Part shown: positions 1-64,000 of the stretch, one piece after another
Layout: the number at the start of each line of letters is the position of its first letter
Position numbering within the stretch: position 1 is the stretch's first letter
IMG/VR virus record: IMGVR_UViG_3300017963_000003
Coordinates: 62,001 to 126,000 of that record
DNA from: a virus
Reading direction: 5' to 3' (one strand)
Length of the DNA: 64,000 bases
Translations under genes and position numbers: made by a program
Notes under the pieces: generated by a model
Seen by the model: the letters and a program-made list of their open reading frames with translations, nothing else
What the model was told of the DNA's origin: nothing
Databases searched by the model: none

Positions 1-1871
1 GGAGGGCTGGATGCAGGAGCCCCATCGACCTCGAAATTGCCCTCGGCGGCTTCCCTACGAACCAGAGAAGCGCGACGAGAGGTACGTCGCATATCAGTCG
101 CCTCGGCAGATCCCCTCACAGCAACCGGAGCGAGGTTCCTGAGGTCCTCCTCCGCGTCCTTGAGGTACGAGGCGTCCTTGGCCATCAGGTCGGCGGCTTT
201 CTCCAAGAGAGCCTCCACGAACCTGTCATGACCTTCTGCGGTAATCAGCTCCGTCAGATCGACGGCGGCGGAAACGTCCATACCCGAATAGACGTCACCG
301 TTGGCGAACTCGATGTCACCGGACTCCGCCGACAGGACGTCGACGGCGGCAACCTTGATCGGGTGCTCCTCATGGTTGAGGCGCATCCGCGACGACGCCA
401 CCCGGACCGCACGAGCGAACTTCCGGACGAAGTCCTCCTTGGCCTCAGCGACAGCCTTCTTCGTCCGCTCGTCGTAGAGCTTCTTGAAGTTGGCGTGCGC
501 CGAACGAATCACGTCATCTCCGCCCGAGAGAACATCACCTTCGGAACCGTTGTGCTGCTCCTGGGCGTTGGTGTCGGCGTCGGAAGTGGAGTCCATGGAC
601 GGCTTGGAGGGCTTCTTCTCCTCGATGACGTTCTCGGCTTCGTCGAGGATGTCCTTGGTCTCGCCCTCAGCCTTCTTGCGAGCTTCGAAAGTAAGGCGCG
701 CTCGCCGCAGGACAGCCCTGCGCTCACCGCTCAGGGTGCGCGGGGTCACCTTGTCGGGCTTCTCCCTGGTATCAACCTCGCCACCGGGAAGCGCCGAGTC
801 CGGATCGGAGTCGTCGTACTCCTGACGGTTGACGTCCTCGGCGTCCGCGAGGATGCCCTGATTCTTCGGCTCGACTTCCTCGGCGCTGTTCAGCTCGATG
901 TCATCGTCGACACCGGCAGCCCGCAGCATCTTCGCGTTACAGAACTCAGCGGCCTTGCTAAACCCCTGGTAAACAGCGAGCCCGTACACACGGTTGGCCA
1001 AACGCCGAAGAGCTTCGGGGTCGTTGCGATACTTGTCAGCAGGAACTGCGTGGAAGATCGCGCCATGATCCTCGTGATGCGCGACCAGCGTACGGCTTCG
1101 GGTGATGGCGATCTTGATCTTCTTCGCCCTGGCAGGCATCGTAGTGTCCTCGTGAGCCATCGAACCCTCCCCGGCATCCGAGATGCCCATCTCCTCCGCT
1201 GAAGGAGAAGTGCCGGCTTCCTCTGCGCGCTCCTGAAGCTCCTGGATGTCTCCGTGCTCCTGCTCCTGCGCACGCCGCAACGTGGCCTCGCGCTCCTTGG
1301 AGAGGTCCGGCTTGTCGTCCTTCTTTTCCTCGGGCTTGTCGTCCTTCTTTTCCTCGGGCTTGTCGTCCTTCTTGGGAGGCTTCTCCTCGCCGGACTCGTC
1401 CTTCTTGGGAGGCTTCTCCTCGTCGGGCTTTCCACCCATCGAGGGCACCGGCTTGTCGTCGAGCTTGACCTCGATGGGATCGCCGCCACCCATCTCCTTG
1501 ACCTTCTCCGTGATCGGAGACGAGGGACCATCGGTAGCCTTCTCCTTGACGTCCGCCAGCTCGTCTTCCAGAATCTCGGCCTCCTCAGCCCTCTCGATCT
1601 CTTCCTTGATGATTCCCTCGGTCTTCAGGAAGTCGACGATCACGTTGTACGCCGCGTCGGCATCGGGAGCCTTCTCCAGCTCCATGAGAACCTTCTCGAA
1701 CCCCGGAGGGGCGGACATGGCCGTCCGGTTCAATACCGACTTACGAACGAGATCCATGGTCTCGGATTCGATGCGCTCCTGGTCTGATGCCGAGAGGTTG
1801 ATCGTGCCCTTGGCGTGAAGATCCGCCACGGTCTTGAAGAGCTTGAATCGTTCGGTAAACGGCATTGTCAT
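1..1871 (-). CDS. Prohead core / scaffold-like protein, partial (C-terminus beyond window)
   Basis: A continuous reading frame starts at ATG 1871 after AGGAGAGG and stays open to the left edge, so at least 620 residues are visible and the C-terminus is missing. A second ATG lies two codons in. The protein is very rich in Lys, Glu, Asp and Ala. Around positions 1310-1440 it has a low-complexity run built from KKDDKPEE-like and EEKPPKKDE-like units. The gene starts 10 nt after the prohead protease stop. Protease followed by an acidic, helical, low-complexity protein is the usual order of protease then core/scaffold protein in T4-like heads. The role is inferred from context and composition, not from a recognised domain. 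Confidence 0.6.
   Translation of the reverse strand, partial: MTMPFTERFKLFKTVADLHAKGTINLSASDQERIESETMDLVRKSVLNRTAMSAPPGFEKVLMELEKAPDADAAYNVIVDFLKTEGIIKEEIERAEEAEILEDELADVKEKATDGPSSPITEKVKEMGGGDPIEVKLDDKPVPSMGGKPDEEKPPKKDESGEEKPPKKDDKPEEKKDDKPEEKKDDKPDLSKEREATLRRAQEQEHGDIQELQERAEEAGTSPSAEEMGISDAGEGSMAHEDTTMPARAKKIKIAITRSRTLVAHHEDHGAIFHAVPADKYRNDPEALRRLANRVYGLAVYQGFSKAAEFCNAKMLRAAGVDDDIELNSAEEVEPKNQGILADAEDVNRQEYDDSDPDSALPGGEVDTREKPDKVTPRTLSGERRAVLRRARLTFEARKKAEGETKDILDEAENVIEEKKPSKPSMDSTSDADTNAQEQHNGSEGDVLSGGDDVIRSAHANFKKLYDERTKKAVAEAKEDFVRKFARAVRVASSRMRLNHEEHPIKVAAVDVLSAESGDIEFANGDVYSGMDVSAAVDLTELITAEGHDRFVEALLEKAADLMAKDASYLKDAEEDLRNLAPVAVRGSAEATDMRRTSRRASLVRREAAEGNFEVDGAPASSP
1311..1440 (-). 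repeat. Tandem 24-bp coding repeats in the core-like gene
   Basis: Two almost exact 24-bp units reading (plus strand) GTCGTCCTTCTTTTCC plus TCGGGCTT are followed by diverged copies with CTTGGGAGGCTTCTCCTC. They encode the Lys/Asp/Pro/Glu-rich linker. Such repeats can expand or contract by slippage. Confidence 0.7.
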
Positions 1872-1881
1872 CAGACCTCTC

Positions 1882-2799
1882 CTAACGTCCCGCCAAAGCT
1901 GAGTTAATCAGCCCAGCCAGGGACTCCGGGATCTTACTGGCGTTCTTCGCAACGTAGGTGGTGATCTCACGCACCTGATCTTCTGTCAAGGAATGAGCCT
2001 GCGGGTCCGTGGCAGCCACCCGAAGGATACCCTCCTGGATCTCAGCAGATTTATCAGCGGGATCGTCAACCGCGCTCAGCTCCGCGAAGATAGTACCCCC
2101 GCACCACTCGAAGGCGCGACGTTCACCGCCGCCATCGACGGGATACGCGATCCGGGAATGCTTACCCCGGACGTGATCGCAGAACTGGAGAGTCGTCGAG
2201 GCTACCTTACCGCACACCGAGCACTCGGTGTTCTCGACGTCGCAACCCATGCTGAAACGATCAACAGCGCCACCCTTGTAGGCCTCCGCGAGATGCGGGT
2301 CCTTGGTCATGTCGGCAGCGATCAGAACTTCGACAAACTCATCGTTGACCACATCCTTGCCGGTGGCCTCGAAGACTGCCGTCTTGACCGCGTCCGTGGC
2401 AGCGTTCTGATCGTTGAAGTGCGAGTCGATGAGGACTCCGCGCGACAGTGCGTAGTTGCTGGCGTTGTGGTTGACGAAGTGGGGTTTCAGCTGGAAGGTG
2501 GAGTAGACGCGGCGGCCGATAGGGGGATCGAACCGAAGAAGTTCCTCTCTCCGGAACGCATCCATGTTCTCGTTCGGACGATCCGCGCTACAAGCCCTGC
2601 ACGGTATGAGCAAGTAGTCACGCGGGTCGCGAGAAATCTTGAAAGTGTCCGCAACCGTGTCCAGGATGGCCTCGAAGTTGAGACCGTACCCGTCGTCCAT
2701 GTAGACGGAGGAGAACTTGCCCGAAGCAACCTTATTCCACGCCCCGCCCAGAGGCTGAACGCCCAGAACTTGCGCCGCAGCTGTTTTCTTGAAGCTCAT
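1882..2799 (-). CDS. Prohead (head maturation) protease
   Basis: About 305 residues from ATG 2799. The frame extends to ATG 2835, but the predicted promoter -10 box lies just upstream of that codon, so the inner start is preferred. A conserved His sits in the segment VLIDSHFND. A candidate nucleophile Ser sits in DRFSMGCDV, followed by a Cys/His cluster (CSVCG, then FCDHV and GKHS). This layout resembles the prohead proteases of large myophages, in which a zinc-binding-like insert follows the Ser strand. The enzyme would process the core and capsid during head maturation. Its place between the portal and the core-like gene agrees. The family assignment is from motif memory. Confidence 0.72.
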   Translation of the reverse strand: MSFKKTAAAQVLGVQPLGGAWNKVASGKFSSVYMDDGYGLNFEAILDTVADTFKISRDPRDYLLIPCRACSADRPNENMDAFRREELLRFDPPIGRRVYSTFQLKPHFVNHNASNYALSRGVLIDSHFNDQNAATDAVKTAVFEATGKDVVNDEFVEVLIAADMTKDPHLAEAYKGGAVDRFSMGCDVENTECSVCGKVASTTLQFCDHVRGKHSRIAYPVDGGGERRAFEWCGGTIFAELSAVDDPADKSAEIQEGILRVAATDPQAHSLTEDQVREITTYVAKNASKIPESLAGLINSALAGR

Positions 2800-2837
2800 G
2801 ATCTTTTCAAAACAACGAAAGCGTCGTTCATCCAAAG

Positions 2838-2870
2838 ATTATACGCAACTACGGTGTCGGGATTTTAAAA
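2838..2870 (-). promoter_or_regulatory. Late-type promoter (class 1) before protease gene
   Basis: On the minus strand a perfect TATAAT lies 27 nt after the start of TTTTAAAATCCCG. This matches the spacing of other CTTTAAGAATCCC-type promoters in the window. It drives the prohead protease and core-like genes. Confidence 0.6.
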
Positions 2871-2888
2871 AAGATTTCGACTATATGA

Positions 2889-3215
2889 TCAGGTGAGATA
2901 TTTCCGGATTATCGAATCAATACCGGAGGCTACATCGGCCACTCTACCATTTTCCGCTACAGACCAGAACCCTGTACTGAGCTGATCAAGCGCGTTTTCG
3001 GCCCAAGCGTAATCCTCTACCCCCGCGTGGATCGCTCGAAGTACCCTACCTTGGTCCCCCTCTCGAACCAGGTCAACCCCCGATCTGGCACAAACGGCAT
3101 CAAAGGCTGCAAGGAAGGAAGCAGAACGAGAACGGCAGTAGAGTACCCCCTCGCGGTGATCATGAAACACCACCGCTACAGGAGAGTCCCCTTGGTTTAC
3201 AGCGAAGAACCTCAC
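2889..3215 (-). CDS. Hypothetical protein, 108 aa
   Basis: Starts with GTG whose last bases overlap the TGA of the preceding 35-residue gene (GTGA), so translation is probably coupled. A small soluble protein with mixed alpha/beta character. I recognise no family. It lies between the possible minor head protein and the protease and ends before a promoter. Confidence 0.6.
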   Translation of the reverse strand: MRFFAVNQGDSPVAVVFHDHREGVLYCRSRSASFLAAFDAVCARSGVDLVREGDQGRVLRAIHAGVEDYAWAENALDQLSTGFWSVAENGRVADVASGIDSIIRKYLT

Positions 3216-3319
3216 TTCTTCGGAGGCTGCGGGGCCGAACCCTTCTTGTCGTCCTTGGGTACCTTAGGGGTAAAGGGCTTCCCCGTCGGTGTGGCGTCTC
3301 CGGTCTTCTTGAAACCCAT
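3212..3319 (-). CDS. Small basic peptide, 35 aa
   Basis: ATG 3319 follows a strong AGGAGGTAGAG site. The product is short, Lys/Pro/Thr-rich and without hydrophobic segments. Its stop overlaps the GTG start of the next gene, which supports real translation. Function unknown; possibly a small virion or assembly component. Confidence 0.6.
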   Translation of the reverse strand: MGFKKTGDATPTGKPFTPKVPKDDKKGSAPQPPKK

Positions 3320-3328
3320 CTCTACCTC

Positions 3329-4423
3329 CTACGCGAGACGCTCTCCCGTGCTAGCGTCCCAGAATTTACCCTCGTGACGTACTGCGGAACGTCCGCCTAC
3401 ATAGTACACCGTGGGGTCCCTGACGTCATCAAGAGAGATCTTCGAGAGGTTGACCACCGGCCTTGAGAACTCCCGGAGAAACTCCACAGGACCGTTGATC
3501 CCAACGTACCCGTTGTGAACCACCAAGGTATCCTCCTCCACGAGAACAACCACCCCGTCCAGGTCCCCTTGGTACGAAGAGTCGTTCAGTGAGTAGTCAA
3601 CCATGTTCACAAAGCGGATACGCTCGAAGTCGAGCTTCTCCGCGATCAACTTGATCTCCTCCACGTACTCGGCAGGAACGTTCAGCAGCTCCACACCGCC
3701 GTGCTCCAACCGCTCCACATTCAGATGTCCAAGCAAGGGACCGTAGTAGCTCGACCGGTCGATCACAGGAGCCCATGTGGACTCGCAGTAAGGATGGGGA
3801 ACGTTGCCACCCGAGCACAAACGGTCCATCAGGCTGTTCACGCGATAGAAGAGCCCCTCGTGGGCCACACACAGGGGGCAACCGTCTTTCTGACAGAAGC
3901 GAACCGTGTCTACCCCCATGTTGTCGTACGCCACGAGAAGAGCCACCTGGGCAACCTTGAAGTAGTCAGAGGTAGTGGTCTTCAAGTATTCCAGTATGTA
4001 GTAGTCGTTCTCGTCCAAGACCAAGTCCACCTCTTGGAGAGGGACATCACCGGCCGCCCCGGACCTGATAGCGGAGAAACCAAACAGCCGAAACGCGTCC
4101 CGTTTAACGGCGAAGAACAGCTCCCCGTAACGGTCCTCGTGAAGGAGGTTCACCTGATCGACCACGAACTGATCGAAGTCGTCAACCGCCTCTACCAGAG
4201 CTTCCGTCGAGGGAGGGTTCTTCAGATCCTGGACCGTAACGATACCGGTCAGCTGATCAGAGAAACACTCGGTGTTGTACCCCGGCAGCTCATCCCCGGT
4301 AGAACCCCCGATGAAGAAGTCGTCGTAAGCCAGAATGGGGTCTTCCTCGGGCCACCCGTTGAAGATCTCCTCCGCCTCGACTCTGGTACGAGACCTAACC
4401 GACACCGGTCGGCAATCCGCCAC
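3329..4423 (-). CDS. Possible minor head protein (Mu gpF / SPP1 gp7-like)
   Basis: 364 residues from GTG 4423, which overlaps the portal stop by 29 nt; no strong ribosome site is seen, so the start is uncertain. The middle contains CQKDGCPLCVAHEG, a Cys/His cluster like the CPxC...G segment of Mu gpF/SPP1 gp7 minor head proteins, followed by a Tyr/Pro-rich region. Its position directly after the portal gene is where this family sits. A head-assembly role is inferred from this motif and location only. Confidence 0.5.
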   Translation of the reverse strand: MADCRPVSVRSRTRVEAEEIFNGWPEEDPILAYDDFFIGGSTGDELPGYNTECFSDQLTGIVTVQDLKNPPSTEALVEAVDDFDQFVVDQVNLLHEDRYGELFFAVKRDAFRLFGFSAIRSGAAGDVPLQEVDLVLDENDYYILEYLKTTTSDYFKVAQVALLVAYDNMGVDTVRFCQKDGCPLCVAHEGLFYRVNSLMDRLCSGGNVPHPYCESTWAPVIDRSSYYGPLLGHLNVERLEHGGVELLNVPAEYVEEIKLIAEKLDFERIRFVNMVDYSLNDSSYQGDLDGVVVLVEEDTLVVHNGYVGINGPVEFLREFSRPVVNLSKISLDDVRDPTVYYVGGRSAVRHEGKFWDASTGERLA

Positions 4424-7400
4424 CGGAAGGCGACTCGATGGTCTCCTGGAGAACTCCGCCGCCCTCAGCGCTACCAGGAGGCTGTGAAGCGTCGTTCATG
4501 CCACCAGGAGCCAGAAGACCACCCCCAGCACCTCCGGCAGGGGCTGCGCCCCCTGGAGGCTTACCTGCGGCTGCTGGAGGCTTCGCACCTGCACCAGGAG
4601 TCCCCGGAGGTTGCGCACCCTGCGGACCACCCTGCTGCTCGTACTTCTGGAGGTCAGCCTTGCCCAGGGTCTGCTTCTTCATCTCCTCGGCGCTCTTGAA
4701 CTCGCGCAGGCTCTTGTCCAGCTCGTCCTGCCAGTCTACGCCGACAGCCGACGTCACCGTGGACTTGGACAGCTTGATCCCGAAGCCTTGCTCAAGCATC
4801 TTGTACGCGTTGAGCAGATCTTGGTCCACGCTGGGGTCGAGCTTGTTCTTCCACTTGACCGTCGGCATCAGAACCAGGTTTTGCTCCTGGATCTCCTGAG
4901 CTGTGCGCTTGATTCGGTACTTGTGGTTGACCTCACTCGGAGAAGAGGTGGTCCACTCGTTGATCTCGGAGATCGGCCGGAAGTACTTGGGGTAGAGCCA
5001 CATGTTCTCCAGGAACTGCCGCAGAGACAGCAACCTACGTAGGAAAACCTGGAGACCGGACTTGGCGGAGTTGAACGAAGCGATGTTGTCGAGCGTGTAG
5101 CTGCTGGTCTCCTCCACCGTGAGACTGTACACGTAGGGGTGAGCCTCTTGATCGACCCTAACAACCTCTACCGACTTCACCGGAAGGTAAACGAACTCAT
5201 CGTCCACGAAGACTTCGTGACGCTCACCCTGGCAGTCGTCGCGGTCGAACCCCTCCCGGTCGATACCGGCCCACACATCGGGAACGTCCGACCAGATGAG
5301 TTCCGCAAGAGAGCGAGCCTGCTTTCCCGCACAGGTGATGTAATGGCACTCCTTGTGAACGTAGCCCTTCTCGTCCTCACGCTCCGGAGAAGTGTGCACG
5401 TAGCAAGAGTAGCCCAACTGGGTGAGGATCACTTCGAGCTGCCGCATCAGCTGCGTCGAGGTCGTCGTGTACACAACATCGAGGCGGTTACCTTGCTTGA
5501 AGAGATAACCGTCCCCGCGATACATCCCCTTCAAGAGTTCCCGCTTCAGCTCCAGACCCCAACCCATCACTTCCGACGAGAAGTTCTTAGAGTCGCTACC
5601 TTTCCCAGCTCGGCTCTCCAAATAGTTGCTCATCCCGGTAGCGGCTGTCGGGACGTAGACCGTGTAGGATGGGGCTTCCGATTCAGGATGCTTCAGGTTT
5701 CTCTGGATCGTACAAAGATGCCCGAGCGACTCCAAGATTTCTGCGACATCGGCAACGTAGAAGCTCTCCTTGGCGCAGTCGACACGCCCGAACGAGAACC
5801 GCGTTACCTTGTTACCTGAGTCAGACGCGGTGAAATCCGTAGAGCCTTCCGCCGTGTAGTACCCCAGCAATCTCGCCCTGGCTAGATTCCCCGGAGTTGC
5901 CTCTACCCCGCACTCCTCGAACCCACGCGGAATCATCAACCAGTCCCCCACCCGAACCTCATCCGCGCGCAAGCGCTGGAAAGGCTCGTGCTCAGCGGGG
6001 AAAGAAGCGATGACCCTATCTCCGTGCATGTAGTCGACCCACTCTCGGTCGCGACCACCGCGCATCGAGAGTTTGTGGTGCTGAGGTGAGAAAGAACGCC
6101 ACTTCCGGCGACCTCCACTGGTCGCCTTAGCGTCCCCAAGATCCTCTCCGCACCCACAGAGACACTCATGCGGTCGAGTGAAAACAGGGAGCTTGTGGTT
6201 ATCCGTAAGAGTCAGCTCTCGATCACCGTAGAGCGTGAGCTTCACCATCTCGTCGGGAGACGGGTACTTCAGGACATCCGTAACTCCACGGGGATGTCCA
6301 AACCGATCCACGACGACGTCCCCGCGCTGTATATCCTGGATCTCGCTATATGAACCGTCACTAAGACGCACAGAAGTTCCGTCGACAGAGCAGGCATAGG
6401 TGACCTCCCCCGTCATGAAGGACTTCGAGAGGCCCAGCGCGAGGAGCTTGACCTTCTCGATTACGTCGTGCTCCTTGTTGATGGTGACCGCGCGGTCGTT
6501 CGTACCCCAGGCCTCGAAGTTGATGCCGTAGTGGTAGATCAGCCAGCTATTCCGGGTTCCAATACAATCAGTGAGGTAAGAGTGATCTCCGCTGACCGTC
6601 ATGTTGACCACGGTCTGCGGCTCCTCGCATTCCACGACCTTCACGCCACGAACCTTCACATACAGGTAGTCGTTGTCGGTCCACCACTGACGTGGAGTAC
6701 GGCCCTCCACGTCCTGCAACTCGAAACCCCAGATATCACGAGAAAGGTCCGCAGCAGCCTGACCGTATACGTGCAAGCGATATTGCGCATTACCAGGACC
6801 GAAAGTCTCTTCTGACTGCTCTCGTTCACTGAAATTGCCGTACGTCCCCCACTGAGCGAGTATCAGCTTCACCTGATTAATCAGGTTGCGAGAGCTAGAC
6901 GAAACCTCAACATAGCGACCGGAACTGCCCGGCTTCTTCCAAATGCTGCTCCCATCTCCTCCGATGTACCCCTTCAGGAACTCGTACTTGAGATCAAGCG
7001 GCCACGACATGACCTCCCCGGAAAGCCTCTTCGTCCGAGCCCCAGAACCTCCGTGGAGTTCGAGCCATTCAGCAAGATCAATGCTCGCGTTCCTGCGAGC
7101 ACGCACCTGGCAGTTGGAACGGTCTCCATAGAAGACCTCCGGACGGTAATCGCACAGAGCCTCCACAATGGAGCAAGCATCCCGTACCAAGGTGTCCTTT
7201 TCGTCCGCACCGAAGGAAAGCTCAAAGCCTTTCCGGACACTGCCGTCCTCCCGCTCGTAGACCCCAACAGTATTCCCCTCCGCGACGTAGTACCCGAGCA
7301 GACGCGCCTTTTCGCGCGTCACGTTCTCGGGACGATTCTCCTCAAACCGGCGAGGGATCATCAAGTAGTCCCCAGGGCGCAACTGGGTCGATAGAAGCTT

Positions 7401-8789
7401 CTGGTAGGGGTCAAAGCCCTCCAAAAAACGGACCTTCCCCGTCTGCGTCTTCTTGGGGGCATCCGCAGGCATTTCCTGGTAGCGGTAACCTCCGGGATGC
7501 GTACCATGACCGGGGGAGAAGTTCCCTCCCGTGATGACTTCTCCACAACCGCATGAACACGTCCGTGGCCCTCCCCACACAGGCCACTTGTGATTCGGGG
7601 TACACCGAATAGAAGGAGACCCCACCACATCGATCTCAACAAGCTGATCAGTACCTTCACGCTCCAGAGCAAGCACGCTACAAGGAGCGCCGTCCTTGTC
7701 GAGCAACTCGTCCCCGATGTCCAAGTCTCCGATGGGGCGCTGAGAACCGTCCCCGAGGGTAACAAGCGTCTCGGGGACGAAACACTGAGGATCGACCTCG
7801 GCCCTATTGAGCATCTCCAAGAGCTTCGACTCCGCCCCTGGAGCGGGAATCCACCCCGTGGCGGGATCACCGAGCTTGAGCACCTTGACCGGCGCCGCAT
7901 GACGCCGATACGTGGCGATGGTCGAGTTGTACACCGCGTCCTCGACCATGAAGATCCGCCACATCCTGCTCGCCAAAGAAGTCCCCCGTACCTGGTAGGG
8001 ATGAAGCTTCCTGGCGATGAACGTGGTGTTCAACGGAGACAGACGGATCTTCTGCCGTGCCATGATCTTGGACACGAACTCCGCCGGCAACCTCGACCGG
8101 AACTCCCTGGCCTCGGGAGATCCGTCCGCGAGCATGCGCCGAAGCTCCTCGTCAGGCACGAAGTTGATGATCGGGTCCATGTTGACCACCGGAGCATCGA
8201 CAACGTCGATGTAGTCCGGGTTGTGCATGGCGATGTAGGTCCAGATACCGAGGCTGTCATCAAAGAAGCAGTGAGGGATCGCCTCCCCCATGACCAAGTA
8301 CTCTTTGATTATATATCGTAACCGATCCATGAGATGCGAGACCTGGCACATGTACTCCAGCGTGTCCCGGATCTCTCGGCTCTTCTCGTCCCCGACAGAA
8401 ATGTCAAAATCGCTGACCAGCATCTCGGCATACATGTCCACGGCAGTCCCGAAGATGGGGTCCGTTTCGTGAAACAGTCGCCAGGCTCTGTTGGCCTCCT
8501 GACGAGTCTTCGGGTACTGGACTCGGTCAGGAGATTCGACTCCAGGCATGTAGGGGCGCTGCATGTGGTACATGGCGCTCCCACCACCCCCGGACGGGTA
8601 CGGAGATACCCCCATCGGCATGTTGCCACCGAAGAAGCCTGCGGCCTCCCGACGGCCCGCAGAGGGGGCCAGCGTGGCGTTCTTGGGTAGAACGCTCGCC
8701 GCTAGCTCCCTGCGACCGTAAGAGGGGTCTGAAGAGACGATGCGGGGCTTGAAGACTTCCCCACGACGGGTCGGAACGAAATTAGCCAT
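4395..8789 (-). CDS. Portal protein precursor with two inteins
   Basis: 1464 residues. Extein segments are residues 1-335, 748-799 and 1241-1464, which would splice to a portal of about 611 residues. The first segment has the portal-like helical and beta regions (DPIFGTAVDMYAEML, YLVMGEAIPHCFF). The C-terminal tail is Pro/Gly/Ala-rich. Both inteins begin with Cys, are followed by Ser and carry LAGLIDADG motifs (see separate entries). The portal forms the dodecameric DNA gate at one head vertex and docks the terminase and neck. The neighbours (118-aa protein upstream, possible minor head protein, protease) support this. Portal identity is from overall pattern and gene order; the two-intein structure is clear. 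Confidence 0.82.
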   Translation of the reverse strand: MANFVPTRRGEVFKPRIVSSDPSYGRRELAASVLPKNATLAPSAGRREAAGFFGGNMPMGVSPYPSGGGGSAMYHMQRPYMPGVESPDRVQYPKTRQEANRAWRLFHETDPIFGTAVDMYAEMLVSDFDISVGDEKSREIRDTLEYMCQVSHLMDRLRYIIKEYLVMGEAIPHCFFDDSLGIWTYIAMHNPDYIDVVDAPVVNMDPIINFVPDEELRRMLADGSPEAREFRSRLPAEFVSKIMARQKIRLSPLNTTFIARKLHPYQVRGTSLASRMWRIFMVEDAVYNSTIATYRRHAAPVKVLKLGDPATGWIPAPGAESKLLEMLNRAEVDPQCFVPETLVTLGDGSQRPIGDLDIGDELLDKDGAPCSVLALEREGTDQLVEIDVVGSPSIRCTPNHKWPVWGGPRTCSCGCGEVITGGNFSPGHGTHPGGYRYQEMPADAPKKTQTGKVRFLEGFDPYQKLLSTQLRPGDYLMIPRRFEENRPENVTREKARLLGYYVAEGNTVGVYEREDGSVRKGFELSFGADEKDTLVRDACSIVEALCDYRPEVFYGDRSNCQVRARRNASIDLAEWLELHGGSGARTKRLSGEVMSWPLDLKYEFLKGYIGGDGSSIWKKPGSSGRYVEVSSSSRNLINQVKLILAQWGTYGNFSEREQSEETFGPGNAQYRLHVYGQAAADLSRDIWGFELQDVEGRTPRQWWTDNDYLYVKVRGVKVVECEEPQTVVNMTVSGDHSYLTDCIGTRNSWLIYHYGINFEAWGTNDRAVTINKEHDVIEKVKLLALGLSKSFMTGEVTYACSVDGTSVRLSDGSYSEIQDIQRGDVVVDRFGHPRGVTDVLKYPSPDEMVKLTLYGDRELTLTDNHKLPVFTRPHECLCGCGEDLGDAKATSGGRRKWRSFSPQHHKLSMRGGRDREWVDYMHGDRVIASFPAEHEPFQRLRADEVRVGDWLMIPRGFEECGVEATPGNLARARLLGYYTAEGSTDFTASDSGNKVTRFSFGRVDCAKESFYVADVAEILESLGHLCTIQRNLKHPESEAPSYTVYVPTAATGMSNYLESRAGKGSDSKNFSSEVMGWGLELKRELLKGMYRGDGYLFKQGNRLDVVYTTTSTQLMRQLEVILTQLGYSCYVHTSPEREDEKGYVHKECHYITCAGKQARSLAELIWSDVPDVWAGIDREGFDRDDCQGERHEVFVDDEFVYLPVKSVEVVRVDQEAHPYVYSLTVEETSSYTLDNIASFNSAKSGLQVFLRRLLSLRQFLENMWLYPKYFRPISEINEWTTSSPSEVNHKYRIKRTAQEIQEQNLVLMPTVKWKNKLDPSVDQDLLNAYKMLEQGFGIKLSKSTVTSAVGVDWQDELDKSLREFKSAEEMKKQTLGKADLQKYEQQGGPQGAQPPGTPGAGAKPPAAAGKPPGGAAPAGGAGGGLLAPGGMNDASQPPGSAEGGGVLQETIESPSGGGLPTGVG
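5070..6392 (-). other. Intein 2 in portal, with LAGLIDADG homing endonuclease
   Basis: Residues 800-1240 (441 aa). It starts CSVDGTSVRLSDGS. Block B has TDNH. LAGLIDADG motifs are RLLGYYTAEGS and LKGMYRGDG. Block F is VYSLTVEETSSYTLD. It ends ASFN before Ser, so the penultimate His is Phe. The insertion CLCGCGE after block B and the phrase VGDWLMIPRGFEE mirror intein 1, so the two are related but diverged. They are separated by only 52 extein residues. Confidence 0.92.
6549..7784 (-). other. Intein 1 in portal, with LAGLIDADG homing endonuclease
   Basis: Residues 336-747 (412 aa). The block A start is CFVPETLVTLGDGSQ. Block B has the TPNH motif with the conserved His. Two LAGLIDADG motifs appear as RLLGYYVAEGN and LKGYIGGDG. 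Block F is VNMTVSGDHSYLTD. It ends GTRN before Ser. The usual penultimate His is Arg, which is uncommon but tolerated in some inteins. A CSCGCG cluster after block B is shared with intein 2. Splicing would join ...EVDPQ to SWLIY... Confidence 0.92.
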
Positions 8790-9138
8790 TTTCCTTCACG
8801 TAGCTCTCTCCCTGCGGAGGTACGACCACGAGGCGCTCCACGTCGACTTGGTTGTCAGGCGACAGGTTCAGCTCCCGCAGGATCTGCTGCTGGACCTTCA
8901 CCGAGTCGTCCCTCGCGCTCATGACGTTGGTCTGCGCCGTACGCATGGCATCCTGGGCCGAGCGGAACCGAGTCTCGGCCTCAGTGATGGTCATGTACGC
9001 CAACCGAACCTCCGCACGATGGGCGCGGTTGAGCTTCACGACGGCCCTACGAGGAGAGACCGGCTCCTCAGTGGTGGGATTCTCGTCGTTGGGCTTGTCT
9101 TCGACAGGGGTGAGGTCGGGCTTCTTCTTGTCAGACAT
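8782..9138 (-). CDS. Hypothetical protein upstream of portal, 118 aa
   Basis: ATG 9138 follows AAGGAGAA. Charged N-terminal half, then a helical segment with Ala/Gln/Arg heptads, and a beta-like C-terminus. The stop overlaps the portal start by 8 nt, so the two are co-translated. No family recognised. It is the first gene after a class 2 promoter-like box and may be a head-assembly protein. Confidence 0.65.
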   Translation of the reverse strand: MSDKKKPDLTPVEDKPNDENPTTEEPVSPRRAVVKLNRAHRAEVRLAYMTITEAETRFRSAQDAMRTAQTNVMSARDDSVKVQQQILRELNLSPDNQVDVERLVVVPPQGESYVKENG

Positions 9139-9170
9139 GGCGTTCTCCTTGGGTAAAGTGTTCTACTCCC

Positions 9171-9184
9171 TAATATACAAGAAC
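9171..9184 (-). promoter_or_regulatory. Class 2 promoter-like box (GTTCTTGTATATTA)
   Basis: The minus strand reads GTTCTTGTATATTAGGG with no recognisable -35 hexamer. Near-identical boxes lie at 17987, 22137, 23005 and 25238. Likely drives the 118-aa gene, portal and minor head genes. Confidence 0.5.
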
Positions 9185-9204
9185 ACCTTCCCGATCTACC
9201 CCTA

Positions 9205-11745
9205 TCATGACTGAGTGGCGTTGTTGGCTACCACCGAAGAAGTACCCCACTGGGAAGACGTGGCGGTCTCGGACATACCGTCATTCGATCCCGAGTCTTG
9301 GTACATGGAGTTCCCGACTACCGACCACAGTTCGGGCTTACCATTTGTTCCCGTCTCAGCCGTTAGGCCGTGGCAGTACCTCTTGTCGTCACCATCGAAG
9401 AAATTGCCGTTGGCGCTCCCCCCGATAGCGTAGGTCGCCGGGTCGGCACCACTCTCAAGGAGGTAGATGCCGTGTCCGTCAGAAGTCGCGGTTCCGTGGA
9501 TACCGGTGAAGCGGTTGCTGTTGACAACGGTACCCTTGAGTTCATCGCTGTTCGCGTCGATGTAGTACACGAGTACGCCAACGCGAGAAGTGTTGTACAG
9601 AGCGAACTCGTTCCCCACAATCCCACAACGAGGTGCGTAGACTTCGACCAAGCCCTCTGTAGGCGTCCCCGTGGTCTCGAAACCGATCCTACGGCCATGT
9701 AGGTAGTTTCCATTGATGGTCACGTCGGGCTGACCCACGTAGACGAGCGGAGCGGTGTTCACCCCTGAGTTCGAGACCCTTTCGAGATGGTTCCCCTCTA
9801 TGAGGTGACGCCCACAGTCGAGCCCTGAGTCGGACTCGATGTAGACGCAACAGCCATCGTCCACGTCCCCTCCGGTATCGGCTCTCAGGTAGTTACCCGT
9901 GATCAACCAACGGTAGGAGTCCTGCGGGATGAAAATACCTGCACCCGCCGAGCTGTTGTTCGTCGGGTAGCTGTCGACTTGGTTGTTGAGGATGTCGATG
10001 TTCGAGCACCGGCCCACCGTGTGGTCCCCTCGAACGAACCAGTTGGCCGAGCACTGGATGCCCTTGTTGTTCGCTATGGTGAGGTCTTCGACGTCGTCCA
10101 AGAAGAGCAGACAGCAATCCGTAGCAGCAGGATTCACCCGAAGATTGGCAGCAAACGTGCAGTTCGACACCATGCTCCCTTGCGCCCCTGACGAGAACTT
10201 GATGGCGTAGGGAGGAGAAGAAGTGGTGCTGTCCCACGCAGACGAAGCAAACCGAACGTTCTCGAAGATCACCTGATCAGTGACCTCCAAGTAGTTGTTG
10301 GCGTTGTTGGTGTCCAGGCTGATCGTTACCGTAGCTGTCGAACCGAAGCGGGTCGAACCCATGACCCTCGTGTTCCCTCGAACCTGAAGGACGCTAGTAT
10401 GGGTCAACGAGTAGGTGAATGACGGATCAAGGATGACCGTATAGTTGCTCGTCGAGTTCAAGTACGTCGCCAGTTCCGTACCGTCTCTGGGGAAGACGAT
10501 GCGTCTCTGAATCTTGAGAGTCCCTGCGTGGTCCCCGCTCAGAATCGTATTGGAGTTCCGAACAACAGAAAAATCTCCAGTAGAGTCCCCGCTATCATAG
10601 GTCAGCGTGAGGTCGTCGTTTGCATCAACAGAAAAATCATCTCCGGAAGTGAGAGTGATGCTACCCGCACCTGCCGTGGTCTGGTTCAGGTCTTGACCAC
10701 TGACAGGTGTGATGTCCACCTGCCCTGCTGTGGTGATCGCGAAGATATTACCGCTCGCCCGCTGCAAGGAAAACGAACCGGAACTGCCCCCGTAGTTCCA
10801 CGTCGTAGAACCCCCCAGCGTAACGAGCGCAAAAGCATCGCTACCAGAGATCTTAAAAGCTCCTCCACCCACTCCGATTTGAATATCGCAATCACCACCC
10901 CCAGAAGGATTAAGAATAAGATCTTGGCCCGAGACAGGGTACGCAGCTACCGACCCCGTAGAGCTGCAAGTGAGAACACCCGTACCGTTCCTACTAACCG
11001 TGAATTCCTCGGTACCAGTATCATTAGCCCGATAGTCTAGTAGAATGGAACCCCCCGCATCCAGTTCCACATTTGCAACAGAAGAGGCATCGGTTCCCGC
11101 GTGTAGCTTAACTAGACCGTCTACGGTGCGAAGTAGTATGGTACCGGTGCCTGAAGTATCCAAACCGATCCAGCCATCGACGTCGACATCGAAATTGGCC
11201 CCGGCATCGATATCCACTGTACCACTCGCAGACGCCAACAAGATGGTGCCGGAACCCGAGTTGAAGTTCATGGCACCGCCGTTCGAGACGGTCACGTCGA
11301 AGTCTTGGCTGAGCGGAAGGTCGAAAGTGACGCCACCGCTCTGGTTGAAGGTCAAGAGGGTCACGTTGTTGCGCTTCACCAGAAGCTCACCCGCGCCCTC
11401 GGTATTGTTGTAACTGAAAGAAGTGGTCAGGCCCGAACCAACATCGATACCGGCTGAAGTACCGAGCTTGATCGAATCAGCGCCTGTCCCCTCTGAGAAG
11501 ATTTCGACCTTCTGAGCACCGCCGCCCGCAACCCCAAGCTCAAGGTTCGAACCGGAGTTGTCGACGAGGAACTTGGAAGTAGCGACCCCCGTTAGCTCGA
11601 CCGCGCCTCCTGAACCGAGATCGACGGAAGCAGAACCTCGTACCAAACCGCCGAGGAGCGCACGATCCGACTCAGCGAGACGGACCCGTGTCAACTCCCC
11701 GGCAGAAGGACTAGAAATCGAACCGTAGAGGTACCTGTCAGCCAT
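9205..11745 (-). CDS. Tail spike / fibre with C-terminal right-handed beta-helix
   Basis: 846 residues from ATG 11745 behind GAGGAGC. The first half is a chain of Gly/Ser/Thr/Asp-rich beta repeats (FSVDANDDLTLTYDSGDSTG-like units recur). The second half, from about residue 440, shows pectate-lyase-like coils with repeated N-x-N and G-N-x-L phrases (ITGNYLRAD, IEGNHLERV, INGNYLHGR, VNSNRFTG), typical of trimeric phage tailspikes. It probably binds or degrades a host glycan. It follows another giant repetitive protein and precedes the head module. No enzyme active site is assigned. Confidence 0.7.
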   Translation of the reverse strand: MADRYLYGSISSPSAGELTRVRLAESDRALLGGLVRGSASVDLGSGGAVELTGVATSKFLVDNSGSNLELGVAGGGAQKVEIFSEGTGADSIKLGTSAGIDVGSGLTTSFSYNNTEGAGELLVKRNNVTLLTFNQSGGVTFDLPLSQDFDVTVSNGGAMNFNSGSGTILLASASGTVDIDAGANFDVDVDGWIGLDTSGTGTILLRTVDGLVKLHAGTDASSVANVELDAGGSILLDYRANDTGTEEFTVSRNGTGVLTCSSTGSVAAYPVSGQDLILNPSGGGDCDIQIGVGGGAFKISGSDAFALVTLGGSTTWNYGGSSGSFSLQRASGNIFAITTAGQVDITPVSGQDLNQTTAGAGSITLTSGDDFSVDANDDLTLTYDSGDSTGDFSVVRNSNTILSGDHAGTLKIQRRIVFPRDGTELATYLNSTSNYTVILDPSFTYSLTHTSVLQVRGNTRVMGSTRFGSTATVTISLDTNNANNYLEVTDQVIFENVRFASSAWDSTTSSPPYAIKFSSGAQGSMVSNCTFAANLRVNPAATDCCLLFLDDVEDLTIANNKGIQCSANWFVRGDHTVGRCSNIDILNNQVDSYPTNNSSAGAGIFIPQDSYRWLITGNYLRADTGGDVDDGCCVYIESDSGLDCGRHLIEGNHLERVSNSGVNTAPLVYVGQPDVTINGNYLHGRRIGFETTGTPTEGLVEVYAPRCGIVGNEFALYNTSRVGVLVYYIDANSDELKGTVVNSNRFTGIHGTATSDGHGIYLLESGADPATYAIGGSANGNFFDGDDKRYCHGLTAETGTNGKPELWSVVGNSMYQDSGSNDGMSETATSSQWGTSSVVANNATQS

Positions 11746-11768
11746 GAAAGCTCCTCAGAGCTTCTGGC

Positions 11769-14700
11769 CTAGACGAGGGTCGGCTCGCCAATGGCCAGAA
11801 CGATCTCGTGCGAAGTGGTAGCACCGGAATCACCGGTCGCCCAACCCAACCTCTGAACCACATCCCCCGACGTACTCGGAGCGGTCGTGGTGGCACACCC
11901 GGCGTTGGTGTCCAGGTACACCGCATCACCCGCCGACCACGTCTCCGAAGCGTTCGAAGTAACGTCGACCACACCCGTGGTGGCGATCTCAGCATCGTCA
12001 CCGCTGGCCGTGGTGGCCCCGGTCACGCAAACACCACAGAGACCGTACTTCTTGTTCGCATCGTTGGCGTCCGCAACCGAAATGATTCCATTCGTCCCCG
12101 AGTTGTACGCCGTGACAGGCTGACCTGCCGTCAGGTCCTCGTCCGGCTGCGCGTACCAAGAGGTGTACTCGTCGGTAGCGCCACCCTTCAGCTCGTTGAG
12201 AGCGCCAACGATAGAGGTCGCAGTAAAGGCAGCATCCAGCCCGGTCGTTCCCGACTCAGAAATCGGGATGGCAGCAGAGAGGTGCTGATCGTTGAGAGTG
12301 AGTTCTCCCGCAGAAGCCAACAGCAGCGTCCCGCTAGTCAGCGTACCCAGCGTGAGGTTGGCCGACGTCGTCTGGAAGGAAGAAGCCGAACCACCTGCGA
12401 TGGCTACGCTTGTGCCGCTGCCAGCGTGGCCGATGCTAACCGCAGCGTCGTAACCAGACGGCTGGATGTTGAGCGCACCCGATCCGGTAGATCCTGGGCG
12501 CGCGGCAATGTTTACCGTGGCATTTCTTGTTGAGACAACGCTAGCATCGGCAATGAGATTGACCGAAGCGTTCCCCGCAGTAGCACCTGCCCGGTTATGC
12601 GCGATCAGGTCCAACTGCGGCGAGTAGGTCGCATCGTTGCTTGAGGCAATCGTCATGATCGGACCATCTGTGGCACTGGCAACAAGGCGAATGTTGGAGT
12701 AGGTTCCCCCCAGCCGAATCGCGTCACCGCTAATGTCGCCACAGATGACCTTCAGAGAACCGCTACCCCCAGAAGTCGGCCCTGTAACTGTGAAAGCCCC
12801 GCTCGATAGGTCCATTGTGGCGCTGTCAACATTCACATCGAGAGTCACTGAATGCGCGGCATCGCCAATCTTAACCTCACCGTCCTGCACGTCCTGGATT
12901 CGCACCTGTGCGTCACCTGTACCGCCGCTATGGGCGTACATCAGGATCTCGGCATTGTTGTTCGTTCCGTTGCTACCGTTGGAAACCAGCGTCAAACGAG
13001 GAGTGATACTTGTAGTACCAACAGTAACCGCACCGACCTGCATGTTCGGCACGTAGCTGCTATCCGTTCCGTAGTTCGCGACGATGAAATCTGTGGCATC
13101 AGCGTCCGCAACCGAAGAAACCCGGCGAGACGTACCAGACAGGTAGACCGAGGCACCGTTGTTCGTGTTGTTGTCTACAACCAACCCATGCTTATCGTTG
13201 GTATCATCGTTCTGGGTCAGGGTGAGGACGTCCACATTCTGTGTATCCGCCACAGAGAACGCAATCGCTCCATTGGCCGAAGTCGCCGCGATGGTGTTGT
13301 CGTCCTCGTAGGCGTCCTGAAGACCGACAGCCCCCGCACTTGCGTATGCCTGGTTGACCGCATTGATGAGGCTGACCTCACCGAAGTTCGTCTCGAAGGT
13401 GTCCCACTCACCGCTCGTGTCGGTGAACTTCATTGCGGTGCTGTAGGTGCTGCCGCTTCGATTTCCGTCATCCAGCGTGATCTCGCCAGCAGCGCCAACA
13501 GTAATGTCGCCGCTGGTAGCCGTGGACAGCCCAAGCGTACCGCCAGTCACTGAGATGTTGGAAGCTGTTCCGTTACCGACGATATTGAACTCGACGTTGG
13601 CGTTCGAGGCGTTACCGATATTGATGATACCGGCGTCGGTAGCCTGGATATTGACCTCTGCATCACCAGTACCGTCCACCTGGGCGTAGATGTTGACCTG
13701 TGCGTCCGCTGCCGCATCAGAAGATGCCTGGGAATCCGCACCGATATTGATGGTCGCATCGTTAGCAGAACCCGTGAGAACACGACTGAGCAGATTCAAC
13801 CGAGGAGCCACTGTGGTGGTGCCGTAGGTGGCGACGATCATCACATCGTCTTCGGCATCAGCTACCGTCCCGATTGTACGCTGTGTGCCCGTGAGGCCGA
13901 TGGCGATACCCGCGTTGTCACTACAGTCGACGATCAAGGCCGCGCCATCATTACTCGTGGCGGGTCCGTTGATCTTGAGTGCGCTGTTCTTCAGCGTGAT
14001 TGTGCCCTCATCCAGATACGCCGTGAGTGTAGAGCCTGAACCGGCAACAAACGTGAGGTAGTACGCATCTCCAGTATCCCAATCGTTCTGCGCACCTCCA
14101 GAGAGGGTAGCCGTAACCGTAGTGGAAGTGTTCGCCGTGACCAATCCGCTGGAGCCATCCGTAGTATTGTACACCCTCAGCCCAACAAGTTCGTTAGTGT
14201 CCCAATCCTGTGCACTGTCGGTCAGCACGGACGCATCATCAGCGCCTGTGTGCGTACCGCTGTCGCGGAAGCCGATCTGAATGTCCTGCGCCGTCGAAGT
14301 GTCCGCGAGGTAAATGTCACCACCAGCGGACAAGCGCAGATCGCCACTTGTAACCGTACCGACACTCAAGTCTCCACCAGTGACCGAGATCCCGCTGTTG
14401 GCAGCAGCACCCTGAATGGAGAACTGCTTGGTCCCACTATTGTCACCGATGCGAACGGTACCGTCATTGTCCTTCTGGATCTCGACCGCAGCGTAGGCGG
14501 CAGCAGAGGCATCCGCGAATACTTTTGTGGTGGCGGTCTCTCCAGAGTTGTCGTTCTTCGACTCCACCTCCATCAGAGCAGCACCAGAGGTTGCACTACC
14601 GAGAACGCGCGCCGTGATCTTGTTGTCTGCGCCCTGTGTACCGGAAGCAGCAAACGACCCAACGACCAGTTCGCTGTTGCTAGCGTCGGCAATCGTTCCG

Positions 14701-15809
14701 ATACGACGATTCGACCCTTCGAGAGTCAGCGCGAGCGATGTAGCCTGCGATGCGCTGTTGTCGATCAGCACCGCATGATTGGTCCCGCCATCCTGCGTGA
14801 TCGTGAACGGACCAGCCGTCATGTTCATAGCTGCATCATCGCAATCGAAGTCGAAGGAACCGCCGCTTGCGTTGAGCGCGATGCCTCCAGAACCAGACTG
14901 AATCGTCGTCGTCGTCGTCGTGTTGGTCGAGCCGATGGTCAGAGTGTTCGCCACTGCGCCAGTACCGATGTTGATCGTCTGCGCGACGGCATTAGCTCCA
15001 ATGTTGATAGTCGAAGCGGTCGACTCGATGTCGACGGTCGGGGCCGTCATGGTGATGGTCCCTGCCGCCGTGACCGTCATGTCCTCCAGCACCGCATTCA
15101 CGCTCAACTGATCGGCTGCCGGCGTCTCGTAATCCCAATAGTCACTTTCGAGAGCGTTGTTCGTGGTAATACGATGCTTCGCCGCTGTATTCTCAGTCAG
15201 CTCGAACTGAAGGTCGCCCGTCCCAGCCGCGACAAGGATGTCCTGCCCTTGGGTATACGCCTGCTGGAGACTGTTACCCGCAGATGTTCCAGCAGTCTGC
15301 CACGTGGCACCGTTGTACCACTGGAAAGCGCCCGCTCCGTTAACTCGGACAGCGCCCGTTGCCAAATTGGCAGGAGCATCGTCAGAGTCGGGAAGGATCA
15401 GAACAGACTCCGAATCGGCAGTACGGTCGAACAAGACACTCTTGTCCTGTGCGACATCCATGTCGACACGGAGATTGACATCAGTGTCACCACTCGCATC
15501 GGCAGTACCGATGTTGACGACGTCAACAGCCGTATCGTACGCACCGCCGAGGGTGATGGTATCGCCGTCTCCGTCACCGAACTGGACGGTACCGCTGTTC
15601 ACGGTCAGAGTACTGCTATCGAGCAGAGTCACCGTACCAGGAAACTGAACCTCCTGACCGGTACGACCGATGGTGATCGTGGTGGCGTTGGTGGTACCGA
15701 TGTTCAACGCCGCAGCAGACGAAGCATCCAGACTACGCGCGTTGAGGACGTCAGTGGCCTCGATGAAATTCCTTACTTGCCCTGAGGGCCTTACCAGCGG
15801 TAGAACCAT
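11769..15809 (-). CDS. Giant beta-repeat virion fibre protein, 1346 aa
   Basis: ATG 15809 follows AGGAGAGGAG. Nearly the whole length is built from degenerate repeats of roughly 90-150 residues containing phrases such as ISVTGG-L-L-T-TSGDI and IGNASNAN. This predicts a long beta-solenoid fibre. The C-terminal 120 residues (CGVCVTGA..., AGDAVYLDTNAGC) look like a compact phage tail-fibre tip of the kind that ends many such proteins. It is likely part of a long fibre or decoration complex with the neighbouring spike. Confidence 0.65.
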   Translation of the reverse strand: MVLPLVRPSGQVRNFIEATDVLNARSLDASSAAALNIGTTNATTITIGRTGQEVQFPGTVTLLDSSTLTVNSGTVQFGDGDGDTITLGGAYDTAVDVVNIGTADASGDTDVNLRVDMDVAQDKSVLFDRTADSESVLILPDSDDAPANLATGAVRVNGAGAFQWYNGATWQTAGTSAGNSLQQAYTQGQDILVAAGTGDLQFELTENTAAKHRITTNNALESDYWDYETPAADQLSVNAVLEDMTVTAAGTITMTAPTVDIESTASTINIGANAVAQTINIGTGAVANTLTIGSTNTTTTTTIQSGSGGIALNASGGSFDFDCDDAAMNMTAGPFTITQDGGTNHAVLIDNSASQATSLALTLEGSNRRIGTIADASNSELVVGSFAASGTQGADNKITARVLGSATSGAALMEVESKNDNSGETATTKVFADASAAAYAAVEIQKDNDGTVRIGDNSGTKQFSIQGAAANSGISVTGGDLSVGTVTSGDLRLSAGGDIYLADTSTAQDIQIGFRDSGTHTGADDASVLTDSAQDWDTNELVGLRVYNTTDGSSGLVTANTSTTVTATLSGGAQNDWDTGDAYYLTFVAGSGSTLTAYLDEGTITLKNSALKINGPATSNDGAALIVDCSDNAGIAIGLTGTQRTIGTVADAEDDVMIVATYGTTTVAPRLNLLSRVLTGSANDATINIGADSQASSDAAADAQVNIYAQVDGTGDAEVNIQATDAGIINIGNASNANVEFNIVGNGTASNISVTGGTLGLSTATSGDITVGAAGEITLDDGNRSGSTYSTAMKFTDTSGEWDTFETNFGEVSLINAVNQAYASAGAVGLQDAYEDDNTIAATSANGAIAFSVADTQNVDVLTLTQNDDTNDKHGLVVDNNTNNGASVYLSGTSRRVSSVADADATDFIVANYGTDSSYVPNMQVGAVTVGTTSITPRLTLVSNGSNGTNNNAEILMYAHSGGTGDAQVRIQDVQDGEVKIGDAAHSVTLDVNVDSATMDLSSGAFTVTGPTSGGSGSLKVICGDISGDAIRLGGTYSNIRLVASATDGPIMTIASSNDATYSPQLDLIAHNRAGATAGNASVNLIADASVVSTRNATVNIAARPGSTGSGALNIQPSGYDAAVSIGHAGSGTSVAIAGGSASSFQTTSANLTLGTLTSGTLLLASAGELTLNDQHLSAAIPISESGTTGLDAAFTATSIVGALNELKGGATDEYTSWYAQPDEDLTAGQPVTAYNSGTNGIISVADANDANKKYGLCGVCVTGATTASGDDAEIATTGVVDVTSNASETWSAGDAVYLDTNAGCATTTAPSTSGDVVQRLGWATGDSGATTSHEIVLAIGEPTLV

Positions 15810-15844
15810 TTGCTACTCCTCTCCTGGAATTCTTCTCCGGCCCA

Positions 15845-16174
15845 CTACAGCTCGATGTGATGGGTCAGATTGTTCGCCACGACCTCGAAAGGCCGAAGAT
15901 CTGCGTGATCTGCATGCTCGTAGAACTGGTTGGACGCTTCGGGCTCACCTTGCGCCCGAACCATCAGCTTCGGAACCCGTGGAGGGGCATACTGCTCCAG
16001 CTGAGCCTTCACCAGGTCGTCCTCCGTACGGACGATCTCCCCGGCGTGGATGTCGAGGTTCCGATAACCGGAACGGGTGAACACCTTGAGACGTAGCATC
16101 GGAGTACCGTTGTCGTCATGCAACAACATATCCGGCAACCCGTCGAAGCTGACCCTGAATTTCTTGACCGTCAT
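15845..16174 (-). CDS. Small virion-associated protein, 109 aa
   Basis: Starts at ATG 16174 behind GGGAGGCGCGA. Begins with a beta-rich segment (KKFRVSFDGLPDMLL) and has a conserved-looking basic centre. No family recognised. Lies between two fibre-like genes in the same operon, which suggests a virion or assembly role. Confidence 0.6.
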   Translation of the reverse strand: MTVKKFRVSFDGLPDMLLHDDNGTPMLRLKVFTRSGYRNLDIHAGEIVRTEDDLVKAQLEQYAPPRVPKLMVRAQGEPEASNQFYEHADHADLRPFEVVANNLTHHIEL

Positions 16175-16184
16175 TCGCGCCTCC

Positions 16185-16859
16185 CTACACCGTCGTTGCC
16201 AAGGTGGGGTTCACCACCAAAGTCGTAGTCGAACGTGCCACCCCAACGAGCTGCTTCACCGTGGCCGTACCGGGGATCGCAATCTCCAGGACAGCAGCCC
16301 CCGCGTCCCCCAGATAGTACTCAGACCCCGCAGTGAGGCCGGACAACCCCGCAACCTCCGCTCGATAAGCGATGTCGCAGGTCGTGCCACCCCCGTACAC
16401 ATTGATGACCATGCCGTCAGCGCGCAGACCCGCCGTGGCGTCCGCCCACGTCACCGTATCTGCACCGTTGATGTGGGCCAACTCCCCCACGACCATCCCT
16501 GGAGGACACGTGAACCCAAAACCGAGGAATCCCGCCGAGGACGCCGTCCGGAGATCGTAGCTATTCCCGAGATCATCAGTGTAGATGATGGGGAAACCGG
16601 GACCACTGGAGTTGTCCACCCAGAGAGAAGGAGATCCAGGAGTCCCCGGATTCGAGGGGTTCCCGAGAGGATCGAACTCCAGCCCTCCGGTACCGACAAC
16701 AAGCGAGTTGTCGACGTTGAGCTTGGCCTGGAGGGCCATGACAGCAGAAGCTAACGAATTAGGGTGGTTAGCCCACACGATGTCGACGTTGTCGATCTGG
16801 GCGACCGAGAAATTGTCGAGAACCGTCGGATACCCCGCAGGGTAGGGCCAAAACGCCAT
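16185..16859 (-). CDS. Tail-associated protein, 224 aa
   Basis: ATG 16859 behind GAGG. Gly/Pro/Ser/Thr-rich, with an N-terminal region (VAQIDNVDIVWANHPNSLA) typical of phage fibre or appendage proteins that start with an anchoring helix, then a beta-rich C-terminus (GGTTCDIAYRAEVAGLSG, GSEYYLGDAGA) like fibre shaft/tip domains. First gene after a class 1 promoter; leads the spike operon. Confidence 0.55.
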   Translation of the reverse strand: MAFWPYPAGYPTVLDNFSVAQIDNVDIVWANHPNSLASAVMALQAKLNVDNSLVVGTGGLEFDPLGNPSNPGTPGSPSLWVDNSSGPGFPIIYTDDLGNSYDLRTASSAGFLGFGFTCPPGMVVGELAHINGADTVTWADATAGLRADGMVINVYGGGTTCDIAYRAEVAGLSGLTAGSEYYLGDAGAAVLEIAIPGTATVKQLVGVARSTTTLVVNPTLATTV

Positions 16860-16889
16860 AGCTATACCTCACTCCTCACGGCAGGAGCA

Positions 16890-16922
16890 AGTATACCCTA
16901 CGATCCGTTGGGATTCTTAAAG
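16890..16922 (-). promoter_or_regulatory. Late-type promoter (class 1)
   Basis: CTTTAAGAATCCC begins 27 nt before TATACT on the minus strand. It lies just upstream of the 224-aa tail protein and is one of the best copies of this element. Confidence 0.65.
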
Positions 16923-16937
16923 TTGGAGTACGTCCCT

Positions 16938-17798
16938 TTAGAGACCGTACGTGGCAGGATCGATGGGACCCGTGTAGGGCTTCGTACCCCGGATGGCCCG
17001 GTGGAAGTACTTGCCCGCCGAGTCCTCAGTGAAGAAGCTCTCAAACTCGTCAGCGCTAACACCGGTATACCGATACATGGTCCGTGGCGTGTTGCGCTTG
17101 GCTTTGAAGATGATGTATAGGAGGTTCTCCTCAGGGTCGTACCCCACCTGCTCCAAGTTCGAAGACTCGATGGGGATCATCTCGGGGATCTCCCTGACGT
17201 CGCCAAACGCCGCCGGAGGAGCCTCCTCCTCGAACGGCGGCACCACCTCAGGCTCTGGCTCACCGACCGGGACACGTGGTTCCTTCACAGGCTCCTCCTG
17301 TACGGGTACCGGAAGTTCCGGTGCTGGCATCGGCGGCACGCCACCGCCAACGAACTCCTCAGGCTCCGTCGAGTACATCTCCTCCGTACCCGGCTCCTTG
17401 TAGGGAAAAACCTCACCCGCATAGTCCTTGTACCCCTCAGGAGCACCGGTACCCCACCAGTCCTTGACCTTGTCCTTGACGTTCTGCCACCACTGAGCGT
17501 CCTTGTGCATGGCGGCGTAGACAAGCCTCCCCTCCACGTCACCCTCAGTGAGACCCGTAGCCCCTACAAGAGTTCTACAAACGGGGTTCGAAGACAAAAA
17601 ATCCCGGACAGCCTCCGAGGCCTCCCTGTGCCCGGTACGCGGACCGATGTTGAGTTCCGCGAGAGCCATCGTGAACGGGTAGCGCTCCTCCTCGGAGAGC
17701 TGTTGAAGCAGATCCTCATAGTGCTGCTGACGCAGGATACGGTCCTTGCCCGCTGAGATCTTGGCAGATTCTATGGCTTCATCCAGAGTGATCATCAT
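16938..17798 (-). CDS. KTSC-domain protein, 286 aa
   Basis: ATG 17798 behind GGAGGAGC. Helical N-terminal 110 residues, then a Pro/Glu/Val-rich linker (about residues 125-205), then a C-terminal KTSC domain (SSNLEQVGYDPEENLLYIIF... YRYTGV... YFHRAIRG). KTSC domains occur in phage and lysyl-tRNA-synthetase-associated proteins; their biochemical role is not established. The C-terminal domain call is good; the N-terminal function is unknown. Confidence 0.7.
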   Translation of the reverse strand: MMITLDEAIESAKISAGKDRILRQQHYEDLLQQLSEEERYPFTMALAELNIGPRTGHREASEAVRDFLSSNPVCRTLVGATGLTEGDVEGRLVYAAMHKDAQWWQNVKDKVKDWWGTGAPEGYKDYAGEVFPYKEPGTEEMYSTEPEEFVGGGVPPMPAPELPVPVQEEPVKEPRVPVGEPEPEVVPPFEEEAPPAAFGDVREIPEMIPIESSNLEQVGYDPEENLLYIIFKAKRNTPRTMYRYTGVSADEFESFFTEDSAGKYFHRAIRGTKPYTGPIDPATYGL

Positions 17799-17952
17799 GC
17801 TCCTCCGTCTGACAAGTGCCGAACCACTCCCCGCACAGGTCGGGTCGGCAGTAGGGTTCCTTGCGGTTATAGCACGGAGGAGGTTGCTCGATCTTAACTT
17901 GACGAGACTTTCCGTCGACCTTGATCACTTCCACCGGTTTACGCTTGGCCAC
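17779..17952 (-). CDS. Small Cys-rich protein, 57 aa
   Basis: GTG 17952 follows GGAGGTGTAG. N-terminal basic beta segment, then four Cys (PCYNRKEPYCRPDLCGEW, FGTCQ) that could bind a metal. Overlaps the KTSC gene start by 20 nt, implying coupling. Unrecognised family. Confidence 0.55.
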   Translation of the reverse strand: MAKRKPVEVIKVDGKSRQVKIEQPPPCYNRKEPYCRPDLCGEWFGTCQTEEHDDHSG

Positions 17953-17986
17953 CTACACCTCCTCGGCGCACAAGAGGGCCTACACG

Positions 17987-17999
17987 TAATATACAGGAA
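17987..17999 (-). promoter_or_regulatory. Class 2 promoter-like box (CTTCCTGTATATTA)
   Basis: The minus strand reads CTTCCTGTATATTACG between the 217-aa protein gene and the 57-aa gene. Same core as at 9171, with no -35 hexamer. Confidence 0.45.
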
Positions 18000-18019
18000 G
18001 TAGCCAGACGGGGCAGCTT

Positions 18020-18673
18020 CTAGACGAAGATGCCTTCGATGACGAGCTTCATCTTGCCGGAAGTGCCGCTGTCGGCACCAGCGACCTTGGCGTACAGAGT
18101 CGCGTTGTCGGCCAGCATCGCCGCAGCCGCCACCGGAGGAGTCACGTTGGTGTAGAAGCCCTCGCCGGCCGCGTCCACCAGGACACCCTGGGCGTTCAGC
18201 AGATCGGTACCGCCACTCGTGGTAGCCAGGTTCAGAGTCGCGTCCCCGACCAGCGAGTCGTCCTCGGTGCACACGTAGACGTACCGGGTCGGAAGGAAGT
18301 ACCCGGAGCCCGTCCCGCGCAGCTGGATCTCGTACTCGGTCGTGGTGTCCTTGAGATCGATGTCGACCTGCACCGCGCCGGCACCCTTCTCGGACTGGTC
18401 GACCACGCCGTCCTGATCGAGATCGTACAGCGAGCCATCCTGGACCGCCGACATCTCGCTAGCTGCGAGGATGCGGCCCGTGGCGCTCCCCACGCGCACT
18501 TCGATCTTTCCGCCCGTGATGAAGGTCGCCGCGTCCTCGCAGAAACGCTGATTGCCGATCACCTCGCGAACCGCGACCTGATCAGTCTCGTTGCTCGACA
18601 CGCTGATGCTGGGGACGCCGCCATCCCCGGAGAGGCTAACATTCGCAGCCAGACCCTTGATGTAGAGATCCAT
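18020..18673 (-). CDS. Structural-like protein with EF-hand-type loop, 217 aa
   Basis: ATG 18673 follows AAGGGGACG. Thr/Ser/Gly/Val-rich beta protein. Residues near the middle contain DLDQDGVVDQSE, a good EF-hand/dockerin-type calcium loop. The C-terminal half resembles capsid-decoration or fibre domains. A highly expressed monocistronic structural protein is plausible because it has its own strong class 1 promoter. Confidence 0.6.
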   Translation of the reverse strand: MDLYIKGLAANVSLSGDGGVPSISVSSNETDQVAVREVIGNQRFCEDAATFITGGKIEVRVGSATGRILAASEMSAVQDGSLYDLDQDGVVDQSEKGAGAVQVDIDLKDTTTEYEIQLRGTGSGYFLPTRYVYVCTEDDSLVGDATLNLATTSGGTDLLNAQGVLVDAAGEGFYTNVTPPVAAAAMLADNATLYAKVAGADSGTSGKMKLVIEGIFV

Positions 18674-18727
18674 TTTCGTCCCCTTTCAATCCTGTCATAG
18701 GGAGAAGACTCCCTGAAACACAAGGGC

Positions 18728-18759
18728 AGTATAGCACGCTCGATTTGGGATTCTTAAAG
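18728..18759 (-). promoter_or_regulatory. Late-type promoter (class 1)
   Basis: CTTTAAGAATCCC begins 26 nt before TATACT (minus strand), in the gap after the large terminase gene and before the 217-aa structural-like gene. Confidence 0.65.
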
Positions 18760-18761
18760 AC

Positions 18762-21032
18762 CTACCACTGACCGCGTCCCTGGTAGACCTGGCCAACCGA
18801 GCCGGAATCTGTAGCGATCTGGCGCTTACGGATCGACATACGTCGCTTCTGGTTCGCCATCTCGTCCACGATGGAATCCTGCACCAGGTGGTGCGCGCCG
18901 ACGTAGCAACGCGCGAGATCATCAGAGTCCTTGCCTCTGATCTGCCCCTTCTTGGGGTTGTAGAACTTTCGCAGATCGGGAGACCGTGTCAGTTTGAGCA
19001 GCTCAACCAGCGCTACCGACGAAGGCTGCATCTCCTCCTGAGGGGTGCCGATGACGAGCGCACCCGTGTCGGTGAGACCCACCGTGTCCCTCTGATCGGG
19101 AGGCAGCAGCTTGACACGGCCGTTGTAGGACATCCGGAGGAACCCCATGAAGTGTTCGGTCTTCAAGGTCACCTTGCGCGCCAGGATACCCATGGTGCGT
19201 AGCTGCTGTATCGTGGACTCAGAGTTCCAGTGGTCGAACGCCACTCCGCCGATCCGAATCTTCTTCTGCAAGCTCTCCACGACATCAACCACGGAGTTGA
19301 ACCAGATGTCACGGTCCACGGTGGGGACGATGCGGAGCGCGAAATCAACCACCGTACACAGCATCTCCCCCATGTGATCGTACGGGATACGCCCGGTGTT
19401 CTGAACATCCATGGCGGTCATGGCTCGACGACGATTGGCCTGGGACTCCTTGATCATCGCCCCGTCGGCACCCACGGGGATGTTGGCCCCCATGAAACTC
19501 CCCATCTGCTCCGCGAACACCACGTCCCAACCCGTGGAGGGTTCTACCCGCCCCGCCCCTGGAGGCGACTGTTGGGGCTTCTTGACAGGCACTCCGTTTT
19601 CGTCGAGCACCTCTGCGTTCGAGAACTCGCTGGCATCGATCCATTCCGGGTGGGCACAAACGAGAGCGAAAGAGTCCCAGGTCAACCCAGCATCACCGAA
19701 TATGTAGTAGGTGTTGGTGTGGTCGAGCGCACAGTGCGCCAGCTCCGATCCCACGTAATCCTTGCCCGTGGGGTCCGTGAGGTAGGTCGACTGGAAGGTC
19801 GCGATGGGTTTGCGCTCGAAGTCGACGCTCTTCCAGAACCTCTTGGGGTCGTCGACAAAAGGAGACTCGGCGTTGGGGGGATTGGCGCCGAAGTCACGCT
19901 CGGCCGCCACAGGGTCTTTGACGTACTCCTCGTCGAAGACCTCCCGAGGCATCTGCGGGTTGAACTCCCAGGTCGGACCCTTCCAGGCATAGGTGCGCTT
20001 CAGGGACCCATCAGAGGCCTTGTTGTAGGTCTCCATAGCGGGGTCATCCTGGGAAATCGGGCTGGTGACGTTGATCATCAGACCCATGAAAGCCGGAAGA
20101 TCGTTGAGGTCCACGGCGGCACGGATCGTCTTCAACGACTGGTTGAGCACACGGTACAGCTCCGTGGCCGAACGGGTACCCTCCGTATCAGAGAGACGCG
20201 CCCACTCGTCAATGGATGCCGCGATACGGGTCCTGCCGGCGACACCTCTAGAATCCGACGCGATGCGGTTGTAACGAACCTTGGCCCACCCGTCGAGGAC
20301 CGCGTCGTCGTTGGTCCGGTAGGTCCACATGTCTGAACCGGCCGGTTGTCGCTCCTCGAACCCCCGAACCCAGGACACGTACCGCTGAACCCACGGAGAG
20401 CCCTTCCGCATCTCCCGGTACTTGGCGTAGATGGTCTGCGCAGCCTGCGTGGCTGTACTGGCCGCAAAGGTGACCTCGAACCACTCCGCAGCAGCCTGCT
20501 TGAGCATCCGCTGGAGGTAGCCATGACCGAACATGGCTCGCGTGGACAGGAAGTGCTCGTAGTAGCCTCCGATGTGCGCACCCAGGTAGGACTTGCCGCT
20601 ACGCATACCGGCCAGGACGATCATCTCGTTGTACGGGATGAACATCCGGTCCCGGATCAACTCCCGCTGGGTATGGGTGCATCTTGGACAGACGAAGTCC
20701 TGGGCGCGCTCGTTCCACACGAGCAGAGTCTCGGACTCCAGGTAGATGCGAGACTTCCCCCAGCAGTCGATGTCCTCGGGCTTCATCGAGTTGCAGATCG
20801 GACAACGCGTGCAGAAAACGTCGCGCATGATCTGGTACTGCCGCGAGTGATCAAACGTTGACGGCATGTTCCAGAAATCGACCCCCGTCACCCACTCGAC
20901 GATGTTCGGTGCCGGGGTCCTCAAGTAGTCGACCTCCGGACCAGAGAGTCCGCCAGCGGTCCTCGACATCAACGACGTATCGATGTTGTTGGTGATACGG
21001 TCCAGGAAATCGAGGTTCTTGGGGTCGTTCAT
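18762..21032 (-). CDS. terL: Terminase large subunit (packaging ATPase/nuclease)
   Basis: 756 residues. A Cys cluster (CTRCPIC near 74-80 and CPRC near 115-118) precedes the ATPase domain. Walker A is LAGMRSGKSYLG at about 140-151. The Walker B/catalytic carboxylate is IAASIDEWARL at about 270-280. ERDFGANPP and the RNase-H-like strand YYIFGDAGLTWDSF mark the start of the nuclease domain. It cuts concatemeric DNA and pumps it through the portal. Start ATG 21032 overlaps the preceding stop (ATGA). The length is above the usual 450-650, mainly because of the zinc-finger N-terminus. Confidence 0.9.
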   Translation of the reverse strand: MNDPKNLDFLDRITNNIDTSLMSRTAGGLSGPEVDYLRTPAPNIVEWVTGVDFWNMPSTFDHSRQYQIMRDVFCTRCPICNSMKPEDIDCWGKSRIYLESETLLVWNERAQDFVCPRCTHTQRELIRDRMFIPYNEMIVLAGMRSGKSYLGAHIGGYYEHFLSTRAMFGHGYLQRMLKQAAAEWFEVTFAASTATQAAQTIYAKYREMRKGSPWVQRYVSWVRGFEERQPAGSDMWTYRTNDDAVLDGWAKVRYNRIASDSRGVAGRTRIAASIDEWARLSDTEGTRSATELYRVLNQSLKTIRAAVDLNDLPAFMGLMINVTSPISQDDPAMETYNKASDGSLKRTYAWKGPTWEFNPQMPREVFDEEYVKDPVAAERDFGANPPNAESPFVDDPKRFWKSVDFERKPIATFQSTYLTDPTGKDYVGSELAHCALDHTNTYYIFGDAGLTWDSFALVCAHPEWIDASEFSNAEVLDENGVPVKKPQQSPPGAGRVEPSTGWDVVFAEQMGSFMGANIPVGADGAMIKESQANRRRAMTAMDVQNTGRIPYDHMGEMLCTVVDFALRIVPTVDRDIWFNSVVDVVESLQKKIRIGGVAFDHWNSESTIQQLRTMGILARKVTLKTEHFMGFLRMSYNGRVKLLPPDQRDTVGLTDTGALVIGTPQEEMQPSSVALVELLKLTRSPDLRKFYNPKKGQIRGKDSDDLARCYVGAHHLVQDSIVDEMANQKRRMSIRKRQIATDSGSVGQVYQGRGQW

Positions 21033-21316
21033 AAGTTGACCGGCTCCAGCATGAAGCTGTTGACGCGATGCCTGCCCATGGAAATGATGATTCGGGCGTC
21101 GGGTACATCCTCCGGGACCCTGTAGGGGTGGCCGTCCAGGTAGAGCACGAGCGCCTTGATCTTGGCGATCTCCGTAACCGGCACCGTCAGCAACGCCACG
21201 TCCACGGGCTCCCCTTCCTCGTAGGCCGAGTCGTCCCGGAGGACGATCCTGCCAATGGGTCTCCCCATTCTATCACGAACCGCGTGGTCTCTCTTGAAGC
21301 TCTTCACGATAGTCAT
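21029..21316 (-). CDS. Hypothetical protein between terminase subunits, 95 aa
   Basis: Overlaps both neighbours (stop in the terL start, start in the previous stop). Basic N-terminus, then a beta-rich region ending in RIIISMGRHRVNSFML. No family recognised. The context suggests a packaging-related or conserved hypothetical role. Confidence 0.6.
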   Translation of the reverse strand: MTIVKSFKRDHAVRDRMGRPIGRIVLRDDSAYEEGEPVDVALLTVPVTEIAKIKALVLYLDGHPYRVPEDVPDARIIISMGRHRVNSFMLEPVNL

Positions 21317-22131
21317 TTTATCTTGTACTTTTTAGAAATGTTTTTCAAGACGACAGGGATGGCGTCCTTGAGCGCAGAACCCACGGTGTTCAAGACCAGG
21401 CCCTCCATCTGCTGAGGTAGAGACGAACCTGGTAACTCCCTGGCGATGTTGGACCGCATCTCTATCAGGACGTCCTTGAGCGACCCCACGGTGAGATTGA
21501 CAATCTGCTCGATGGCCTCCTGAAGGGCGGCACCCGCGATGGCCTCCGAGGACTGAAGGACCGCCAGCTCCTTCTTCATCCCCATCAGCTCCTTGATGAG
21601 CTTCTGGAAGAGCTGAATCTCTGACAGGTCGACCGGCCGGTCCTGCTCCGCACGATCCTTGGCGAGCAGCTTGCCGTTGTACATGGTCAGCCGATCCTCA
21701 GCCGCCGACACCAAGCGCTGCATGCGGCAGTAGTCCTCAACCTCCTCCGACGTCTCCGCAGGAGAGGACAGCGTCAAGAAAGGAGCCTTCGCCGCCTGAG
21801 CGCTAGCGGCCTTCGGATCGTTTCGACGCAAGTCCTTCTGCGTGTAATGGACGCCTGCGGTCAGCGCCTGCTCCATCTCCTCGACCGAGATGACGTGGCT
21901 GCGGAAATGGTTGTACACCGTGGTCTGGTGGAACGGCGTGATGTAGTTCTCGATGTCAGCGGGGTCGTGACCGGCGTTCAGGACGTCGAGCCTCGTGTTC
22001 AGCCACTCGGCTACCTGCGTACGGCTCTCCCCCAGGATGAGGACACGACGATGGGCCTCCTCCCACAAGGCAACGTCCTTGTCGAAGAGAGCGCAGAGCT
22101 TGCAGCGCGGGGAGAGTTTGAGCTTCTCCAT
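21313..22131 (-). CDS. Candidate small terminase subunit, 272 aa
   Basis: Start chosen at ATG 22131; an upstream in-frame TTG lies inside the promoter-like box. N-terminal CKLC pair and a helix-turn-helix-like region (RTQVAEWLNTRLDVLN, then TVYNHFRSH), followed by long helices in the middle and C-terminus suited to oligomerisation. It lies immediately upstream of terL in the same operon, where the DNA-recognition subunit is normally encoded. The call rests on domain style and position. Confidence 0.55.
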   Translation of the reverse strand: MEKLKLSPRCKLCALFDKDVALWEEAHRRVLILGESRTQVAEWLNTRLDVLNAGHDPADIENYITPFHQTTVYNHFRSHVISVEEMEQALTAGVHYTQKDLRRNDPKAASAQAAKAPFLTLSSPAETSEEVEDYCRMQRLVSAAEDRLTMYNGKLLAKDRAEQDRPVDLSEIQLFQKLIKELMGMKKELAVLQSSEAIAGAALQEAIEQIVNLTVGSLKDVLIEMRSNIARELPGSSLPQQMEGLVLNTVGSALKDAIPVVLKNISKKYKIK

Positions 22132-22136
22132 ACCCC

Positions 22137-22149
22137 TAATATACAACGT
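22137..22149 (-). promoter_or_regulatory. Class 2 promoter-like box (ACGTTGTATATTA)
   Basis: The minus strand reads ACGTTGTATATTAGGGG just before the candidate small terminase ATG. If used as a promoter it would make a nearly leaderless transcript, so the start point needs mapping. Confidence 0.4.
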
Positions 22150-22169
22150 CAGGCATGGAGGATCTAGCT

Positions 22170-22613
22170 CTAGCGGTCTTCGACAGCCCTTCGTACAGCG
22201 TCTTCGATGGCCGTCACAGTGATCCTGCTCGCGGAGTCCTCCTGCCGATGACGATCCTCGACCTGCTCAAGAACCTTGTTGTTCGCCTCCAGGTTGTAAG
22301 ATAGCCCGGCCAGGTACCACACGAACATAGCCCCAGACGTCAGCAGCACGAGAATGACTGCCGCGAACCCCCTCGCGTACCACTTGTACATACTCTGCAC
22401 GGCTTCCTGGTTTCGCACACTCAACTGTTCCACACCAGCGATCCTCGCTTCCTGTTCGCATGGATGCTTTGTGCCCACCTTACCGGTCAACTCGTCAATC
22501 TTCTCGTCCAAGCGCTTCACCTCAGACTTCACAACGGCTTTGTCAGACTTCTCGCCTACCTCGCGCTCCATCCAACGCTTCCAGTCCCCGGACTTATCTA
22601 CGCCATTCGCCAT
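22170..22613 (-). CDS. Single-TM coiled-coil protein, 147 aa (holin-like?)
   Basis: ATG 22613 follows CGGAGGTTG; the longer in-frame extension crosses a promoter and is rejected. About 80 charged, heptad-like residues are followed by one membrane segment (GFAAVILVLLTSGAMFVWYLAGL), then a 40-residue charged helix. This layout fits a small phage membrane protein such as a holin or spanin-like factor, but no family signature is certain. Confidence 0.6.
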   Translation of the reverse strand: MANGVDKSGDWKRWMEREVGEKSDKAVVKSEVKRLDEKIDELTGKVGTKHPCEQEARIAGVEQLSVRNQEAVQSMYKWYARGFAAVILVLLTSGAMFVWYLAGLSYNLEANNKVLEQVEDRHRQEDSASRITVTAIEDAVRRAVEDR

Positions 22614-22663
22614 TACCCGCAACCTCCGGAAGAACAAACACGCGCCGGAACTTTTCGCGGACC

Positions 22664-22695
22664 ATTCTACCCCAGTACGAGTTGGTCTTTTAAAG
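22664..22695 (-). promoter_or_regulatory. Late-type promoter (class 1)
   Basis: CTTTAAAAGACC begins 26 nt before TAGAAT (minus strand), about 50 nt upstream of the membrane protein start. Confidence 0.55.
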
Positions 22696-22834
22696 TTCGA
22701 AAATGAAGATCGAAAGACGAAAAAGTGATAGATATGGCAAGTTTCTACAAACGTTTGATCCATAGCTTCCGTGATCAATAAGATCCTATGATCATAAAGT
22801 CTAAGAAATACTAGCAGATCTGTATATTGCTGGA

Positions 22835-22865
22835 GGAAGATTCCTTGCGAAGCAAGGGATCTTCC
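22835..22865. terminator. Strong hairpin (14-bp stem, GAA loop)
   Basis: GGAAGATTCCTTGC, loop GAA, GCAAGGGATCTTCC: fully paired with a single T-G wobble. No T-run follows on either strand, so it could be a structured RNA element or protein-binding site rather than an intrinsic terminator. Confidence 0.6.
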
Positions 22866-23004
22866 GAAAGCCTGGCGGGGACCCGAAAACAGCGCAAAGA
22901 GCACAGAATTTCAAGATAGCTGGATTTTATGTACTCAGTTGTAATTCTCTGAAAGGATCGGAAAACACGTTGCATCGTATACCGAATAATGTACCTTTTT
23001 ACCT

Positions 23005-23017
23005 TAACATACAAGAA
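23005..23017 (-). promoter_or_regulatory. Class 2 promoter-like box (TTTCTTGTATGTTA)
   Basis: The minus strand reads CCTTTCTTGTATGTTAAGG. There is no gene for about 390 nt downstream, so if active it would transcribe the AT-rich non-coding region. Confidence 0.4.
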
Positions 23018-23115
23018 AGGGTTCTGTAAGGTTGACCCTTTCGTGCACCCCAGGGTAAGCGTGTACCCAGAAACTCTAAGAGTCCCGCAGAGTTAAAATT
23101 TTTTCAGAAAACGAT

Positions 23116-23628
23116 CTAGAGCTTACGGAGGGTGAAGCACTGGAGGGTATCGTCGGAGTCCCGGAACACCGCCAGCACCTGGTACCCTTGTGGGGCTAGG
23201 AAGCCGTTGAGTACCCCCAGGAACCCGATCAACGTGTGGGGGCTACCTTCGGTCTGAACAACCTGTACGTAGGGATCACGGGCCAGGACTTCGTTACAGG
23301 GAACTCTACTACCGATGAGGTCATCCACCGCAGACACGTCCAGCTCGACCAGGCGGTTCAGGTAGTCCACCCAGGACTGTGGGGTCATGTCGAAGATGTT
23401 CGGCTCGTTCGGTGGCTCCTCATCTTTCAGAACGGCCCCGTAGGACATCCCCAGGTCCTCCAGGAACCACTCCTCTACGTACTCCACTACATCACTCTCT
23501 AGGAGTCCTCCGTCTTCGTCGAAACAGTGCTCGGGGACTCTGATGACGTCTGTGAACTTGCCTGCTCCTGGGAAAGACAACCACGCTCTAACATCTCGGA
23601 GATCATCTTCTCGTGAGCTTCCAGCCAT
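23116..23628 (-). CDS. Hypothetical protein, 170 aa
   Basis: Acidic, alpha/beta protein with many Trp/Tyr/Phe in the first half. It overlaps the C-terminus of the upstream gene by 130 nt in another frame, so the true start could be later. No family recognised. Last gene before the AT-rich gap. Confidence 0.55.
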   Translation of the reverse strand: MAGSSREDDLRDVRAWLSFPGAGKFTDVIRVPEHCFDEDGGLLESDVVEYVEEWFLEDLGMSYGAVLKDEEPPNEPNIFDMTPQSWVDYLNRLVELDVSAVDDLIGSRVPCNEVLARDPYVQVVQTEGSPHTLIGFLGVLNGFLAPQGYQVLAVFRDSDDTLQCFTLRKL

Positions 23629-23945
23629 TCTCGCCTCTCTTCCTCTGCCTGAAGCCTCCCCTGGGCCTCCAGGATGGCGTTGTACAACCCCAGCAGCTCG
23701 CGTCCCGGTTGGAGCTGGAGCGAAGTCTCCACGATCTCCGGACCGCCCTGTTCCGCGTAGACCACGGTACCTGCGGCGATGTGAGCGATCACGACCCGAC
23801 GCAGACCCTGGAGTATCTCCCCCTCGGTGACCTTGGCCCCCTCCAGTGCTTCGTTGATCTCCGAGTACAGGAGTTCTCGTGGGTTGCCGTGCTCGTCGAG
23901 GTAGGTGGACTGTAGGCGCTCGAACAGTGCTTGCAGTCGGTTCAA
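23499..23945 (-). CDS. Hypothetical helical protein, 148 aa
   Basis: Probable TTG start at 23945 overlapping the previous stop. Helical and Glu-rich, ending in a Ser/Thr-rich tail that overlaps the next gene. No recognisable domain. Part of a run of tightly overlapping small genes (25.2-23.1 kb). Confidence 0.55.
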   Translation of the reverse strand: MNRLQALFERLQSTYLDEHGNPRELLYSEINEALEGAKVTEGEILQGLRRVVIAHIAAGTVVYAEQGGPEIVETSLQLQPGRELLGLYNAILEAQGRLQAEEERREWLEAHEKMISEMLERGCLSQEQASSQTSSESPSTVSTKTEDS

Positions 23946-24190
23946 CCCACCGCCCCCTTCATAGGACTCCAGAAGCGCTCAGGGACTTCCTCGGGGTCGA
24001 AGATGTAGCGACACTGGTCGCAACGGTGAAGTCTGCCGTGATGGTCAGGCTCGATGATCGCCCCCGTGGGCTTGCAGATGTTCTGTTCGGGGAACTTCGT
24101 GTACTGCACGAGGTGCTCGCAGTCATCGGCACAGAAGTTGGGACCGAACTTGTCGCTGGTCTTGACCTGGAAAGTCGTCTCTTGGATCAT
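23942..24190 (-). CDS. Small Cys/His zinc-binding protein, 82 aa
   Basis: ATG 24190 follows GGCAGGAGA. Contains FCADDCEHL, a central Cys, then HRCDQCRYIF: a likely pair of metal-binding knuckles. The start overlaps the previous stop (ATGA). Function unknown. Confidence 0.6.
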   Translation of the reverse strand: MIQETTFQVKTSDKFGPNFCADDCEHLVQYTKFPEQNICKPTGAIIEPDHHGRLHRCDQCRYIFDPEEVPERFWSPMKGAVG

Positions 24191-24552
24191 TCTCCTGCCT
24201 CCGAATCTAGGTACAGTTGGATGTGCATTGAGGGCCTGGGGTACGGAAGGTGCCACCTGCGGATGACGCGACCTCGTACTTTTTGGTCCACCCACACGCA
24301 GGCACCCTTCTTGTTCTTGGCCTCCCTGGCCTCCAGGATACGCTCCTCTTCCTTGTCCCTCACACGGACCACCGTCGGGTAGAACCCTGGGATGGACGGT
24401 GCATCGGTGGTCATGAACCCATTCAGAAAGTTCTCCCACACCTCTAGCTCTTCTCGCCCTTCGAGGAGGCACTTCTCACAGATGAGCTGACCTCGGTCAC
24501 CCATGGGTTCCGGATCAGCGAGAACGTGGACATAGGGGTTAGTCGCTCGCAT
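24187..24552 (-). CDS. Hypothetical protein with CxxC, 121 aa
   Basis: ATG 24552 is preferred over 24579 because it follows CAGGAGCAG. Contains LICEKCLLEG, then a beta-rich C-terminus (GACVWVDQKVRGRVIRRW). Overlaps neighbours on both sides. No family recognised. Confidence 0.55.
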   Translation of the reverse strand: MRATNPYVHVLADPEPMGDRGQLICEKCLLEGREELEVWENFLNGFMTTDAPSIPGFYPTVVRVRDKEEERILEAREAKNKKGACVWVDQKVRGRVIRRWHLPYPRPSMHIQLYLDSEAGE

Positions 24553-24877
24553 CGACTGCTCCTGTTGCTTGCGACCCATAGGGCAACGACCGTAGCTCTA
24601 GAGGCTCCAGTCTCCCTTCGAGTGCAGCGATCTTGGTTTCGTGCTCTTCAAGAATCGCGCTGACCTCGGTGTTGAGGCGTTCGTTCTCCTGCACGAGAGC
24701 ACTGTTGATGGATTCGAGGTGGGCGATACGCTCCATGAGCTTCTGATTGGTCTCCAGCGCCCGTCGGAGGAGGTCAGGTAGGTCTTGCAGCCCTCCGAGC
24801 TGGTTCAGAGCGGCTTGGGCCTGCTGACGTACCTGCTTAGCCTTCGGAGGGGTTCTCTTTATCTTCCTCTGCGACAT
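24539..24877 (-). CDS. Coiled-coil protein, 112 aa
   Basis: Starts at MSQRKIK (ATG 24877, behind AGGAGAGG). Basic N-terminus, then a long Leu/Glu heptad region (LMERIAHLESINSALVQEN). Probably oligomeric. Unknown function. Confidence 0.6.
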   Translation of the reverse strand: MSQRKIKRTPPKAKQVRQQAQAALNQLGGLQDLPDLLRRALETNQKLMERIAHLESINSALVQENERLNTEVSAILEEHETKIAALEGRLEPLELRSLPYGSQATGAVDASD

Positions 24878-25202
24878 CAACCTCTCCTGGCAAACCCAGC
24901 TCACACACGACCTCCCACAAGGACAACGCGAGGAGACCCCCACGGGCCTCGTCCCCCTTGTCCTTCAGCTCACCCGCGATTTGGATAGAGCGAGCAAGAC
25001 AGGTCCGGATCACCTCTTCGTAGATGGAAGCCTCGGCGTGGAGTACCTCTTCCTCCGTCAGACCCTCGTCGATGGTCTTCGTGACCACCCCGAGTGCACG
25101 AAGCACTGATGCCTCCAGAAGGTCCAAAACAGGTTTTGTCGAGGTCTCGATGAGGGCTGTCAGATCGGAACGTTCGAGCACCTTCTCTTCGAAATCTGGC
25201 AT
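24837..25202 (-). CDS. Acidic helical protein, 121 aa
   Basis: First gene after the class 2 box at 25238. Predominantly alpha-helical and acidic. It overlaps the next gene by 41 nt. No family recognised. Confidence 0.6.
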   Translation of the reverse strand: MPDFEEKVLERSDLTALIETSTKPVLDLLEASVLRALGVVTKTIDEGLTEEEVLHAEASIYEEVIRTCLARSIQIAGELKDKGDEARGGLLALSLWEVVCELGLPGEVDVAEEDKENPSEG

Positions 25203-25237
25203 AAGGGCACCTCTCTATAGTAGACAGATCACACCCA

Positions 25238-25251
25238 TAATATACAAGAAA
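25238..25251 (-). promoter_or_regulatory. Class 2 promoter-like box (TTTCTTGTATATTA)
   Basis: The minus strand reads CTTTCTTGTATATTATGGG about 35 nt upstream of the 121-aa gene. A good copy of the shared box without a -35 element. Confidence 0.5.
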
Positions 25252-25267
25252 GAGTCAGAGGGGAAGG

Positions 25268-25837
25268 CTACTTCTCGACAGGAACGCCAGGAGGGGTGTC
25301 GGTGCGGAAGAAGTACTCGCTGGCTTTCCAATACACCTGGAGGTATAGAGGAGAGACCTCCGGAGGCTTCCACTTCTCTGTATCCGGGATCGGACCGAGC
25401 CCTTCTACGTCACCCGCTCCGGGAAGCTTGCCAGCCTTCATGACACGTCCAACACCTTCAGAACAGAACAGTCTGTGGTGCCGGTGAACGGGTTTGAGAA
25501 TCGTCTTACCGAACAGACGGAAGACGATCAACTTGAACAACCCCCAGAGGAGCCCACGCCAATCGTACTTGGCACCGACGAAGTCCGTGATCGTCCTGAG
25601 TGCCGGCCAGAGGTCGTTCTTGCACTCGTAGCACTCGATGTAGTTGATCCGGTCGAGCTTCTCCACGGGTAGCTTCCTGACGCCATGCTCGTTGATCTCA
25701 ACGGCCCACCAGCCACCCCACTCCTTGGACTCGTAGAGGATGAACGAGTGGTTGACGTTCGTCCGCATCGCCCACTGAAGAAGCTTCCCGTACCAGGCGT
25801 TGCTCCCAGTGACGCAAAACAGGATACGAGAACTCAC
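25268..25837 (-). CDS. Permuted NlpC/P60-like (YiiX/LRAT-type) papain-fold protein
   Basis: 189 residues from GTG 25837 (GTGA overlap with the previous stop). The candidate catalytic His lies in VNHSFILYES and the candidate nucleophile Cys in RLFCSEGV. His before Cys is the order of circularly permuted NlpC/P60 (YiiX/YaeF) proteins. The spacing and the FVGAKYDW phrase fit. These enzymes act on amides, lipids or cell-wall peptides; in a phage it could aid lysis or entry. No signal peptide is seen. Substrate unknown. Confidence 0.62.
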   Translation of the reverse strand: MSSRILFCVTGSNAWYGKLLQWAMRTNVNHSFILYESKEWGGWWAVEINEHGVRKLPVEKLDRINYIECYECKNDLWPALRTITDFVGAKYDWRGLLWGLFKLIVFRLFGKTILKPVHRHHRLFCSEGVGRVMKAGKLPGAGDVEGLGPIPDTEKWKPPEVSPLYLQVYWKASEYFFRTDTPPGVPVEK

Positions 25838-26016
25838 GGAGCGACCTCAACCCAGGACGAGCCGTCCCAGACCTTCAGAGCCTCGGCCTGGGTATCGAAG
25901 ATGACCTCCTTCGGTGAAGGGGAAGAGGGGTAGTTGGACACCCCGTCGACGTCCTTCGAAGGGAGTAGTGACCGCAGCATCTTCTTCACGTCGGACTTCT
26001 TGATCTTTGGAGTCAT
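25834..26016 (-). CDS. Small protein, 60 aa
   Basis: ATG 26016 follows GGAGGTACAG. The C-terminal half, IFDTQAEALKVWDGSSWVEV, resembles the small beta motif that caps many phage fibre proteins. It lies just downstream of the beta-helix protein and overlaps the papain-fold gene. Confidence 0.55.
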   Translation of the reverse strand: MTPKIKKSDVKKMLRSLLPSKDVDGVSNYPSSPSPKEVIFDTQAEALKVWDGSSWVEVAP

Positions 26017-26025
26017 CTGTACCTC

Positions 26026-27339
26026 CTAAGGAATGACGGTCCCCGCAGGGTCTACCCAGCCAGGCAAGAAGGCGTTGTACACGAGCGTGACGCCATTTCC
26101 AGCTCCGCCACCGGGAGCAGTATCGTAGGCGAAGAACTCATACCCGTGTGGAGGTTTAGGGGGCCGCTGATCGGTGCCTTGCACAGTCCCAGATCCCCAC
26201 GTGCCCGTCCACATCCTGACTAGAGTCCCGTTGACCACCCAGTTCTCGTAAGGGGCCGAACCGGGACCTCCAAAGGCGTTGAGCGCAACGTCTCCCTCTA
26301 TCATGAAAGAGGTCGCATCGATGTCTACCGGTGTCCCAGGGATGCCGCCGAGATTGATCATCCTGGCAGCAAACACCGCAGTTCCCGTAGTGGCTTTGAC
26401 GCCGTTCTGCCCATCAATGAGGCAGTCCACCGCAGCGAATACACTGGCATCAGCGTCCACTGCTGTTCCGCTTGAGATGTCGGCAGAGATGCCAGCACCG
26501 CTTGTCGCGATCAACGTAGCTCCGTTACGGAGCTTGGCACCCGTGTCGGCGTTCCCGTCTGTACCTCCGCTGATGACGAACGCTCCCCCTCCGTCGAGAT
26601 AGTAACCATCTCCCCCGGACGGGTTGTCCACGCCGCAGAAGACGCAAAGAACGTTCGTATCCGGAGGCAGCGTATCTACAAAGATACCGCGACCTCCTCC
26701 CATCGCAGTACACGAACAGTACGAAAGGAACGACTCGTCACCCGCCCCGAGACCGTCATCGATGACATGAACCGGAGAATCAGTAGTGCTGAAAGAGCTG
26801 TTCTCGATTGTGATCCCTACGATCCCACAATCGTGCATGGGCATCGTTACGGTGTGACCTGAGGTGGCGTGCAGAACAGTCGACTTGCTGAGACCAAAGC
26901 TCAGCGTTGTGCACAGATACACGTACCTCTTCAGGACCAACGACTCTATCTCGTAGAACCCTGGGGCCAAGACGATGACGTATCTGTTGTCGTCGGTGGC
27001 ATCCGTGATGGCGTCAACCGCTTCCTGGATAGTCTCGAAGTCCCCGTCTCCAGAAGGGGTCAACGAGTACACGGTCCCCTCCAGCAGTTCTGTGATGTCC
27101 CTGTTCTTGAGGTCCCTGACCTTGGCCGCTGTCAGCTCCACAGACCCCAGAAAAACCCTACAACGAGACCTCTCCGTGTACTGCGCCACCGTCTCTACAA
27201 AGAGGTCGTCGAACTGGAGCGAAGCCAAGTTCACAGGTTTTGTCTGGAGTGCCCCCACGGATACGCTGGGCTTACCGTACTCTCCGTCGATGGAGAGTAC
27301 GTTCTTGGTCAAGTTCTGGATCGTCAACTGGACGCTCAT
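26026..27339 (-). CDS. Beta-helix receptor-binding protein, 437 aa
   Basis: ATG 27339 follows GAGAGGTCC. The N-terminal ~100 residues (LQFDDLFVETVAQY..., TAAKVRDLKNRDITELL) are related to the N-terminus of the protein at 35252-36016, suggesting a shared virion-attachment module. Then comes a pectin-lyase-like region opening with GDGDFETIQEAVDAI, typical of secreted/phage beta-helices, with repeated GVDN, GGG and Cys-containing turns. Likely a tail appendage that binds or cleaves surface glycans. Confidence 0.68.
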   Translation of the reverse strand: MSVQLTIQNLTKNVLSIDGEYGKPSVSVGALQTKPVNLASLQFDDLFVETVAQYTERSRCRVFLGSVELTAAKVRDLKNRDITELLEGTVYSLTPSGDGDFETIQEAVDAITDATDDNRYVIVLAPGFYEIESLVLKRYVYLCTTLSFGLSKSTVLHATSGHTVTMPMHDCGIVGITIENSSFSTTDSPVHVIDDGLGAGDESFLSYCSCTAMGGGRGIFVDTLPPDTNVLCVFCGVDNPSGGDGYYLDGGGAFVISGGTDGNADTGAKLRNGATLIATSGAGISADISSGTAVDADASVFAAVDCLIDGQNGVKATTGTAVFAARMINLGGIPGTPVDIDATSFMIEGDVALNAFGGPGSAPYENWVVNGTLVRMWTGTWGSGTVQGTDQRPPKPPHGYEFFAYDTAPGGGAGNGVTLVYNAFLPGWVDPAGTVIP

Positions 27340-28472
27340 ACGGACCTCTCTTCCAGGCACTCTTTCCAGATCTGAACGTTCTTCTGGATTCTAGGGTTCG
27401 CACCGACCTTCAAGGCCTTTTCAGCCTGCTCGACGGCAGCACCGAACATCCCCAAATGGTTGTACGTCATGGACAGGAGGTCGTAACGATCTACCTGATA
27501 GATCTTGGGGTTCACGAACAGCTTGCACTGAGGCTGATCCATCTGGACGCACCTCTCTAACCAGACTCGTGCCTCGTGGTACCTTTGCTGCTTGTACGCT
27601 AGATTTCCGAGATAGTAGTACGCTTCCGCCATCTCCGGATACTCCTCGATGGCCAAAACATACTGGTTCCGGGCAGCGTCGATATCCCCCAGGTTACTGT
27701 GACACGTTGCCGCACCCACCCTGGAGTGCCAGCGCTCTTCATTCCATACGCTGAACTTCAAGCACTCTATGAAGGCCCGATGCCCCTCGTCCCACCGACC
27801 GTTCTCTTTGTAGGCCGTCGCCAGGTAGAACCAGCTCCGAGCGTCGTCTCCGTCGATACGAAGTTTCTTACGGAACGCTTCGATGTTGGCCTTTGAGCGC
27901 TGTCGGTCACGCTCCGCTTTCGACTCAGGGTCTTGGTCGCACTTCCGGTGCTCTACCCTGACGAATTTTTCTTTGTACGTCGACTTCGTCACCGGAAGAT
28001 TGTGGATAGGGTTCTTGTACAGAACATCTGAACGCATCAACCTCACAGAACCGAAACGCGTCTGGGGTACCCCTTCTTCGTCTGGCTCGAAGAGCACAAG
28101 CACCTCCACAGAGTCACACCCTGCGCGCTCTGCTTCTGTGATGGCATCTGTCAGCCCAGATGCGTTGAGAACTGTCTCGTGGCCATCCAGGACCAAACGC
28201 CAGGAGTCTGGATGGCACTCACGGAAAACCTTGTTCCGGGCATTCGAGAAACCCCAGTCTCCCTCACCGTTGAGGGGTCCGCAGAGTTCTAGCTCTTCGG
28301 TGAGGTGAATGTCGACGAGCGTATCCGCCCACTTCTCCGCGATTTCTCTCGTTCCGTCTGAGGATGCTACATCGAGCCCGATAACGATTTCGTCTACGTG
28401 CTCGCGAACCGCCTGAATGGTGCGCTCCAGGGTGCGCACCTCGTTCTTCACGATCATCGCCAGTGAGAGCAC
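27336..28472 (-). CDS. Family 2 glycosyltransferase with C-terminal TPRs
   Basis: 378 residues from GTG 28472. The N-terminus LSLAMIVKNEVRTLERTI and DVASSDGTREIA are typical of GT-A fold family 2 enzymes; the expected acidic metal site appears as LVLDGHE. From about residue 200 there are several TPR-like helical pairs (YYYLGNLAYKQQRYHEAR). It lies inside the tail-fibre operon, so it may glycosylate virion proteins or modify host glycans during infection. Confidence 0.78.
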   Translation of the reverse strand: MLSLAMIVKNEVRTLERTIQAVREHVDEIVIGLDVASSDGTREIAEKWADTLVDIHLTEELELCGPLNGEGDWGFSNARNKVFRECHPDSWRLVLDGHETVLNASGLTDAITEAERAGCDSVEVLVLFEPDEEGVPQTRFGSVRLMRSDVLYKNPIHNLPVTKSTYKEKFVRVEHRKCDQDPESKAERDRQRSKANIEAFRKKLRIDGDDARSWFYLATAYKENGRWDEGHRAFIECLKFSVWNEERWHSRVGAATCHSNLGDIDAARNQYVLAIEEYPEMAEAYYYLGNLAYKQQRYHEARVWLERCVQMDQPQCKLFVNPKIYQVDRYDLLSMTYNHLGMFGAAVEQAEKALKVGANPRIQKNVQIWKECLEERSV

Positions 28473-28475
28473 CCC

Positions 28476-29336
28476 TTACCCCTGGTACTCAGGATCGACG
28501 TAGTACGTTGCGTCGGGGAAGCGCGATTCGCAGTACTCCAGGTCTTCTTCTTGACCCGTGTCTTTGTTTTTCGCGTCGTACGGCTGGTGATCCAGGATTC
28601 TCAGCGTCAACTTGTTCATGTAAGGCAAATACTCGGAGGCGGGCGTGTCCGCGAGGTGGAGGTAGATGATCTCACCGAACTCGTAGGTATGGACCTCGAT
28701 GGGGTTGTTGTAACGAGCGGGAGAGATCTCCTTGAACTCGGTGAACTTGGCGAGGAAGTCGTCCAGGCTGTAGTAGATGGTGCGCCGAATGAGCGACCCG
28801 TCTTTCTTGTAGTACGAAACAACCAGCGGGCTGTGGAGATCGGCGTTGTTGGAGATCATCAGCTCGATGGTTTCGAGTTTGATCAGCTGCCCTACCACCC
28901 CCTGAAGCGTCAGCATCTCTATAGGGATCAAGTCCCACTCGCTGTCATAGTCGTTGAAGTCAATCGTTCCGCCGCTAGTCCAGGCCGAGAAATCGTCACC
29001 GTCAGTGTCTACTTCCGTGATCGACTTGTCAGCGTTGATCTTCCAATACGAAAGATCGATGGTGTCAGCGTCCACGACGGTCACGATGAACGTCCTGCCG
29101 TTCAGCTCTTCACCAAGATCACCATCGACGCCAGAGAAACGGGCATTCGTACCCGTCGACACTCCATGAGCGGTCACAGTGATACGAAGAGGCTGACCAG
29201 AGGTGCGCGTAACACCAGAAACCAGACCCTGGCTCTCAGTCCATCCACCCTCTGGCTTCTTCTGCCACTTCTCAGGGTGACGCCAATCGTGCATCGGCAG
29301 AGAATCAGTGTACAGCTTATCTCCCAGCAACGTCAT
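28476..29336 (-). CDS. Tail appendage protein, 286 aa
   Basis: Beta-rich protein with an Ig-like or carbohydrate-binding-like region in the first half (GQPLRITVTAHGVSTGTNARF, NGRTFIVTVVDADTID). This phrase is common in phage proteins bearing an ubiquitin-activating-like beta fold. It ends 4 nt before the glycosyltransferase start. Likely virion component; exact family not known. Confidence 0.5.
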   Translation of the reverse strand: MTLLGDKLYTDSLPMHDWRHPEKWQKKPEGGWTESQGLVSGVTRTSGQPLRITVTAHGVSTGTNARFSGVDGDLGEELNGRTFIVTVVDADTIDLSYWKINADKSITEVDTDGDDFSAWTSGGTIDFNDYDSEWDLIPIEMLTLQGVVGQLIKLETIELMISNNADLHSPLVVSYYKKDGSLIRRTIYYSLDDFLAKFTEFKEISPARYNNPIEVHTYEFGEIIYLHLADTPASEYLPYMNKLTLRILDHQPYDAKNKDTGQEEDLEYCESRFPDATYYVDPEYQG

Positions 29337-29812
29337 CCTTTTGCCTCCCAGTCGAACGTAACCGGCGTGCGGGATACATTCTTCGTGTTGCGCACACGCA
29401 CCTCATAATCAAAGAACGCCGTATCCCTCTGAGCAACCTCAACGGTCTGGCTGCGATTCGAGAGGACCACAGCAGGAACGTTCACAAACTCAGACTTGAA
29501 GTGTATGCGCTCCCTTTTCGTGATCCACTTCTGACTCGCGGAACCGTTGAAAAGGATGTCGAGGTACACACAACCAGTTTCTCTGTGCCAGCTTCCGTTG
29601 TGATCGATAGCATCCTGGACAATAGCGTCGAGAACGTCCTCCTGCTCCGCAGACAAGGCTTCCTCGAACCAAATCTTCAACCAATCTTCATCGGGGTTGT
29701 AGCTGAAGTAAGGAGCGGCCAGCTGTACTGAGATCTGCGCCTCGACTTCTACTTCGAGTTCCCCCAAAGAAGGGGCCTGCGTACAGTTGTCGTAATGGTA
29801 GAGTTCTGACAT
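29333..29812 (-). CDS. Hypothetical protein of fibre operon, 159 aa
   Basis: Overlaps the next gene (ATGA). Acidic N-terminal half with Trp/Phe-rich segment, beta C-terminal half. No family recognised. Likely a structural or assembly factor by position. Confidence 0.55.
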   Translation of the reverse strand: MSELYHYDNCTQAPSLGELEVEVEAQISVQLAAPYFSYNPDEDWLKIWFEEALSAEQEDVLDAIVQDAIDHNGSWHRETGCVYLDILFNGSASQKWITKRERIHFKSEFVNVPAVVLSNRSQTVEVAQRDTAFFDYEVRVRNTKNVSRTPVTFDWEAKG

Positions 29813-29813
29813 C

Positions 29814-35251
<5,438 letters not shown>

Positions 35252-36016
35252 CTATCGCCTCTTGTAGAAGACCAGCATGCTCGGTCTATTGATGTTCGTG
35301 CCGTTGCAGTACATCTGAATCGTTTCTCCCGCAGAAACACTGATATTCAAGAAGAGCCCAGTGTACCCGCTCGAAGCCCCCACGACATTCAGGGAAGTGA
35401 TGGGAGAAGCGCCTCCATTCTTGCGCACCTCTGCTGTCCAGGAAAAAGTGCCGTTGGTGGTGGCACTGATAGCCATGATAGTAGCATTGAAGGGGAGGAG
35501 GAAGCCCCCTATGTTCGTCGGTACGCCCCCCGCACCACGCAGATAGCTGTTGGTGATGCTGCTATTACGACCTGCGGACATGAACGGTAGGTCCTGCAAC
35601 AGAGAAGGAGGCTGGAAACCGAAGCTCGTCGGGGTGAGCGCGGTCAGGACGTCGCCCGGCGTCAGTCCTGTTGCGACATGCGCAGCTCCGACAAGAGCAT
35701 GAGCCGGAACACCGCCAACTACGTCGGTCAGGTCTCTTCGACGAAGCTCTCGGATGTCGGAAGCGGTCAGGACGGTGATGGCTCCCAAGGAGTCAATCCA
35801 CGCAGATGCTTTTCCGCGATCTACGTAAGTCGCCAAGGTGTCCAGGAACAGCTGATCGAACTGAACCGTCCGAAGCTCTACCGACTTGGTCTCCCTGGGA
35901 CGGAGGACGATACTGGGGCCAGAGGCTCGGATAGAGCCATCCGAGTTGCCAGCGAGGGAGAGGTTCTCCCCTCTCTGAATTCGGCTCTGGATTACGAGAT
36001 AGGTGGTCTCGGACAT
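35252..36016 (-). CDS. Tail appendage protein with shared N-terminal modules, 254 aa
   Basis: Residues 40-100 (VQFDQLFLDTLATYVDRG, TASDIRELRRRDLTDV) match the N-terminus of the beta-helix protein at 26026. Residues 103-135 (HALVGAAHVATGLTPGDV) match the module of the collagen fibre at 32492. The C-terminal head (FLLPFNATIMAISATTNGTFSWTAEVRKNGG) resembles small phage receptor-binding or C1q-like heads. Likely a short fibre or an adaptor in a family with common docking domains. Confidence 0.65.
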   Translation of the reverse strand: MSETTYLVIQSRIQRGENLSLAGNSDGSIRASGPSIVLRPRETKSVELRTVQFDQLFLDTLATYVDRGKASAWIDSLGAITVLTASDIRELRRRDLTDVVGGVPAHALVGAAHVATGLTPGDVLTALTPTSFGFQPPSLLQDLPFMSAGRNSSITNSYLRGAGGVPTNIGGFLLPFNATIMAISATTNGTFSWTAEVRKNGGASPITSLNVVGASSGYTGLFLNISVSAGETIQMYCNGTNINRPSMLVFYKRR

Positions 36017-36025
36017 CGACGTCCC

Positions 36026-36646
36026 CTAGAAATCCTGGGATGCCAAGATCTCGGAAACAGCCTCTTCCGGCGTATAGTTGTCCTCCCGCATCCGCGTCAG
36101 TTCGGCGCCGAACTGGCCAACCTGCAACCCTTGCTGGTTCAAGGCAACACCGACCTCGTCGATCCACTCGTCGTACCCTTGTTCGAGGCCCGCCAAGTTC
36201 ACTACGGTGCGCCCCATGTCGGTCAAGAGACCCGCAGGGCTTGCTTCGTGATGCAGAGCCCTGGCTGTAATCTTCCAATCCGCGTCCCAAGGCTCCTCGG
36301 GTAGCGTGCTCAGCATCGGATCGTCGCGACGGTTCTCTTCAGGAAGAGCTTCTTCGTGAAGTGCATCCGAGACGGCTCGTTCAGCAGACTCTTCGAGAAC
36401 GTTCGCCCCTTCGGCATCCATGACGGCCTTGGCGATCTCGACATCCGAGATCGCCTCGGACCCTTCCTCCAACCCAACGCCTTCCTGCTCTTCATACGGC
36501 CTCCACGCGCGCCTGGGAGGTACCAGAGCAGACAAAGACTTTCTCTGCGGACGCGAGGACACCCTGGGCGAAAGAGGGTCAGACGGGGCTCCTGCGAGCC
36601 TCTGAAGGTGCTGGAGGGCGCCGTTGGTCAATCCCGATTTACGCAT
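36026..36646 (-). CDS. Hypothetical protein, 206 aa
   Basis: ATG 36646 follows CGAGGAGGATACCT, downstream of a class 1 promoter. Basic Pro-rich N-terminus, acidic helical remainder. No family recognised. The promoter class suggests a late structural or assembly protein. Confidence 0.6.
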   Translation of the reverse strand: MRKSGLTNGALQHLQRLAGAPSDPLSPRVSSRPQRKSLSALVPPRRAWRPYEEQEGVGLEEGSEAISDVEIAKAVMDAEGANVLEESAERAVSDALHEEALPEENRRDDPMLSTLPEEPWDADWKITARALHHEASPAGLLTDMGRTVVNLAGLEQGYDEWIDEVGVALNQQGLQVGQFGAELTRMREDNYTPEEAVSEILASQDF

Positions 36647-36669
36647 AGGTATCCTCCTCGATAGGGGAT

Positions 36670-36701
36670 ACTATATCATCGGCGTGTTCGGGTTCTTAAA
36701 G
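36670..36701 (-). promoter_or_regulatory. Late-type promoter (class 1)
   Basis: CTTTAAGAACCCG begins 26 nt before TATAGT (minus strand), leading the 206-aa gene and probably the fibre operon. Confidence 0.65.
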
Positions 36702-36709
36702 AAGACGGT

Positions 36710-37210
36710 CTAGTAGCCGGCCTCGTAGAGAATATCGCCCCACGTGTCATCAAGACCACGTACTGACCGGAAAGTCTGGATGTCCACGTGATCCATCTGG
36801 CGACCAGCCCGGATGAACAAGATCGCCATGTCCTCCGGATAGAGTTCGGCCAAGGTCCCGTCGGGAAGCTCTACCGAGGACTCGGGGTTTCCTGACTTGT
36901 ACAAAGCCTGGGCTACCCGGTACTGGTAGTCATCCACGATGTTGTCGAAGTTGGCCTGCACGCGGCCCATGCCGCCACCGCCAGAAGACGGAGTACCGAA
37001 TGGAGCACCACCTTGCTGAACGTCAGCAGGGACGTACTCGCTGGTTCCGTACTCCAAACCGGCAGCCTGCGCTCGCTGGGCAGCCACGGAGAATGCCATC
37101 GGGGAGGTGCTGTTGCGGATACGCTCCAGCGCACTCTCAGAGTGGGTGACTGCGAACTCGGCCGGTTTTTGGTCAGGCGGCTCCCAGGTCCCAGGATTTC
37201 TCTTTGACAT
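36710..37210 (-). CDS. Hypothetical protein, 166 aa
   Basis: Start at ATG 37210 (MSKRNPG) behind GGAGGTCG; a longer frame begins at 37222. N-terminus Pro-rich, a Gly-rich centre, then a helical C-terminus. Own class 1 promoter at 37231. Unknown late protein. Confidence 0.6.
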   Translation of the reverse strand: MSKRNPGTWEPPDQKPAEFAVTHSESALERIRNSTSPMAFSVAAQRAQAAGLEYGTSEYVPADVQQGGAPFGTPSSGGGGMGRVQANFDNIVDDYQYRVAQALYKSGNPESSVELPDGTLAELYPEDMAILFIRAGRQMDHVDIQTFRSVRGLDDTWGDILYEAGY

Positions 37211-37230
37211 GTCGACCTCCAAAGCACCTT

Positions 37231-37263
37231 ACTGTAGCACAGAGCTATTCGGTCCTCTTAAAG
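37231..37263 (-). promoter_or_regulatory. Late-type promoter (class 1)
   Basis: CTTTAAGAGGACCG begins 27 nt before TACAGT (minus strand), upstream of the 166-aa gene. Confidence 0.55.
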
Positions 37264-37275
37264 ATGGCGGCTCTT

Positions 37276-37707
37276 TCAGACACTCAGCGCTTTCAGACAC
37301 TCGGCACACAAGACATTCTTGTTGTCCGGGTGATGTTCGACATGCCCGCACCGAGGACAGATCCGTACAGGACCCGCCAACTCCCGAAGAGAGTCCTTCA
37401 CCTTGACCAGTACGTCGCGCTCCCTCTCTATCGTATCACGGAGGTGCCCCGCAACAGTTGCGGCATCCTTCCGGAGCTTGGATGCTTGGGCGCCAGTGAT
37501 GTACAGGTACTGATACGTCAGCATCCGGTCTTTCATCGCTGACAGATCTTTCATGAGTTGATCCCGTTCACCCCGCTCCTTGTACCGCTGGGCGTTGACC
37601 GTTTGAAGCTCTCCGCGAGCTTCGTTGTACAGGCGTTCGAACTCCTGCGCTCGTTCGAAAAGCTGTGCTTTGGTCATTCGGGAAAGACGGGGGGCAGTAT
37701 TGCTCAT
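37276..37707 (-). CDS. Coiled-coil protein with C-terminal zinc ribbon, 143 aa
   Basis: ATG 37707 follows GGAGGTGATCG. About 100 residues of heptad-like helix (Glu/Arg/Leu) are followed by CPRCGHVEHHPDNKNVLC AEC-type knuckles. This looks like a small nucleic-acid or protein-binding factor. It has its own promoter. Confidence 0.65.
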   Translation of the reverse strand: MSNTAPRLSRMTKAQLFERAQEFERLYNEARGELQTVNAQRYKERGERDQLMKDLSAMKDRMLTYQYLYITGAQASKLRKDAATVAGHLRDTIERERDVLVKVKDSLRELAGPVRICPRCGHVEHHPDNKNVLCAECLKALSV

Positions 37708-37729
37708 CGATCACCTCCTGTAGGCTAGT

Positions 37730-37758
37730 ACTATACCACAGGATGGTGGACTTCGCAA
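37730..37758 (-). promoter_or_regulatory. Sigma-70-like promoter
   Basis: TTGCGA and TATAGT separated by 17 nt on the minus strand, upstream of the 143-aa zinc-ribbon gene. The CTTTAA element of class 1 is not clear here. Confidence 0.5.
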
Positions 37759-37762
37759 CTAT

Positions 37763-38194
37763 TTAGTAGGAACCGACCTGATAGGGGTATGGATTTCGAC
37801 GAAGATAATCGTCCCACCATTGAGAACCTTCGGAAACGTAAGACTGCGGCTCCGCCCTCTTCTTCTCCTGAGCCTCTTCCAAGGTATTCATACGTTCCGA
37901 GATCTCATTGATAGTAGTGGCGAGGCTGTTGCTCCATTCGATGGCTTGTCCGCTCCACGCCGCCAAGGCCTCGACCTGAGCTTGAAGCTCCCAGATCTGG
38001 ATCTCCAGGTCCTCTATCTGTTCTTCAGAGAGGGTCTGCTCTGCCCGGAGCTGTTCCAGGAGTGCATGCAGCTCCTCTACGTTGGCAGCCGCCCCCTCCA
38101 GCTCGGCATCCAGATCGTAGACCTCTTCCTCGGGGACCTCGGCGCCTACCACCTGGGCGATACGGACCAGTGATGCGTTGAGTAGACCTGACAT
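37763..38194 (-). CDS. Long coiled-coil protein, 143 aa
   Basis: Predominantly Leu/Glu/Gln heptads (VEELHALLEQLRAEQTLSEEQI), ending in a Trp/Tyr/Arg-rich tail. Suited to dimerise. Unknown role. Confidence 0.6.
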   Translation of the reverse strand: MSGLLNASLVRIAQVVGAEVPEEEVYDLDAELEGAAANVEELHALLEQLRAEQTLSEEQIEDLEIQIWELQAQVEALAAWSGQAIEWSNSLATTINEISERMNTLEEAQEKKRAEPQSYVSEGSQWWDDYLRRNPYPYQVGSY

Positions 38195-38226
38195 GAGCCT
38201 ACCCTACCACAAGAGGGGTCGGAAAC

Positions 38227-38946
38227 CTAAAGAGACTCTGATCCCTGCGAAAGGCCGCTCTTCAGTTCCTCGTAGTCGAATTTGGAGCCCAGGCACTCTT
38301 TGATCGTGACAACATCGCCACCGAAACCAACCACATTCCCGCAGAGCAGGTGAAGATGGGAACGTACGTACTGCTCCCCCTCGGCAAAGCGGATGCCCTT
38401 CCCAGTAGGTCGGTACTTGCCAGCCTTGGCTCCGGACTCGTTCTCGTGAGCTTCGCGCTCGATCAGACCCCAGTGCACGAGGTACGATCCGTCGGTGCTG
38501 GCCTTGGTGGTCGACGGCACGAGTTCTCGGGTGGAGTACCAACGAGGTTCCTCCTTGAAGGCTCGAACAAGCTTGAGCAAGAAGAGAGCCATCTCGGTGT
38601 GGAGCTTGCGCCGGTACAGCTTGACGAGACGACCGCAACAAGGGCAGGATGCCCCTTTGTCGGTCATCGACATCATCTTCGTCCGAGCCTCTTCCAGTGT
38701 GACCTCTGGGCTCTCCGTATCCGGAGGCAGTTCTACCCGAGGACCCCAAGAGTAGATATCCGAAGGGAAGTGAGTGTACATGAAGCCCAGGATTCCCACG
38801 CTCTTCGCTACGCCTCCTTGGAAGAACACCAGCGCAGGGGCAGCCTCAGCACCCTCCGACAGCTTCACCCAAATACGCTGCGTTCGGGCTACCGCCGTAC
38901 CGATTTCCCCCGAGATTGTTGGTGGTTTCTCGAACCATTGTGACAT
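38227..38946 (-). CDS. Zinc-finger, winged-helix-like protein, 239 aa
   Basis: ATG 38946 follows GGAGGGCAAA. Middle contains CPCCGR, a zinc knuckle. Residues about 140-205 (YSTRELVPSTTKASTDGSYL... GKYRPTGKGIRFAEGE) look like a winged-helix C-terminal half. May bind DNA. A sigma-70-like promoter precedes it. Confidence 0.55.
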   Translation of the reverse strand: MSQWFEKPPTISGEIGTAVARTQRIWVKLSEGAEAAPALVFFQGGVAKSVGILGFMYTHFPSDIYSWGPRVELPPDTESPEVTLEEARTKMMSMTDKGASCPCCGRLVKLYRRKLHTEMALFLLKLVRAFKEEPRWYSTRELVPSTTKASTDGSYLVHWGLIEREAHENESGAKAGKYRPTGKGIRFAEGEQYVRSHLHLLCGNVVGFGGDVVTIKECLGSKFDYEELKSGLSQGSESL

Positions 38947-38975
38947 TTTGCCCTCCTGTGCGTATGCTCAGGGGA

Positions 38976-39004
38976 ACCATACCACAATATATAGGTGAGG
39001 TCAA
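38976..39004 (-). promoter_or_regulatory. Sigma-70-like promoter
   Basis: TTGACC and TATGGT with 17-nt spacing on the minus strand, just upstream of the zinc-finger gene. Confidence 0.6.
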
Positions 39005-39007
39005 GTA

Positions 39008-39478
39008 TTAGCGGACGAAGGGAGACCGACGAGACGCGACGAACTGCTGATCCCAGAGGTTTTGTGCCCTCTCGTCTTCAGAGGCGAAGCTCATGGCTCC
39101 GGTGTCGGACTCCGCGCTGGCCTCGCTGAGGACGTCCCAGACTTCCTCGCTGGTCGCTCCGGCTTGGAGCTGGTCGAGGAGGCTCGCTGCGATCACAGTA
39201 TCCACGAGCATCTCTACCCCGCTCTCGTCACGGACATACGCCAGGCTCTTCGAAGGGTCCTGGCTCGGAACGGGTTCCACAACAAAACTGCCGATCCCCT
39301 CAAACCCAGAAGGGTCGAGCCCCAACGCCTCTTGCTCACCAGGAGCGCCCCCGATGTTCTGCGGGTTGAAGTAGTCGAGCTTCTGCTGGAGCACATTGGC
39401 CAGGGCCGTGTGGCGTTGCTTGTAGTACGATTCCAGGCGCCCCAGGGCTCCGGTCTCCGCGATGCGTCTCATCTTCAT
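39008..39478 (-). CDS. Hypothetical protein, 156 aa
   Basis: Begins with a basic helix (MKMRRIAETGALGRL) after AGGAGGTTAGCC. Acidic remainder with short beta segments. Own class 1 promoter. No family recognised. Confidence 0.6.
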   Translation of the reverse strand: MKMRRIAETGALGRLESYYKQRHTALANVLQQKLDYFNPQNIGGAPGEQEALGLDPSGFEGIGSFVVEPVPSQDPSKSLAYVRDESGVEMLVDTVIAASLLDQLQAGATSEEVWDVLSEASAESDTGAMSFASEDERAQNLWDQQFVASRRSPFVR

Positions 39479-39500
39479 GGCTAACCTCCTGAGAGCTTGT

Positions 39501-39532
39501 ACTGTAGCACGAAGATCGTCGGAATTATAAAC
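39501..39532 (-). promoter_or_regulatory. Late-type promoter (class 1, weaker copy)
   Basis: GTTTATAATTCCG begins 26 nt before TACAGT (minus strand). It starts at the stop codon of the membrane protein at 39532. Confidence 0.5.
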
Positions 39533-40188
39533 TACAGAGCGTCGTCAAGGTCTTCCGGAAGTTGCTGCTGGGCCTGAGGGGCGAATAGCTCTTCCGGAGA
39601 TTTCAGTTCGGGAAGCTCCTCTTCGGGATCAGGTTCCTTGGAAGACGCTTGAGGGGGTTCTATAGCGGCCAAAACGTCATCGAGGTCCAGGCCCTCCGCA
39701 GAGCCTTCCTCTTCTGCCAGCGCCTCTTCGTCCACCCCGGCCAAAGGATCGTCTGCGGATACTGCGATGCCGTACAGAGCACCGGCACCCATTCCGTAGC
39801 CGGAACCGCTCCCTCCGCCCCCGCCAACTCCCCGAGCAGCCCGGACGGGCTTGAAGGGGTTTTCCTCCACGACCGGTTCCGGGAGAGAAGCATTCGACCC
39901 CAACGCAATCATATCCAACGCAGCTCGCATCGCCTGCATGCTGTGTTGCACCCCTTGCAGCTGGTGGTAGAGATAGCTCGTCTTCTGAGCCTCGAACTCC
40001 ACCTTCTGCTTGAGCAGTTCGTACGTCTTGTCGGTCTTACGCTCCACACGCTCTTCGTCGGAGTCGTCGAGCGCATGGAAGAGGCTGGTGCCGCTCATCG
40101 ACAAGGCAGTCAAGATGCCTCCGATGACCAGACCGACCTTGGTGTACGGGTTCTGGGGGACCTTTGATTTACGAGCAGCTTCCGGCAT
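39532..40188 (-). CDS. Single-TM protein with Gly-rich linker, 218 aa
   Basis: Basic N-terminus, one membrane segment (VGLVIGGILTALSMSGTSLFHAL), then a helical region, a Gly/Ser-rich linker and a very acidic, Pro-rich tail. Topology suggests a membrane anchor with a long cytoplasmic or periplasmic tail. Possibly lysis- or virion-related; unknown. Confidence 0.6.
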   Translation of the reverse strand: MPEAARKSKVPQNPYTKVGLVIGGILTALSMSGTSLFHALDDSDEERVERKTDKTYELLKQKVEFEAQKTSYLYHQLQGVQHSMQAMRAALDMIALGSNASLPEPVVEENPFKPVRAARGVGGGGGSGSGYGMGAGALYGIAVSADDPLAGVDEEALAEEEGSAEGLDLDDVLAAIEPPQASSKEPDPEEELPELKSPEELFAPQAQQQLPEDLDDAL

Positions 40189-40208
40189 GGAGTCCTCCTC
40201 TCAGGATT

Positions 40209-40241
40209 ATTCTACCATGCCTTTTTGTGTACAGGCTAAAG
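40209..40241 (-). promoter_or_regulatory. Late-type promoter (class 1, variant)
   Basis: CTTTAGCCTGT begins 27 nt before TAGAAT (minus strand), upstream of the membrane protein gene. Confidence 0.5.
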
Positions 40242-40844
40242 TCGATGCGAATTGTCCCACGGACCTTTCTGGGAAAGAATGAACCTTTCTCCGCTGCGCC
40301 ATCGACGCTCCTCCACGTCGAGAACATGTTCGAAGTGCTCGATCACAGTGGGGTTGTGTACCGCGCATAGAACTTGCGCCGAGATCTCTGCCAGCGAATA
40401 GAGCGCACCGATGAGCCGGTAGCAACTTCGGATACTCAACCCGATGTCAGGTTCGTCGAGAAGAACCACAGGAGAAGGCGACTGCCCGTCTCGGTTGAGG
40501 TCCCTCACGCTCTTCAGAACTCCCTCCAGGAGGAAGTTCATGGCCTGCCCGTGAGACATGAGCCGGGTAGAGAGGGCGACACGAGGAGCCGTAGAGAAGG
40601 CGTCCACGAACAGCGTCCGGGGGTTGTGGCGTTCGGCATCGTAGGCCAGTACCGGGCTAGGGTTCCGCATCTTCAGAAGCACCTCGGACCTCTTACCTTG
40701 CGAGGTCAACAAGATGGACTCCAGGAGGGTCGTCTTACCAGCGCCCTGATCCCCCACGAGGATGTTGATGCCGCTGCTGAGATCGAAATACGTACCCTTC
40801 TCGAAGCATCGAAACTCCTCGTCGAACACGACACGCTCGATCAT
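40236..40844 (-). CDS. ABC-type ATPase (small SMC/RecF-like), 202 aa
   Basis: ATG 40844 behind GGAGTACTGAG; the longer frame upstream is a shadow. Walker A is GDQGAGKT. The signature is SHGQ (ABC type, with His for the usual Gly) and Walker B is PVVLLDEPDIGLS. The length is a bare nucleotide-binding domain without a coiled-coil insert. Such proteins occur in DNA repair or phage-host conflict. It follows a LexA-like DNA-binding protein gene in the same operon. Confidence 0.8.
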   Translation of the reverse strand: MIERVVFDEEFRCFEKGTYFDLSSGINILVGDQGAGKTTLLESILLTSQGKRSEVLLKMRNPSPVLAYDAERHNPRTLFVDAFSTAPRVALSTRLMSHGQAMNFLLEGVLKSVRDLNRDGQSPSPVVLLDEPDIGLSIRSCYRLIGALYSLAEISAQVLCAVHNPTVIEHFEHVLDVEERRWRSGERFILSQKGPWDNSHRL

Positions 40845-40845
40845 C

Positions 40846-41253
40846 TCAGTACTCCAGCTCCATGATGTCCTCGATGTCGTTGATGACCTGGGCCGCACCT
40901 TCCAGCGGGGTTTCACACCGTTGGATGTCGGAAGCCACGCTCTCCGGAAACTCCTCGATGTACTCCATGATGCGCCGTAGGATCGTGTTGTCCAACCGGG
41001 AACGAAAAATTCCGTACTCGCGCTGGGCGGCCACTGTCATGAAGATCCCGCGTGCGCGTACCTTCCCGTCACGGCCACGGAGCCAACCTTTCCTACGGAG
41101 AGACTCCAGGTGGCAGCTGACTCCGTTGGTCGAGGTAATGCCCATCTCGGCACCGATCTCACGCAGAGAAGGGAAGACGCCGCCGTTCGCTTCGTAAAAG
41201 GACACCATGAAGTCCATGACGTCCTGCTGCCGGGGGCTCAACTTTTCGAGCAT
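40846..41253 (-). CDS. LexA-type winged-helix DNA-binding protein, 135 aa
   Basis: Start at MLEKLSPRQQDVM (ATG 41253), well after a shadow extension. The N-terminal 65 residues are LexA DNA-binding-domain-like (LSPRQQDVMDFMVSFYEANGG... SLREIGAEMGITSTNGVSCHLESLRRKGWL). The C-terminal half is helical and lacks the Ser-Lys protease domain. A likely regulator without self-cleavage. It is next to the ABC ATPase and overlaps the previous gene. Confidence 0.75.
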   Translation of the reverse strand: MLEKLSPRQQDVMDFMVSFYEANGGVFPSLREIGAEMGITSTNGVSCHLESLRRKGWLRGRDGKVRARGIFMTVAAQREYGIFRSRLDNTILRRIMEYIEEFPESVASDIQRCETPLEGAAQVINDIEDIMELEY

Positions 41254-41705
41254 CCCCCCTCGCGCTCTTCCTGTTTCTTCAGGAGCGCCTTCACCTTCTT
41301 CGCATGACGCCTCGAACCCTCTGCGCTCTTCTCCTGATGCTTTTCTCTGCATACCACCTTCTCCATCAGTCGGTCGTACTCAAATCTGCCCGGAAGCGTC
41401 CACGGGGTCAGCTCGCCTCTGAGGTAGATCGGCCATCCTATCTTGCTGATCAAGGGCTTCCGGAAGTCCTTGGCGATCAACGCGGGACGCCGTGTACCCG
41501 ATTTGGCCTCCGGGAGCGTGTATAGGAGGACTCGCGCGCTGGTTCTCTTGACGACCCTTCGTACACCTACAGCGAGGAGGTCCGCATCGAACGGGTTGTC
41601 CTTGTCTTCCCTCTTCCACCAGATTCCGCGTAACTTACGAGCGTAAATATTCATCTCCGCCCGTCGCAGCTCCGCTTTGGTCATGGCACCCATGCCGTGC
41701 TTCAT
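41238..41705 (-). CDS. Basic hypothetical protein, 155 aa
   Basis: Probably starts at ATG 41705 (MKHGMGAM, after AGGTACTGTATG-type context) or the ATG five codons on. Strongly basic, with beta-rich middle and a Lys/Arg-rich C-terminus. Overlaps both neighbours. No family recognised; may bind nucleic acid. Confidence 0.5.
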   Translation of the reverse strand: MKHGMGAMTKAELRRAEMNIYARKLRGIWWKREDKDNPFDADLLAVGVRRVVKRTSARVLLYTLPEAKSGTRRPALIAKDFRKPLISKIGWPIYLRGELTPWTLPGRFEYDRLMEKVVCREKHQEKSAEGSRRHAKKVKALLKKQEEREGGCSKS

Positions 41706-42430
41706 ACAGTACCTCTCCGAGAACAGAAATTCGAGAACGCCGTAGACGCCTCTGAGGGCTCAACCTCTGCCAGCGTAGACACGCGCCCCCAGCAATCCTC
41801 CAGCACCGACAGCTCTGAAGGGGCCGCATCGATCCTGTCGGGCGTGTTCAACGACGCATTGGCGTGCCAGTGCTCGTACATCTCCACCACCCTCTGCTGG
41901 AAAGGATCGGACTCGTACATCTCTGCCTGCTCCCCACGTCCACTTCTGCGAGCAGCCAGTACGTTCACGTCATCAACTGCCAAGTAGAGCCAGAGATGAG
42001 GCTCCAGTACTCTCGGATGGTCTACTCCGCGCTTTACATTCACACGCCACATTTCGTCGAGAAGTTGAGAAAACCTTTTCTCAGCGCCCTCCCGAGTCTC
42101 TGCGCTGGCACTCTGGTAGACAAGGGTGCTGGCGTAGTACCGATCACAGATCACGTGCTTTCCGGACTCCAGGGCAGGTTCGATCTCTTCACGAACGTGA
42201 TGCAGCCGATCCGCCATGAAGAGGTAGCTCATCTCTCTCCACGGCCACGGCTCATCGCTGTTCTTGAGCACTCCACGGATGAACGTCCCTATCGGTCCTG
42301 CCGAGGGCTCCCAGGTCCTGACCACAGACTCCCCGCCCAGACACGTCGTCAATAGAGTGTACAGATTGATCGCCTGTGTCGTCGTCCCTGCTCCGTCGGC
42401 CCCTTCGAGTACGATGAACTTCCCCCGCAT
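41702..42430 (-). CDS. tmk: Thymidylate kinase
   Basis: ATG 42430 follows AGTAGGAGGGGC. P-loop is GADGAGTTTQ, the substrate/lid region DRYYAS is present, and WEPSAGPIG matches the dTMP-binding segment. Phosphorylates dTMP to dTDP for phage DNA synthesis. 242 residues, slightly longer than bacterial enzymes (about 210), with an extended C-terminus. No partner dTMP-synthesising enzyme is seen in the window. Confidence 0.88.
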   Translation of the reverse strand: MRGKFIVLEGADGAGTTTQAINLYTLLTTCLGGESVVRTWEPSAGPIGTFIRGVLKNSDEPWPWREMSYLFMADRLHHVREEIEPALESGKHVICDRYYASTLVYQSASAETREGAEKRFSQLLDEMWRVNVKRGVDHPRVLEPHLWLYLAVDDVNVLAARRSGRGEQAEMYESDPFQQRVVEMYEHWHANASLNTPDRIDAAPSELSVLEDCWGRVSTLAEVEPSEASTAFSNFCSRRGTV

Positions 42431-42440
42431 GATGCCCCTC

Positions 42441-42827
42441 CTACTTGGTCAAGTCAGTCTGCGCGGTTCGCAGAATCCTCCTGAAGTTGCTCTTCTCCAG
42501 TTTCGCAAACTTTGCGGCTTCGTTGACGCTCCCGAACCGGGCGATCAACGAAGAGCAGTACACGAGCTGGAACTGCCGAACGTTCCTCATCCGGGCCTTC
42601 TTATAGGGAAGCCCCAGAGGCACGTCTATGGGTACAGAAGAGAACACCTGGTCCACACCCTCGTCAACCGCGCGAACGGCCTCCTGGAGAGCCTGGCGGG
42701 CCTTCTCGATGGCTAGAGCCTCCCCCTTCGTGCAGCCGTCCTCCTCTGTAACGTTGGCCTCCGTCCACAAGGCCTGCGTCTGCTCTTCCAGTTCCTTCAA
42801 GTGCTCCAGTATCTCTGCCCTAGTCAC
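42441..42827 (-). CDS. Fis-type helix-turn-helix protein, 128 aa
   Basis: Start GTG 42827 behind GAGGAGGAAGAC; the longer frame covers a neighbouring gene. N-terminal coiled coil, and a C-terminal segment (GSVNEAAKFAKLEKSNFRRIL) like Fis-family HTH helices. Likely DNA-binding regulator. Overlaps the previous stop. Confidence 0.6.
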   Translation of the reverse strand: MTRAEILEHLKELEEQTQALWTEANVTEEDGCTKGEALAIEKARQALQEAVRAVDEGVDQVFSSVPIDVPLGLPYKKARMRNVRQFQLVYCSSLIARFGSVNEAAKFAKLEKSNFRRILRTAQTDLTK

Positions 42828-43185
42828 TGTCTTCCTCCTCGCCAATGTTTTCCAACTTCGCAGCGTCGTTCCACCCAACGCCGAATCTCTGATATTTTGG
42901 GGGATCAACAGCGTTCCCCTCAGAATCGTACCAAACACCGTCAGACTCGATGCACACCCCAGACACCGCAAACACCGTCCTTTCCAGCTCAACCGCGTCA
43001 GATGACACAACCCAAGACGTCTGCCCCCAAGAAGTCGAAGCAGCCCCTGACGTTCCCCTCAGAGGCCACATCAGTTCCTCGTCCCAGAGAGCCTTACACG
43101 AGAGAGAACACGCGTGACGATTGTCGTTGGTCAGATGGAGACTGCCAGCATCAAACACTCGCCTGCACTGCACGCACTGATACAT
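42820..43185 (-). CDS. Zinc-knuckle protein, 121 aa
   Basis: Begins MYQCVQCRRVFDAG..., with a second pair CSLSC at about residue 28: a treble-clef-like metal site (TRASH/HNH-like style). C-terminus acidic. Unknown role. Confidence 0.6.
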   Translation of the reverse strand: MYQCVQCRRVFDAGSLHLTNDNRHACSLSCKALWDEELMWPLRGTSGAASTSWGQTSWVVSSDAVELERTVFAVSGVCIESDGVWYDSEGNAVDPPKYQRFGVGWNDAAKLENIGEEEDSD

Positions 43186-43194
43186 CAGCTCTCC

Positions 43195-43779
43195 TTACTC
43201 ACCGCGTGCCAAGGTAGGGGTGAGGTGATCCCGACAAGGCTTGAATAAAAAGGTCCTCCCGCACTTCTCGCAAAGAGCTTTTCCCGTGGAGACAGCGGTT
43301 AGCGGGAAGTGATTGCACGTCTGGCAAGTCAAACCGAGCGCCTGCAAAGTCTGCCCAAGGTCGAGATCGTCAAAAGAAACCGCCTGCACTACAACCGTGA
43401 AAGACCCATGCAGCTCCGCTGCGTTCCTGTTGACCTGGAAATCGGTGTGTAGCGACTTGACGGAACCTTGCACTTTCCCAACGCCCGGTACCGAGATAAT
43501 GACCCCCGTGTAGCCCTTACCCCAGAGTTCACGAATGAAGTCCCCCATAGGACCGTCGTAGGAACGGTCCACTACGCCGGAATTCATGACCACTACTACT
43601 TCGGGACCTCCGTCTGGAGGGTCGGGCTTCTTCGAGAGCTTTGACCGAACTTCTGCGATCCACTCACGCGTGATCTCCGGTTCGCTGCTTCCAGAATGAA
43701 TCTTGTAGTGTTCATCGCTAGAGTACAGGGCTCCCTCTTTCGGGTACTCGTCTTGTTTGAACCTGACCTCGATTGTCAC
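43195..43779 (-). CDS. Protein with C-terminal zinc ribbon, 194 aa
   Basis: N-terminal beta/alpha domain, then GLTCQTCNHF... ALCEKCGRTF, two CxxC pairs forming a zinc ribbon. Starts within the previous gene's stop (ATGA). No family recognised beyond the ribbon. Confidence 0.6.
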   Translation of the reverse strand: MTIEVRFKQDEYPKEGALYSSDEHYKIHSGSSEPEITREWIAEVRSKLSKKPDPPDGGPEVVVVMNSGVVDRSYDGPMGDFIRELWGKGYTGVIISVPGVGKVQGSVKSLHTDFQVNRNAAELHGSFTVVVQAVSFDDLDLGQTLQALGLTCQTCNHFPLTAVSTGKALCEKCGRTFLFKPCRDHLTPTLARGE

Positions 43780-44195
43780 AGCTCCCCATCTCCTCCCTCA
43801 GGTGTTGTCGAGTCTACCCACCTGTCTTGCATGTTGAATCGCTCTTCGTATCTCGGACCCATCTGTTTGAGCAGGGACTTCTCGTCCTCCAGCTCTTCGG
43901 ATGTCGGAACGTGGCCGACCACTCGATAAGTGTTCAAGCTCGCACAGCAGCCTTCACCCACACCCAGCACGTTCACGACGTGAGTGAGTTCCTTACCCTT
44001 GGTGTGGAGTACAAAACCACAGCGCCAGCGTTCTCCGTCCCACTCCAGAGACGGACAGCCACCTTGCTCCTGCCAGATGATCTCTGCGTTGAAACCACTG
44101 AGTTCGATCTTGGCCACTTCCCAGTACGTGTCCATGATCAAATTGCAGGGAGCTTTCCTGCAACAGTAGCCGCACCCTATACAGTCCCTGGGCAT
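43776..44195 (-). CDS. YkgJ-family CxxCxxCC metal-chelating protein, 139 aa
   Basis: Starts DCIGCGYCCRKAPC (Cys 5, 8, 11, 12, 17), the signature of YkgJ/Fe-S- or zinc-chelating proteins, with further Cys near residues 46, 59 and 83. Metal-dependent function is unknown in this family. Member of the 44.5-40.2 kb operon. Confidence 0.72.
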   Translation of the reverse strand: MPRDCIGCGYCCRKAPCNLIMDTYWEVAKIELSGFNAEIIWQEQGGCPSLEWDGERWRCGFVLHTKGKELTHVVNVLGVGEGCCASLNTYRVVGHVPTSEELEDEKSLLKQMGPRYEERFNMQDRWVDSTTPEGGDGEL

Positions 44196-44315
44196 CTACG
44201 CCACCTTGCGGCTGCTCCGCTTTTTCTTGTCGCGGGATTTCACGTAGAAGTCCTCGTAGCAGGTGTTGAAGACGTCCATGATGAACTCCCCAACCGAACC
44301 GAACCGAACCCCCAC
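44196..44315 (-). CDS. Small protein in -1 frame of the HTH gene, 39 aa
   Basis: Reads GVRFGSVGEFIMDVFNTC... and ends in a Lys/Arg-rich tail. GTG 44315 or ATG 44279 could start it, but neither has a good ribosome site. It lies in the -1 frame of the HTH gene, whose own C-terminal residues look like non-native repetitive sequence, so the two may form one protein by frameshift (see findings). Confidence 0.45.
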   Translation of the reverse strand: MGVRFGSVGEFIMDVFNTCYEDFYVKSRDKKKRSSRKVA

Positions 44316-44500
44316 CTCTCAGACTCTTCTTCTACCCACAACAGCTCTTCCGAGCTGAGGCAGACCTTGACGAACCTCGTGAGATAACTCACGTGCCACG
44401 GCAGAAGTCCTAGACGAAATGCCGTCTCGTCGATGGTACGTCCTTGAGAGCGTAGGTGAATCATGTCTGCGATACGCTCCAAACCTCGTGCGGTCTTCAT
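44240..44500 (-). CDS. Helix-turn-helix regulator, 86 aa
   Basis: ATG 44500 follows GGGAGGTGCTAGTG in the conserved early leader. The segment GRTIDETAFRLGLLPWHVSYLTRF is an HTH. The last ~24 residues (after WVEEESER) are Ser/Thr/Arg-rich and look frame-shifted. First gene of the operon, likely an early regulator. Confidence 0.6.
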   Translation of the reverse strand: MKTARGLERIADMIHLRSQGRTIDETAFRLGLLPWHVSYLTRFVKVCLSSEELLWVEEESERWGFGSVRLGSSSWTSSTPATRTST

Positions 44501-44540
44501 CACTAGCACCTCCCGTACAGAAACCCGTACAACTCTAACA

Positions 44541-44570
44541 CCTATAGCATAGGTGCAGAGGGGGTGTCAA
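44541..44570 (-). promoter_or_regulatory. Early sigma-70 promoter with conserved leader
   Basis: TTGACA, 18 nt, TATAGG (or 17 nt, CTATAG) on the minus strand, followed by GTTGTACGGG and GTACGGGAGG before the HTH gene. One of five related early promoters. Confidence 0.75.
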
Positions 44571-44644
44571 GTTTTTCCCCATGACGTTCGTCTTTGTACA
44601 TTTACGTAGTCTTGTCAATAGAGCGCAGATTCACCACTTTTTTC

Positions 44645-44673
44645 TTGACAGCAGCTCCGGGAAGCCCCATATT
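44645..44673 (+). promoter_or_regulatory. Promoter for the tRNA cluster
   Basis: TTGACA and CATATT separated by 17 nt on the plus strand, about 90 nt upstream of the first tRNA and divergent from the early promoter at 44541. Confidence 0.6.
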
Positions 44674-44763
44674 GGCACACTGCGACGGTGAGAACGATGA
44701 AGAGAAACTACCAGATGCGACCTTGCCCATCCCCTACGGCGCCCCGAGAGGGGCGATCCGTAT

Positions 44764-44837
44764 CCGGGTGTGGCGCAGTCTGGCAGCGCACTTGATTCGG
44801 GATCAAGGGGTCGGGAGTTCGAATCTCCCCGCCCGGA
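44764..44837 (+). tRNA. tRNA-Pro (CGG)
   Basis: Acceptor CCGGGTG/CGCCCGG, anticodon loop TTCGGGA with CGG, T-loop TTCGAAT, A73. CCA is not encoded. Confidence 0.88.
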
Positions 44838-44854
44838 CAGATGGAGAGAGAACG

Positions 44855-44980
44855 ATGAAACGCAAGAGACGAGAAACAGTCATGCCAACCATCACTCCCG
44901 CCGCCACGGCTCCCCGCCGGTGGTGCCTCTCCTCGTTTACCCAGCTATCCCAACATCTCTATTTGAATTCGAGTCTGTAG
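44855..44980 (+). CDS. Possible plus-strand small basic peptide, 41 aa
   Basis: ATG 44855 follows GGAGAGAGAACG. Lys/Arg-rich start. A similar GAGAACGATGAA segment occurs at 44691, upstream of the first tRNA. It lies between tRNAs, so it may be just spacer. Weak support. Confidence 0.2.
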   Translation: MKRKRRETVMPTITPAATAPRRWCLSSFTQLSQHLYLNSSL

Positions 44981-45004
44981 GCCTAGTTTAGGCCCGCAGA
45001 GCTT

Positions 45005-45091
45005 GGAGTCGTAGCCTCAACGGTAAGGCCCCGCCCCGGAACGGCGTGTGCACGGTCTCCCGTGGTCCAGGTTCGAATCCTGGCGGCTCCG
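45005..45091 (+). tRNA. tRNA-Ser (GGA)
   Basis: Acceptor GGAGTCG/CGGCTCC, long variable arm (CACGG/CCGTG stem), G73. Anticodon loop CCGGAAC gives GGA, but position 33 would be C instead of the universal U, so the anticodon is less certain. Confidence 0.7.
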
Positions 45092-45123
45092 CTCGAATTG
45101 TTGTGAAGGAATAAGCAGCAACG

Positions 45124-45166
45124 CTGTTTGCTGCTCGTAGATCTTTGAAAATTGAGCAGCAAACAG
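45124..45166. repeat. 13-bp inverted repeat 5' of tRNA-Ser(CGA)
   Basis: CTGTTTGCTGCTC and its complement GAGCAGCAAACAG flank AGATCTTTGAAAATT-like sequence. The loop resembles the CTTTGAAAA segments of bacterial rRNA spacers. Probably a processing stem. Confidence 0.65.
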
Positions 45167-45257
45167 GAGGGATGGCTGAAATGGCAATAGCGGCGGTCTC
45201 GAAAATCGCAGCCCACGGCGTCGTACCGTGGTGGGGGTTCGAATCCCTCTCCCTCCT
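45166..45257 (+). tRNA. tRNA-Ser (CGA)
   Basis: Acceptor GGAGGGA/TCCCTCC, anticodon loop CTCGAAA, long variable arm. Position 73 is T, unusual for Ser. No encoded CCA. Confidence 0.82.
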
Positions 45258-45259
45258 CT

Positions 45260-45336
45260 GTGGCCGTAGCTCAAAGTTTGGATAGAGCCCCGGATTGTGG
45301 CTCCGGGGGTTGCGGGTTCGAGTCCCGTCGGTCACT
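45260..45336 (+). tRNA. tRNA-His (GTG)
   Basis: Acceptor GTGGCCG/CGGTCAC, anticodon loop TTGTGGC. Followed by TCCA, so CCA is encoded. No G at -1 in the DNA, and C73 is absent, both unusual for His. Confidence 0.8.
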
Positions 45337-45340
45337 CCAG

Positions 45341-45412
45341 AGGGCTGTAGTTCAGTTGGAAGAACATCGGGATTTGACCCCGACGACCACGGTTCAAGTC
45401 CGTGCAGCCCTT
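45341..45412 (+). tRNA. tRNA-Gln (TTG)
   Basis: Acceptor AGGGCTG/CAGCCCT, anticodon loop ATTTGAC, stem TCGGG/CCCGA. T at the discriminator. Confidence 0.82.
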
Positions 45413-45415
45413 CAG

Positions 45416-45488
45416 GTCTCGGTAGCTGAGTTGGTTCAAGCGCTGGGCTGCAACCCCGGAGACACCCGTTCAAGTCGGGTCCGAGACT
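45416..45488 (+). tRNA. tRNA-Cys (GCA)
   Basis: Acceptor GTCTCGG/CCGAGAC, anticodon loop CTGCAAC, T73 as expected for Cys, followed by encoded CCA. Confidence 0.88.
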
Positions 45489-45492
45489 CCAC

Positions 45493-45577
45493 GGAAGGAT
45501 GGCTGAGAGGTAAAGCAGCGGGTTGCTAACCCGTGGTCGTCCGCCAGGACGCGGAGGTTCGATCCCTCCTCCTTCCG
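45493..45577 (+). tRNA. tRNA-Ser (GCT)
   Basis: Acceptor GGAAGGA/TCCTTCC, anticodon loop TTGCTAA, long variable arm, G73 as expected for Ser. Confidence 0.88.
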
Positions 45578-45582
45578 CAAAC

Positions 45583-45656
45583 GGGTGGGTAGCTTGAACT
45601 GGTAGAGCACCGGACTCCAAATCCGGAAGGTCCAGGTTCGAATCCTGGCTCACCTG
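45583..45656 (+). tRNA. tRNA-Trp (CCA)
   Basis: Anticodon stem CCGGA/TCCGG with loop CTCCAAA, T-arm CCAGG/CCTGG, G73. The first acceptor pair is G-T. Confidence 0.85.
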
Positions 45657-45661
45657 CTGAT

Positions 45662-45737
45662 GCGTCCGTAGGCTAATTGGCAAAGTCGCCTCGCTCAAAA
45701 TGAGGGTCAACTCTCGGTTCGAGTCCGAGCGGACGCA
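45662..45737 (+). tRNA. tRNA-Leu (CAA), short variable loop
   Basis: Acceptor GCGTCCG/CGGACGC, anticodon loop CTCAAAA, A73. The variable region is about 7 nt, not the long class II arm of normal Leu tRNAs. D-arm begins GGCTAATTGGCAAAGTC. Confidence 0.72.
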
Positions 45738-45741
45738 CAAA

Positions 45742-45814
45742 GGACGGATAGCTCAGTTGGTAGAGCGGTGGCTTGTTAAGCCAAGGCGCGGGGGTTCGAG
45801 TCCCTCTCCGTCCG
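45742..45814 (+). tRNA. tRNA-Asn (GTT)
   Basis: Acceptor GGACGGA/TCCGTCC, canonical D-arm GCTCAGTTGGTAGAGC, anticodon loop TTGTTAA, G73. Confidence 0.9.
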
Positions 45815-45819
45815 CAGTT

Positions 45820-45892
45820 GCGCGTGTAGGCCAACGGAAGAGTCGCCAGGTTCAGAACCTGGATGTTGGAGGTTCGAATCCTCTCACGCGCA
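45820..45892 (+). tRNA. tRNA-Leu (CAG), short variable loop
   Basis: Acceptor GCGCGTG/CACGCGC, anticodon loop TTCAGAA, A73, 5-nt variable region. D-arm GGCCAACGGAAGAGTC has only a three-pair stem, as in the other two Leu genes. Confidence 0.72.
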
Positions 45893-45897
45893 CCGTT

Positions 45898-45969
45898 GGG
45901 TAGGTAACTCAGTAGGTAGAGTGCCGGCCTGAAAAGCCGGATGCGGCGGTTCGATTCCGCCCCTGCTCA
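45898..45969 (+). tRNA. tRNA-Phe (GAA)
   Basis: Anticodon stem CCGGC/GCCGG with loop CTGAAAA, D-arm ACTC/GAGT, A73. The acceptor GGGTAGG/CCTGCTC contains two G-T pairs. Confidence 0.85.
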
Positions 45970-45973
45970 CTAT

Positions 45974-46046
45974 GCCCGTGTAGGCCAACGGCAGAGTCGC
46001 TGGATCGAGGGTCCAGAGGTTGGTGGTTCGAATCCACTCACGGGCA
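45974..46046 (+). tRNA. tRNA-Leu (GAG), short variable loop
   Basis: Acceptor GCCCGTG/CACGGGC, anticodon loop TCGAGGG (C at position 33), A73, 5-nt variable region. Same D-arm as Leu(CAG), so the pair is probably a duplication. Confidence 0.68.
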
Positions 46047-46050
46047 TTCT

Positions 46051-46137
46051 GGGAGCCGTCATAAGGCAGGCTGGGCCTACGGAGCGCTGTAAACGCTCTC
46101 CTCCACGAGGCACGTGGTTCGATTCCACCGGCTCCCA
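46051..46137 (+). tRNA. tRNA-Tyr (GTA)
   Basis: Acceptor GGGAGCC/GGCTCCC, anticodon loop CTGTAAA, long variable arm, A73. Last gene of the plus-strand cluster. Confidence 0.88.
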
Positions 46138-46144
46138 CCGCACG

Positions 46145-46315
46145 TCAAACCTCTACAACTACTTCGGGGTTCATCACTAGGATGCATTCGACGTCCCATC
46201 CGTACAAGTCTGGAGGTACGTCGTCACCTTCGCTGCCGTGCTGACGAGCATTACCGAATCGCGTGAGCCATTGACCTTCTTCGGTGAGGTAGATAACGTC
46301 CCAGAACTCTCGCAT
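46145..46315 (-). CDS. Small hypothetical protein, 56 aa
   Basis: ATG 46315 is the first in-frame start after the previous stop, although its ribosome site is weak. Aromatic, acidic protein (MREFWDVIYLTEEGQW...), ending beside the tRNA cluster. No family recognised. Confidence 0.45.
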   Translation of the reverse strand: MREFWDVIYLTEEGQWLTRFGNARQHGSEGDDVPPDLYGWDVECILVMNPEVVVEV

Positions 46316-46355
46316 CCGCTCGAAGTCTATGAAAACGTGACGAGGGAGAACCCTG

Positions 46356-46664
46356 TCACTCCTGGAGGGGGTAAGCTCGGATCAGCGCCAAGAGATCTGT
46401 GTACCTGTGAACGGTCTTGACCCTACAGTGCGGGCAGAGCAGAAAGTCAAAATACTCCTCTAGGTCCTCTATGTGGAATTCTTCCTCTTCGCACCACTCC
46501 CTCCAAGGGTCCCTTTTCCTACCACGATCATCCTGATAGATCGGACCAGCCCAGAGACCACCAGAAGGCTTGCAGAACCTACGATTGGCTACCTCGTTGT
46601 ACTTCTGCATATCGAAACACGGAGAACCGTAGTGGCGGTATATGGTGCTCGGAGGGAGACGCAT
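46356..46664 (-). CDS. Small Cys/Trp-rich protein, 102 aa
   Basis: Charged protein with a central WREWCEEEEF and a CPHC pair near the C-terminus. No family recognised. The upstream gene's stop sits directly before this start. Confidence 0.55.
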   Translation of the reverse strand: MRLPPSTIYRHYGSPCFDMQKYNEVANRRFCKPSGGLWAGPIYQDDRGRKRDPWREWCEEEEFHIEDLEEYFDFLLCPHCRVKTVHRYTDLLALIRAYPLQE

Positions 46665-46892
46665 TCAAGGGGTCTCCGCCGAATGGACTATGAGCAACTG
46701 TAGACGGTGCGCCCCGTCCACGTAGGCCTTCCCGCTCGCATTCGCTTCCTCCGGGTAATGGATCTCGTGCCGAATTCCAGTAACACAGTCCCTGAAGTGC
46801 TCCTCTCCGTCGTGATACCCAACGACTTCGATCTTGAGATCGGGCGGCAGAACCTTGAGCACCTTCAACAGTTCATCAACCCTCAACGCCAT
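46665..46892 (-). CDS. Small phage protein, 75 aa (paralogue of 62366 gene)
   Basis: ATG 46892 follows GGAGGGTGGAG. N-terminus LRVDELLKVLKVLPPDLKIEVVG matches the style of the gene at 62366 (MKVKELIEVLRQVDPELPVV), a common phage hypothetical family with a helix and beta meander. Confidence 0.6.
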   Translation of the reverse strand: MALRVDELLKVLKVLPPDLKIEVVGYHDGEEHFRDCVTGIRHEIHYPEEANASGKAYVDGAHRLQLLIVHSAETP

Positions 46893-47379
46893 CTCCACCC
46901 TCCTTTGCGTCTTCTATCTTTTCCTGAAGAGTACGTGTGTCGTGCTTTCCCTCGTTGAACTCTTCATGGAGACGCTGCTTCAACTCGGGGTCCTCGCTGC
47001 CGACGAGGAAGGGGTCGCCGTCCATGATTCCCGCAGCACGCTTGTTGACGACATACCCTCCAGGACCCTCCTGGAACATGTACTTCGACTCCACCTTGGC
47101 CTTGACCTGAACGAACTCCAGCTTCGACATCGAACTCCGTAGCTTGTTGTAGGACTTCCCCAGAGCGCCTATCGCCTTGTGCTGCCGCTCGATGGTCTGC
47201 CGTTGGCCGGAGAGCTGCTCCTCGAAGAATTCGCACGCTCGCTGGAGACGATCAACCCGGCGACGAAGAGCGCAGTTCTCGTTTCGCAGCTCTTCTTCCC
47301 TACGGCGTTGATGCTCGCATGCGCAAGGATCGTCTGGGTAGCTCGTGCTGCTGCACTTTGAACACTCGTGATCACTCAC
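46876..47379 (-). CDS. Zinc-knuckle plus coiled-coil protein, 167 aa
   Basis: GTG 47379 overlaps the previous TGA (GTGA). Early Cys cluster (HECSKCSST... DPCACEHQ) followed by a long basic/acidic coiled coil and a helical C-terminus. No family recognised. Confidence 0.6.
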   Translation of the reverse strand: MSDHECSKCSSTSYPDDPCACEHQRRREEELRNENCALRRRVDRLQRACEFFEEQLSGQRQTIERQHKAIGALGKSYNKLRSSMSKLEFVQVKAKVESKYMFQEGPGGYVVNKRAAGIMDGDPFLVGSEDPELKQRLHEEFNEGKHDTRTLQEKIEDAKEGGDGVEG

Positions 47380-47672
47380 CGTCCACCCCCCTCCATCGCG
47401 AATACGTGCCAGACAAGACGACCCTTGGCCATCTGGAAAGAGCCGTAGTGGCCCCCCACGTTTTCCTTCAGAGGGTGTCCGGTTCCGCACAAGCGAAATC
47501 GTCGACGCTCCATCGGGGCCTCAGTGTCGACACGCGCCCACATGCAAGCCTGCTCGGCAGACGCTAGCGAATACACCGGCTGGGACTCGACGACGAGGAT
47601 TTCGGCACCCTCGGGCATCTCCAGCTCAACGATGTCGGAGATCTGGAACGGGAACTTCCCCACAGTCTGCAT
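47376..47672 (-). CDS. Hypothetical beta-rich protein, 98 aa
   Basis: Start ATG 47672 behind GGAGGGCCAGTG. Starts with beta strands, has Cys pair MWAR..LCGTGHPL, ends HVFAMEGGGR. Resembles a widespread small phage family (VP-like beta barrel). Overlap with neighbours supports it. Confidence 0.6.
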   Translation of the reverse strand: MQTVGKFPFQISDIVELEMPEGAEILVVESQPVYSLASAEQACMWARVDTEAPMERRRFRLCGTGHPLKENVGGHYGSFQMAKGRLVWHVFAMEGGGR

Positions 47673-47989
47673 CACTGGCCCTCCTTTTCCTCTTCCGAGC
47701 GCTCCTCCAGGAGCTGATTGAGACGCTTCGTGTAGCGCAGAGCCTCGTCTGTATCGAACGCCTCAATCACACTCAGCAGTTCTGACTCCCTCCACAGATC
47801 CTTCACCCACTGCATCATGAAATTTCGCCCTTCGGGGCGCATCATCATCGCATCGAAGCTCTTTGTAGGCGTAGGAGGATGATGTTGGAGCCAGCAGAGC
47901 TGACACGCAATGAGCCCCTCTCTGGCCGTTACACCACTCCCCTTCGTGTCGCGCCCACAGTACGGGCAAGGTTGTTTCTTTTTCGTCAT
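47672..47989 (-). CDS. Zinc-ribbon protein, 105 aa
   Basis: Starts at MTKKKQPCPYCGRDTKG (ATG 47989), a zinc knuckle with a second CQLCW pair, then a helical domain. Unknown role; overlaps the next gene. Confidence 0.6.
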   Translation of the reverse strand: MTKKKQPCPYCGRDTKGSGVTAREGLIACQLCWLQHHPPTPTKSFDAMMMRPEGRNFMMQWVKDLWRESELLSVIEAFDTDEALRYTKRLNQLLEERSEEEKEGQ

Positions 47990-47990
47990 C

Positions 47991-48377
47991 TCAAGCCTCC
48001 TCCCCGTACTGCCCTTCTTGATCTGGAGCATCGACACCCTCTCCCAAGTTCAGCCGGGCCAACTCTTTCCCCGTCTCGCAAATGAATTTCTTCATCCTTT
48101 TCTGAATGGTCTCGGCGGCTTCAATCGATTTTTCAAGAAGTTCTTTTCTAGTGCGGAACCAGGGGCCGATGTCATCACCGGTCTCTTCGACCAAAACGTG
48201 CGCCTCCAGCTTTTCTCGACACTTCCATAGTACTAGCCAAGGATGGCCTGGCATCGTTGAATACATAGCGCCCTGGTTGTCGTGCCTCAGGTACTCGAAC
48301 TGTGCATCCATAAGATCGAGACTCTGAGTGTCCAAGACAAAAATCTTTTCCGGAGCCCATTCTGGTCTTTCACCCAC
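47991..48377 (-). CDS. Hypothetical protein, 128 aa
   Basis: GTG 48377 is chosen; the start is uncertain because no strong ribosome site precedes it. The N-terminal half is beta-like, the rest a long helix (RKELLEKSIEAAETIQKRM). No family recognised. Confidence 0.5.
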   Translation of the reverse strand: MGERPEWAPEKIFVLDTQSLDLMDAQFEYLRHDNQGAMYSTMPGHPWLVLWKCREKLEAHVLVEETGDDIGPWFRTRKELLEKSIEAAETIQKRMKKFICETGKELARLNLGEGVDAPDQEGQYGEEA

Positions 48378-48381
48378 GGCG

Positions 48382-48579
48382 CTACACCCAACCCTTCTTC
48401 TCGGCCCACCATTCAGTAACCATGAGAACCCCATCGTCTCCCTTCCGCCACACGTCGCTGTCTTCGGTTATCTGGCTCTGTGGTATCCATTCAGGCTCGT
48501 CGAAGTCTGGAGCCTCCACCAAAATGGCCGTCTCCGTCTCCGCCGTACACTCTGCGTCTTCTATCCTGAAATCAGTCAT
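48382..48579 (-). CDS. Small phage beta protein, 65 aa
   Basis: Start at MTDFRIED (ATG 48579). Reads AILVEAPDFDEPEWIPQSQI... MVTEWWAEKKGW, a phrase common in phage small proteins, built around beta strands and a Trp-rich end. Function unknown. Confidence 0.65.
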   Translation of the reverse strand: MTDFRIEDAECTAETETAILVEAPDFDEPEWIPQSQITEDSDVWRKGDDGVLMVTEWWAEKKGWV

Positions 48580-49354
48580 CGTACTCTTCCTCAAGCGCCA
48601 TTATCAAGCGCTGCATGTCGGCCTTGTAGAAGCCCGCACAGTTGATACATCCGCACTCAACGATCTTCCAGCCGGTCTCGGTGAGTGCAACATCCATCAC
48701 GAACGACCGGGCTAGGCAGAACCGGTTGATCATCTTCTCGCAGAACCACGACGCCTCAGGAGGAACATCGATACTGAAGAACGGGCGGCCCCCGAGCTTG
48801 TAGCAGCTCTGCGCGGCGATTTTGGCCCCTACGACCCAGAAACGGTACTCCTGCCGTACCCGCTTCACCGGGGCCACCTGGATAGGCGTCTCGTCCCTCA
48901 AGGACGTAACCAGCCCTCCGCCCTTAACACCCTGCTGGTGATCGTAGCGGAACTTCATCCAGGAGGTCATATTGAAGACCCCTCCGTTGAACTCCTTGCC
49001 GTCACCACACGGACGAATGAAGTAGTTACCTATCGGCCAGGGAAAGTCCTCACCGAACAGGTAGACGTTGGAATCGAAATTGAGGAGGTAGTGTTGGTAA
49101 TGGTTCCGGTACACTAGAAAGTTGTGGTTCGGGGACAGCACCACCCCCGGCACCCAACCAAGTTTCGACGCCAGCCGGGCCAGCTTCAACGACCCGAACA
49201 CGAAAACGTCCTTACGGTCGGTCTGGAACTCGAACTCCTCGACGAACGGCAAGACCCTTACAACCTCCCAATCGAGTCCGAGCCTCTCTAAGGTATCGGT
49301 GAGAGAGTCATAGCCTTCCTCGCGAAAGACGTTTTCTTGGATGACGTAGTACAT
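48572..49354 (-). CDS. R2K-type ATP-grasp protein, 260 aa
   Basis: Contains RQEYRFWVVGAKIAAQSCYK, a central Lys-rich strand, FVMDVALTETGWKIVECGCINCAGFY, all hallmark segments of the R2K clade of ATP-grasp ligases. This family is frequent in phages and in conflict or tail-modification islands. Predicted to join a carboxylate to an amine. No partner gene is obvious here. Confidence 0.72.
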   Translation of the reverse strand: MYYVIQENVFREEGYDSLTDTLERLGLDWEVVRVLPFVEEFEFQTDRKDVFVFGSLKLARLASKLGWVPGVVLSPNHNFLVYRNHYQHYLLNFDSNVYLFGEDFPWPIGNYFIRPCGDGKEFNGGVFNMTSWMKFRYDHQQGVKGGGLVTSLRDETPIQVAPVKRVRQEYRFWVVGAKIAAQSCYKLGGRPFFSIDVPPEASWFCEKMINRFCLARSFVMDVALTETGWKIVECGCINCAGFYKADMQRLIMALEEEYDD

Positions 49355-49376
49355 CAGTTCACGGTCCAGTCACCAT

Positions 49377-49556
49377 TCACCCCTTCGTGTTGCTTGTGAA
49401 ACTCCAGATCAGAGCAACCAACCAACCGATTACGCTCCACCCGAAGAAGAGGTTGACCAGCAGGATAGGGCCTCCGTTGTTGTGCTTGCGTGCCGCCGCC
49501 ACAACCGTCGGGAGGAAGTAAAGAAAAACGAAAAGAATGACCGTACCAGTACCCAT
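49377..49556 (-). CDS. Superinfection immunity (Imm-like) membrane protein, 59 aa
   Basis: ATG 49556 is behind GGGAGGTTTGGT. Two membrane spans, FVFLYFLPTVVAAARKHN and NLFFGWSVIGWLVALIW, with the exact FLPT...A and NL..GW...GW.VALIW signature of the T4-imm-like superinfection immunity family. Blocks DNA entry of related phages at the inner membrane. A frame on the same strand (84 aa) overlaps it and is a shadow. Confidence 0.82.
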   Translation of the reverse strand: MGTGTVILFVFLYFLPTVVAAARKHNNGGPILLVNLFFGWSVIGWLVALIWSFTSNTKG

Positions 49557-49568
49557 ACCAAACCTCCC

Positions 49569-49760
49569 TTATCCAACCTTCACTGCCTGAATCTTCGCTA
49601 CCGCCCACGGAGGGTGCTCCCGCGTCATCTCGTGGGTAACTCGGAAATAGACGTCCTTACGGTCGACCCCGAGCATCTCAGCCACTTCGCGCTCGGTGAG
49701 GACCAGCTCAGCCACGATCTGTTCTTTCTTGGGCTCTTTTGGGTAGTCGTACTTCGGCAT
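49569..49760 (-). CDS. Small HTH-like protein, 63 aa
   Basis: Starts at MPKYDYPKEP (ATG 49760 overlapping the previous TGA). The C-terminal half, LTEREVAEMLGVDRKDVYFRV, is HTH-like. Probable DNA-binding small regulator. Confidence 0.6.
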   Translation of the reverse strand: MPKYDYPKEPKKEQIVAELVLTEREVAEMLGVDRKDVYFRVTHEMTREHPPWAVAKIQAVKVG

Positions 49761-49978
49761 CAAAACACCTTGACCTCAGCGTAGCCCGTCCCGTTCTCGG
49801 ACTTCACGTAGAGCTTCCCTTGCGTGCACAGCCACATCAGGTTGATCGACCGACGGACCACCTCGGCGTTGGAAGACATGTCGAGACTTTCTCGAATCTC
49901 GCGAACTCTCTCCATCTGTAGAGCAGAGAAGTCGAACTGCACCCGTGAGTAGCCTCCCTTTCGAGCCGGCTTAGGCAT
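49760..49978 (-). CDS. Ribbon-helix-helix-like protein, 72 aa
   Basis: Starts at MPKPARKG (ATG 49978). A beta strand SRVQFDFS is followed by two helices (MERVREIRESLD, SNAEVVRRSINLM), typical of RHH repressors. Could regulate early genes. Overlaps both neighbours. Confidence 0.65.
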   Translation of the reverse strand: MPKPARKGGYSRVQFDFSALQMERVREIRESLDMSSNAEVVRRSINLMWLCTQGKLYVKSENGTGYAEVKVF

Positions 49979-50372
49979 CCTCGTCCTCCGTGATCGTCCG
50001 GTCGACGTGAGCAAGGTCGTCGGCCACCCGCTCAACCAGCTCTCGCGTGATGTCATCGTTGGACAGCTTGGTGTTCCCGTAAGCAAAGCTCCTGCGCTGC
50101 GCCTCACGCTCTTCGTCAGAGATCGTGCGTTCGAAGGGCTCAACCGTGACGGGCACCTCCGTAGCAACGACATCTTCATCCGCCGAAGCAGGCATCGCGT
50201 GTTCACGGCCGATAGGGTAGATCTCGCCTGCGTCTAGACGACGGTCTAGTTCATCGTCATCGATGCTCAAAGCGTCTTTGAGCGCCTCCCTGACGGCCAT
50301 CGCCATCCCACAGATACACGACCCCTTGTCGATGAAACCCCCGCATTCCGGACATCGCACGTACTCAGACAT
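49971..50372 (-). CDS. Zinc-ribbon acidic protein, 133 aa
   Basis: Start at MSEYVRCPECGGFIDKGSCICG: two CxxC/CxC pairs, then a long acidic helical tail. Unknown; small zinc proteins like this are typical of early phage regions. Confidence 0.6.
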   Translation of the reverse strand: MSEYVRCPECGGFIDKGSCICGMAMAVREALKDALSIDDDELDRRLDAGEIYPIGREHAMPASADEDVVATEVPVTVEPFERTISDEEREAQRRSFAYGNTKLSNDDITRELVERVADDLAHVDRTITEDEDA

Positions 50373-50379
50373 CTGCGCC

Positions 50380-50673
50380 TCAACCCCCCTTGTACGGCGG
50401 CATTCCGTCAATGACGTACTCGCCGTCCGGGTTGTCCATCTCTTCGGAGCAGCAGTAACCGGGATCATCCGGGTCCCAGCCTTCTGCAAGCGTGGAGACG
50501 TCAATCGACGTATCCGGTGACTCTGAGGTCGTCTCGGGCTCCTCGATTTCGTCGAGAAGCTCGATCACACCAGCCGCCAGCAACATCGTACTCTCCAGGG
50601 GAACCGGCCCGTGGAGAGTCTCGCCCATGAGGCCCTCAGCCAGTTTCCTGAGATCCTTGCGGTTCGTCTTCAT
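50380..50673 (-). CDS. Acidic small protein, 97 aa
   Basis: ATG 50673 behind GGGAGGACGACG. Helical N-terminus and an acidic Asp/Glu/Pro-rich C-terminus with a CC pair. Overlaps the preceding gene's end by 38 nt. Unknown. Confidence 0.55.
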   Translation of the reverse strand: MKTNRKDLRKLAEGLMGETLHGPVPLESTMLLAAGVIELLDEIEEPETTSESPDTSIDVSTLAEGWDPDDPGYCCSEEMDNPDGEYVIDGMPPYKGG

Positions 50674-51040
50674 CGTCGTCCTCCCACCATTCCTCGATCA
50701 TCCCACACACGCGCTCTCGGGCACGCGGAGTCAATTCCACCAGACAGTCGAAGTCCACATCCGGGGCAGCACAGAAGTGCTCCGTCAGAAGCTCCCAGAG
50801 ACCTCCGTAGACGTACCCTTCGCAGAAAAACACGTCACGGACACTCAGGCAGTCCTTGCAGGTCTTGAAGGTGTGCGTGGACCCGTCCCAGACCCCGAAG
50901 ACGTGTTCGTAGTCTTCACCGGCTCCGATAGTCCGCGAGCAGTCCGTGCACTTGTGCTCCTTCCGAGCCTTGCGTACCTTCGAGTCTGTGAAATCCGCAG
51001 GGTCGTAGTCCCCGACATAGACACAGGAGCATGCATCCAT
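50636..51040 (-). CDS. Zinc-binding protein, 134 aa
   Basis: ATG 51040 behind AGGAGGTGAGTAG. CxC near the start, then HKCTDCSRTIGAGEDYEHVFGVW... FKTCKDCLSV: two zinc-knuckle pairs like PARP/treble-clef proteins. Acidic tail. Unknown. Confidence 0.6.
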   Translation of the reverse strand: MDACSCVYVGDYDPADFTDSKVRKARKEHKCTDCSRTIGAGEDYEHVFGVWDGSTHTFKTCKDCLSVRDVFFCEGYVYGGLWELLTEHFCAAPDVDFDCLVELTPRARERVCGMIEEWWEDDDEDEPQGSQETG

Positions 51041-51244
51041 CTACTCACCTCCTAGCTGAGTCTTGGTGAACTTGCCCATCATCACAGGGACTACCGTAAC
51101 GGTCTCTCCCATACTGCTGAGCTGGCGAGCCTGGTGCTCGGCTTCCTTCAGGGTGTGGAAGCCTCCGGGGCAGCAAGAATCGATCTTGATGGTCCCCTCC
51201 GTAGAGATGCTGACCACCAATACGATGTACACCATACTGCTCAC
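51041..51244 (-). CDS. Small protein of early operon, 67 aa
   Basis: GTG 51244 is preferred because it follows GTACGGGAGGAGAGC; ATG 51235 is the alternative. Beta-strand-rich (VYIVLVVSIS). First gene of the 51.3-kb early operon. Confidence 0.55.
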   Translation of the reverse strand: MSSMVYIVLVVSISTEGTIKIDSCCPGGFHTLKEAEHQARQLSSMGETVTVVPVMMGKFTKTQLGGE

Positions 51245-51280
51245 GCTCTCCTCCCGTACAACCCACTTACAAGCCTCGCC

Positions 51281-51309
51281 TATATAGCATAGGCGAGTGG
51301 ACAAGTCAA
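51281..51309 (-). promoter_or_regulatory. Early sigma-70 promoter with conserved leader
   Basis: TTGACT, 17 nt, TATATA on the minus strand, followed by the GTTGTACGGGAGG leader. Drives genes from 51.2 kb leftwards to about 46.1 kb. Confidence 0.75.
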
Positions 51310-51319
51310 CTATAAAGAG

Positions 51320-51613
51320 CTAGTCGCGATCCAAGATCTCGACGATGCGGTCCGCAGGGACCTCCAAATGGTCTTTCTGGTAGCCCTCACAGAGCTTTCG
51401 AATCTGGTCGAGCTTCACCCTGATCCGGAACAACTCACCGGCCTGCACGCCATTGAACTGCTCGCGGGGGACGATGGCGTAACCGTCCAGGTGCGCCACC
51501 GCGACCTCGACCGGTTCCCGTGTCTCGGGATCGATCATCATGCAGCCCGTAAACAAGATCTCATCAGGCCTTCTTGCCGCGATGTGGCAGTTCACCACTC
51601 TAGACTTCCTCAC
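51320..51613 (-). CDS. Hypothetical protein, 97 aa
   Basis: GTG 51613 overlaps the DnaJ-like stop (GTGA). Mixed alpha/beta protein with a Cys near the start. Ends just right of the early promoter. No family recognised. Confidence 0.6.
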   Translation of the reverse strand: MRKSRVVNCHIAARRPDEILFTGCMMIDPETREPVEVAVAHLDGYAIVPREQFNGVQAGELFRIRVKLDQIRKLCEGYQKDHLEVPADRIVEILDRD

Positions 51614-52344
51614 GAGTTTCCCTCCTTGGCTGCTAGGAACCCTCGGGGGATAACGGGGTTCCGCATCTCGATCTCACCCACGCCTGCACACTTCGTGCAC
51701 TTGTTATAGATCTTCCGGATGTCCTTCTTGGGGACTTCGACCGTACCGTGCCCGTCACAAGCGTTGCAGGTCTGCCCCACCTTGTCCGTGCCGGGGATGT
51801 ACCTGGCCCGACGGAGAAAGTCGAAAGCAGACCGCGCGGAGTACTGCTTCTTCTTCCTTGGGTAGAACCAACCGGTACCCTTGCAGAGATAGCACTCCCC
51901 GGAAACCTTACCCGTCTTGGGATGCTTGTACTTACCGTCACCGCCGCACTTGCGACACGGGTACCGTACGAGACCACCGCCTCCGCACTTCTCGCACGTG
52001 GCAGTCTCGTATCCGACGGTCTTCGTGAACTCCTGGTACCCCCGACCTTGGCAGGTCTCGCAGGTCCTGGCAGACGTCGTGAGAGGGTAGCCATGACCCA
52101 ACTCCACCAGAGGTGTCCCATCGACGGTAGAAAGGGCCTTGTCGGTCCCGGAAGCCCCGGTAGCAGAGACATGCCCCTCTAGCGTAGAAAAGGCCGCCTG
52201 AAGCTCCTGAAAGGCCTCCCCTGAGCCTCCGGTGTCGGGATGGGCGAGCAGGGACTGCTTTCGGAAAGCCGACTTCAGCTCTGTGAAGGTGAACTTGGCG
52301 TCCACCGAGAAACCCAGCAATTCCCTGGCACGAAGCTCCTTCAC
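51610..52344 (-). CDS. DnaJ-like protein with Cys-rich zinc domain, 244 aa
   Basis: N-terminal J-domain-like helix pair with the HPD tripeptide (LLAHPDTGGSGEAFQELQAA), then CxxCxGxG repeats (CETCQGRG, CEKCGGGG, CRKCGGDG, CNACDGHG, CTKCAGVG), as in DnaJ type I. The client-binding C-terminal beta domains are missing. It may recruit a host Hsp70 for phage folding or replication. Confidence 0.8.
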   Translation of the reverse strand: MKELRARELLGFSVDAKFTFTELKSAFRKQSLLAHPDTGGSGEAFQELQAAFSTLEGHVSATGASGTDKALSTVDGTPLVELGHGYPLTTSARTCETCQGRGYQEFTKTVGYETATCEKCGGGGLVRYPCRKCGGDGKYKHPKTGKVSGECYLCKGTGWFYPRKKKQYSARSAFDFLRRARYIPGTDKVGQTCNACDGHGTVEVPKKDIRKIYNKCTKCAGVGEIEMRNPVIPRGFLAAKEGNS

Positions 52345-52586
52345 GGGGAGGTGCTCCCGTCTTTCAGGCCCGGACGGTCTTTCTCGGAGTCGACAATCGT
52401 GACGGGTGCGAGACCCAGCACGGTCCCTTTGGGGATCACCACATCACCCACCGCCGTGCGAACTTCCACCGTGACCTCAGGATCGACGTACCGCTGGCGG
52501 GGGTAGTTGCGCTCGCACCATTGACCGAGAAAGAAAGCCCCGATCAGCGCAGCGGGAAAGACCAGTAGGATGACCCAGAAGAGCAC
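52341..52586 (-). CDS. Single-TM protein, 81 aa
   Basis: GTG 52586 follows AAGGCCCAGTA and overlaps the previous TAG. One membrane span at the start (VILLVFPAALIGAFFLG), then a soluble beta-rich tail. Unknown membrane role. Confidence 0.55.
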   Translation of the reverse strand: MLFWVILLVFPAALIGAFFLGQWCERNYPRQRYVDPEVTVEVRTAVGDVVIPKGTVLGLAPVTIVDSEKDRPGLKDGSTSP

Positions 52587-52828
52587 TACTGGGCCTTCGA
52601 CGACAGACGAAGCTGTACGCAATCAGCCGGTGTGGTCAACTCTATCTCACGACTGATTTGCAAACCATGCTTGTCTACGGCCGCGACCCGGTCGACGATC
52701 TTGCCGTCAGGGCTCGTGAAGGTCTTCCCCACGTAGGGCGTGAACAGCTCGACCATCTTTTCCGGGTACCTCGCGCACTCCCACAGCATCTCCCGGTAGA
52801 CTTCCCACTCTGCCTTCTTCTTAGCCAT
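52586..52828 (-). CDS. Small protein, 80 aa
   Basis: ATG 52828 behind GAGGAGTAGG. Basic N-terminus, beta-rich C-terminal region (YVGKTFTSPDGKIVDRV). No family recognised. Confidence 0.6.
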   Translation of the reverse strand: MAKKKAEWEVYREMLWECARYPEKMVELFTPYVGKTFTSPDGKIVDRVAAVDKHGLQISREIELTTPADCVQLRLSSKAQ

Positions 52829-52829
52829 C

Positions 52830-53015
52830 CTACTCCTCCACGGGTTCGATCTGCACATTGAGCCCTTCGCCGCTCTCTTCGTCTTGCGCTGCGAAATTGA
52901 TCAAATCTTCCCAGTTACCGAGGTCGGCTTCAGCCATCTCCTTCGGATCAGCTGTCCCATAGAACTTCGGGTTAGCCTCGTACTCATAGGTCACTGTCAG
53001 CCGCAGCTTCGTCAT
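52830..53015 (-). CDS. Small beta-strand protein, 61 aa
   Basis: ATG 53015 follows GGAGGGAACCCC. Starts with a beta strand (KLRLTVTYEYEA) and has an acidic tail. A common phage small-protein style; function unknown. Confidence 0.6.
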   Translation of the reverse strand: MTKLRLTVTYEYEANPKFYGTADPKEMAEADLGNWEDLINFAAQDEESGEGLNVQIEPVEE

Positions 53016-53350
53016 CTTGGGGTTCCCTCCATTTCTAGGTACTCTTCAAGGATCTCTTCCGGATCAGTCTTGCTGTTCGGATTCTTACCCTCCGACCACC
53101 GCCACTGACCGATCTCGTCTGCCATCATCCGCGCGATTTTTTCCCACCTTTTGGCCTCCCCGCGAATATAGATCATCTTCCCCTCGACACGTTGAGACAC
53201 GACGGCATGCGCGAACTGAGAGTCCTTGCGGTAACGGGAAACGTCCTTGATCGCCTGGGCCAGATCCGCCTCGGCTGCCTCGGCGCGCTTCCGGTACCCC
53301 GCAATGAGTTCTGATGCATCGAGCCTGAACTGGATATTTCCGTGGCCCAT
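53012..53350 (-). CDS. Helical protein, 112 aa
   Basis: ATG 53350 is behind GCGGAGGACTGAG, the recurring coupled junction of this region. Long helix (YRKRAEAAEADLAQAIKD) then an aromatic C-terminus. Unknown. Confidence 0.6.
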   Translation of the reverse strand: MGHGNIQFRLDASELIAGYRKRAEAAEADLAQAIKDVSRYRKDSQFAHAVVSQRVEGKMIYIRGEAKRWEKIARMMADEIGQWRWSEGKNPNSKTDPEEILEEYLEMEGTPR

Positions 53351-53351
53351 C

Positions 53352-54020
53352 TCAGTCCTCCGCTGACCACCACACGTACGCGGTCTCGTAGGTCGGGATG
53401 GGTACACCATGGAGATAGGACATGTACTCCAGCTTGACGTACTTCTCGTTATCTTGCCTGCGGCATCCGGAAAGGATATCCCCCATCACCATTAGCTCGT
53501 CTTCCAGATCCAGCATTATCTCATCGCACACAGACTGCTTCGAGTGGGTTACGTAGGCGTCGATGTCATCGTAGCATTCGTCGAGTTCCGACTCCAGAGA
53601 CTCCTCCTCTTGACGACAACGTCTGAGTTTCTTCAAGCTCTCCTCATGTCCCTTAGAGAGGTCCTTGAGCTTCTTCTGTACACGGCTCAATCGATCCGCG
53701 ATCAGACGTCGAGGTTCCCCACAGAACCCATGAGCCTCACACCACAGCTCTTCGTCCGTGGCCGGAGGCAGCTTCATGTCCTTTTCCAGCTCAGCGACTC
53801 TGCACTCCACAGATACTTCCTCGCGAAGCTCCTCCTTGAAGTCTTCGGTCTTCCACTGCGAGTAACCGTAGATCACTCCACAGGTAGCGCCGCCAGCCAG
53901 CACCAGGACGATCAACGACGCTACAATATCACTGACGTCTCTTGCCCCGGCGTCATCGCGCTCCCTGTCATCCGTCCGGCTGACAACAGAACCACAATGC
54001 TGGCATTTCAGGCTACCCAT
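53352..54020 (-). CDS. Zinc-ribbon, single-TM, coiled-coil protein, 222 aa
   Basis: Starts at MGSLKCQHCGSV (ATG 54020; frame open to 54029). A zinc knuckle, an acidic segment, one membrane span (IVLVLAGGATCGVIYGY), then about 120 residues of coiled coil. Topology suggests a membrane-anchored sensor or scaffold. Unknown. Confidence 0.6.
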   Translation of the reverse strand: MGSLKCQHCGSVVSRTDDRERDDAGARDVSDIVASLIVLVLAGGATCGVIYGYSQWKTEDFKEELREEVSVECRVAELEKDMKLPPATDEELWCEAHGFCGEPRRLIADRLSRVQKKLKDLSKGHEESLKKLRRCRQEEESLESELDECYDDIDAYVTHSKQSVCDEIMLDLEDELMVMGDILSGCRRQDNEKYVKLEYMSYLHGVPIPTYETAYVWWSAED

Positions 54021-54780
54021 TCGGCCCACCCTTCATCGGTATCGGACCTTCCCCGTTGGCCCACTGACGTAGCTCCTCTACGGTGAACCAACCGCAGTTG
54101 TTCTCACGCTGCCGTCGAGGGTTCAGCCATGTCCGTACCACCCCGTCATCACCTCTGTGGAGCGTAGTGCCCATCGAGTACCAGTGGCATCCTGCGGTCT
54201 TCAGAACCTCTTCCAGGTCCCCCGCAGCGAGAACCCACGCGTCCCTGATCGCAATGCGCTCCAGATCGTCCCTCCTCCACTTGTCTAGAATCTTCTGGGA
54301 AACACGACTGGCGATGAGGATCATCAGCCCGCTACCCGCGAAGGGGTTCCGGGAACCAGATAGACAGACAAAAGCGTCCTTGTCCCGCAACGCATCGAAG
54401 ATCTCATCGAGCCGACGAAGACCGACTGGATCACGGGCGAGAAGAGCAAGCGACTCCTCGTTCCACGCACACGCCAGGTCATTGTCGTAGAAGTTCAGCT
54501 CTCCGAAATGGACTTCTCGAACCTCTCTGTCCCACAACGGTCTCGTATACGCGAAACCCTTTCCTTGCGGGTTATCTATCTTGCGGAGACCCGCCTCGGG
54601 GGTCTTGGTCACCCGGATAGCGTCAGCGCCCACGACATCCGGGTCCGTCCCGACCCCAAAAGCCTCCTTGATGTGCTTGATACCTACCTCGTGCTCGGCG
54701 CAGTAATCGTAACCCAATGAGACGCCGACGAACGTACCGTTCTCGACGATAAAGGACATCTCCCTCGTTGTTGCGCGCAT
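54013..54780 (-). CDS. Hypothetical protein, 255 aa
   Basis: ATG 54780 behind ACGGAGGGCACA in the conserved leader. Alpha/beta with an acidic centre; AFVCLSGSRNPFAGSGLMIL could be a nucleotide- or substrate-binding loop but no family is certain. First gene of the 54.8-kb early operon. Confidence 0.55.
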   Translation of the reverse strand: MRATTREMSFIVENGTFVGVSLGYDYCAEHEVGIKHIKEAFGVGTDPDVVGADAIRVTKTPEAGLRKIDNPQGKGFAYTRPLWDREVREVHFGELNFYDNDLACAWNEESLALLARDPVGLRRLDEIFDALRDKDAFVCLSGSRNPFAGSGLMILIASRVSQKILDKWRRDDLERIAIRDAWVLAAGDLEEVLKTAGCHWYSMGTTLHRGDDGVVRTWLNPRRQRENNCGWFTVEELRQWANGEGPIPMKGGPNG

Positions 54781-54816
54781 TGTGCCCTCCGTAGCAAGTC
54801 CCGTACAACTCTCATA

Positions 54817-54845
54817 GCTATATCATAGGCTCACTAGCCTGTCAA
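54817..54845 (-). promoter_or_regulatory. Early sigma-70 promoter with conserved leader
   Basis: TTGACA, 17 nt, TATAGC on the minus strand, then GTTGTACGGG and CTACGGAGG before the 255-aa gene. Confidence 0.75.
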
Positions 54846-54867
54846 CCCTAAAGCACCCCGTGCCAAG

Positions 54868-55251
54868 CTATTTTCGGGGACGTACCCGTTTGAGGAGCAC
54901 CTGCACGACAGTCGTACCGTCCTCCGCCGCGCAGTCCCACATCGCAGCCAGCTCCCATCCGCGAGCCCCCTCCCCGTTTAGGATGCACGGGAGATCGTTA
55001 GACTCCGTGAGAACCATCTGCATCCTCCGGTACTGGATCAATGGAGTCTCAGAGTCGTAGTAAGTCGTGCACAGCTCACAGAGCCGATGCAACTTACGAC
55101 CGCCCGAGATCTGAATCGGCGTCAACCGATCTTTGATGTGCTCGTCACAGAAGCGCGCCCCGCAGTCGTCGCACATGTGTATACCGAAGGAATCTGTAGT
55201 AGCGTAACACCCTGGATGCGCGCACACCAGGGACGGCTTGTCCTTAGACAT
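54868..55251 (-). CDS. Zinc-finger protein (AN1/FYVE-like), 127 aa
   Basis: Eight or more Cys/His ligands: VCAHPGC, MCDDCGARFCDEH, then RLCELC, suggesting a double zinc fold. The C-terminal half is beta-rich. Unknown function; may bind protein or RNA. Confidence 0.6.
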   Translation of the reverse strand: MSKDKPSLVCAHPGCYATTDSFGIHMCDDCGARFCDEHIKDRLTPIQISGGRKLHRLCELCTTYYDSETPLIQYRRMQMVLTESNDLPCILNGEGARGWELAAMWDCAAEDGTTVVQVLLKRVRPRK

Positions 55252-55756
55252 CGTCTCCCTCCACGGCTAGGATTTCGTCCATCCTCTGAGTGCCGATGGC
55301 CTCTCTGATCTTGGCCAAGTCGGTTTCCATGCGCTGGCACTGCTCGGACAGTCGATCCCTCTCGTCCCCCAGCTCCGCCCGCACCTCAAGCCCGCGAGTG
55401 ACATCTCCTCGGAGCTGATTGTTCAGCCTCTTGGCCTCCTTCAATAGCTCCTGGGTATCCCTGACCTCCAGACGAGCCTTCTGGGCTACCTCCTTGGCTT
55501 TCTCGGCATCTTCGTTCGCCCACTTGACCGCAGCGTCCTCGTTGAGTCGCATAAGGAATCGTGTAGATGTCGAAGGCACCATCTCGTCTCGGTAAACGGG
55601 ATTCCCGTACTGGTCCTGGTTCCCGCTCTGGCAAGACTGCATACGAGACTCCTGCTCTTGATACACCCCCACGATCTCGTACCCGCAGAGAGACAGCGCG
55701 TGAACTTTCTCCTCCTCGACGACCTGAACCTCTCCCGTCAATTCCATCTTGATCAT
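55244..55756 (-). CDS. Coiled-coil protein, 170 aa
   Basis: Beta-rich N-terminus with Cys (LCGYEIVGVYQEQ), then a long coiled coil (QKARLEVRDTQELLKEAKRLNN). Starts on the previous gene's stop (ATGA). Unknown. Confidence 0.6.
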   Translation of the reverse strand: MIKMELTGEVQVVEEEKVHALSLCGYEIVGVYQEQESRMQSCQSGNQDQYGNPVYRDEMVPSTSTRFLMRLNEDAAVKWANEDAEKAKEVAQKARLEVRDTQELLKEAKRLNNQLRGDVTRGLEVRAELGDERDRLSEQCQRMETDLAKIREAIGTQRMDEILAVEGDDV

Positions 55757-56196
55757 TTTCCGTCCTCCTTTTCGTGGAGTTCCTCCCGCAGCTGGATCAA
55801 CTCTGCCAGCACGGGGTCATCGGGCTCTTCGTACTTCTCAGGTTCCACGGTCTTGGCCCCTTTGTAGAGGTTGCATTGAGGACACGCCAACTGGAGGTTG
55901 GTGAGGTCAAACTCAGCACCTCCCTTGGAGAGAGGTACGATGTGGTCGACATGGAACTTCTGGTGTCGCCGGATGCGCGAGCCGCAAATCATACAGATAC
56001 CCCCATCGCGCTCGTAGACGACCCTGCGAACCCTCTTCCAGTCCGTCCCCATGAAGAAGTCGCGCAGACACTCCCGGCCGCAGAACGACGTTCTCCTGCC
56101 GCTCAGGGTCTTCCCGCATACCCTACAAAGACGTCGCCCCTGCGCGTCCTTACGGTACGGGAACAGCTTCGCATTGCTGTGAACGAGTCGACTCAT
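55753..56196 (-). CDS. HNH endonuclease, 147 aa
   Basis: Start at MSRLVHSNAK (ATG 56196). Zinc knuckles CRVCGKTLSGRR... FCGREC, then CMICGSRI and the HNH core VDHIVPLSKGG... NLQLACPQCN. May be a homing, packaging or host-DNA nuclease. Confidence 0.8.
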   Translation of the reverse strand: MSRLVHSNAKLFPYRKDAQGRRLCRVCGKTLSGRRTSFCGRECLRDFFMGTDWKRVRRVVYERDGGICMICGSRIRRHQKFHVDHIVPLSKGGAEFDLTNLQLACPQCNLYKGAKTVEPEKYEEPDDPVLAELIQLREELHEKEDGK

Positions 56197-56429
56197 TCCG
56201 AAAACCCAGCAACCAACGGGAACACCTTGTCGAAGCACTCTCGGGCATCGACGTACTGCTCCGGACGAACCCTCTTCGGGGTATCCATGAACTCTTCTAC
56301 GTTCGCGGTGATGCCGAGGTTGACCAGCTCGTCGAAGCACTCGCAGCAGATGTACCCAAGCCGGTTCGAGTAGCGATCACACATCACGTTGTCGCAACCT
56401 GTCCTGTCGCACGCCATCACTCCCATCAT
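56193..56429 (-). CDS. Small zinc-binding protein, 78 aa
   Basis: Start at MMGVMACDRTGC. Contains CDRTGCDNVMC and YICCEC: a zinc-knuckle cluster. Helical C-terminus. The stop overlaps the HNH gene start. Confidence 0.6.
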   Translation of the reverse strand: MMGVMACDRTGCDNVMCDRYSNRLGYICCECFDELVNLGITANVEEFMDTPKRVRPEQYVDARECFDKVFPLVAGFSE

Positions 56430-56707
56430 GCACCTCTCTGAAGGGGGATCACGGAAAACTTGCACGGAGTCCCGTCGGTCAACCTCTTGATCCGAATCGC
56501 CCGTTTGTCTCTCGAAGGACCCAGCTCGATGTACCCAAAACGCACTAGCTCGTCGAGATGGTCCTTCACCGTACCTACGTTCCGCAACTGTAGCAGATCT
56601 GCGAGCCGGCGGCGCGTCGGAGGATAGCCCATGCGGTCGATATAGGAAATCACCGTCTCCAGCACTTCGAGCTGACGGGTGGTCGGTTTTGTACTCTTGA
56701 GGGCCAT
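56426..56707 (-). CDS. LexA-type winged-helix protein, 93 aa
   Basis: TTRQLEVLETVISYIDRMGYPP... RRRLADLLQLRNVGTVKDHLDELVRFGYI is a LexA-like winged helix without the protease domain. Second such regulator in the window (other at 40846). Likely an early transcription regulator. Confidence 0.75.
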   Translation of the reverse strand: MALKSTKPTTRQLEVLETVISYIDRMGYPPTRRRLADLLQLRNVGTVKDHLDELVRFGYIELGPSRDKRAIRIKRLTDGTPCKFSVIPLQRGA

Positions 56708-56710
56708 CGA

Positions 56711-57004
56711 CTACTTCCTTGGATCTGAGCAGATGCTCTCAGTCGACATGTAACCACCCCTCTGAGAGCGCCGGTTCATCTCCAACGACAGATACACAAC
56801 TAGCGCAGCCATTCCTTCACAGCGAAGCTTTTCAGCCTTCGTGCGCGGCTTGGTCGGGTGAATGCACTCGCCCACGTAATACATGTGTGCATCCGACTCA
56901 GCGATGTAGTAGCCGATCTCCTTGCAGTCGCTCTTCGAGTACTCCCCGTCGCCCTTGGCCGACAGGCAGAGCACGGCCAGTATCAGTAAGAAACACACTC
57001 GCAC
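56711..57004 (-). CDS. Secreted small Cys protein, 97 aa
   Basis: N-terminal signal-peptide-like segment MRVCFLLILAVLCLSAKG followed by a soluble domain with four Cys (KSDCKEIG, VGECIHP, RCEGM, ESICSD). Probably exported to the periplasm. Could inhibit host envelope functions; unknown. Confidence 0.6.
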   Translation of the reverse strand: MRVCFLLILAVLCLSAKGDGEYSKSDCKEIGYYIAESDAHMYYVGECIHPTKPRTKAEKLRCEGMAALVVYLSLEMNRRSQRGGYMSTESICSDPRK

Positions 57005-57005
57005 G

Positions 57006-57287
57006 TCAGCCCTCCTGTTCCTTCCCTCGGAGTAGGGAGATGAGCGTACAGGAGAGGCAGCCAGAGCCGTCCTTTCTGTCGATGCAGCCGATCTCCTTGT
57101 ACAGCTCCGAAAAGACCTTGCGGGATTCCTCCAGTCGACCCTCCAGCTCTTCGAGGCGACACCACGGGCAGTTCTCTTTCGGGACGTAGCCTACCCCGTC
57201 ACATCCGGGACGAATGACCTCGGTAAAACCATGTTTGGGGCACCGAATCGCAACCGACAGCACAAAGTCTCTCTTGCAGTCGGTCAT
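57006..57287 (-). CDS. Zinc-binding protein, 93 aa
   Basis: Start ATG 57287 overlaps the previous stop (ATGA). Multiple Cys pairs (IRCPKHG, NCPWC, GCIDRKDGSGCLSC). Probable metal-binding regulator or structural protein. Confidence 0.6.
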   Translation of the reverse strand: MTDCKRDFVLSVAIRCPKHGFTEVIRPGCDGVGYVPKENCPWCRLEELEGRLEESRKVFSELYKEIGCIDRKDGSGCLSCTLISLLRGKEQEG

Positions 57288-57739
57288 GTCGGCATCCTTG
57301 TCAGCAATTCGCAGCTTTTCTGCCACGCCCAGTGCTTCTCAAGATCTCCAGGCTTGTTCTTACGGATGTACCCAGCGCCAGCGAGTCCCGTAGGGACACC
57401 TGGGAGGCGAAACTGCTCTTGTCGGCAGTTACCCACCGCAGTTCTTGCCATCATGAACGAACCCGCTAGCGAGTCTTCGTACATCGCCTCTTCGGCTTCG
57501 AAATCATGCTCCCACTGGTCATCGTCTTCACAGGTGTAATCGAATGGATCTTTGGTACGCACTGGTTTCCCGATGACACCGATTTTTACCAACGTATCTG
57601 CCGCCGCGCAGTCATGGCAGCACGGGTTGCCTTCTAGGTCGAGCGGAGCATCGGCTCCCTCTGGCAGCGGCATGATGGCTTCCTTGCGGATCGCCCCATT
57701 CATGTGCGCGTTGATACAGCGCGGACACGGATCTTGCAT
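57284..57739 (-). CDS. Zinc-ribbon protein, 151 aa
   Basis: ATG 57739 follows GGAGGGAGAAGTG. Begins MQDPCPRC and later NPCCHDC, two metal-binding pairs, with an acidic middle. Unknown. Confidence 0.6.
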   Translation of the reverse strand: MQDPCPRCINAHMNGAIRKEAIMPLPEGADAPLDLEGNPCCHDCAAADTLVKIGVIGKPVRTKDPFDYTCEDDDQWEHDFEAEEAMYEDSLAGSFMMARTAVGNCRQEQFRLPGVPTGLAGAGYIRKNKPGDLEKHWAWQKSCELLTRMPT

Positions 57740-57833
57740 CACTTCTCCCTCCACTCCAGCATCGGTCTGGTCGATTCGACGCGTACCCCACACCGCAAGC
57801 GGTGTCCCTGGGACGACCCTCCCTACGCGTCAT
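57612..57833 (-). CDS. Leader-proximal Arg-rich ORF, 73 aa (doubtful)
   Basis: ATG 57833 follows CGAGGAGGACTGGAT, exactly where the other four early leaders place their first gene. But it overlaps the zinc-ribbon gene by 128 bp and is Arg/Ser-rich. Perhaps a real leader peptide, perhaps a broken gene. Confidence 0.3.
   Translation of the reverse strand: MTRREGRPRDTACGVGYASNRPDRCWSGGRSDARSVSALYQRAHEWGDPQGSHHAAARGSRCSARPRRQPVLP
57788..57803. repeat. Palindrome ACACCGCTTGCGGTGT
   Basis: A 7-bp perfect stem with a 2-nt loop between the 57.9-kb early promoter and the zinc-ribbon gene. May be an operator or attenuator. Confidence 0.45.
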
Positions 57834-57873
57834 ATCCAGTCCTCCTCGTACAAACCCACATAACAGCCTGACC

Positions 57874-57903
57874 TATATAGCACAGGGGCACACCGGGTGT
57901 CAA
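57874..57903 (-). promoter_or_regulatory. Early sigma-70 promoter with conserved leader
   Basis: TTGACA, 18 nt, TATATA (or 17 nt, CTATAT) on the minus strand, then GTTTGTACGAGG leader. Confidence 0.7.
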
Positions 57904-57919
57904 GAAGAGGGTCGAAAAG

Positions 57920-58210
57920 TCACCTCTGCGGGTGACTACGCCCCTCGAAGTAGCAGTCCGAAGCGTCGTCGGGGTCCAGGCCAGCGACCAAGGCCAAGTC
58001 ATTGGCATCAAGGACGCCCTTCGCGGCCAAGACCTCACAGAGCTTAGAAAACGCCGACGCGATCAGATCAACGCTCGGAGCCGTCAGTGTAGGGTAGTGG
58101 CTATTTGAATTCTGATACACGTACACCGAGGACTGGATGAACTCCTTGACGGGTTTGACCAACTCCCCCTCAACGGGGTCGGGGTATACGATTCTGGTGC
58201 TGTCGGTCAT
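57920..58210 (-). CDS. Hypothetical protein, 96 aa
   Basis: ATG 58210 behind GGAGAAGTGAC. Mixed alpha/beta, ending in an acidic helix-turn (LDANDLALVAGLDPDDASD). No family recognised. Last gene before an early promoter. Confidence 0.6.
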   Translation of the reverse strand: MTDSTRIVYPDPVEGELVKPVKEFIQSSVYVYQNSNSHYPTLTAPSVDLIASAFSKLCEVLAAKGVLDANDLALVAGLDPDDASDCYFEGRSHPQR

Positions 58211-58211
58211 G

Positions 58212-58484
58212 TCACTTCTCCATGGATTCGAGTTCTTTCCTGAAGCTCGGTAGTCGCGCGATCATGAGACGGCAGCTGTTTGCCTTATCCGTGGGCCACA
58301 GCTTTTTCCACAAGCGGAAATACCAAGAGACCTCGCGAAACAGGAAGACCGGACGTGCGTCAGTCAGCTCGTCGAACATCTCGTCACCCAGGTAGCCCTC
58401 CTTCCAGAGCCACGCTATCATCTTCATCCCCGCATCTGTGGCAAGATCCTCGATGTCGTGCTCTGTGTACGAGTATATATGCAT
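58212..58484 (-). CDS. Hypothetical helical protein, 90 aa
   Basis: Start at MHIYSYTEHDIEDL (ATG 58484) behind GGAGAAACACTGAG. Helical, Trp-rich centre. Unknown. Confidence 0.55.
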   Translation of the reverse strand: MHIYSYTEHDIEDLATDAGMKMIAWLWKEGYLGDEMFDELTDARPVFLFREVSWYFRLWKKLWPTDKANSCRLMIARLPSFRKELESMEK

Positions 58485-58485
58485 C

Positions 58486-58935
58486 TCAGTGTTTCTCCTT
58501 TCCGAAGCAGTCGTAGCAGGCATACCCTTCGCACGCCTCTTTCGTGTGAGGGGTGACGTGAGCTGGATGCCAGCCCCTGCGCATCTCTGCTATCTCGGAC
58601 TCACAGGTCATCAACGACTCGTAGACGTAGTCGCAGCGCCGCATCTCCTTGTCAGCCTGCTCCTGCCAATCAACGAGCGTGTCCCAGCAAACGATCTCAC
58701 GAGACTCTTCGACGTACCGTTCGATGTCCTCCTGGCACTCGACCCACGCATGCTTCCAGTACATCACACGCTCGGTCTCGGGCTCGAACTCGGAGAACGA
58801 ACTACACTCCTCGAACAGGTCCTTGTACTGCTTGACCTCGTGCTTCCACTGGAACCAGTTGAACGCCCACATACCAAGAAGCACCGTGTACGCGACGATC
58901 AAGATGTTCCACCGTCTTCGGTAATAATCATTCAC
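58486..58935 (-). CDS. Single-TM Cys-rich protein, 149 aa
   Basis: One membrane span near the N-terminus (WNILIVAYTVLLGMWAFNWF), then a long acidic helical region with several Cys (EECSSF, WVECQED, RRCDYV). Likely a membrane-tethered factor. Unknown. Confidence 0.6.
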   Translation of the reverse strand: MNDYYRRRWNILIVAYTVLLGMWAFNWFQWKHEVKQYKDLFEECSSFSEFEPETERVMYWKHAWVECQEDIERYVEESREIVCWDTLVDWQEQADKEMRRCDYVYESLMTCESEIAEMRRGWHPAHVTPHTKEACEGYACYDCFGKEKH

Positions 58936-58938
58936 GGA

Positions 58939-59025
58939 CTACCACCACCTTTCCGAGAGCACGATTGCGCCCATGATCAGACCCACGAACCAACCATACC
59001 CGGACTCGCCCTGAGAAGAATCCAC
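58939..59025 (-). CDS. Possible small membrane peptide, 28 aa
   Basis: Frame ends GYGWFVGLIMGAIVLSERWW, a convincing membrane-helix C-terminus, but its start (GTG 59025) has no ribosome site and it overlaps the 61-aa gene. Could be a frame-shifted end of that gene. Confidence 0.3.
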   Translation of the reverse strand: MDSSQGESGYGWFVGLIMGAIVLSERWW

Positions 59026-59162
59026 AGCATCTGTACGACCGGGTTCTCGAAGCCGCTAGTCACTTGAAACCACCAGACAGATGCGCCGAACAAAGCAACT
59101 ATCGCCAGGACGTACAGCAATTTGCAGACGATCTCGACCACCAGTTTCTGTACCGAAGTCAC
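58977..59162 (-). CDS. Small membrane protein, 61 aa
   Basis: GTG 59162 follows GGAGGGCTAG directly after the previous stop. One or two hydrophobic segments (LLYVLAIVALFGASVWWF). Unknown. Confidence 0.5.
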   Translation of the reverse strand: MTSVQKLVVEIVCKLLYVLAIVALFGASVWWFQVTSGFENPVVQMLWILLRASPGMVGSWV

Positions 59163-59768
59163 CTAGCCCTCCTCGACCTCAGAAAGTACATCGCAACGGC
59201 AACCCGCGTTCTTCCCAGTCTTCTGCATGTCCACTTGGCGTGTTGCTATCGAGTCGATGAAGTCCTTGTCCCACAGAACATCGATCTCCCGTTTCGAGAC
59301 CTTCTTAGCCTCTTCAACCGTGAAGACATGAGCGTCTTCGAGATGAGTCGTATAGCCTGCGTAGTCCTTGGCCCACCACAGAATGCAGTTGCCGACAGGC
59401 CCACGGTTCTGCATGTAGTAGAGCTTCTCCTCCCCCGAAGATCTCCCACACTGTACGTCAGGGTACTCCCACGGAAGAGGCTCGACACCGCGTAGGCGCT
59501 GTAAGGTTTCGTAGCGGTCGTTCTCTGCATCTCCGACAAAGGTGTCGTGCCACCCGTAGTCGTAGTGCCGGCACTGGAAGTGCATGCACCTTCCGTCCTC
59601 TACGAGATCTCCATGCTCGGCCGGCATGTCGCACCAGTCGCAGGTAGGTGGATTCTCCGCCAGGAACGCCTTGCACGCCTTCTCGCACTCCTCGGCCTCT
59701 TCGTAGGTCGAGTGCTCCGTGTAGCAGTACTCGCAGCTCCAAGGTATGTCGTCTATCCTAGTCGGCAT
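59163..59768 (-). CDS. Zinc-binding protein, 201 aa
   Basis: Start at MPTRIDDIPWSCEYCYTEHST (ATG 59768) behind GAGGATGGG. Several Cys/His pairs (CEYC, CDWCDMPAEHG, QCRHY). Central aromatic region and acidic tail. A multi-zinc early protein. Confidence 0.6.
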   Translation of the reverse strand: MPTRIDDIPWSCEYCYTEHSTYEEAEECEKACKAFLAENPPTCDWCDMPAEHGDLVEDGRCMHFQCRHYDYGWHDTFVGDAENDRYETLQRLRGVEPLPWEYPDVQCGRSSGEEKLYYMQNRGPVGNCILWWAKDYAGYTTHLEDAHVFTVEEAKKVSKREIDVLWDKDFIDSIATRQVDMQKTGKNAGCRCDVLSEVEEG

Positions 59769-59916
59769 CCCATCCTCCCTCTTTCTCCAGCTCCCCCAGG
59801 GAACCGAGAATCTCCCGCAGGCTGTCATACGAAGTACGACTGTCGCACCCCCGCTGCTTCTCTGTCCACTCCCGCACTTCGCGCAGTTTAGCTTCGGCAA
59901 CTTCGGCACGGGCCGT
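59758..59916 (-). pseudogene. C-terminal fragment of Ea22-like coiled-coil gene
   Basis: An open frame reads AEVAEAKLREVREWTEKQRG... and ends LGELEKEGGWDAD. It resembles the C-terminal segments of genes at 61231 (EVRSRLSEVRKWAELNR) and 61574 (AEAKLEAVREWKKKR) but has no start codon or ribosome site. It is cut off on its 5' side by a stop beside the inverted repeat at 59928. Probably a remnant after gene replacement. Confidence 0.5.
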
Positions 59917-59927
59917 TTAATTTAGTC

Positions 59928-59982
59928 GGGGTGCTGCGTCGGGTTGGAGAGTCGTCCTAAACAGGTTATGACGCAGCACCCC
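59928..59982. repeat. 13-bp inverted repeat with 29-nt loop
   Basis: GGGGTGCTGCGTC pairs with GACGCAGCACCCC. The region between two early genes (59916-59988) holds mostly this structure; on the minus strand a 20-codon frame begins ATGGGGTGCTGC inside the arm. Could be a terminator-like structure, an operator or a mobile-element scar. Confidence 0.6.
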
Positions 59983-59987
59983 ATGTT

Positions 59988-60281
59988 TCAGTCCTTCCTC
60001 TTCGCACCCTCGATGATCATGAGTGCGTACGCGACAGCCCGACGGTACTCGATCTCTCCCTGTTCCCCGAGAGCCACAGAGCGTGAGCATTCCAGCAACC
60101 GACCCTCAATCCTGTCGACGACCTTCTTCCACTTTGCCCTATCGTGCCAGCGTGTCGCAACCTTGAGCCGAGAGGACTTGTCCAGAAGGTCACGCCCGGC
60201 GTCAAGAGCTTCTGCGGCCGACTTGAGCACCTCTCGCGCCGCCAGTTCCACGTCTTCGTCGTAGAAACTCACTTCAGCCAT
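59988..60281 (-). CDS. Hypothetical helical protein, 97 aa
   Basis: Start at MAEVSFYDEDVELAARE (ATG 60281). Helical, with Arg/Glu pairs. Unknown; possibly related to the Ea22-like set. Confidence 0.55.
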   Translation of the reverse strand: MAEVSFYDEDVELAAREVLKSAAEALDAGRDLLDKSSRLKVATRWHDRAKWKKVVDRIEGRLLECSRSVALGEQGEIEYRRAVAYALMIIEGAKRKD

Positions 60282-60507
60282 TATCTCTCCGCTGGTACTC
60301 ACCGCACCATTCGTCATCTTTGACGGGAGGCCAACCTGAGACGACATGCTTGGACGTGATGAATGATGGCCTGAAGGACTTCCGGAATTCATCTTTGGTC
60401 GCGCCGTACACTGGCCACGTCATGCGCGGCGACTTCTTATGGCACTCGTTGTTGCGGCAGAAGCGGCAGTTCTTGCAGCTTTCTTTATCGACTTTTCTTT
60501 TGGTCAT
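60274..60507 (-). CDS. Zinc-finger phage protein, 77 aa
   Basis: Start at MTKRKVDKESCKNCRFCRNNECHKKSP (ATG 60507). CxxCxxC...C...WCGEYQ is a well-known small phage protein architecture. Metal-binding. Confidence 0.65.
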   Translation of the reverse strand: MTKRKVDKESCKNCRFCRNNECHKKSPRMTWPVYGATKDEFRKSFRPSFITSKHVVSGWPPVKDDEWCGEYQRRDNG

Positions 60508-60772
60508 CGTCTTCCTCCTCGGGCGCGTGAGTGGGGGCGGTGTTGAGTTGCTCGCGAATCTGCTGGGCACACTCGCGGGGCGACCACTCTCGGCACCGTG
60601 GCCTCTCACACAACCTGGCGGCTTCCTCTAGAGCGTCGGACCTCGCCGCCGCCAACGTCGCCCGCGCCTCGTCCCGCTCGCGCTCCAACTCTGCGATCTG
60701 CTCGTCTACGCAATCTCCGCAACGGCAACGCGGGCCTGCTAATGCGCCGTGCCTCATGCAGGTGTACTCCAT
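60485..60772 (-). CDS. Ea22-like coiled-coil protein with zinc knuckle, 95 aa
   Basis: Start at MEYTCMRHGALAGPRCRCGDC (ATG 60772) behind GAGGAGGACTGAG. Then a coiled coil ERERDEARATLAAARSDALEEAARL, a common modular Ead/Ea22-type segment. Similar modules recur at 61574. Unknown. Confidence 0.6.
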   Translation of the reverse strand: MEYTCMRHGALAGPRCRCGDCVDEQIAELERERDEARATLAAARSDALEEAARLCERPRCREWSPRECAQQIREQLNTAPTHAPEEEDDDQKKSR

Positions 60773-60773
60773 C

Positions 60774-60986
60774 TCAGTCCTCCTCGACAATGACCGTATA
60801 GCCGCTGCGGGACTCGGTACCAATGCGGTCTGGGCGCACCCAAGTCTTAGAGGTCCCCCAGTTGACCCGTACACGACCGAGGTGTTCAACATCAGAACCC
60901 TTTTCGATCACCGCCCCCTTCCGGTAGCTACACCGGGGATCGTTGTCCTGGATGACCATACCGATCTTGACATCTTCGAACTTCAT
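60774..60986 (-). CDS. Small beta-barrel-like protein, 70 aa
   Basis: Reads KFEDVKIGMVIQDNDPRCSYRKGAVIEKG... GRVRVNWGTSKTWVRPDRI, a KOW/SH3-like small beta-barrel pattern found in many phages. Function unknown. Confidence 0.6.
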   Translation of the reverse strand: MKFEDVKIGMVIQDNDPRCSYRKGAVIEKGSDVEHLGRVRVNWGTSKTWVRPDRIGTESRSGYTVIVEED

Positions 60987-60997
60987 TCACGCGCTCC

Positions 60998-61225
60998 TTA
61001 CTCTACGTAGCATAGTCCCCCACCCATCCCGCCAGTACACAGCAAGCCCACTACACCGACGAATATCAGCGTCCCGGACACGCCTCCCCACCAGTAGGTG
61101 AAGATTTGGTCCTGTCTGCGCGCTGGGTGGATGAACGCAAAGGGGATGAGGCAGAACGGGAGCGCAGCGGCACCCAAGTAGCCGAGTATGAACGACCACC
61201 CGAACAAGGTACGTAGCAGTTCCAC
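60998..61225 (-). CDS. Two-TM small membrane protein, 75 aa
   Basis: GTG 61225 follows GGGAGTAGGGGCC. Two hydrophobic segments (FILGYLGAAALPFCLIPFAFI and GTLIFVGVVGLLCTGG). Unknown inner-membrane peptide. Confidence 0.55.
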   Translation of the reverse strand: MELLRTLFGWSFILGYLGAAALPFCLIPFAFIHPARRQDQIFTYWWGGVSGTLIFVGVVGLLCTGGMGGGLCYVE

Positions 61226-61230
61226 GGCCC

Positions 61231-61584
61231 CTACTCCCCCTTCAGCGACTGGTCGTCCTCAGTCCCGAGGATGACATCCAGATCGTCCCAGACAATCGCC
61301 TGGAGCGGCCCCCTGTTCAGCTCCGCCCACTTCCTCACCTCGGATAGCCTTGAGCGCACCTCGGTCACCTCGCGCTCGGCTGCGGAAAGCTTGTCCCGCG
61401 TTTCGCCATGCCACTTGACCTCATAGCCGTGGTCGCGCTTCCACCCGTCCCGCTCGCGCAGCGCGTCTCTATACCATGGTGACTTTTTGACGCACTCCTC
61501 GCATACGTAGTCGTTGTGCTTCCCAAACAGCTTGCTGTCGTCGTGCGGATATGTTTTGCAGATCGCGCAGTATTTATCGCTCAT
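61231..61584 (-). CDS. Zinc-knuckle and coiled-coil protein, 117 aa
   Basis: Begins CAICKTYPHDD... YVCEEC (zinc), then a coiled coil (LSAAEREVTEVRSRLSEVRKWAE) of the Ea22-like type. Member of a paralogous set at 59758, 60485, 61574. Confidence 0.6.
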   Translation of the reverse strand: MSDKYCAICKTYPHDDSKLFGKHNDYVCEECVKKSPWYRDALRERDGWKRDHGYEVKWHGETRDKLSAAEREVTEVRSRLSEVRKWAELNRGPLQAIVWDDLDVILGTEDDQSLKGE

Positions 61585-61903
61585 CGTCTTGCTCCTCGGG
61601 CGCGGGGGTGGTGAGGATGCAGCCTAATTCTAACCAATCTTGTTGTGTCAAGCCCCCGTAAACCAGTGGGCTGCGTTTCTTCTTCCACTCCCTCACCGCC
61701 TCCAGCTTCGCCTCTGCTCTCTCGGTGCGCGCGCGGAGTCGTACATTTTCGTCAAACATCCTGGTGTAGTCGTCCTCCCAGCACTCGCACGAATAGGCCA
61801 GGTCATCGCATGCTTCCCGTGCCTCGTCTCGCTCGCGCTCGGCTTTTAAGGCACGTTCGCGCATAGTGTCCAACGCATCTTCTTTTGTCACATGGTATGA
61901 CAT
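61574..61903 (-). CDS. Internal-start coiled-coil protein, 109 aa
   Basis: The strong AGGAGGACTGAGATG junction at 61903 marks a likely independent translation start in the same frame as the longer ORF. C-terminal half carries AEAKLEAVREWKKKR of the Ea22-like family. Confidence 0.55.
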   Translation of the reverse strand: MSYHVTKEDALDTMRERALKAERERDEAREACDDLAYSCECWEDDYTRMFDENVRLRARTERAEAKLEAVREWKKKRSPLVYGGLTQQDWLELGCILTTPAPEEQDDER

Positions 61904-62209
61904 CTCAGTCCTCCTCGGGCACGTCGAGCGCAAGAAATGCAACTGCCCAATCTCCCGGTCCCGCTCCTCGATCACGCGCGCATCAGCAGCCCTCACTGCT
62001 GCCACGGCATCGGCCAGAGACAGGTGCTCGTGATCGCGCCCGATACTCTCGGAGTATACGCGAGCTATCTCCCGGTCCCGCTCCTCTACGGCAGCGAGGG
62101 CGCGGAGTATGTCTTCATTCGTCCACTCGCAACAATCGTCTGGCTCCTCTGTAGCGTACTGCCGGTACTCTACGATCTCCTCCGCCGTCAGCGGCTTGTA
62201 TTCAGTCAT
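61574..62209 (-). CDS. Ea22-like modular coiled-coil protein, 211 aa (composite)
   Basis: Open from ATG 62209 (MTEYKPLTAEEIV). It contains an internal ATG at 61903 behind GAGGAGGACTGAG (MSYHVTKEDALDTM...), with Cys-rich and coiled-coil segments after it. A different frame near 61905-61950 ends DWAVAFLALDVPEED followed by TGA, so two genes may have been fused or frame-shifted. The product is at least one early coiled-coil protein. Confidence 0.5.
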   Translation of the reverse strand: MTEYKPLTAEEIVEYRQYATEEPDDCCEWTNEDILRALAAVEERDREIARVYSESIGRDHEHLSLADAVAAVRAADARVIEERDREIGQLHFLRSTCPRRTEMSYHVTKEDALDTMRERALKAERERDEAREACDDLAYSCECWEDDYTRMFDENVRLRARTERAEAKLEAVREWKKKRSPLVYGGLTQQDWLELGCILTTPAPEEQDDER

Positions 62210-62433
62210 CGCGCATCCCCACACTTCCGCATCTCCCGATGCCCCTGCACCCACTCCTGGAGAGTCTTCTCACGGTACTTGCCGTGGTACTGTGCAAACC
62301 ACAGCGCCACCTCTTCTAGAGTGACACGACGTTCGACCTCGGGACCGAGACGAAGCAGCTCTCCCTCAATGGACTCGATGACATCTGCGGGAGCGTTTTC
62401 CGTCATCCACATCAGCGCGTTGCTTAGATCCAT
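62206..62433 (-). CDS. Small hypothetical protein, 75 aa
   Basis: ATG 62433 behind GAGGAGAACCGAG. Helical (NALMWMTENAPADVIESIEGELL). Overlaps neighbours. Unknown. Confidence 0.55.
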   Translation of the reverse strand: MDLSNALMWMTENAPADVIESIEGELLRLGPEVERRVTLEEVALWFAQYHGKYREKTLQEWVQGHREMRKCGDAR

Positions 62434-62695
62434 CTCGGTTCTCCTCGTCTACGGCGACAATCACCCCCACCCACTCATTGGGGTAGTTGAAACGCAGATC
62501 ACGAACGTTTCCAATGAGCACTCCGTCAACTGACGCGCTGCCGTCGTCCTTCCCTGAAAAAGAAATCCCCACCTTGAGTGGACCGTGACTGCGAAAGTCG
62601 TCCCTACTGTGATAGGTGTGACGGTTGGCGTAGGTCACGACAGGCAGCTCGGGGTCCACCTGCCTGAGCACCTCAATCAGTTCCTTGACCTTCAT
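62366..62695 (-). CDS. Small phage protein family, 109 aa
   Basis: Start at MKVKELIEVLRQVDPELPVVTY (ATG 62695) behind GAGGAGGGCTGAG. N-terminal helix plus beta segment of a common phage hypothetical family; related to the gene at 46665. The C-terminal Arg/Lys-rich residues overlap the next gene. Confidence 0.6.
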   Translation of the reverse strand: MKVKELIEVLRQVDPELPVVTYANRHTYHSRDDFRSHGPLKVGISFSGKDDGSASVDGVLIGNVRDLRFNYPNEWVGVIVAVDEENRDGSKQRADVDDGKRSRRCHRVH

Positions 62696-62696
62696 C

Positions 62697-63167
62697 TCAG
62701 CCCTCCTCGCTCGTGGCCAGTGCGTAGACCATCTCGGGCACGGTACACTTCTCCTCCGAAGGCCAAGGCCACTCGGCCTTCTTGAAGCACTCGGGACAGA
62801 TACGATGGCCAGACTGAACACCGTCGGCGGCCTTCGCCATGCGACCACACCTCGAACAAACCCAAAGAGGTCCTCCGAGCAACTTCGACAATCGCTCCAG
62901 GGTATCTTGGTTCAGAACGCTGAAGCGGCTCTCGTGTTCGAGTATATTCTGACGCTCTGTGAGGCCCTGCACCATCCGTTCCAGCGCCCGCCTCTCCTGT
63001 GAGGCCTGCTGGTGCATATCTCGGAGAGTCAGGCAGCGGGCCTGGAGATTGGCAACACTCAGCTTCAAGCCCTCGCGGTCTTTGATCGTCGCGCGCAGCG
63101 CCGCCGACATTGCATCGATCTCATCGAGGATCTCAGCCTTGGTCCGTCTGTCCTTCGCATCACCCAT
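62697..63167 (-). CDS. Coiled-coil protein with zinc ribbon, 156 aa
   Basis: ATG 63167 behind AAGGAGGACTGAG. N-terminal coiled coil (about residues 1-95), then CSRCGR and CPEC knuckles. Unknown early protein. Confidence 0.6.
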   Translation of the reverse strand: MGDAKDRRTKAEILDEIDAMSAALRATIKDREGLKLSVANLQARCLTLRDMHQQASQERRALERMVQGLTERQNILEHESRFSVLNQDTLERLSKLLGGPLWVCSRCGRMAKAADGVQSGHRICPECFKKAEWPWPSEEKCTVPEMVYALATSEEG

Positions 63168-63168
63168 C

Positions 63169-63231
63169 TCAGTCCTCCTTCTTCATCCGCAGCAGATCCG
63201 TACCGCCACCGGAAAACCGAACATTGCCCAT
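63169..63231 (-). CDS. Leader peptide, 20 aa
   Basis: ATG 63231 follows GGAGGATCGAAACG, the first translatable start after the early promoter at 63272. Reads MGNVRFSGGGTDLLRMKKED. Its TGA lies in the AGGAGGACTGAGATG junction, so it probably couples translation of the next gene. Confidence 0.5.
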   Translation of the reverse strand: MGNVRFSGGGTDLLRMKKED

Positions 63232-63271
63232 CGTTTCGATCCTCCGTACCAGATCACGTACGACCCTCTAT

Positions 63272-63301
63272 GCTATATCATAGGTCCAAGGTTCCTGTCA
63301 A
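63272..63301 (-). promoter_or_regulatory. Early sigma-70 promoter with conserved leader
   Basis: TTGACA, 18 nt, TATAGC on the minus strand, followed by GTCGTACG and GGTACGGAGG leader sequence. First promoter left of the CRISPR array; reads away from it. Confidence 0.75.
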
Positions 63302-63339
63302 GCAGAAATCTTCTCACTGTCACAGACCATTCCACTACC

Positions 63340-64000
63340 GTCGAGACTTCTAAACCGTCTCACAGACATCGAGGGGATCGGCCAGTCGAGACTTCTAAAC
63401 CGTCTCGCAGGTATTGTAAGCTGAGGCGATGAACCGTATTGCCAACACGGCCCGACAGTCGAGACTTCTAAACCGTCTCGCAGGTATTGGAAGCCCGCGA
63501 GAGTGAGCGCGTCTCCAGATGAGGCCAAGACGTCGAGACTTCTAAACCGTCTCGCAGGTATTGGAAGGGCCTCATGGTAGAGGATGTTGTCGGCGCGGTT
63601 GGGGGTCGAGACTTCTAAACCGTCTCGCAGGTATTGTAAGAAGAGCAACGGGCGAAGTGAGGGTACCAAGCACTTTGCGTCGAGACTTCTAAACCGTCTC
63701 GCAGGTATTGGAAGGGCGATCCCGAAAAAGATCGCGGCTTGGCCTCTCAGTCGAGACTTCTAAACCGTCTCGCAGGTATTGTAAGAACTGCGTGTTCGGG
63801 CTCCAGCTCAACCCGGCCTCTCAGTCGAGACTTCTAAACCGTCTCGCAGGTATTGTAAGCTCCGCGCGACGGAAGGGTAACGTCTACATCACCACGTCGA
63901 GACTTCTAAACCGTCTCGCAGGTATTGTAAGAGTGGACTGGCAACCACTCCAACGGAGAGTGGCGTCCGTCGAGACCTCTAAACCGTCTCGCAGGTATTG
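63340..64000. CRISPR. CRISPR array, at least 10 repeats, cut by right edge
   Basis: 36-nt repeats start at 63340, 63385, 63458, 63532, 63605, 63679, 63750, 63824, 63896 and 63969 (plus-strand reading). They contain CGAGAC and GTCTCG separated by nine bases, and end GGTATTG(T/G)AAG. Spacers between repeats 2 and 10 are 35-38 nt and all different. The first copy (63340) is degenerate in its last 14 nt and only 9 nt from the next. Repeat position 33 is T in five copies and G in three. Copy 10 has C at position 9. No cas gene is in the window. Transcript direction is unsettled (see findings). Confidence 0.95.

What the first reader, a model, noticed from the sequence alone, without database searches (positions are those of the whole stretch)
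63340..64000. Phage genome carries a CRISPR array with no cas gene in view
At least ten regular 36-nt repeats with unique 35-38-nt spacers lie next to early phage genes. Phage-borne arrays are rare and usually serve inter-phage competition or host takeover, either with a compact Cas protein or by using host machinery. The array runs off the right edge, so a cas gene could be just outside.
Basis: partly seen in the sequence, partly recalled or inferred. Interest (0 to 1): 0.93.

Follow-up and report, generated by a model that had tools for sequence, protein, structure and literature searches.

The report
Phage CRISPR array with Cas12m effector
A large phage carries an intact-looking CRISPR array, and its partner gene, a small Cas12m protein, lies just outside the window; it probably silences rival phages, which makes it a good but not unprecedented example of a phage that uses CRISPR.

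Summary
The array starts at window 63340 and runs 590 bp past the right edge: 18 copies of a 36-nt repeat, 16 full spacers (15 different). Next to it, on the same strand, is a 642-aa Cas12m, the effector of subtype V-M (PADLOC Cas12u1 E=1.3e-101; solved Cas12m structures by sequence and predicted fold), with a V-M type repeat and no Cas1, Cas2 or Cas4 found. The RuvC triad is D-E-D. The record is a ~192-kb tailed phage. A second record has the same 8.3 kb without mismatch, and a largely colinear phage carries an orthologous locus (Cas12m 52% identical, repeat 32/36) with no shared spacer, so a chimera or fresh capture is unlikely. One spacer matches a gene of this phage at 34/38, as if taken from a relative's homologous gene; the others have no match found. 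Best reading: RNA-guided binding that blocks competing related phages; expression and binding are inferred. Cas12m in virus contigs is in print, so this is a new member of a known kind; notable is inheritance with complete spacer turnover and no acquisition genes.

The parts
63340..63375 (-). leader-distal, degenerate repeat copy (end of the array), followed by a 9-nt spacer remnant to 63384
63385..64000 (-). CRISPR array inside the window: repeat copies 2-10 (the tenth cut) and 8 full spacers; the array goes on beyond the edge to window-equivalent 64590 (L004:1340-2590), 18 copies and 16 full spacers in all
   Evidence: - strand taken as crRNA sense from the direction of cas12m and the shape of plasmid V-M repeats; the hairpin folds on either strand
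64000..64000 (-). MARKER ONLY, the part lies outside the window at window-equivalent 64591-64756 (L004:2591-2756): leader between array and cas12m, with the motif TCTTTGACAA that also stands before the arrays of G011, L103 and Rctr197k
64000..64000 (-). MARKER ONLY, the part lies outside the window at window-equivalent 64757-66685 (L004:2757-4685 = G000:126757-128685): cas12m, 642 aa (P0001), RuvC triad D313-E494-D585, four Cys 556/559/575/578
61231..63167 (-). small ORFs of unknown function to the left of the array (for example 61231-61584, 61574-62254, 62697-63167), not part of the CRISPR system

Best explanation
This is a stand-alone subtype V-M (formerly V-U1) interference system of a ~192-kb tailed phage: cas12m, a leader and an array, in that order on one strand. 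Most likely the array is transcribed leftwards from the leader, Cas12m processes the precursor into crRNAs (repeat hairpin 5', spacer 3') without a tracrRNA, and the complex binds matching double-stranded DNA and blocks transcription or replication rather than cutting it. During infection this would exclude competing, mainly related phages (superinfection exclusion). Shown here: gene identity, repeat architecture, an orthologous locus in a related phage, spacer turnover, absence of known acquisition genes, and one spacer matching a lineage gene. Inferred: expression, processing, binding without cleavage (from relatives tested in print), and the targets.
For: Effector: PADLOC Cas12u1 E=1.3e-101 over residues 2-595; 18 of 18 members of alignment A3, P0001 included, hit it. 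PDB: Cas12m 23vw 3e-66 and MmCas12m2 7.1e-28 by single sequence; the A3 profile gives 2.5e-183 and 2.6e-87. The AlphaFold2 model (pLDDT 83.3, pTM 0.57) matches Cas12m entries first: Foldseek ranks 1-4; VIA-align Z 23.3 over 562 residues, rmsd 6.4, against 16.7 for the best TnpB and 14.4 for the best Cas12f. Repeat: in cas sense a CGAGAC/GTCTCG hairpin next to the spacer, -8.7 kcal/mol, then AC; the stem, G.A pair and C(-1) described for MmCas12m2 (PMC10442227, passages) can be placed on it one base further out, and their protein partners His269-Arg270 align with H261-R262 (my reading; columns invariant in 8 of 8). Plasmid V-M repeats have the same shape. Inheritance: 105 of 237 mechanically chosen ORFs match G011 at E<=1e-6, two of them spurious ORFs in the array, largely in order by eye; Cas12m 52% identical over 637 codons, repeat 32/36, 16 against 10 spacers with none shared and no cross-match above the null. 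Target: spacer 13 matches G000:162475-162512 at 34/38 (next best 24), where 25 shuffled spacers reach at most 0.70 of their length; translated score 64 against a maximum of 46 in 100 shuffles; the gene has a homologue in related phage G008 (45% over 104 aa). No Cas1, Cas2 or Cas4 in G000, G011, G008 or Rctr197k, with positive controls. In print, D-E-D Cas12m orthologues bind dsDNA and do not cut it (PMC11013384, passages and section 37).
Against: A target is suggested for 1 of 15 different spacers only, and its exact source was not found. The array gave no convincing match in 50,697 phage or 72,556 plasmid records at E<=10 (best E 5 and 1). The D-E-D triad would permit cutting, and the nearest plasmid Cas12m aligned here, MsCas12m by my identification, is only 34% identical. 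In PMC11013384 plasmid interference was seen for two of four variants tested, and binding for six of eight (passages); I did not see whether MsCas12m was among them. The hairpin folds nearly as well on the other strand (-7.8), so fold alone does not fix the direction. No transcription data. Mismatch by codon position against G011 (0.36, 0.30, 0.48) is weak evidence of constraint. A 12-nt complement to the repeat lies at G000:130924, longer than in 30 shuffles (8-10), but it is not extended and G011 has none of 10 nt or more in the 10 kb examined.
Confidence: 0.72

Rival explanations
1. Same system, but the D-E-D Cas12m cleaves or nicks the target DNA of rival phages.
For: Canonical triad D313-E494-D585, D-E-D in 27 of 36 virus loci; PMC10442227 (passages) leaves open that D-E-D clades 3 and 4 may cut.
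Against: Eight Cas12m variants, four with D-E-D, showed no dsDNA cleavage in PMC11013384; purified MsCas12m cut neither DNA nor RNA and had no collateral activity (passages and section 37).
Confidence: 0.15
2. Host takeover: the spacers silence host genes (defence, translation, sigma factors) during infection.
For: Reported for other huge phages (PMC7162821, passages); 14 of 15 different spacers have no match found.
Against: The only spacer with a match points to a phage-lineage gene. The host is unknown, so host genomes could not be searched properly.
Confidence: 0.2
3. Counter-defence decoy: the crRNAs or Cas12m interfere with the host's CRISPR rather than with target DNA.
For: Single phage-borne repeats and a phage Cas9 with an inactive RuvC domain are described as such inhibitors (PMC11656645, passages).
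Against: A full array with turned-over, unrelated spacers and an intact effector is not needed for a decoy (inference). Whether a host array has this repeat was not searched.
Confidence: 0.05
4. Assembly chimera or recent capture of host or plasmid DNA.
For: The twin contig ends in an 11-bp tandem repeat about 300 bp upstream of the cas12m start, so the join to the right rests on the window's record alone.
Against: Array, leader, gene and left flank are identical in two records; an orthologous locus in a largely colinear phage; GC of array plus gene 0.587 against 0.586 for the record.
Confidence: 0.03

Closest known systems
Subtype V-M CRISPR-Cas, Cas12m (MmCas12m2 8HHL, GoCas12m 8PM4, MsCas12m)
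   Same: Effector size and fold; hairpin repeat ending in GAC as in plasmid V-M loci; no Cas1 or Cas2; array downstream of the gene
   Different: Carried by a tailed phage rather than a plasmid; D-E-D instead of the H-D-D of Mm and Go; 22-34% identity to the six plasmid-borne relatives aligned
Virus Rctr197k (KX853510), Cas12m-like gene annotated as similar to transposase, with annotated CRISPR
   Same: Phage of similar size with distant terminase and portal relatives; D-E-D Cas12m and array with the TCTTTGACAA leader
   Different: 31% identical effector, other repeat, array in another part of the gene order by eye, and a second array beside another Cas12f/TnpB-like gene
Virus-encoded Cas12m-like proteins from landfills (PMC12607003) and type V-U systems of huge phages (PMC7162821)
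   Same: Phage-borne compact type V effectors beside arrays, nearly all without acquisition genes
   Different: I saw passages only and compared no sequences with theirs; those passages do not report one V-M locus inherited in a phage lineage with full spacer turnover
CasPhi (Cas12j) and CasLambda (Cas12l) of huge phages
   Same: Single compact Cas12 effector beside a phage array (recalled)
   Different: Other Cas12 families: fold Z 10.6-12.4 against 21.2-23.3 for Cas12m entries; those cut DNA (recalled)

Membership tests
Subtype V-M (Cas12m) | Effector belongs to the Cas12m/V-U1 family by sequence over its length | tested here: met
   PADLOC Cas12u1 1.3e-101 over 2-595; PDB Cas12m profile hit 2.5e-183. 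A PADLOC model labelled Cas12f (PDLC01692) also scores 3.8e-95.
Subtype V-M (Cas12m) | Cas12m fold including the helical REC2 insertion that TnpB lacks | tested here: met
   Model aligns over 562 and 553 residues to Go and Mm Cas12m (Z 23.3 and 21.7) but 349 to the best TnpB. A predicted model of medium confidence; REC2 was not examined on its own.
Subtype V-M (Cas12m) | CRISPR array beside the gene with a V-M type hairpin repeat | tested here: met
   25 of 36 virus loci of the family have an array found beside the gene
Subtype V-M (Cas12m) | No Cas1, Cas2, Cas4 | tested here: met
   (Pfam models PF01867, PF09827, PF01930, with controls); record looks near-complete (its ends are neighbours in G011)
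Subtype V-M (Cas12m) | No tracrRNA | tested here: inconclusive
   Longest exact complement to the repeat outside the array is 12 nt (30 shuffled repeats: 8-10), not extended, none of 10 nt or more in the 10 kb of G011; no RNA data
Subtype V-M (Cas12m) | PAM-dependent DNA binding without cleavage | not testable with these tools
   needs protein; one imperfect candidate target, so no PAM can be derived
Subtype V-M (Cas12m) | RuvC triad of one of the described clades (HEK/HQK; HDD; DED/NED; DED/DND/NED) | tested here: met
   D313-E494-D585 aligned with D274-E429-D518 of the Allomeiothermus protein; clades from PMC10442227 passages
Subtype V-F (Cas12f) | Reaches the curated cut-off of NCBIfam's Cas12f model | tested here: not met
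   Cas12f2, the only Cas12f model listed: 14.1 bits against 450. By fold, the best Cas12f has Z 14.4 against 23.3 for Cas12m. Dimerisation and tracrRNA not tested.

The most novel reading that the evidence does not exclude
A vertically inherited phage immune system: lineages of ~190-kb phages keep one cas12m-leader-array locus over deep divergence (effector 52% identical) while every spacer is replaced, with spacers taken from sister phages by host acquisition enzymes working in trans on the phage's leader, and used for nuclease-free superinfection exclusion. A largely phage-borne branch of Cas12m with intact D-E-D sites would have specialised in this.
Probability: 0.35. Interest if true: 0.72.

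Novelty: new member of a known kind. Interest (0 to 1): 0.5.

Why it matters
Phage-borne type V arrays without cas1 or cas2 raise an open question: where do their spacers come from and what do they target? Here are two near-complete, largely colinear phages with orthologous V-M loci, the same leader motif and entirely different spacers; contigs of both bear the number 3300017971, which I take (from recall of IMG naming) to mean one sample. That makes spacer turnover, trans-acquisition and phage-on-phage targeting testable with reads from such samples. The compact D-E-D effector is also a natural test of whether an intact RuvC site in Cas12m cuts.

Tried and rejected
Spacer targets: whole array against phages and plasmids; exact or degenerate cores of spacers 4/14, 13, 15 and 16 in IMG/VR (all four hit only the twin's array; the window's own record is left out there); all 16 spacers against the own genome, the 12 terminase-bearing loci and, as one array query, their 12 records; 15 different W spacers and 10 G011 spacers against four whole phages at DNA and protein level; 248 spacers of 31 arrays against 64 sequences of 1.44 Mb (some arrays were crudely delimited, long spacers cut to 38 nt, five arrays dropped beforehand as duplicates or poor). 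Only spacer 13 stands out; the other pairs listed (E 0.002 to 0.05) are about what 248 queries give by chance. A plasmid hit of spacer 3 (Oceanithermus) was rejected: 29/37 at full length and E=1 in its search, though it looks strong (2e-6) in the small set, into which it had been fetched. Arrays of Rctr197k, G011, L110 and L106 against phages gave nothing I could use (weak hits of L110 and L106, E 1e-3 to 3e-2, were not followed up). A homologue search for the gene matched by spacer 13 found only the twin's array.

Phage-only branch of Cas12m: the tree (39 rows) puts P0001 with L079 (100/100) inside 27 virus rows, but that fork has support 84/32 only, MsCas12m is just outside it, and branches are long, so it is a lead. 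The contrast of 36 virus contigs with 4 genome contigs (1 full length) used partly different patterns and is no fair rate; P0001 alone found 1 and 0. That the other 33 contigs are phages rests on IMG/VR: two Pfam terminase families hit 11 of 31 records given at E<=0.01, 7 of them over the cut-off, and both miss the window phage. Our terminase was found in 2 of 35 of those records (G011, G012).

Host: not identified. Lifestyle (lytic or temperate): not tested. PAM: not derivable from one imperfect target.

Full report
What is there. Repeat copies start at window 63340, 63385, 63458, 63532, 63605, 63679, 63750, 63824, 63896 and 63969. The window is G000:62001-126000 of a 192,260-base virus record, so I read on to the right. 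The array has 18 copies of a 36-nt repeat and ends at window-equivalent 64590. The leftmost copy is degenerate and only 9 nt from the next. There are 16 full spacers of 34-40 nt; numbers 4 and 14 are identical. The different spacers resemble each other no more than shuffled ones.

The gene beyond the edge. After a 166-bp gap lies a 642-aa ORF on the - strand, G000:126757-128685. Pfam gives only the C-terminal TNB domain, 1.3e-11. PADLOC gives Cas12u1 at 1.3e-101 over residues 2-595, and a model labelled Cas12f at 3.8e-95. The PDB search gives Cas12m entries first, and so does the predicted model by fold. V-U1 is the former name of V-M (PMC11013384 and PMC10442227, passages). The RuvC residues are D313, E494 and D585 and the four zinc-ribbon Cys are present. 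D313 aligns with D274 of the Allomeiothermus silvanus plasmid protein; PMC11013384 mutated D274 of its Meiothermus silvanus MsCas12m (passage), so I take the two to be the same protein.

Direction and guide. In the sense of the cas gene the repeat reads CTTACAATACCTGCGAGACGGTTTAGAAGTCTCGAC and folds into one hairpin next to the spacer, -8.7 kcal/mol; the other strand folds nearly as well, -7.8. The direction therefore rests on the cas gene and on plasmid V-M repeats beside the Allomeiothermus, Methylomonas and Pelobacter genes, which have the same shape in cas sense (of six plasmid loci given, three showed a repeat family). The contacts described for MmCas12m2, a G.A pair, C(-1) and His269-Arg270, have counterparts here (H261-R262), with the 5' side of the stem one base further out; this is my reading. 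The degenerate copy at the far end fits a leader on the cas side. The leader motif TCTTTGACAA occurs between gene and array in 6 of 24 gaps examined, which are 4 distinct loci: W, G011, L103 and Rctr197k.

It is a phage. Portal (2e-66) and terminase (3.9e-47), collagen-like tail fibres, DNA polymerase, helicase and an SbcC-like protein are hit in PHROGs; of 20 proteins given in two calls, 8 had a hit. There are 14 tRNA genes in the window. The record's two ends are neighbours in G011 (gene 190877-191911 at G011 115.5-116.5 kb, gene 328-1428 at 117.2-118.3 kb), so I infer a near-complete, circularly permuted genome; no completeness estimate was given for it.

Not a chimera, not new to the lineage. 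Record 3300017971_000213 carries the same 8284 bp with no mismatch. Scanning with the terminase gave 12 loci. Of these 12 records, G001 is the twin, G011 and G012 carry a Cas12m relative and an array, and G008 (212 kb) has only weak C-terminal TnpB-like hits and no array by my detector; the other 8 are fragments of under 16 kb with no Cas12m hit, one of them (G002) with a terminase 100% identical to ours. G011 and G012 are identical over the 10 kb compared. G011 is largely colinear with W by eye, with a rearranged part around G000:106-111 kb; its Cas12m is 52% identical, and its repeat differs at 4 of 36 positions (my comparison). None of its 10 spacers is shared.

Targets. Only spacer 13 has a match beyond the null: 34/38 to G000:162475-162512 in a 126-aa ORF on the - strand, with mismatches at positions 2, 31, 32 and 33 (the null is one shuffle per spacer and genome). 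In the gene's own frame the spacer reads LVTQVRDGAFCKL against LVVQVRDGAFCKL (my translation). The ORF has a 45% homologue in G008 and a partial one in G011, and no Pfam family. The natural explanation is a spacer taken from the same gene in a related phage; the mismatch at position 2 and the flank TTCCGC, unlike the TTN of MmCas12m2, may spare the phage's own copy. An old self-derived spacer that has since diverged is not excluded. A degenerate search for that gene stretch in IMG/VR found only the twin's array.

How common. An alignment-based scan found Cas12m relatives in 36 virus contigs, the twin included. An array of at least three copies lies beside the gene in 25 of 36 (the quality of the repeat calls varies), and the triad is D-E-D in 27 of 36 (one of the other nine is a fragment lacking the first residue). 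Rctr197k, whose Cas12m is annotated as similar to transposase, has two annotated arrays. So the kind is known and not very rare among large virus contigs.

Literature. PMC12607003 (passages): 24 virus-encoded proteins placed with Cas12m in landfills, no acquisition genes in the phages of the highlighted effectors. PMC11656645 (passages): V-M strongly enriched in plasmids and encoded by some prophages. PMC7162821 (passages): type V-U variants in huge phages, almost all phage systems without acquisition genes, some spacers against other phages and some against hosts. PMC11013384 (passages and section 37): eight Cas12m, four with D-E-D, none cut dsDNA; six of eight showed PAM-dependent binding; plasmid interference in two of four tested. 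PMC12669027 (passages): V-M interference by binding. Searches for 'Cas12m' with 'phage' (29 papers, 25 listed), with nuclease and RuvC terms (15 papers) and with DED (10 papers, 8 listed) showed me no report, in the listings or the passages read, of a V-M locus followed across a phage lineage; only open-licence papers are held, and the Wu 2022 paper on Cas12m was not read.

Verdict. A new member of a known kind, well supported, with an unusually clean comparison pair. Binding without cutting is inferred from relatives.

Noticed in passing
G000:128988-129053 (window-equivalent 66988-67053): An 11-bp tandem repeat (CCATCAAGTAC, about six copies) upstream of cas12m, where the twin contig breaks off.
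   Followed up: partly
window 44764-46139, + strand: A run of 14 tRNA genes (ARAGORN; Rfam lists 13) on the strand opposite to most of the long ORFs.
   Followed up: no
L004 6747-6792 and 7931-7976: A 46-bp sequence repeated at 98% identity right of cas12m; it may be a repeated regulatory site.
   Followed up: no
L017:19281-19535 (KX853510:119281-119535): Second, short CRISPR array of Virus Rctr197k beside a 467-aa protein with a weak Cas12f/TnpB domain (1.6e-5, just under the Pfam cut-off), unlike its Cas12m array.
   Followed up: partly
L004:1641-1678 and L004:2369-2406: One 38-nt spacer occurs twice, ten units apart, without duplication of its neighbours: local gene conversion or two acquisitions.
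   Followed up: no
repeat copies, window 63385-64000 and beyond: Most repeats end (+ strand) in TTGTAAG or TTGGAAG; in cas sense the first reads TTACAATA, with a -10-like TACAAT, and a promoter-like site overlaps the first repeat (1 found, 0.9 expected).
   Followed up: no
G008 97132-97527, 188447-188782, 40922-41221: The related phage without Cas12m has three TnpB-like hits (401, 384 and 454-aa frames).
   Followed up: no
G000:192123-192260 and record start: A short sequence repeat at the record's end whose 22-nt unit also begins the record; it probably stopped the assembly there.
   Followed up: partly
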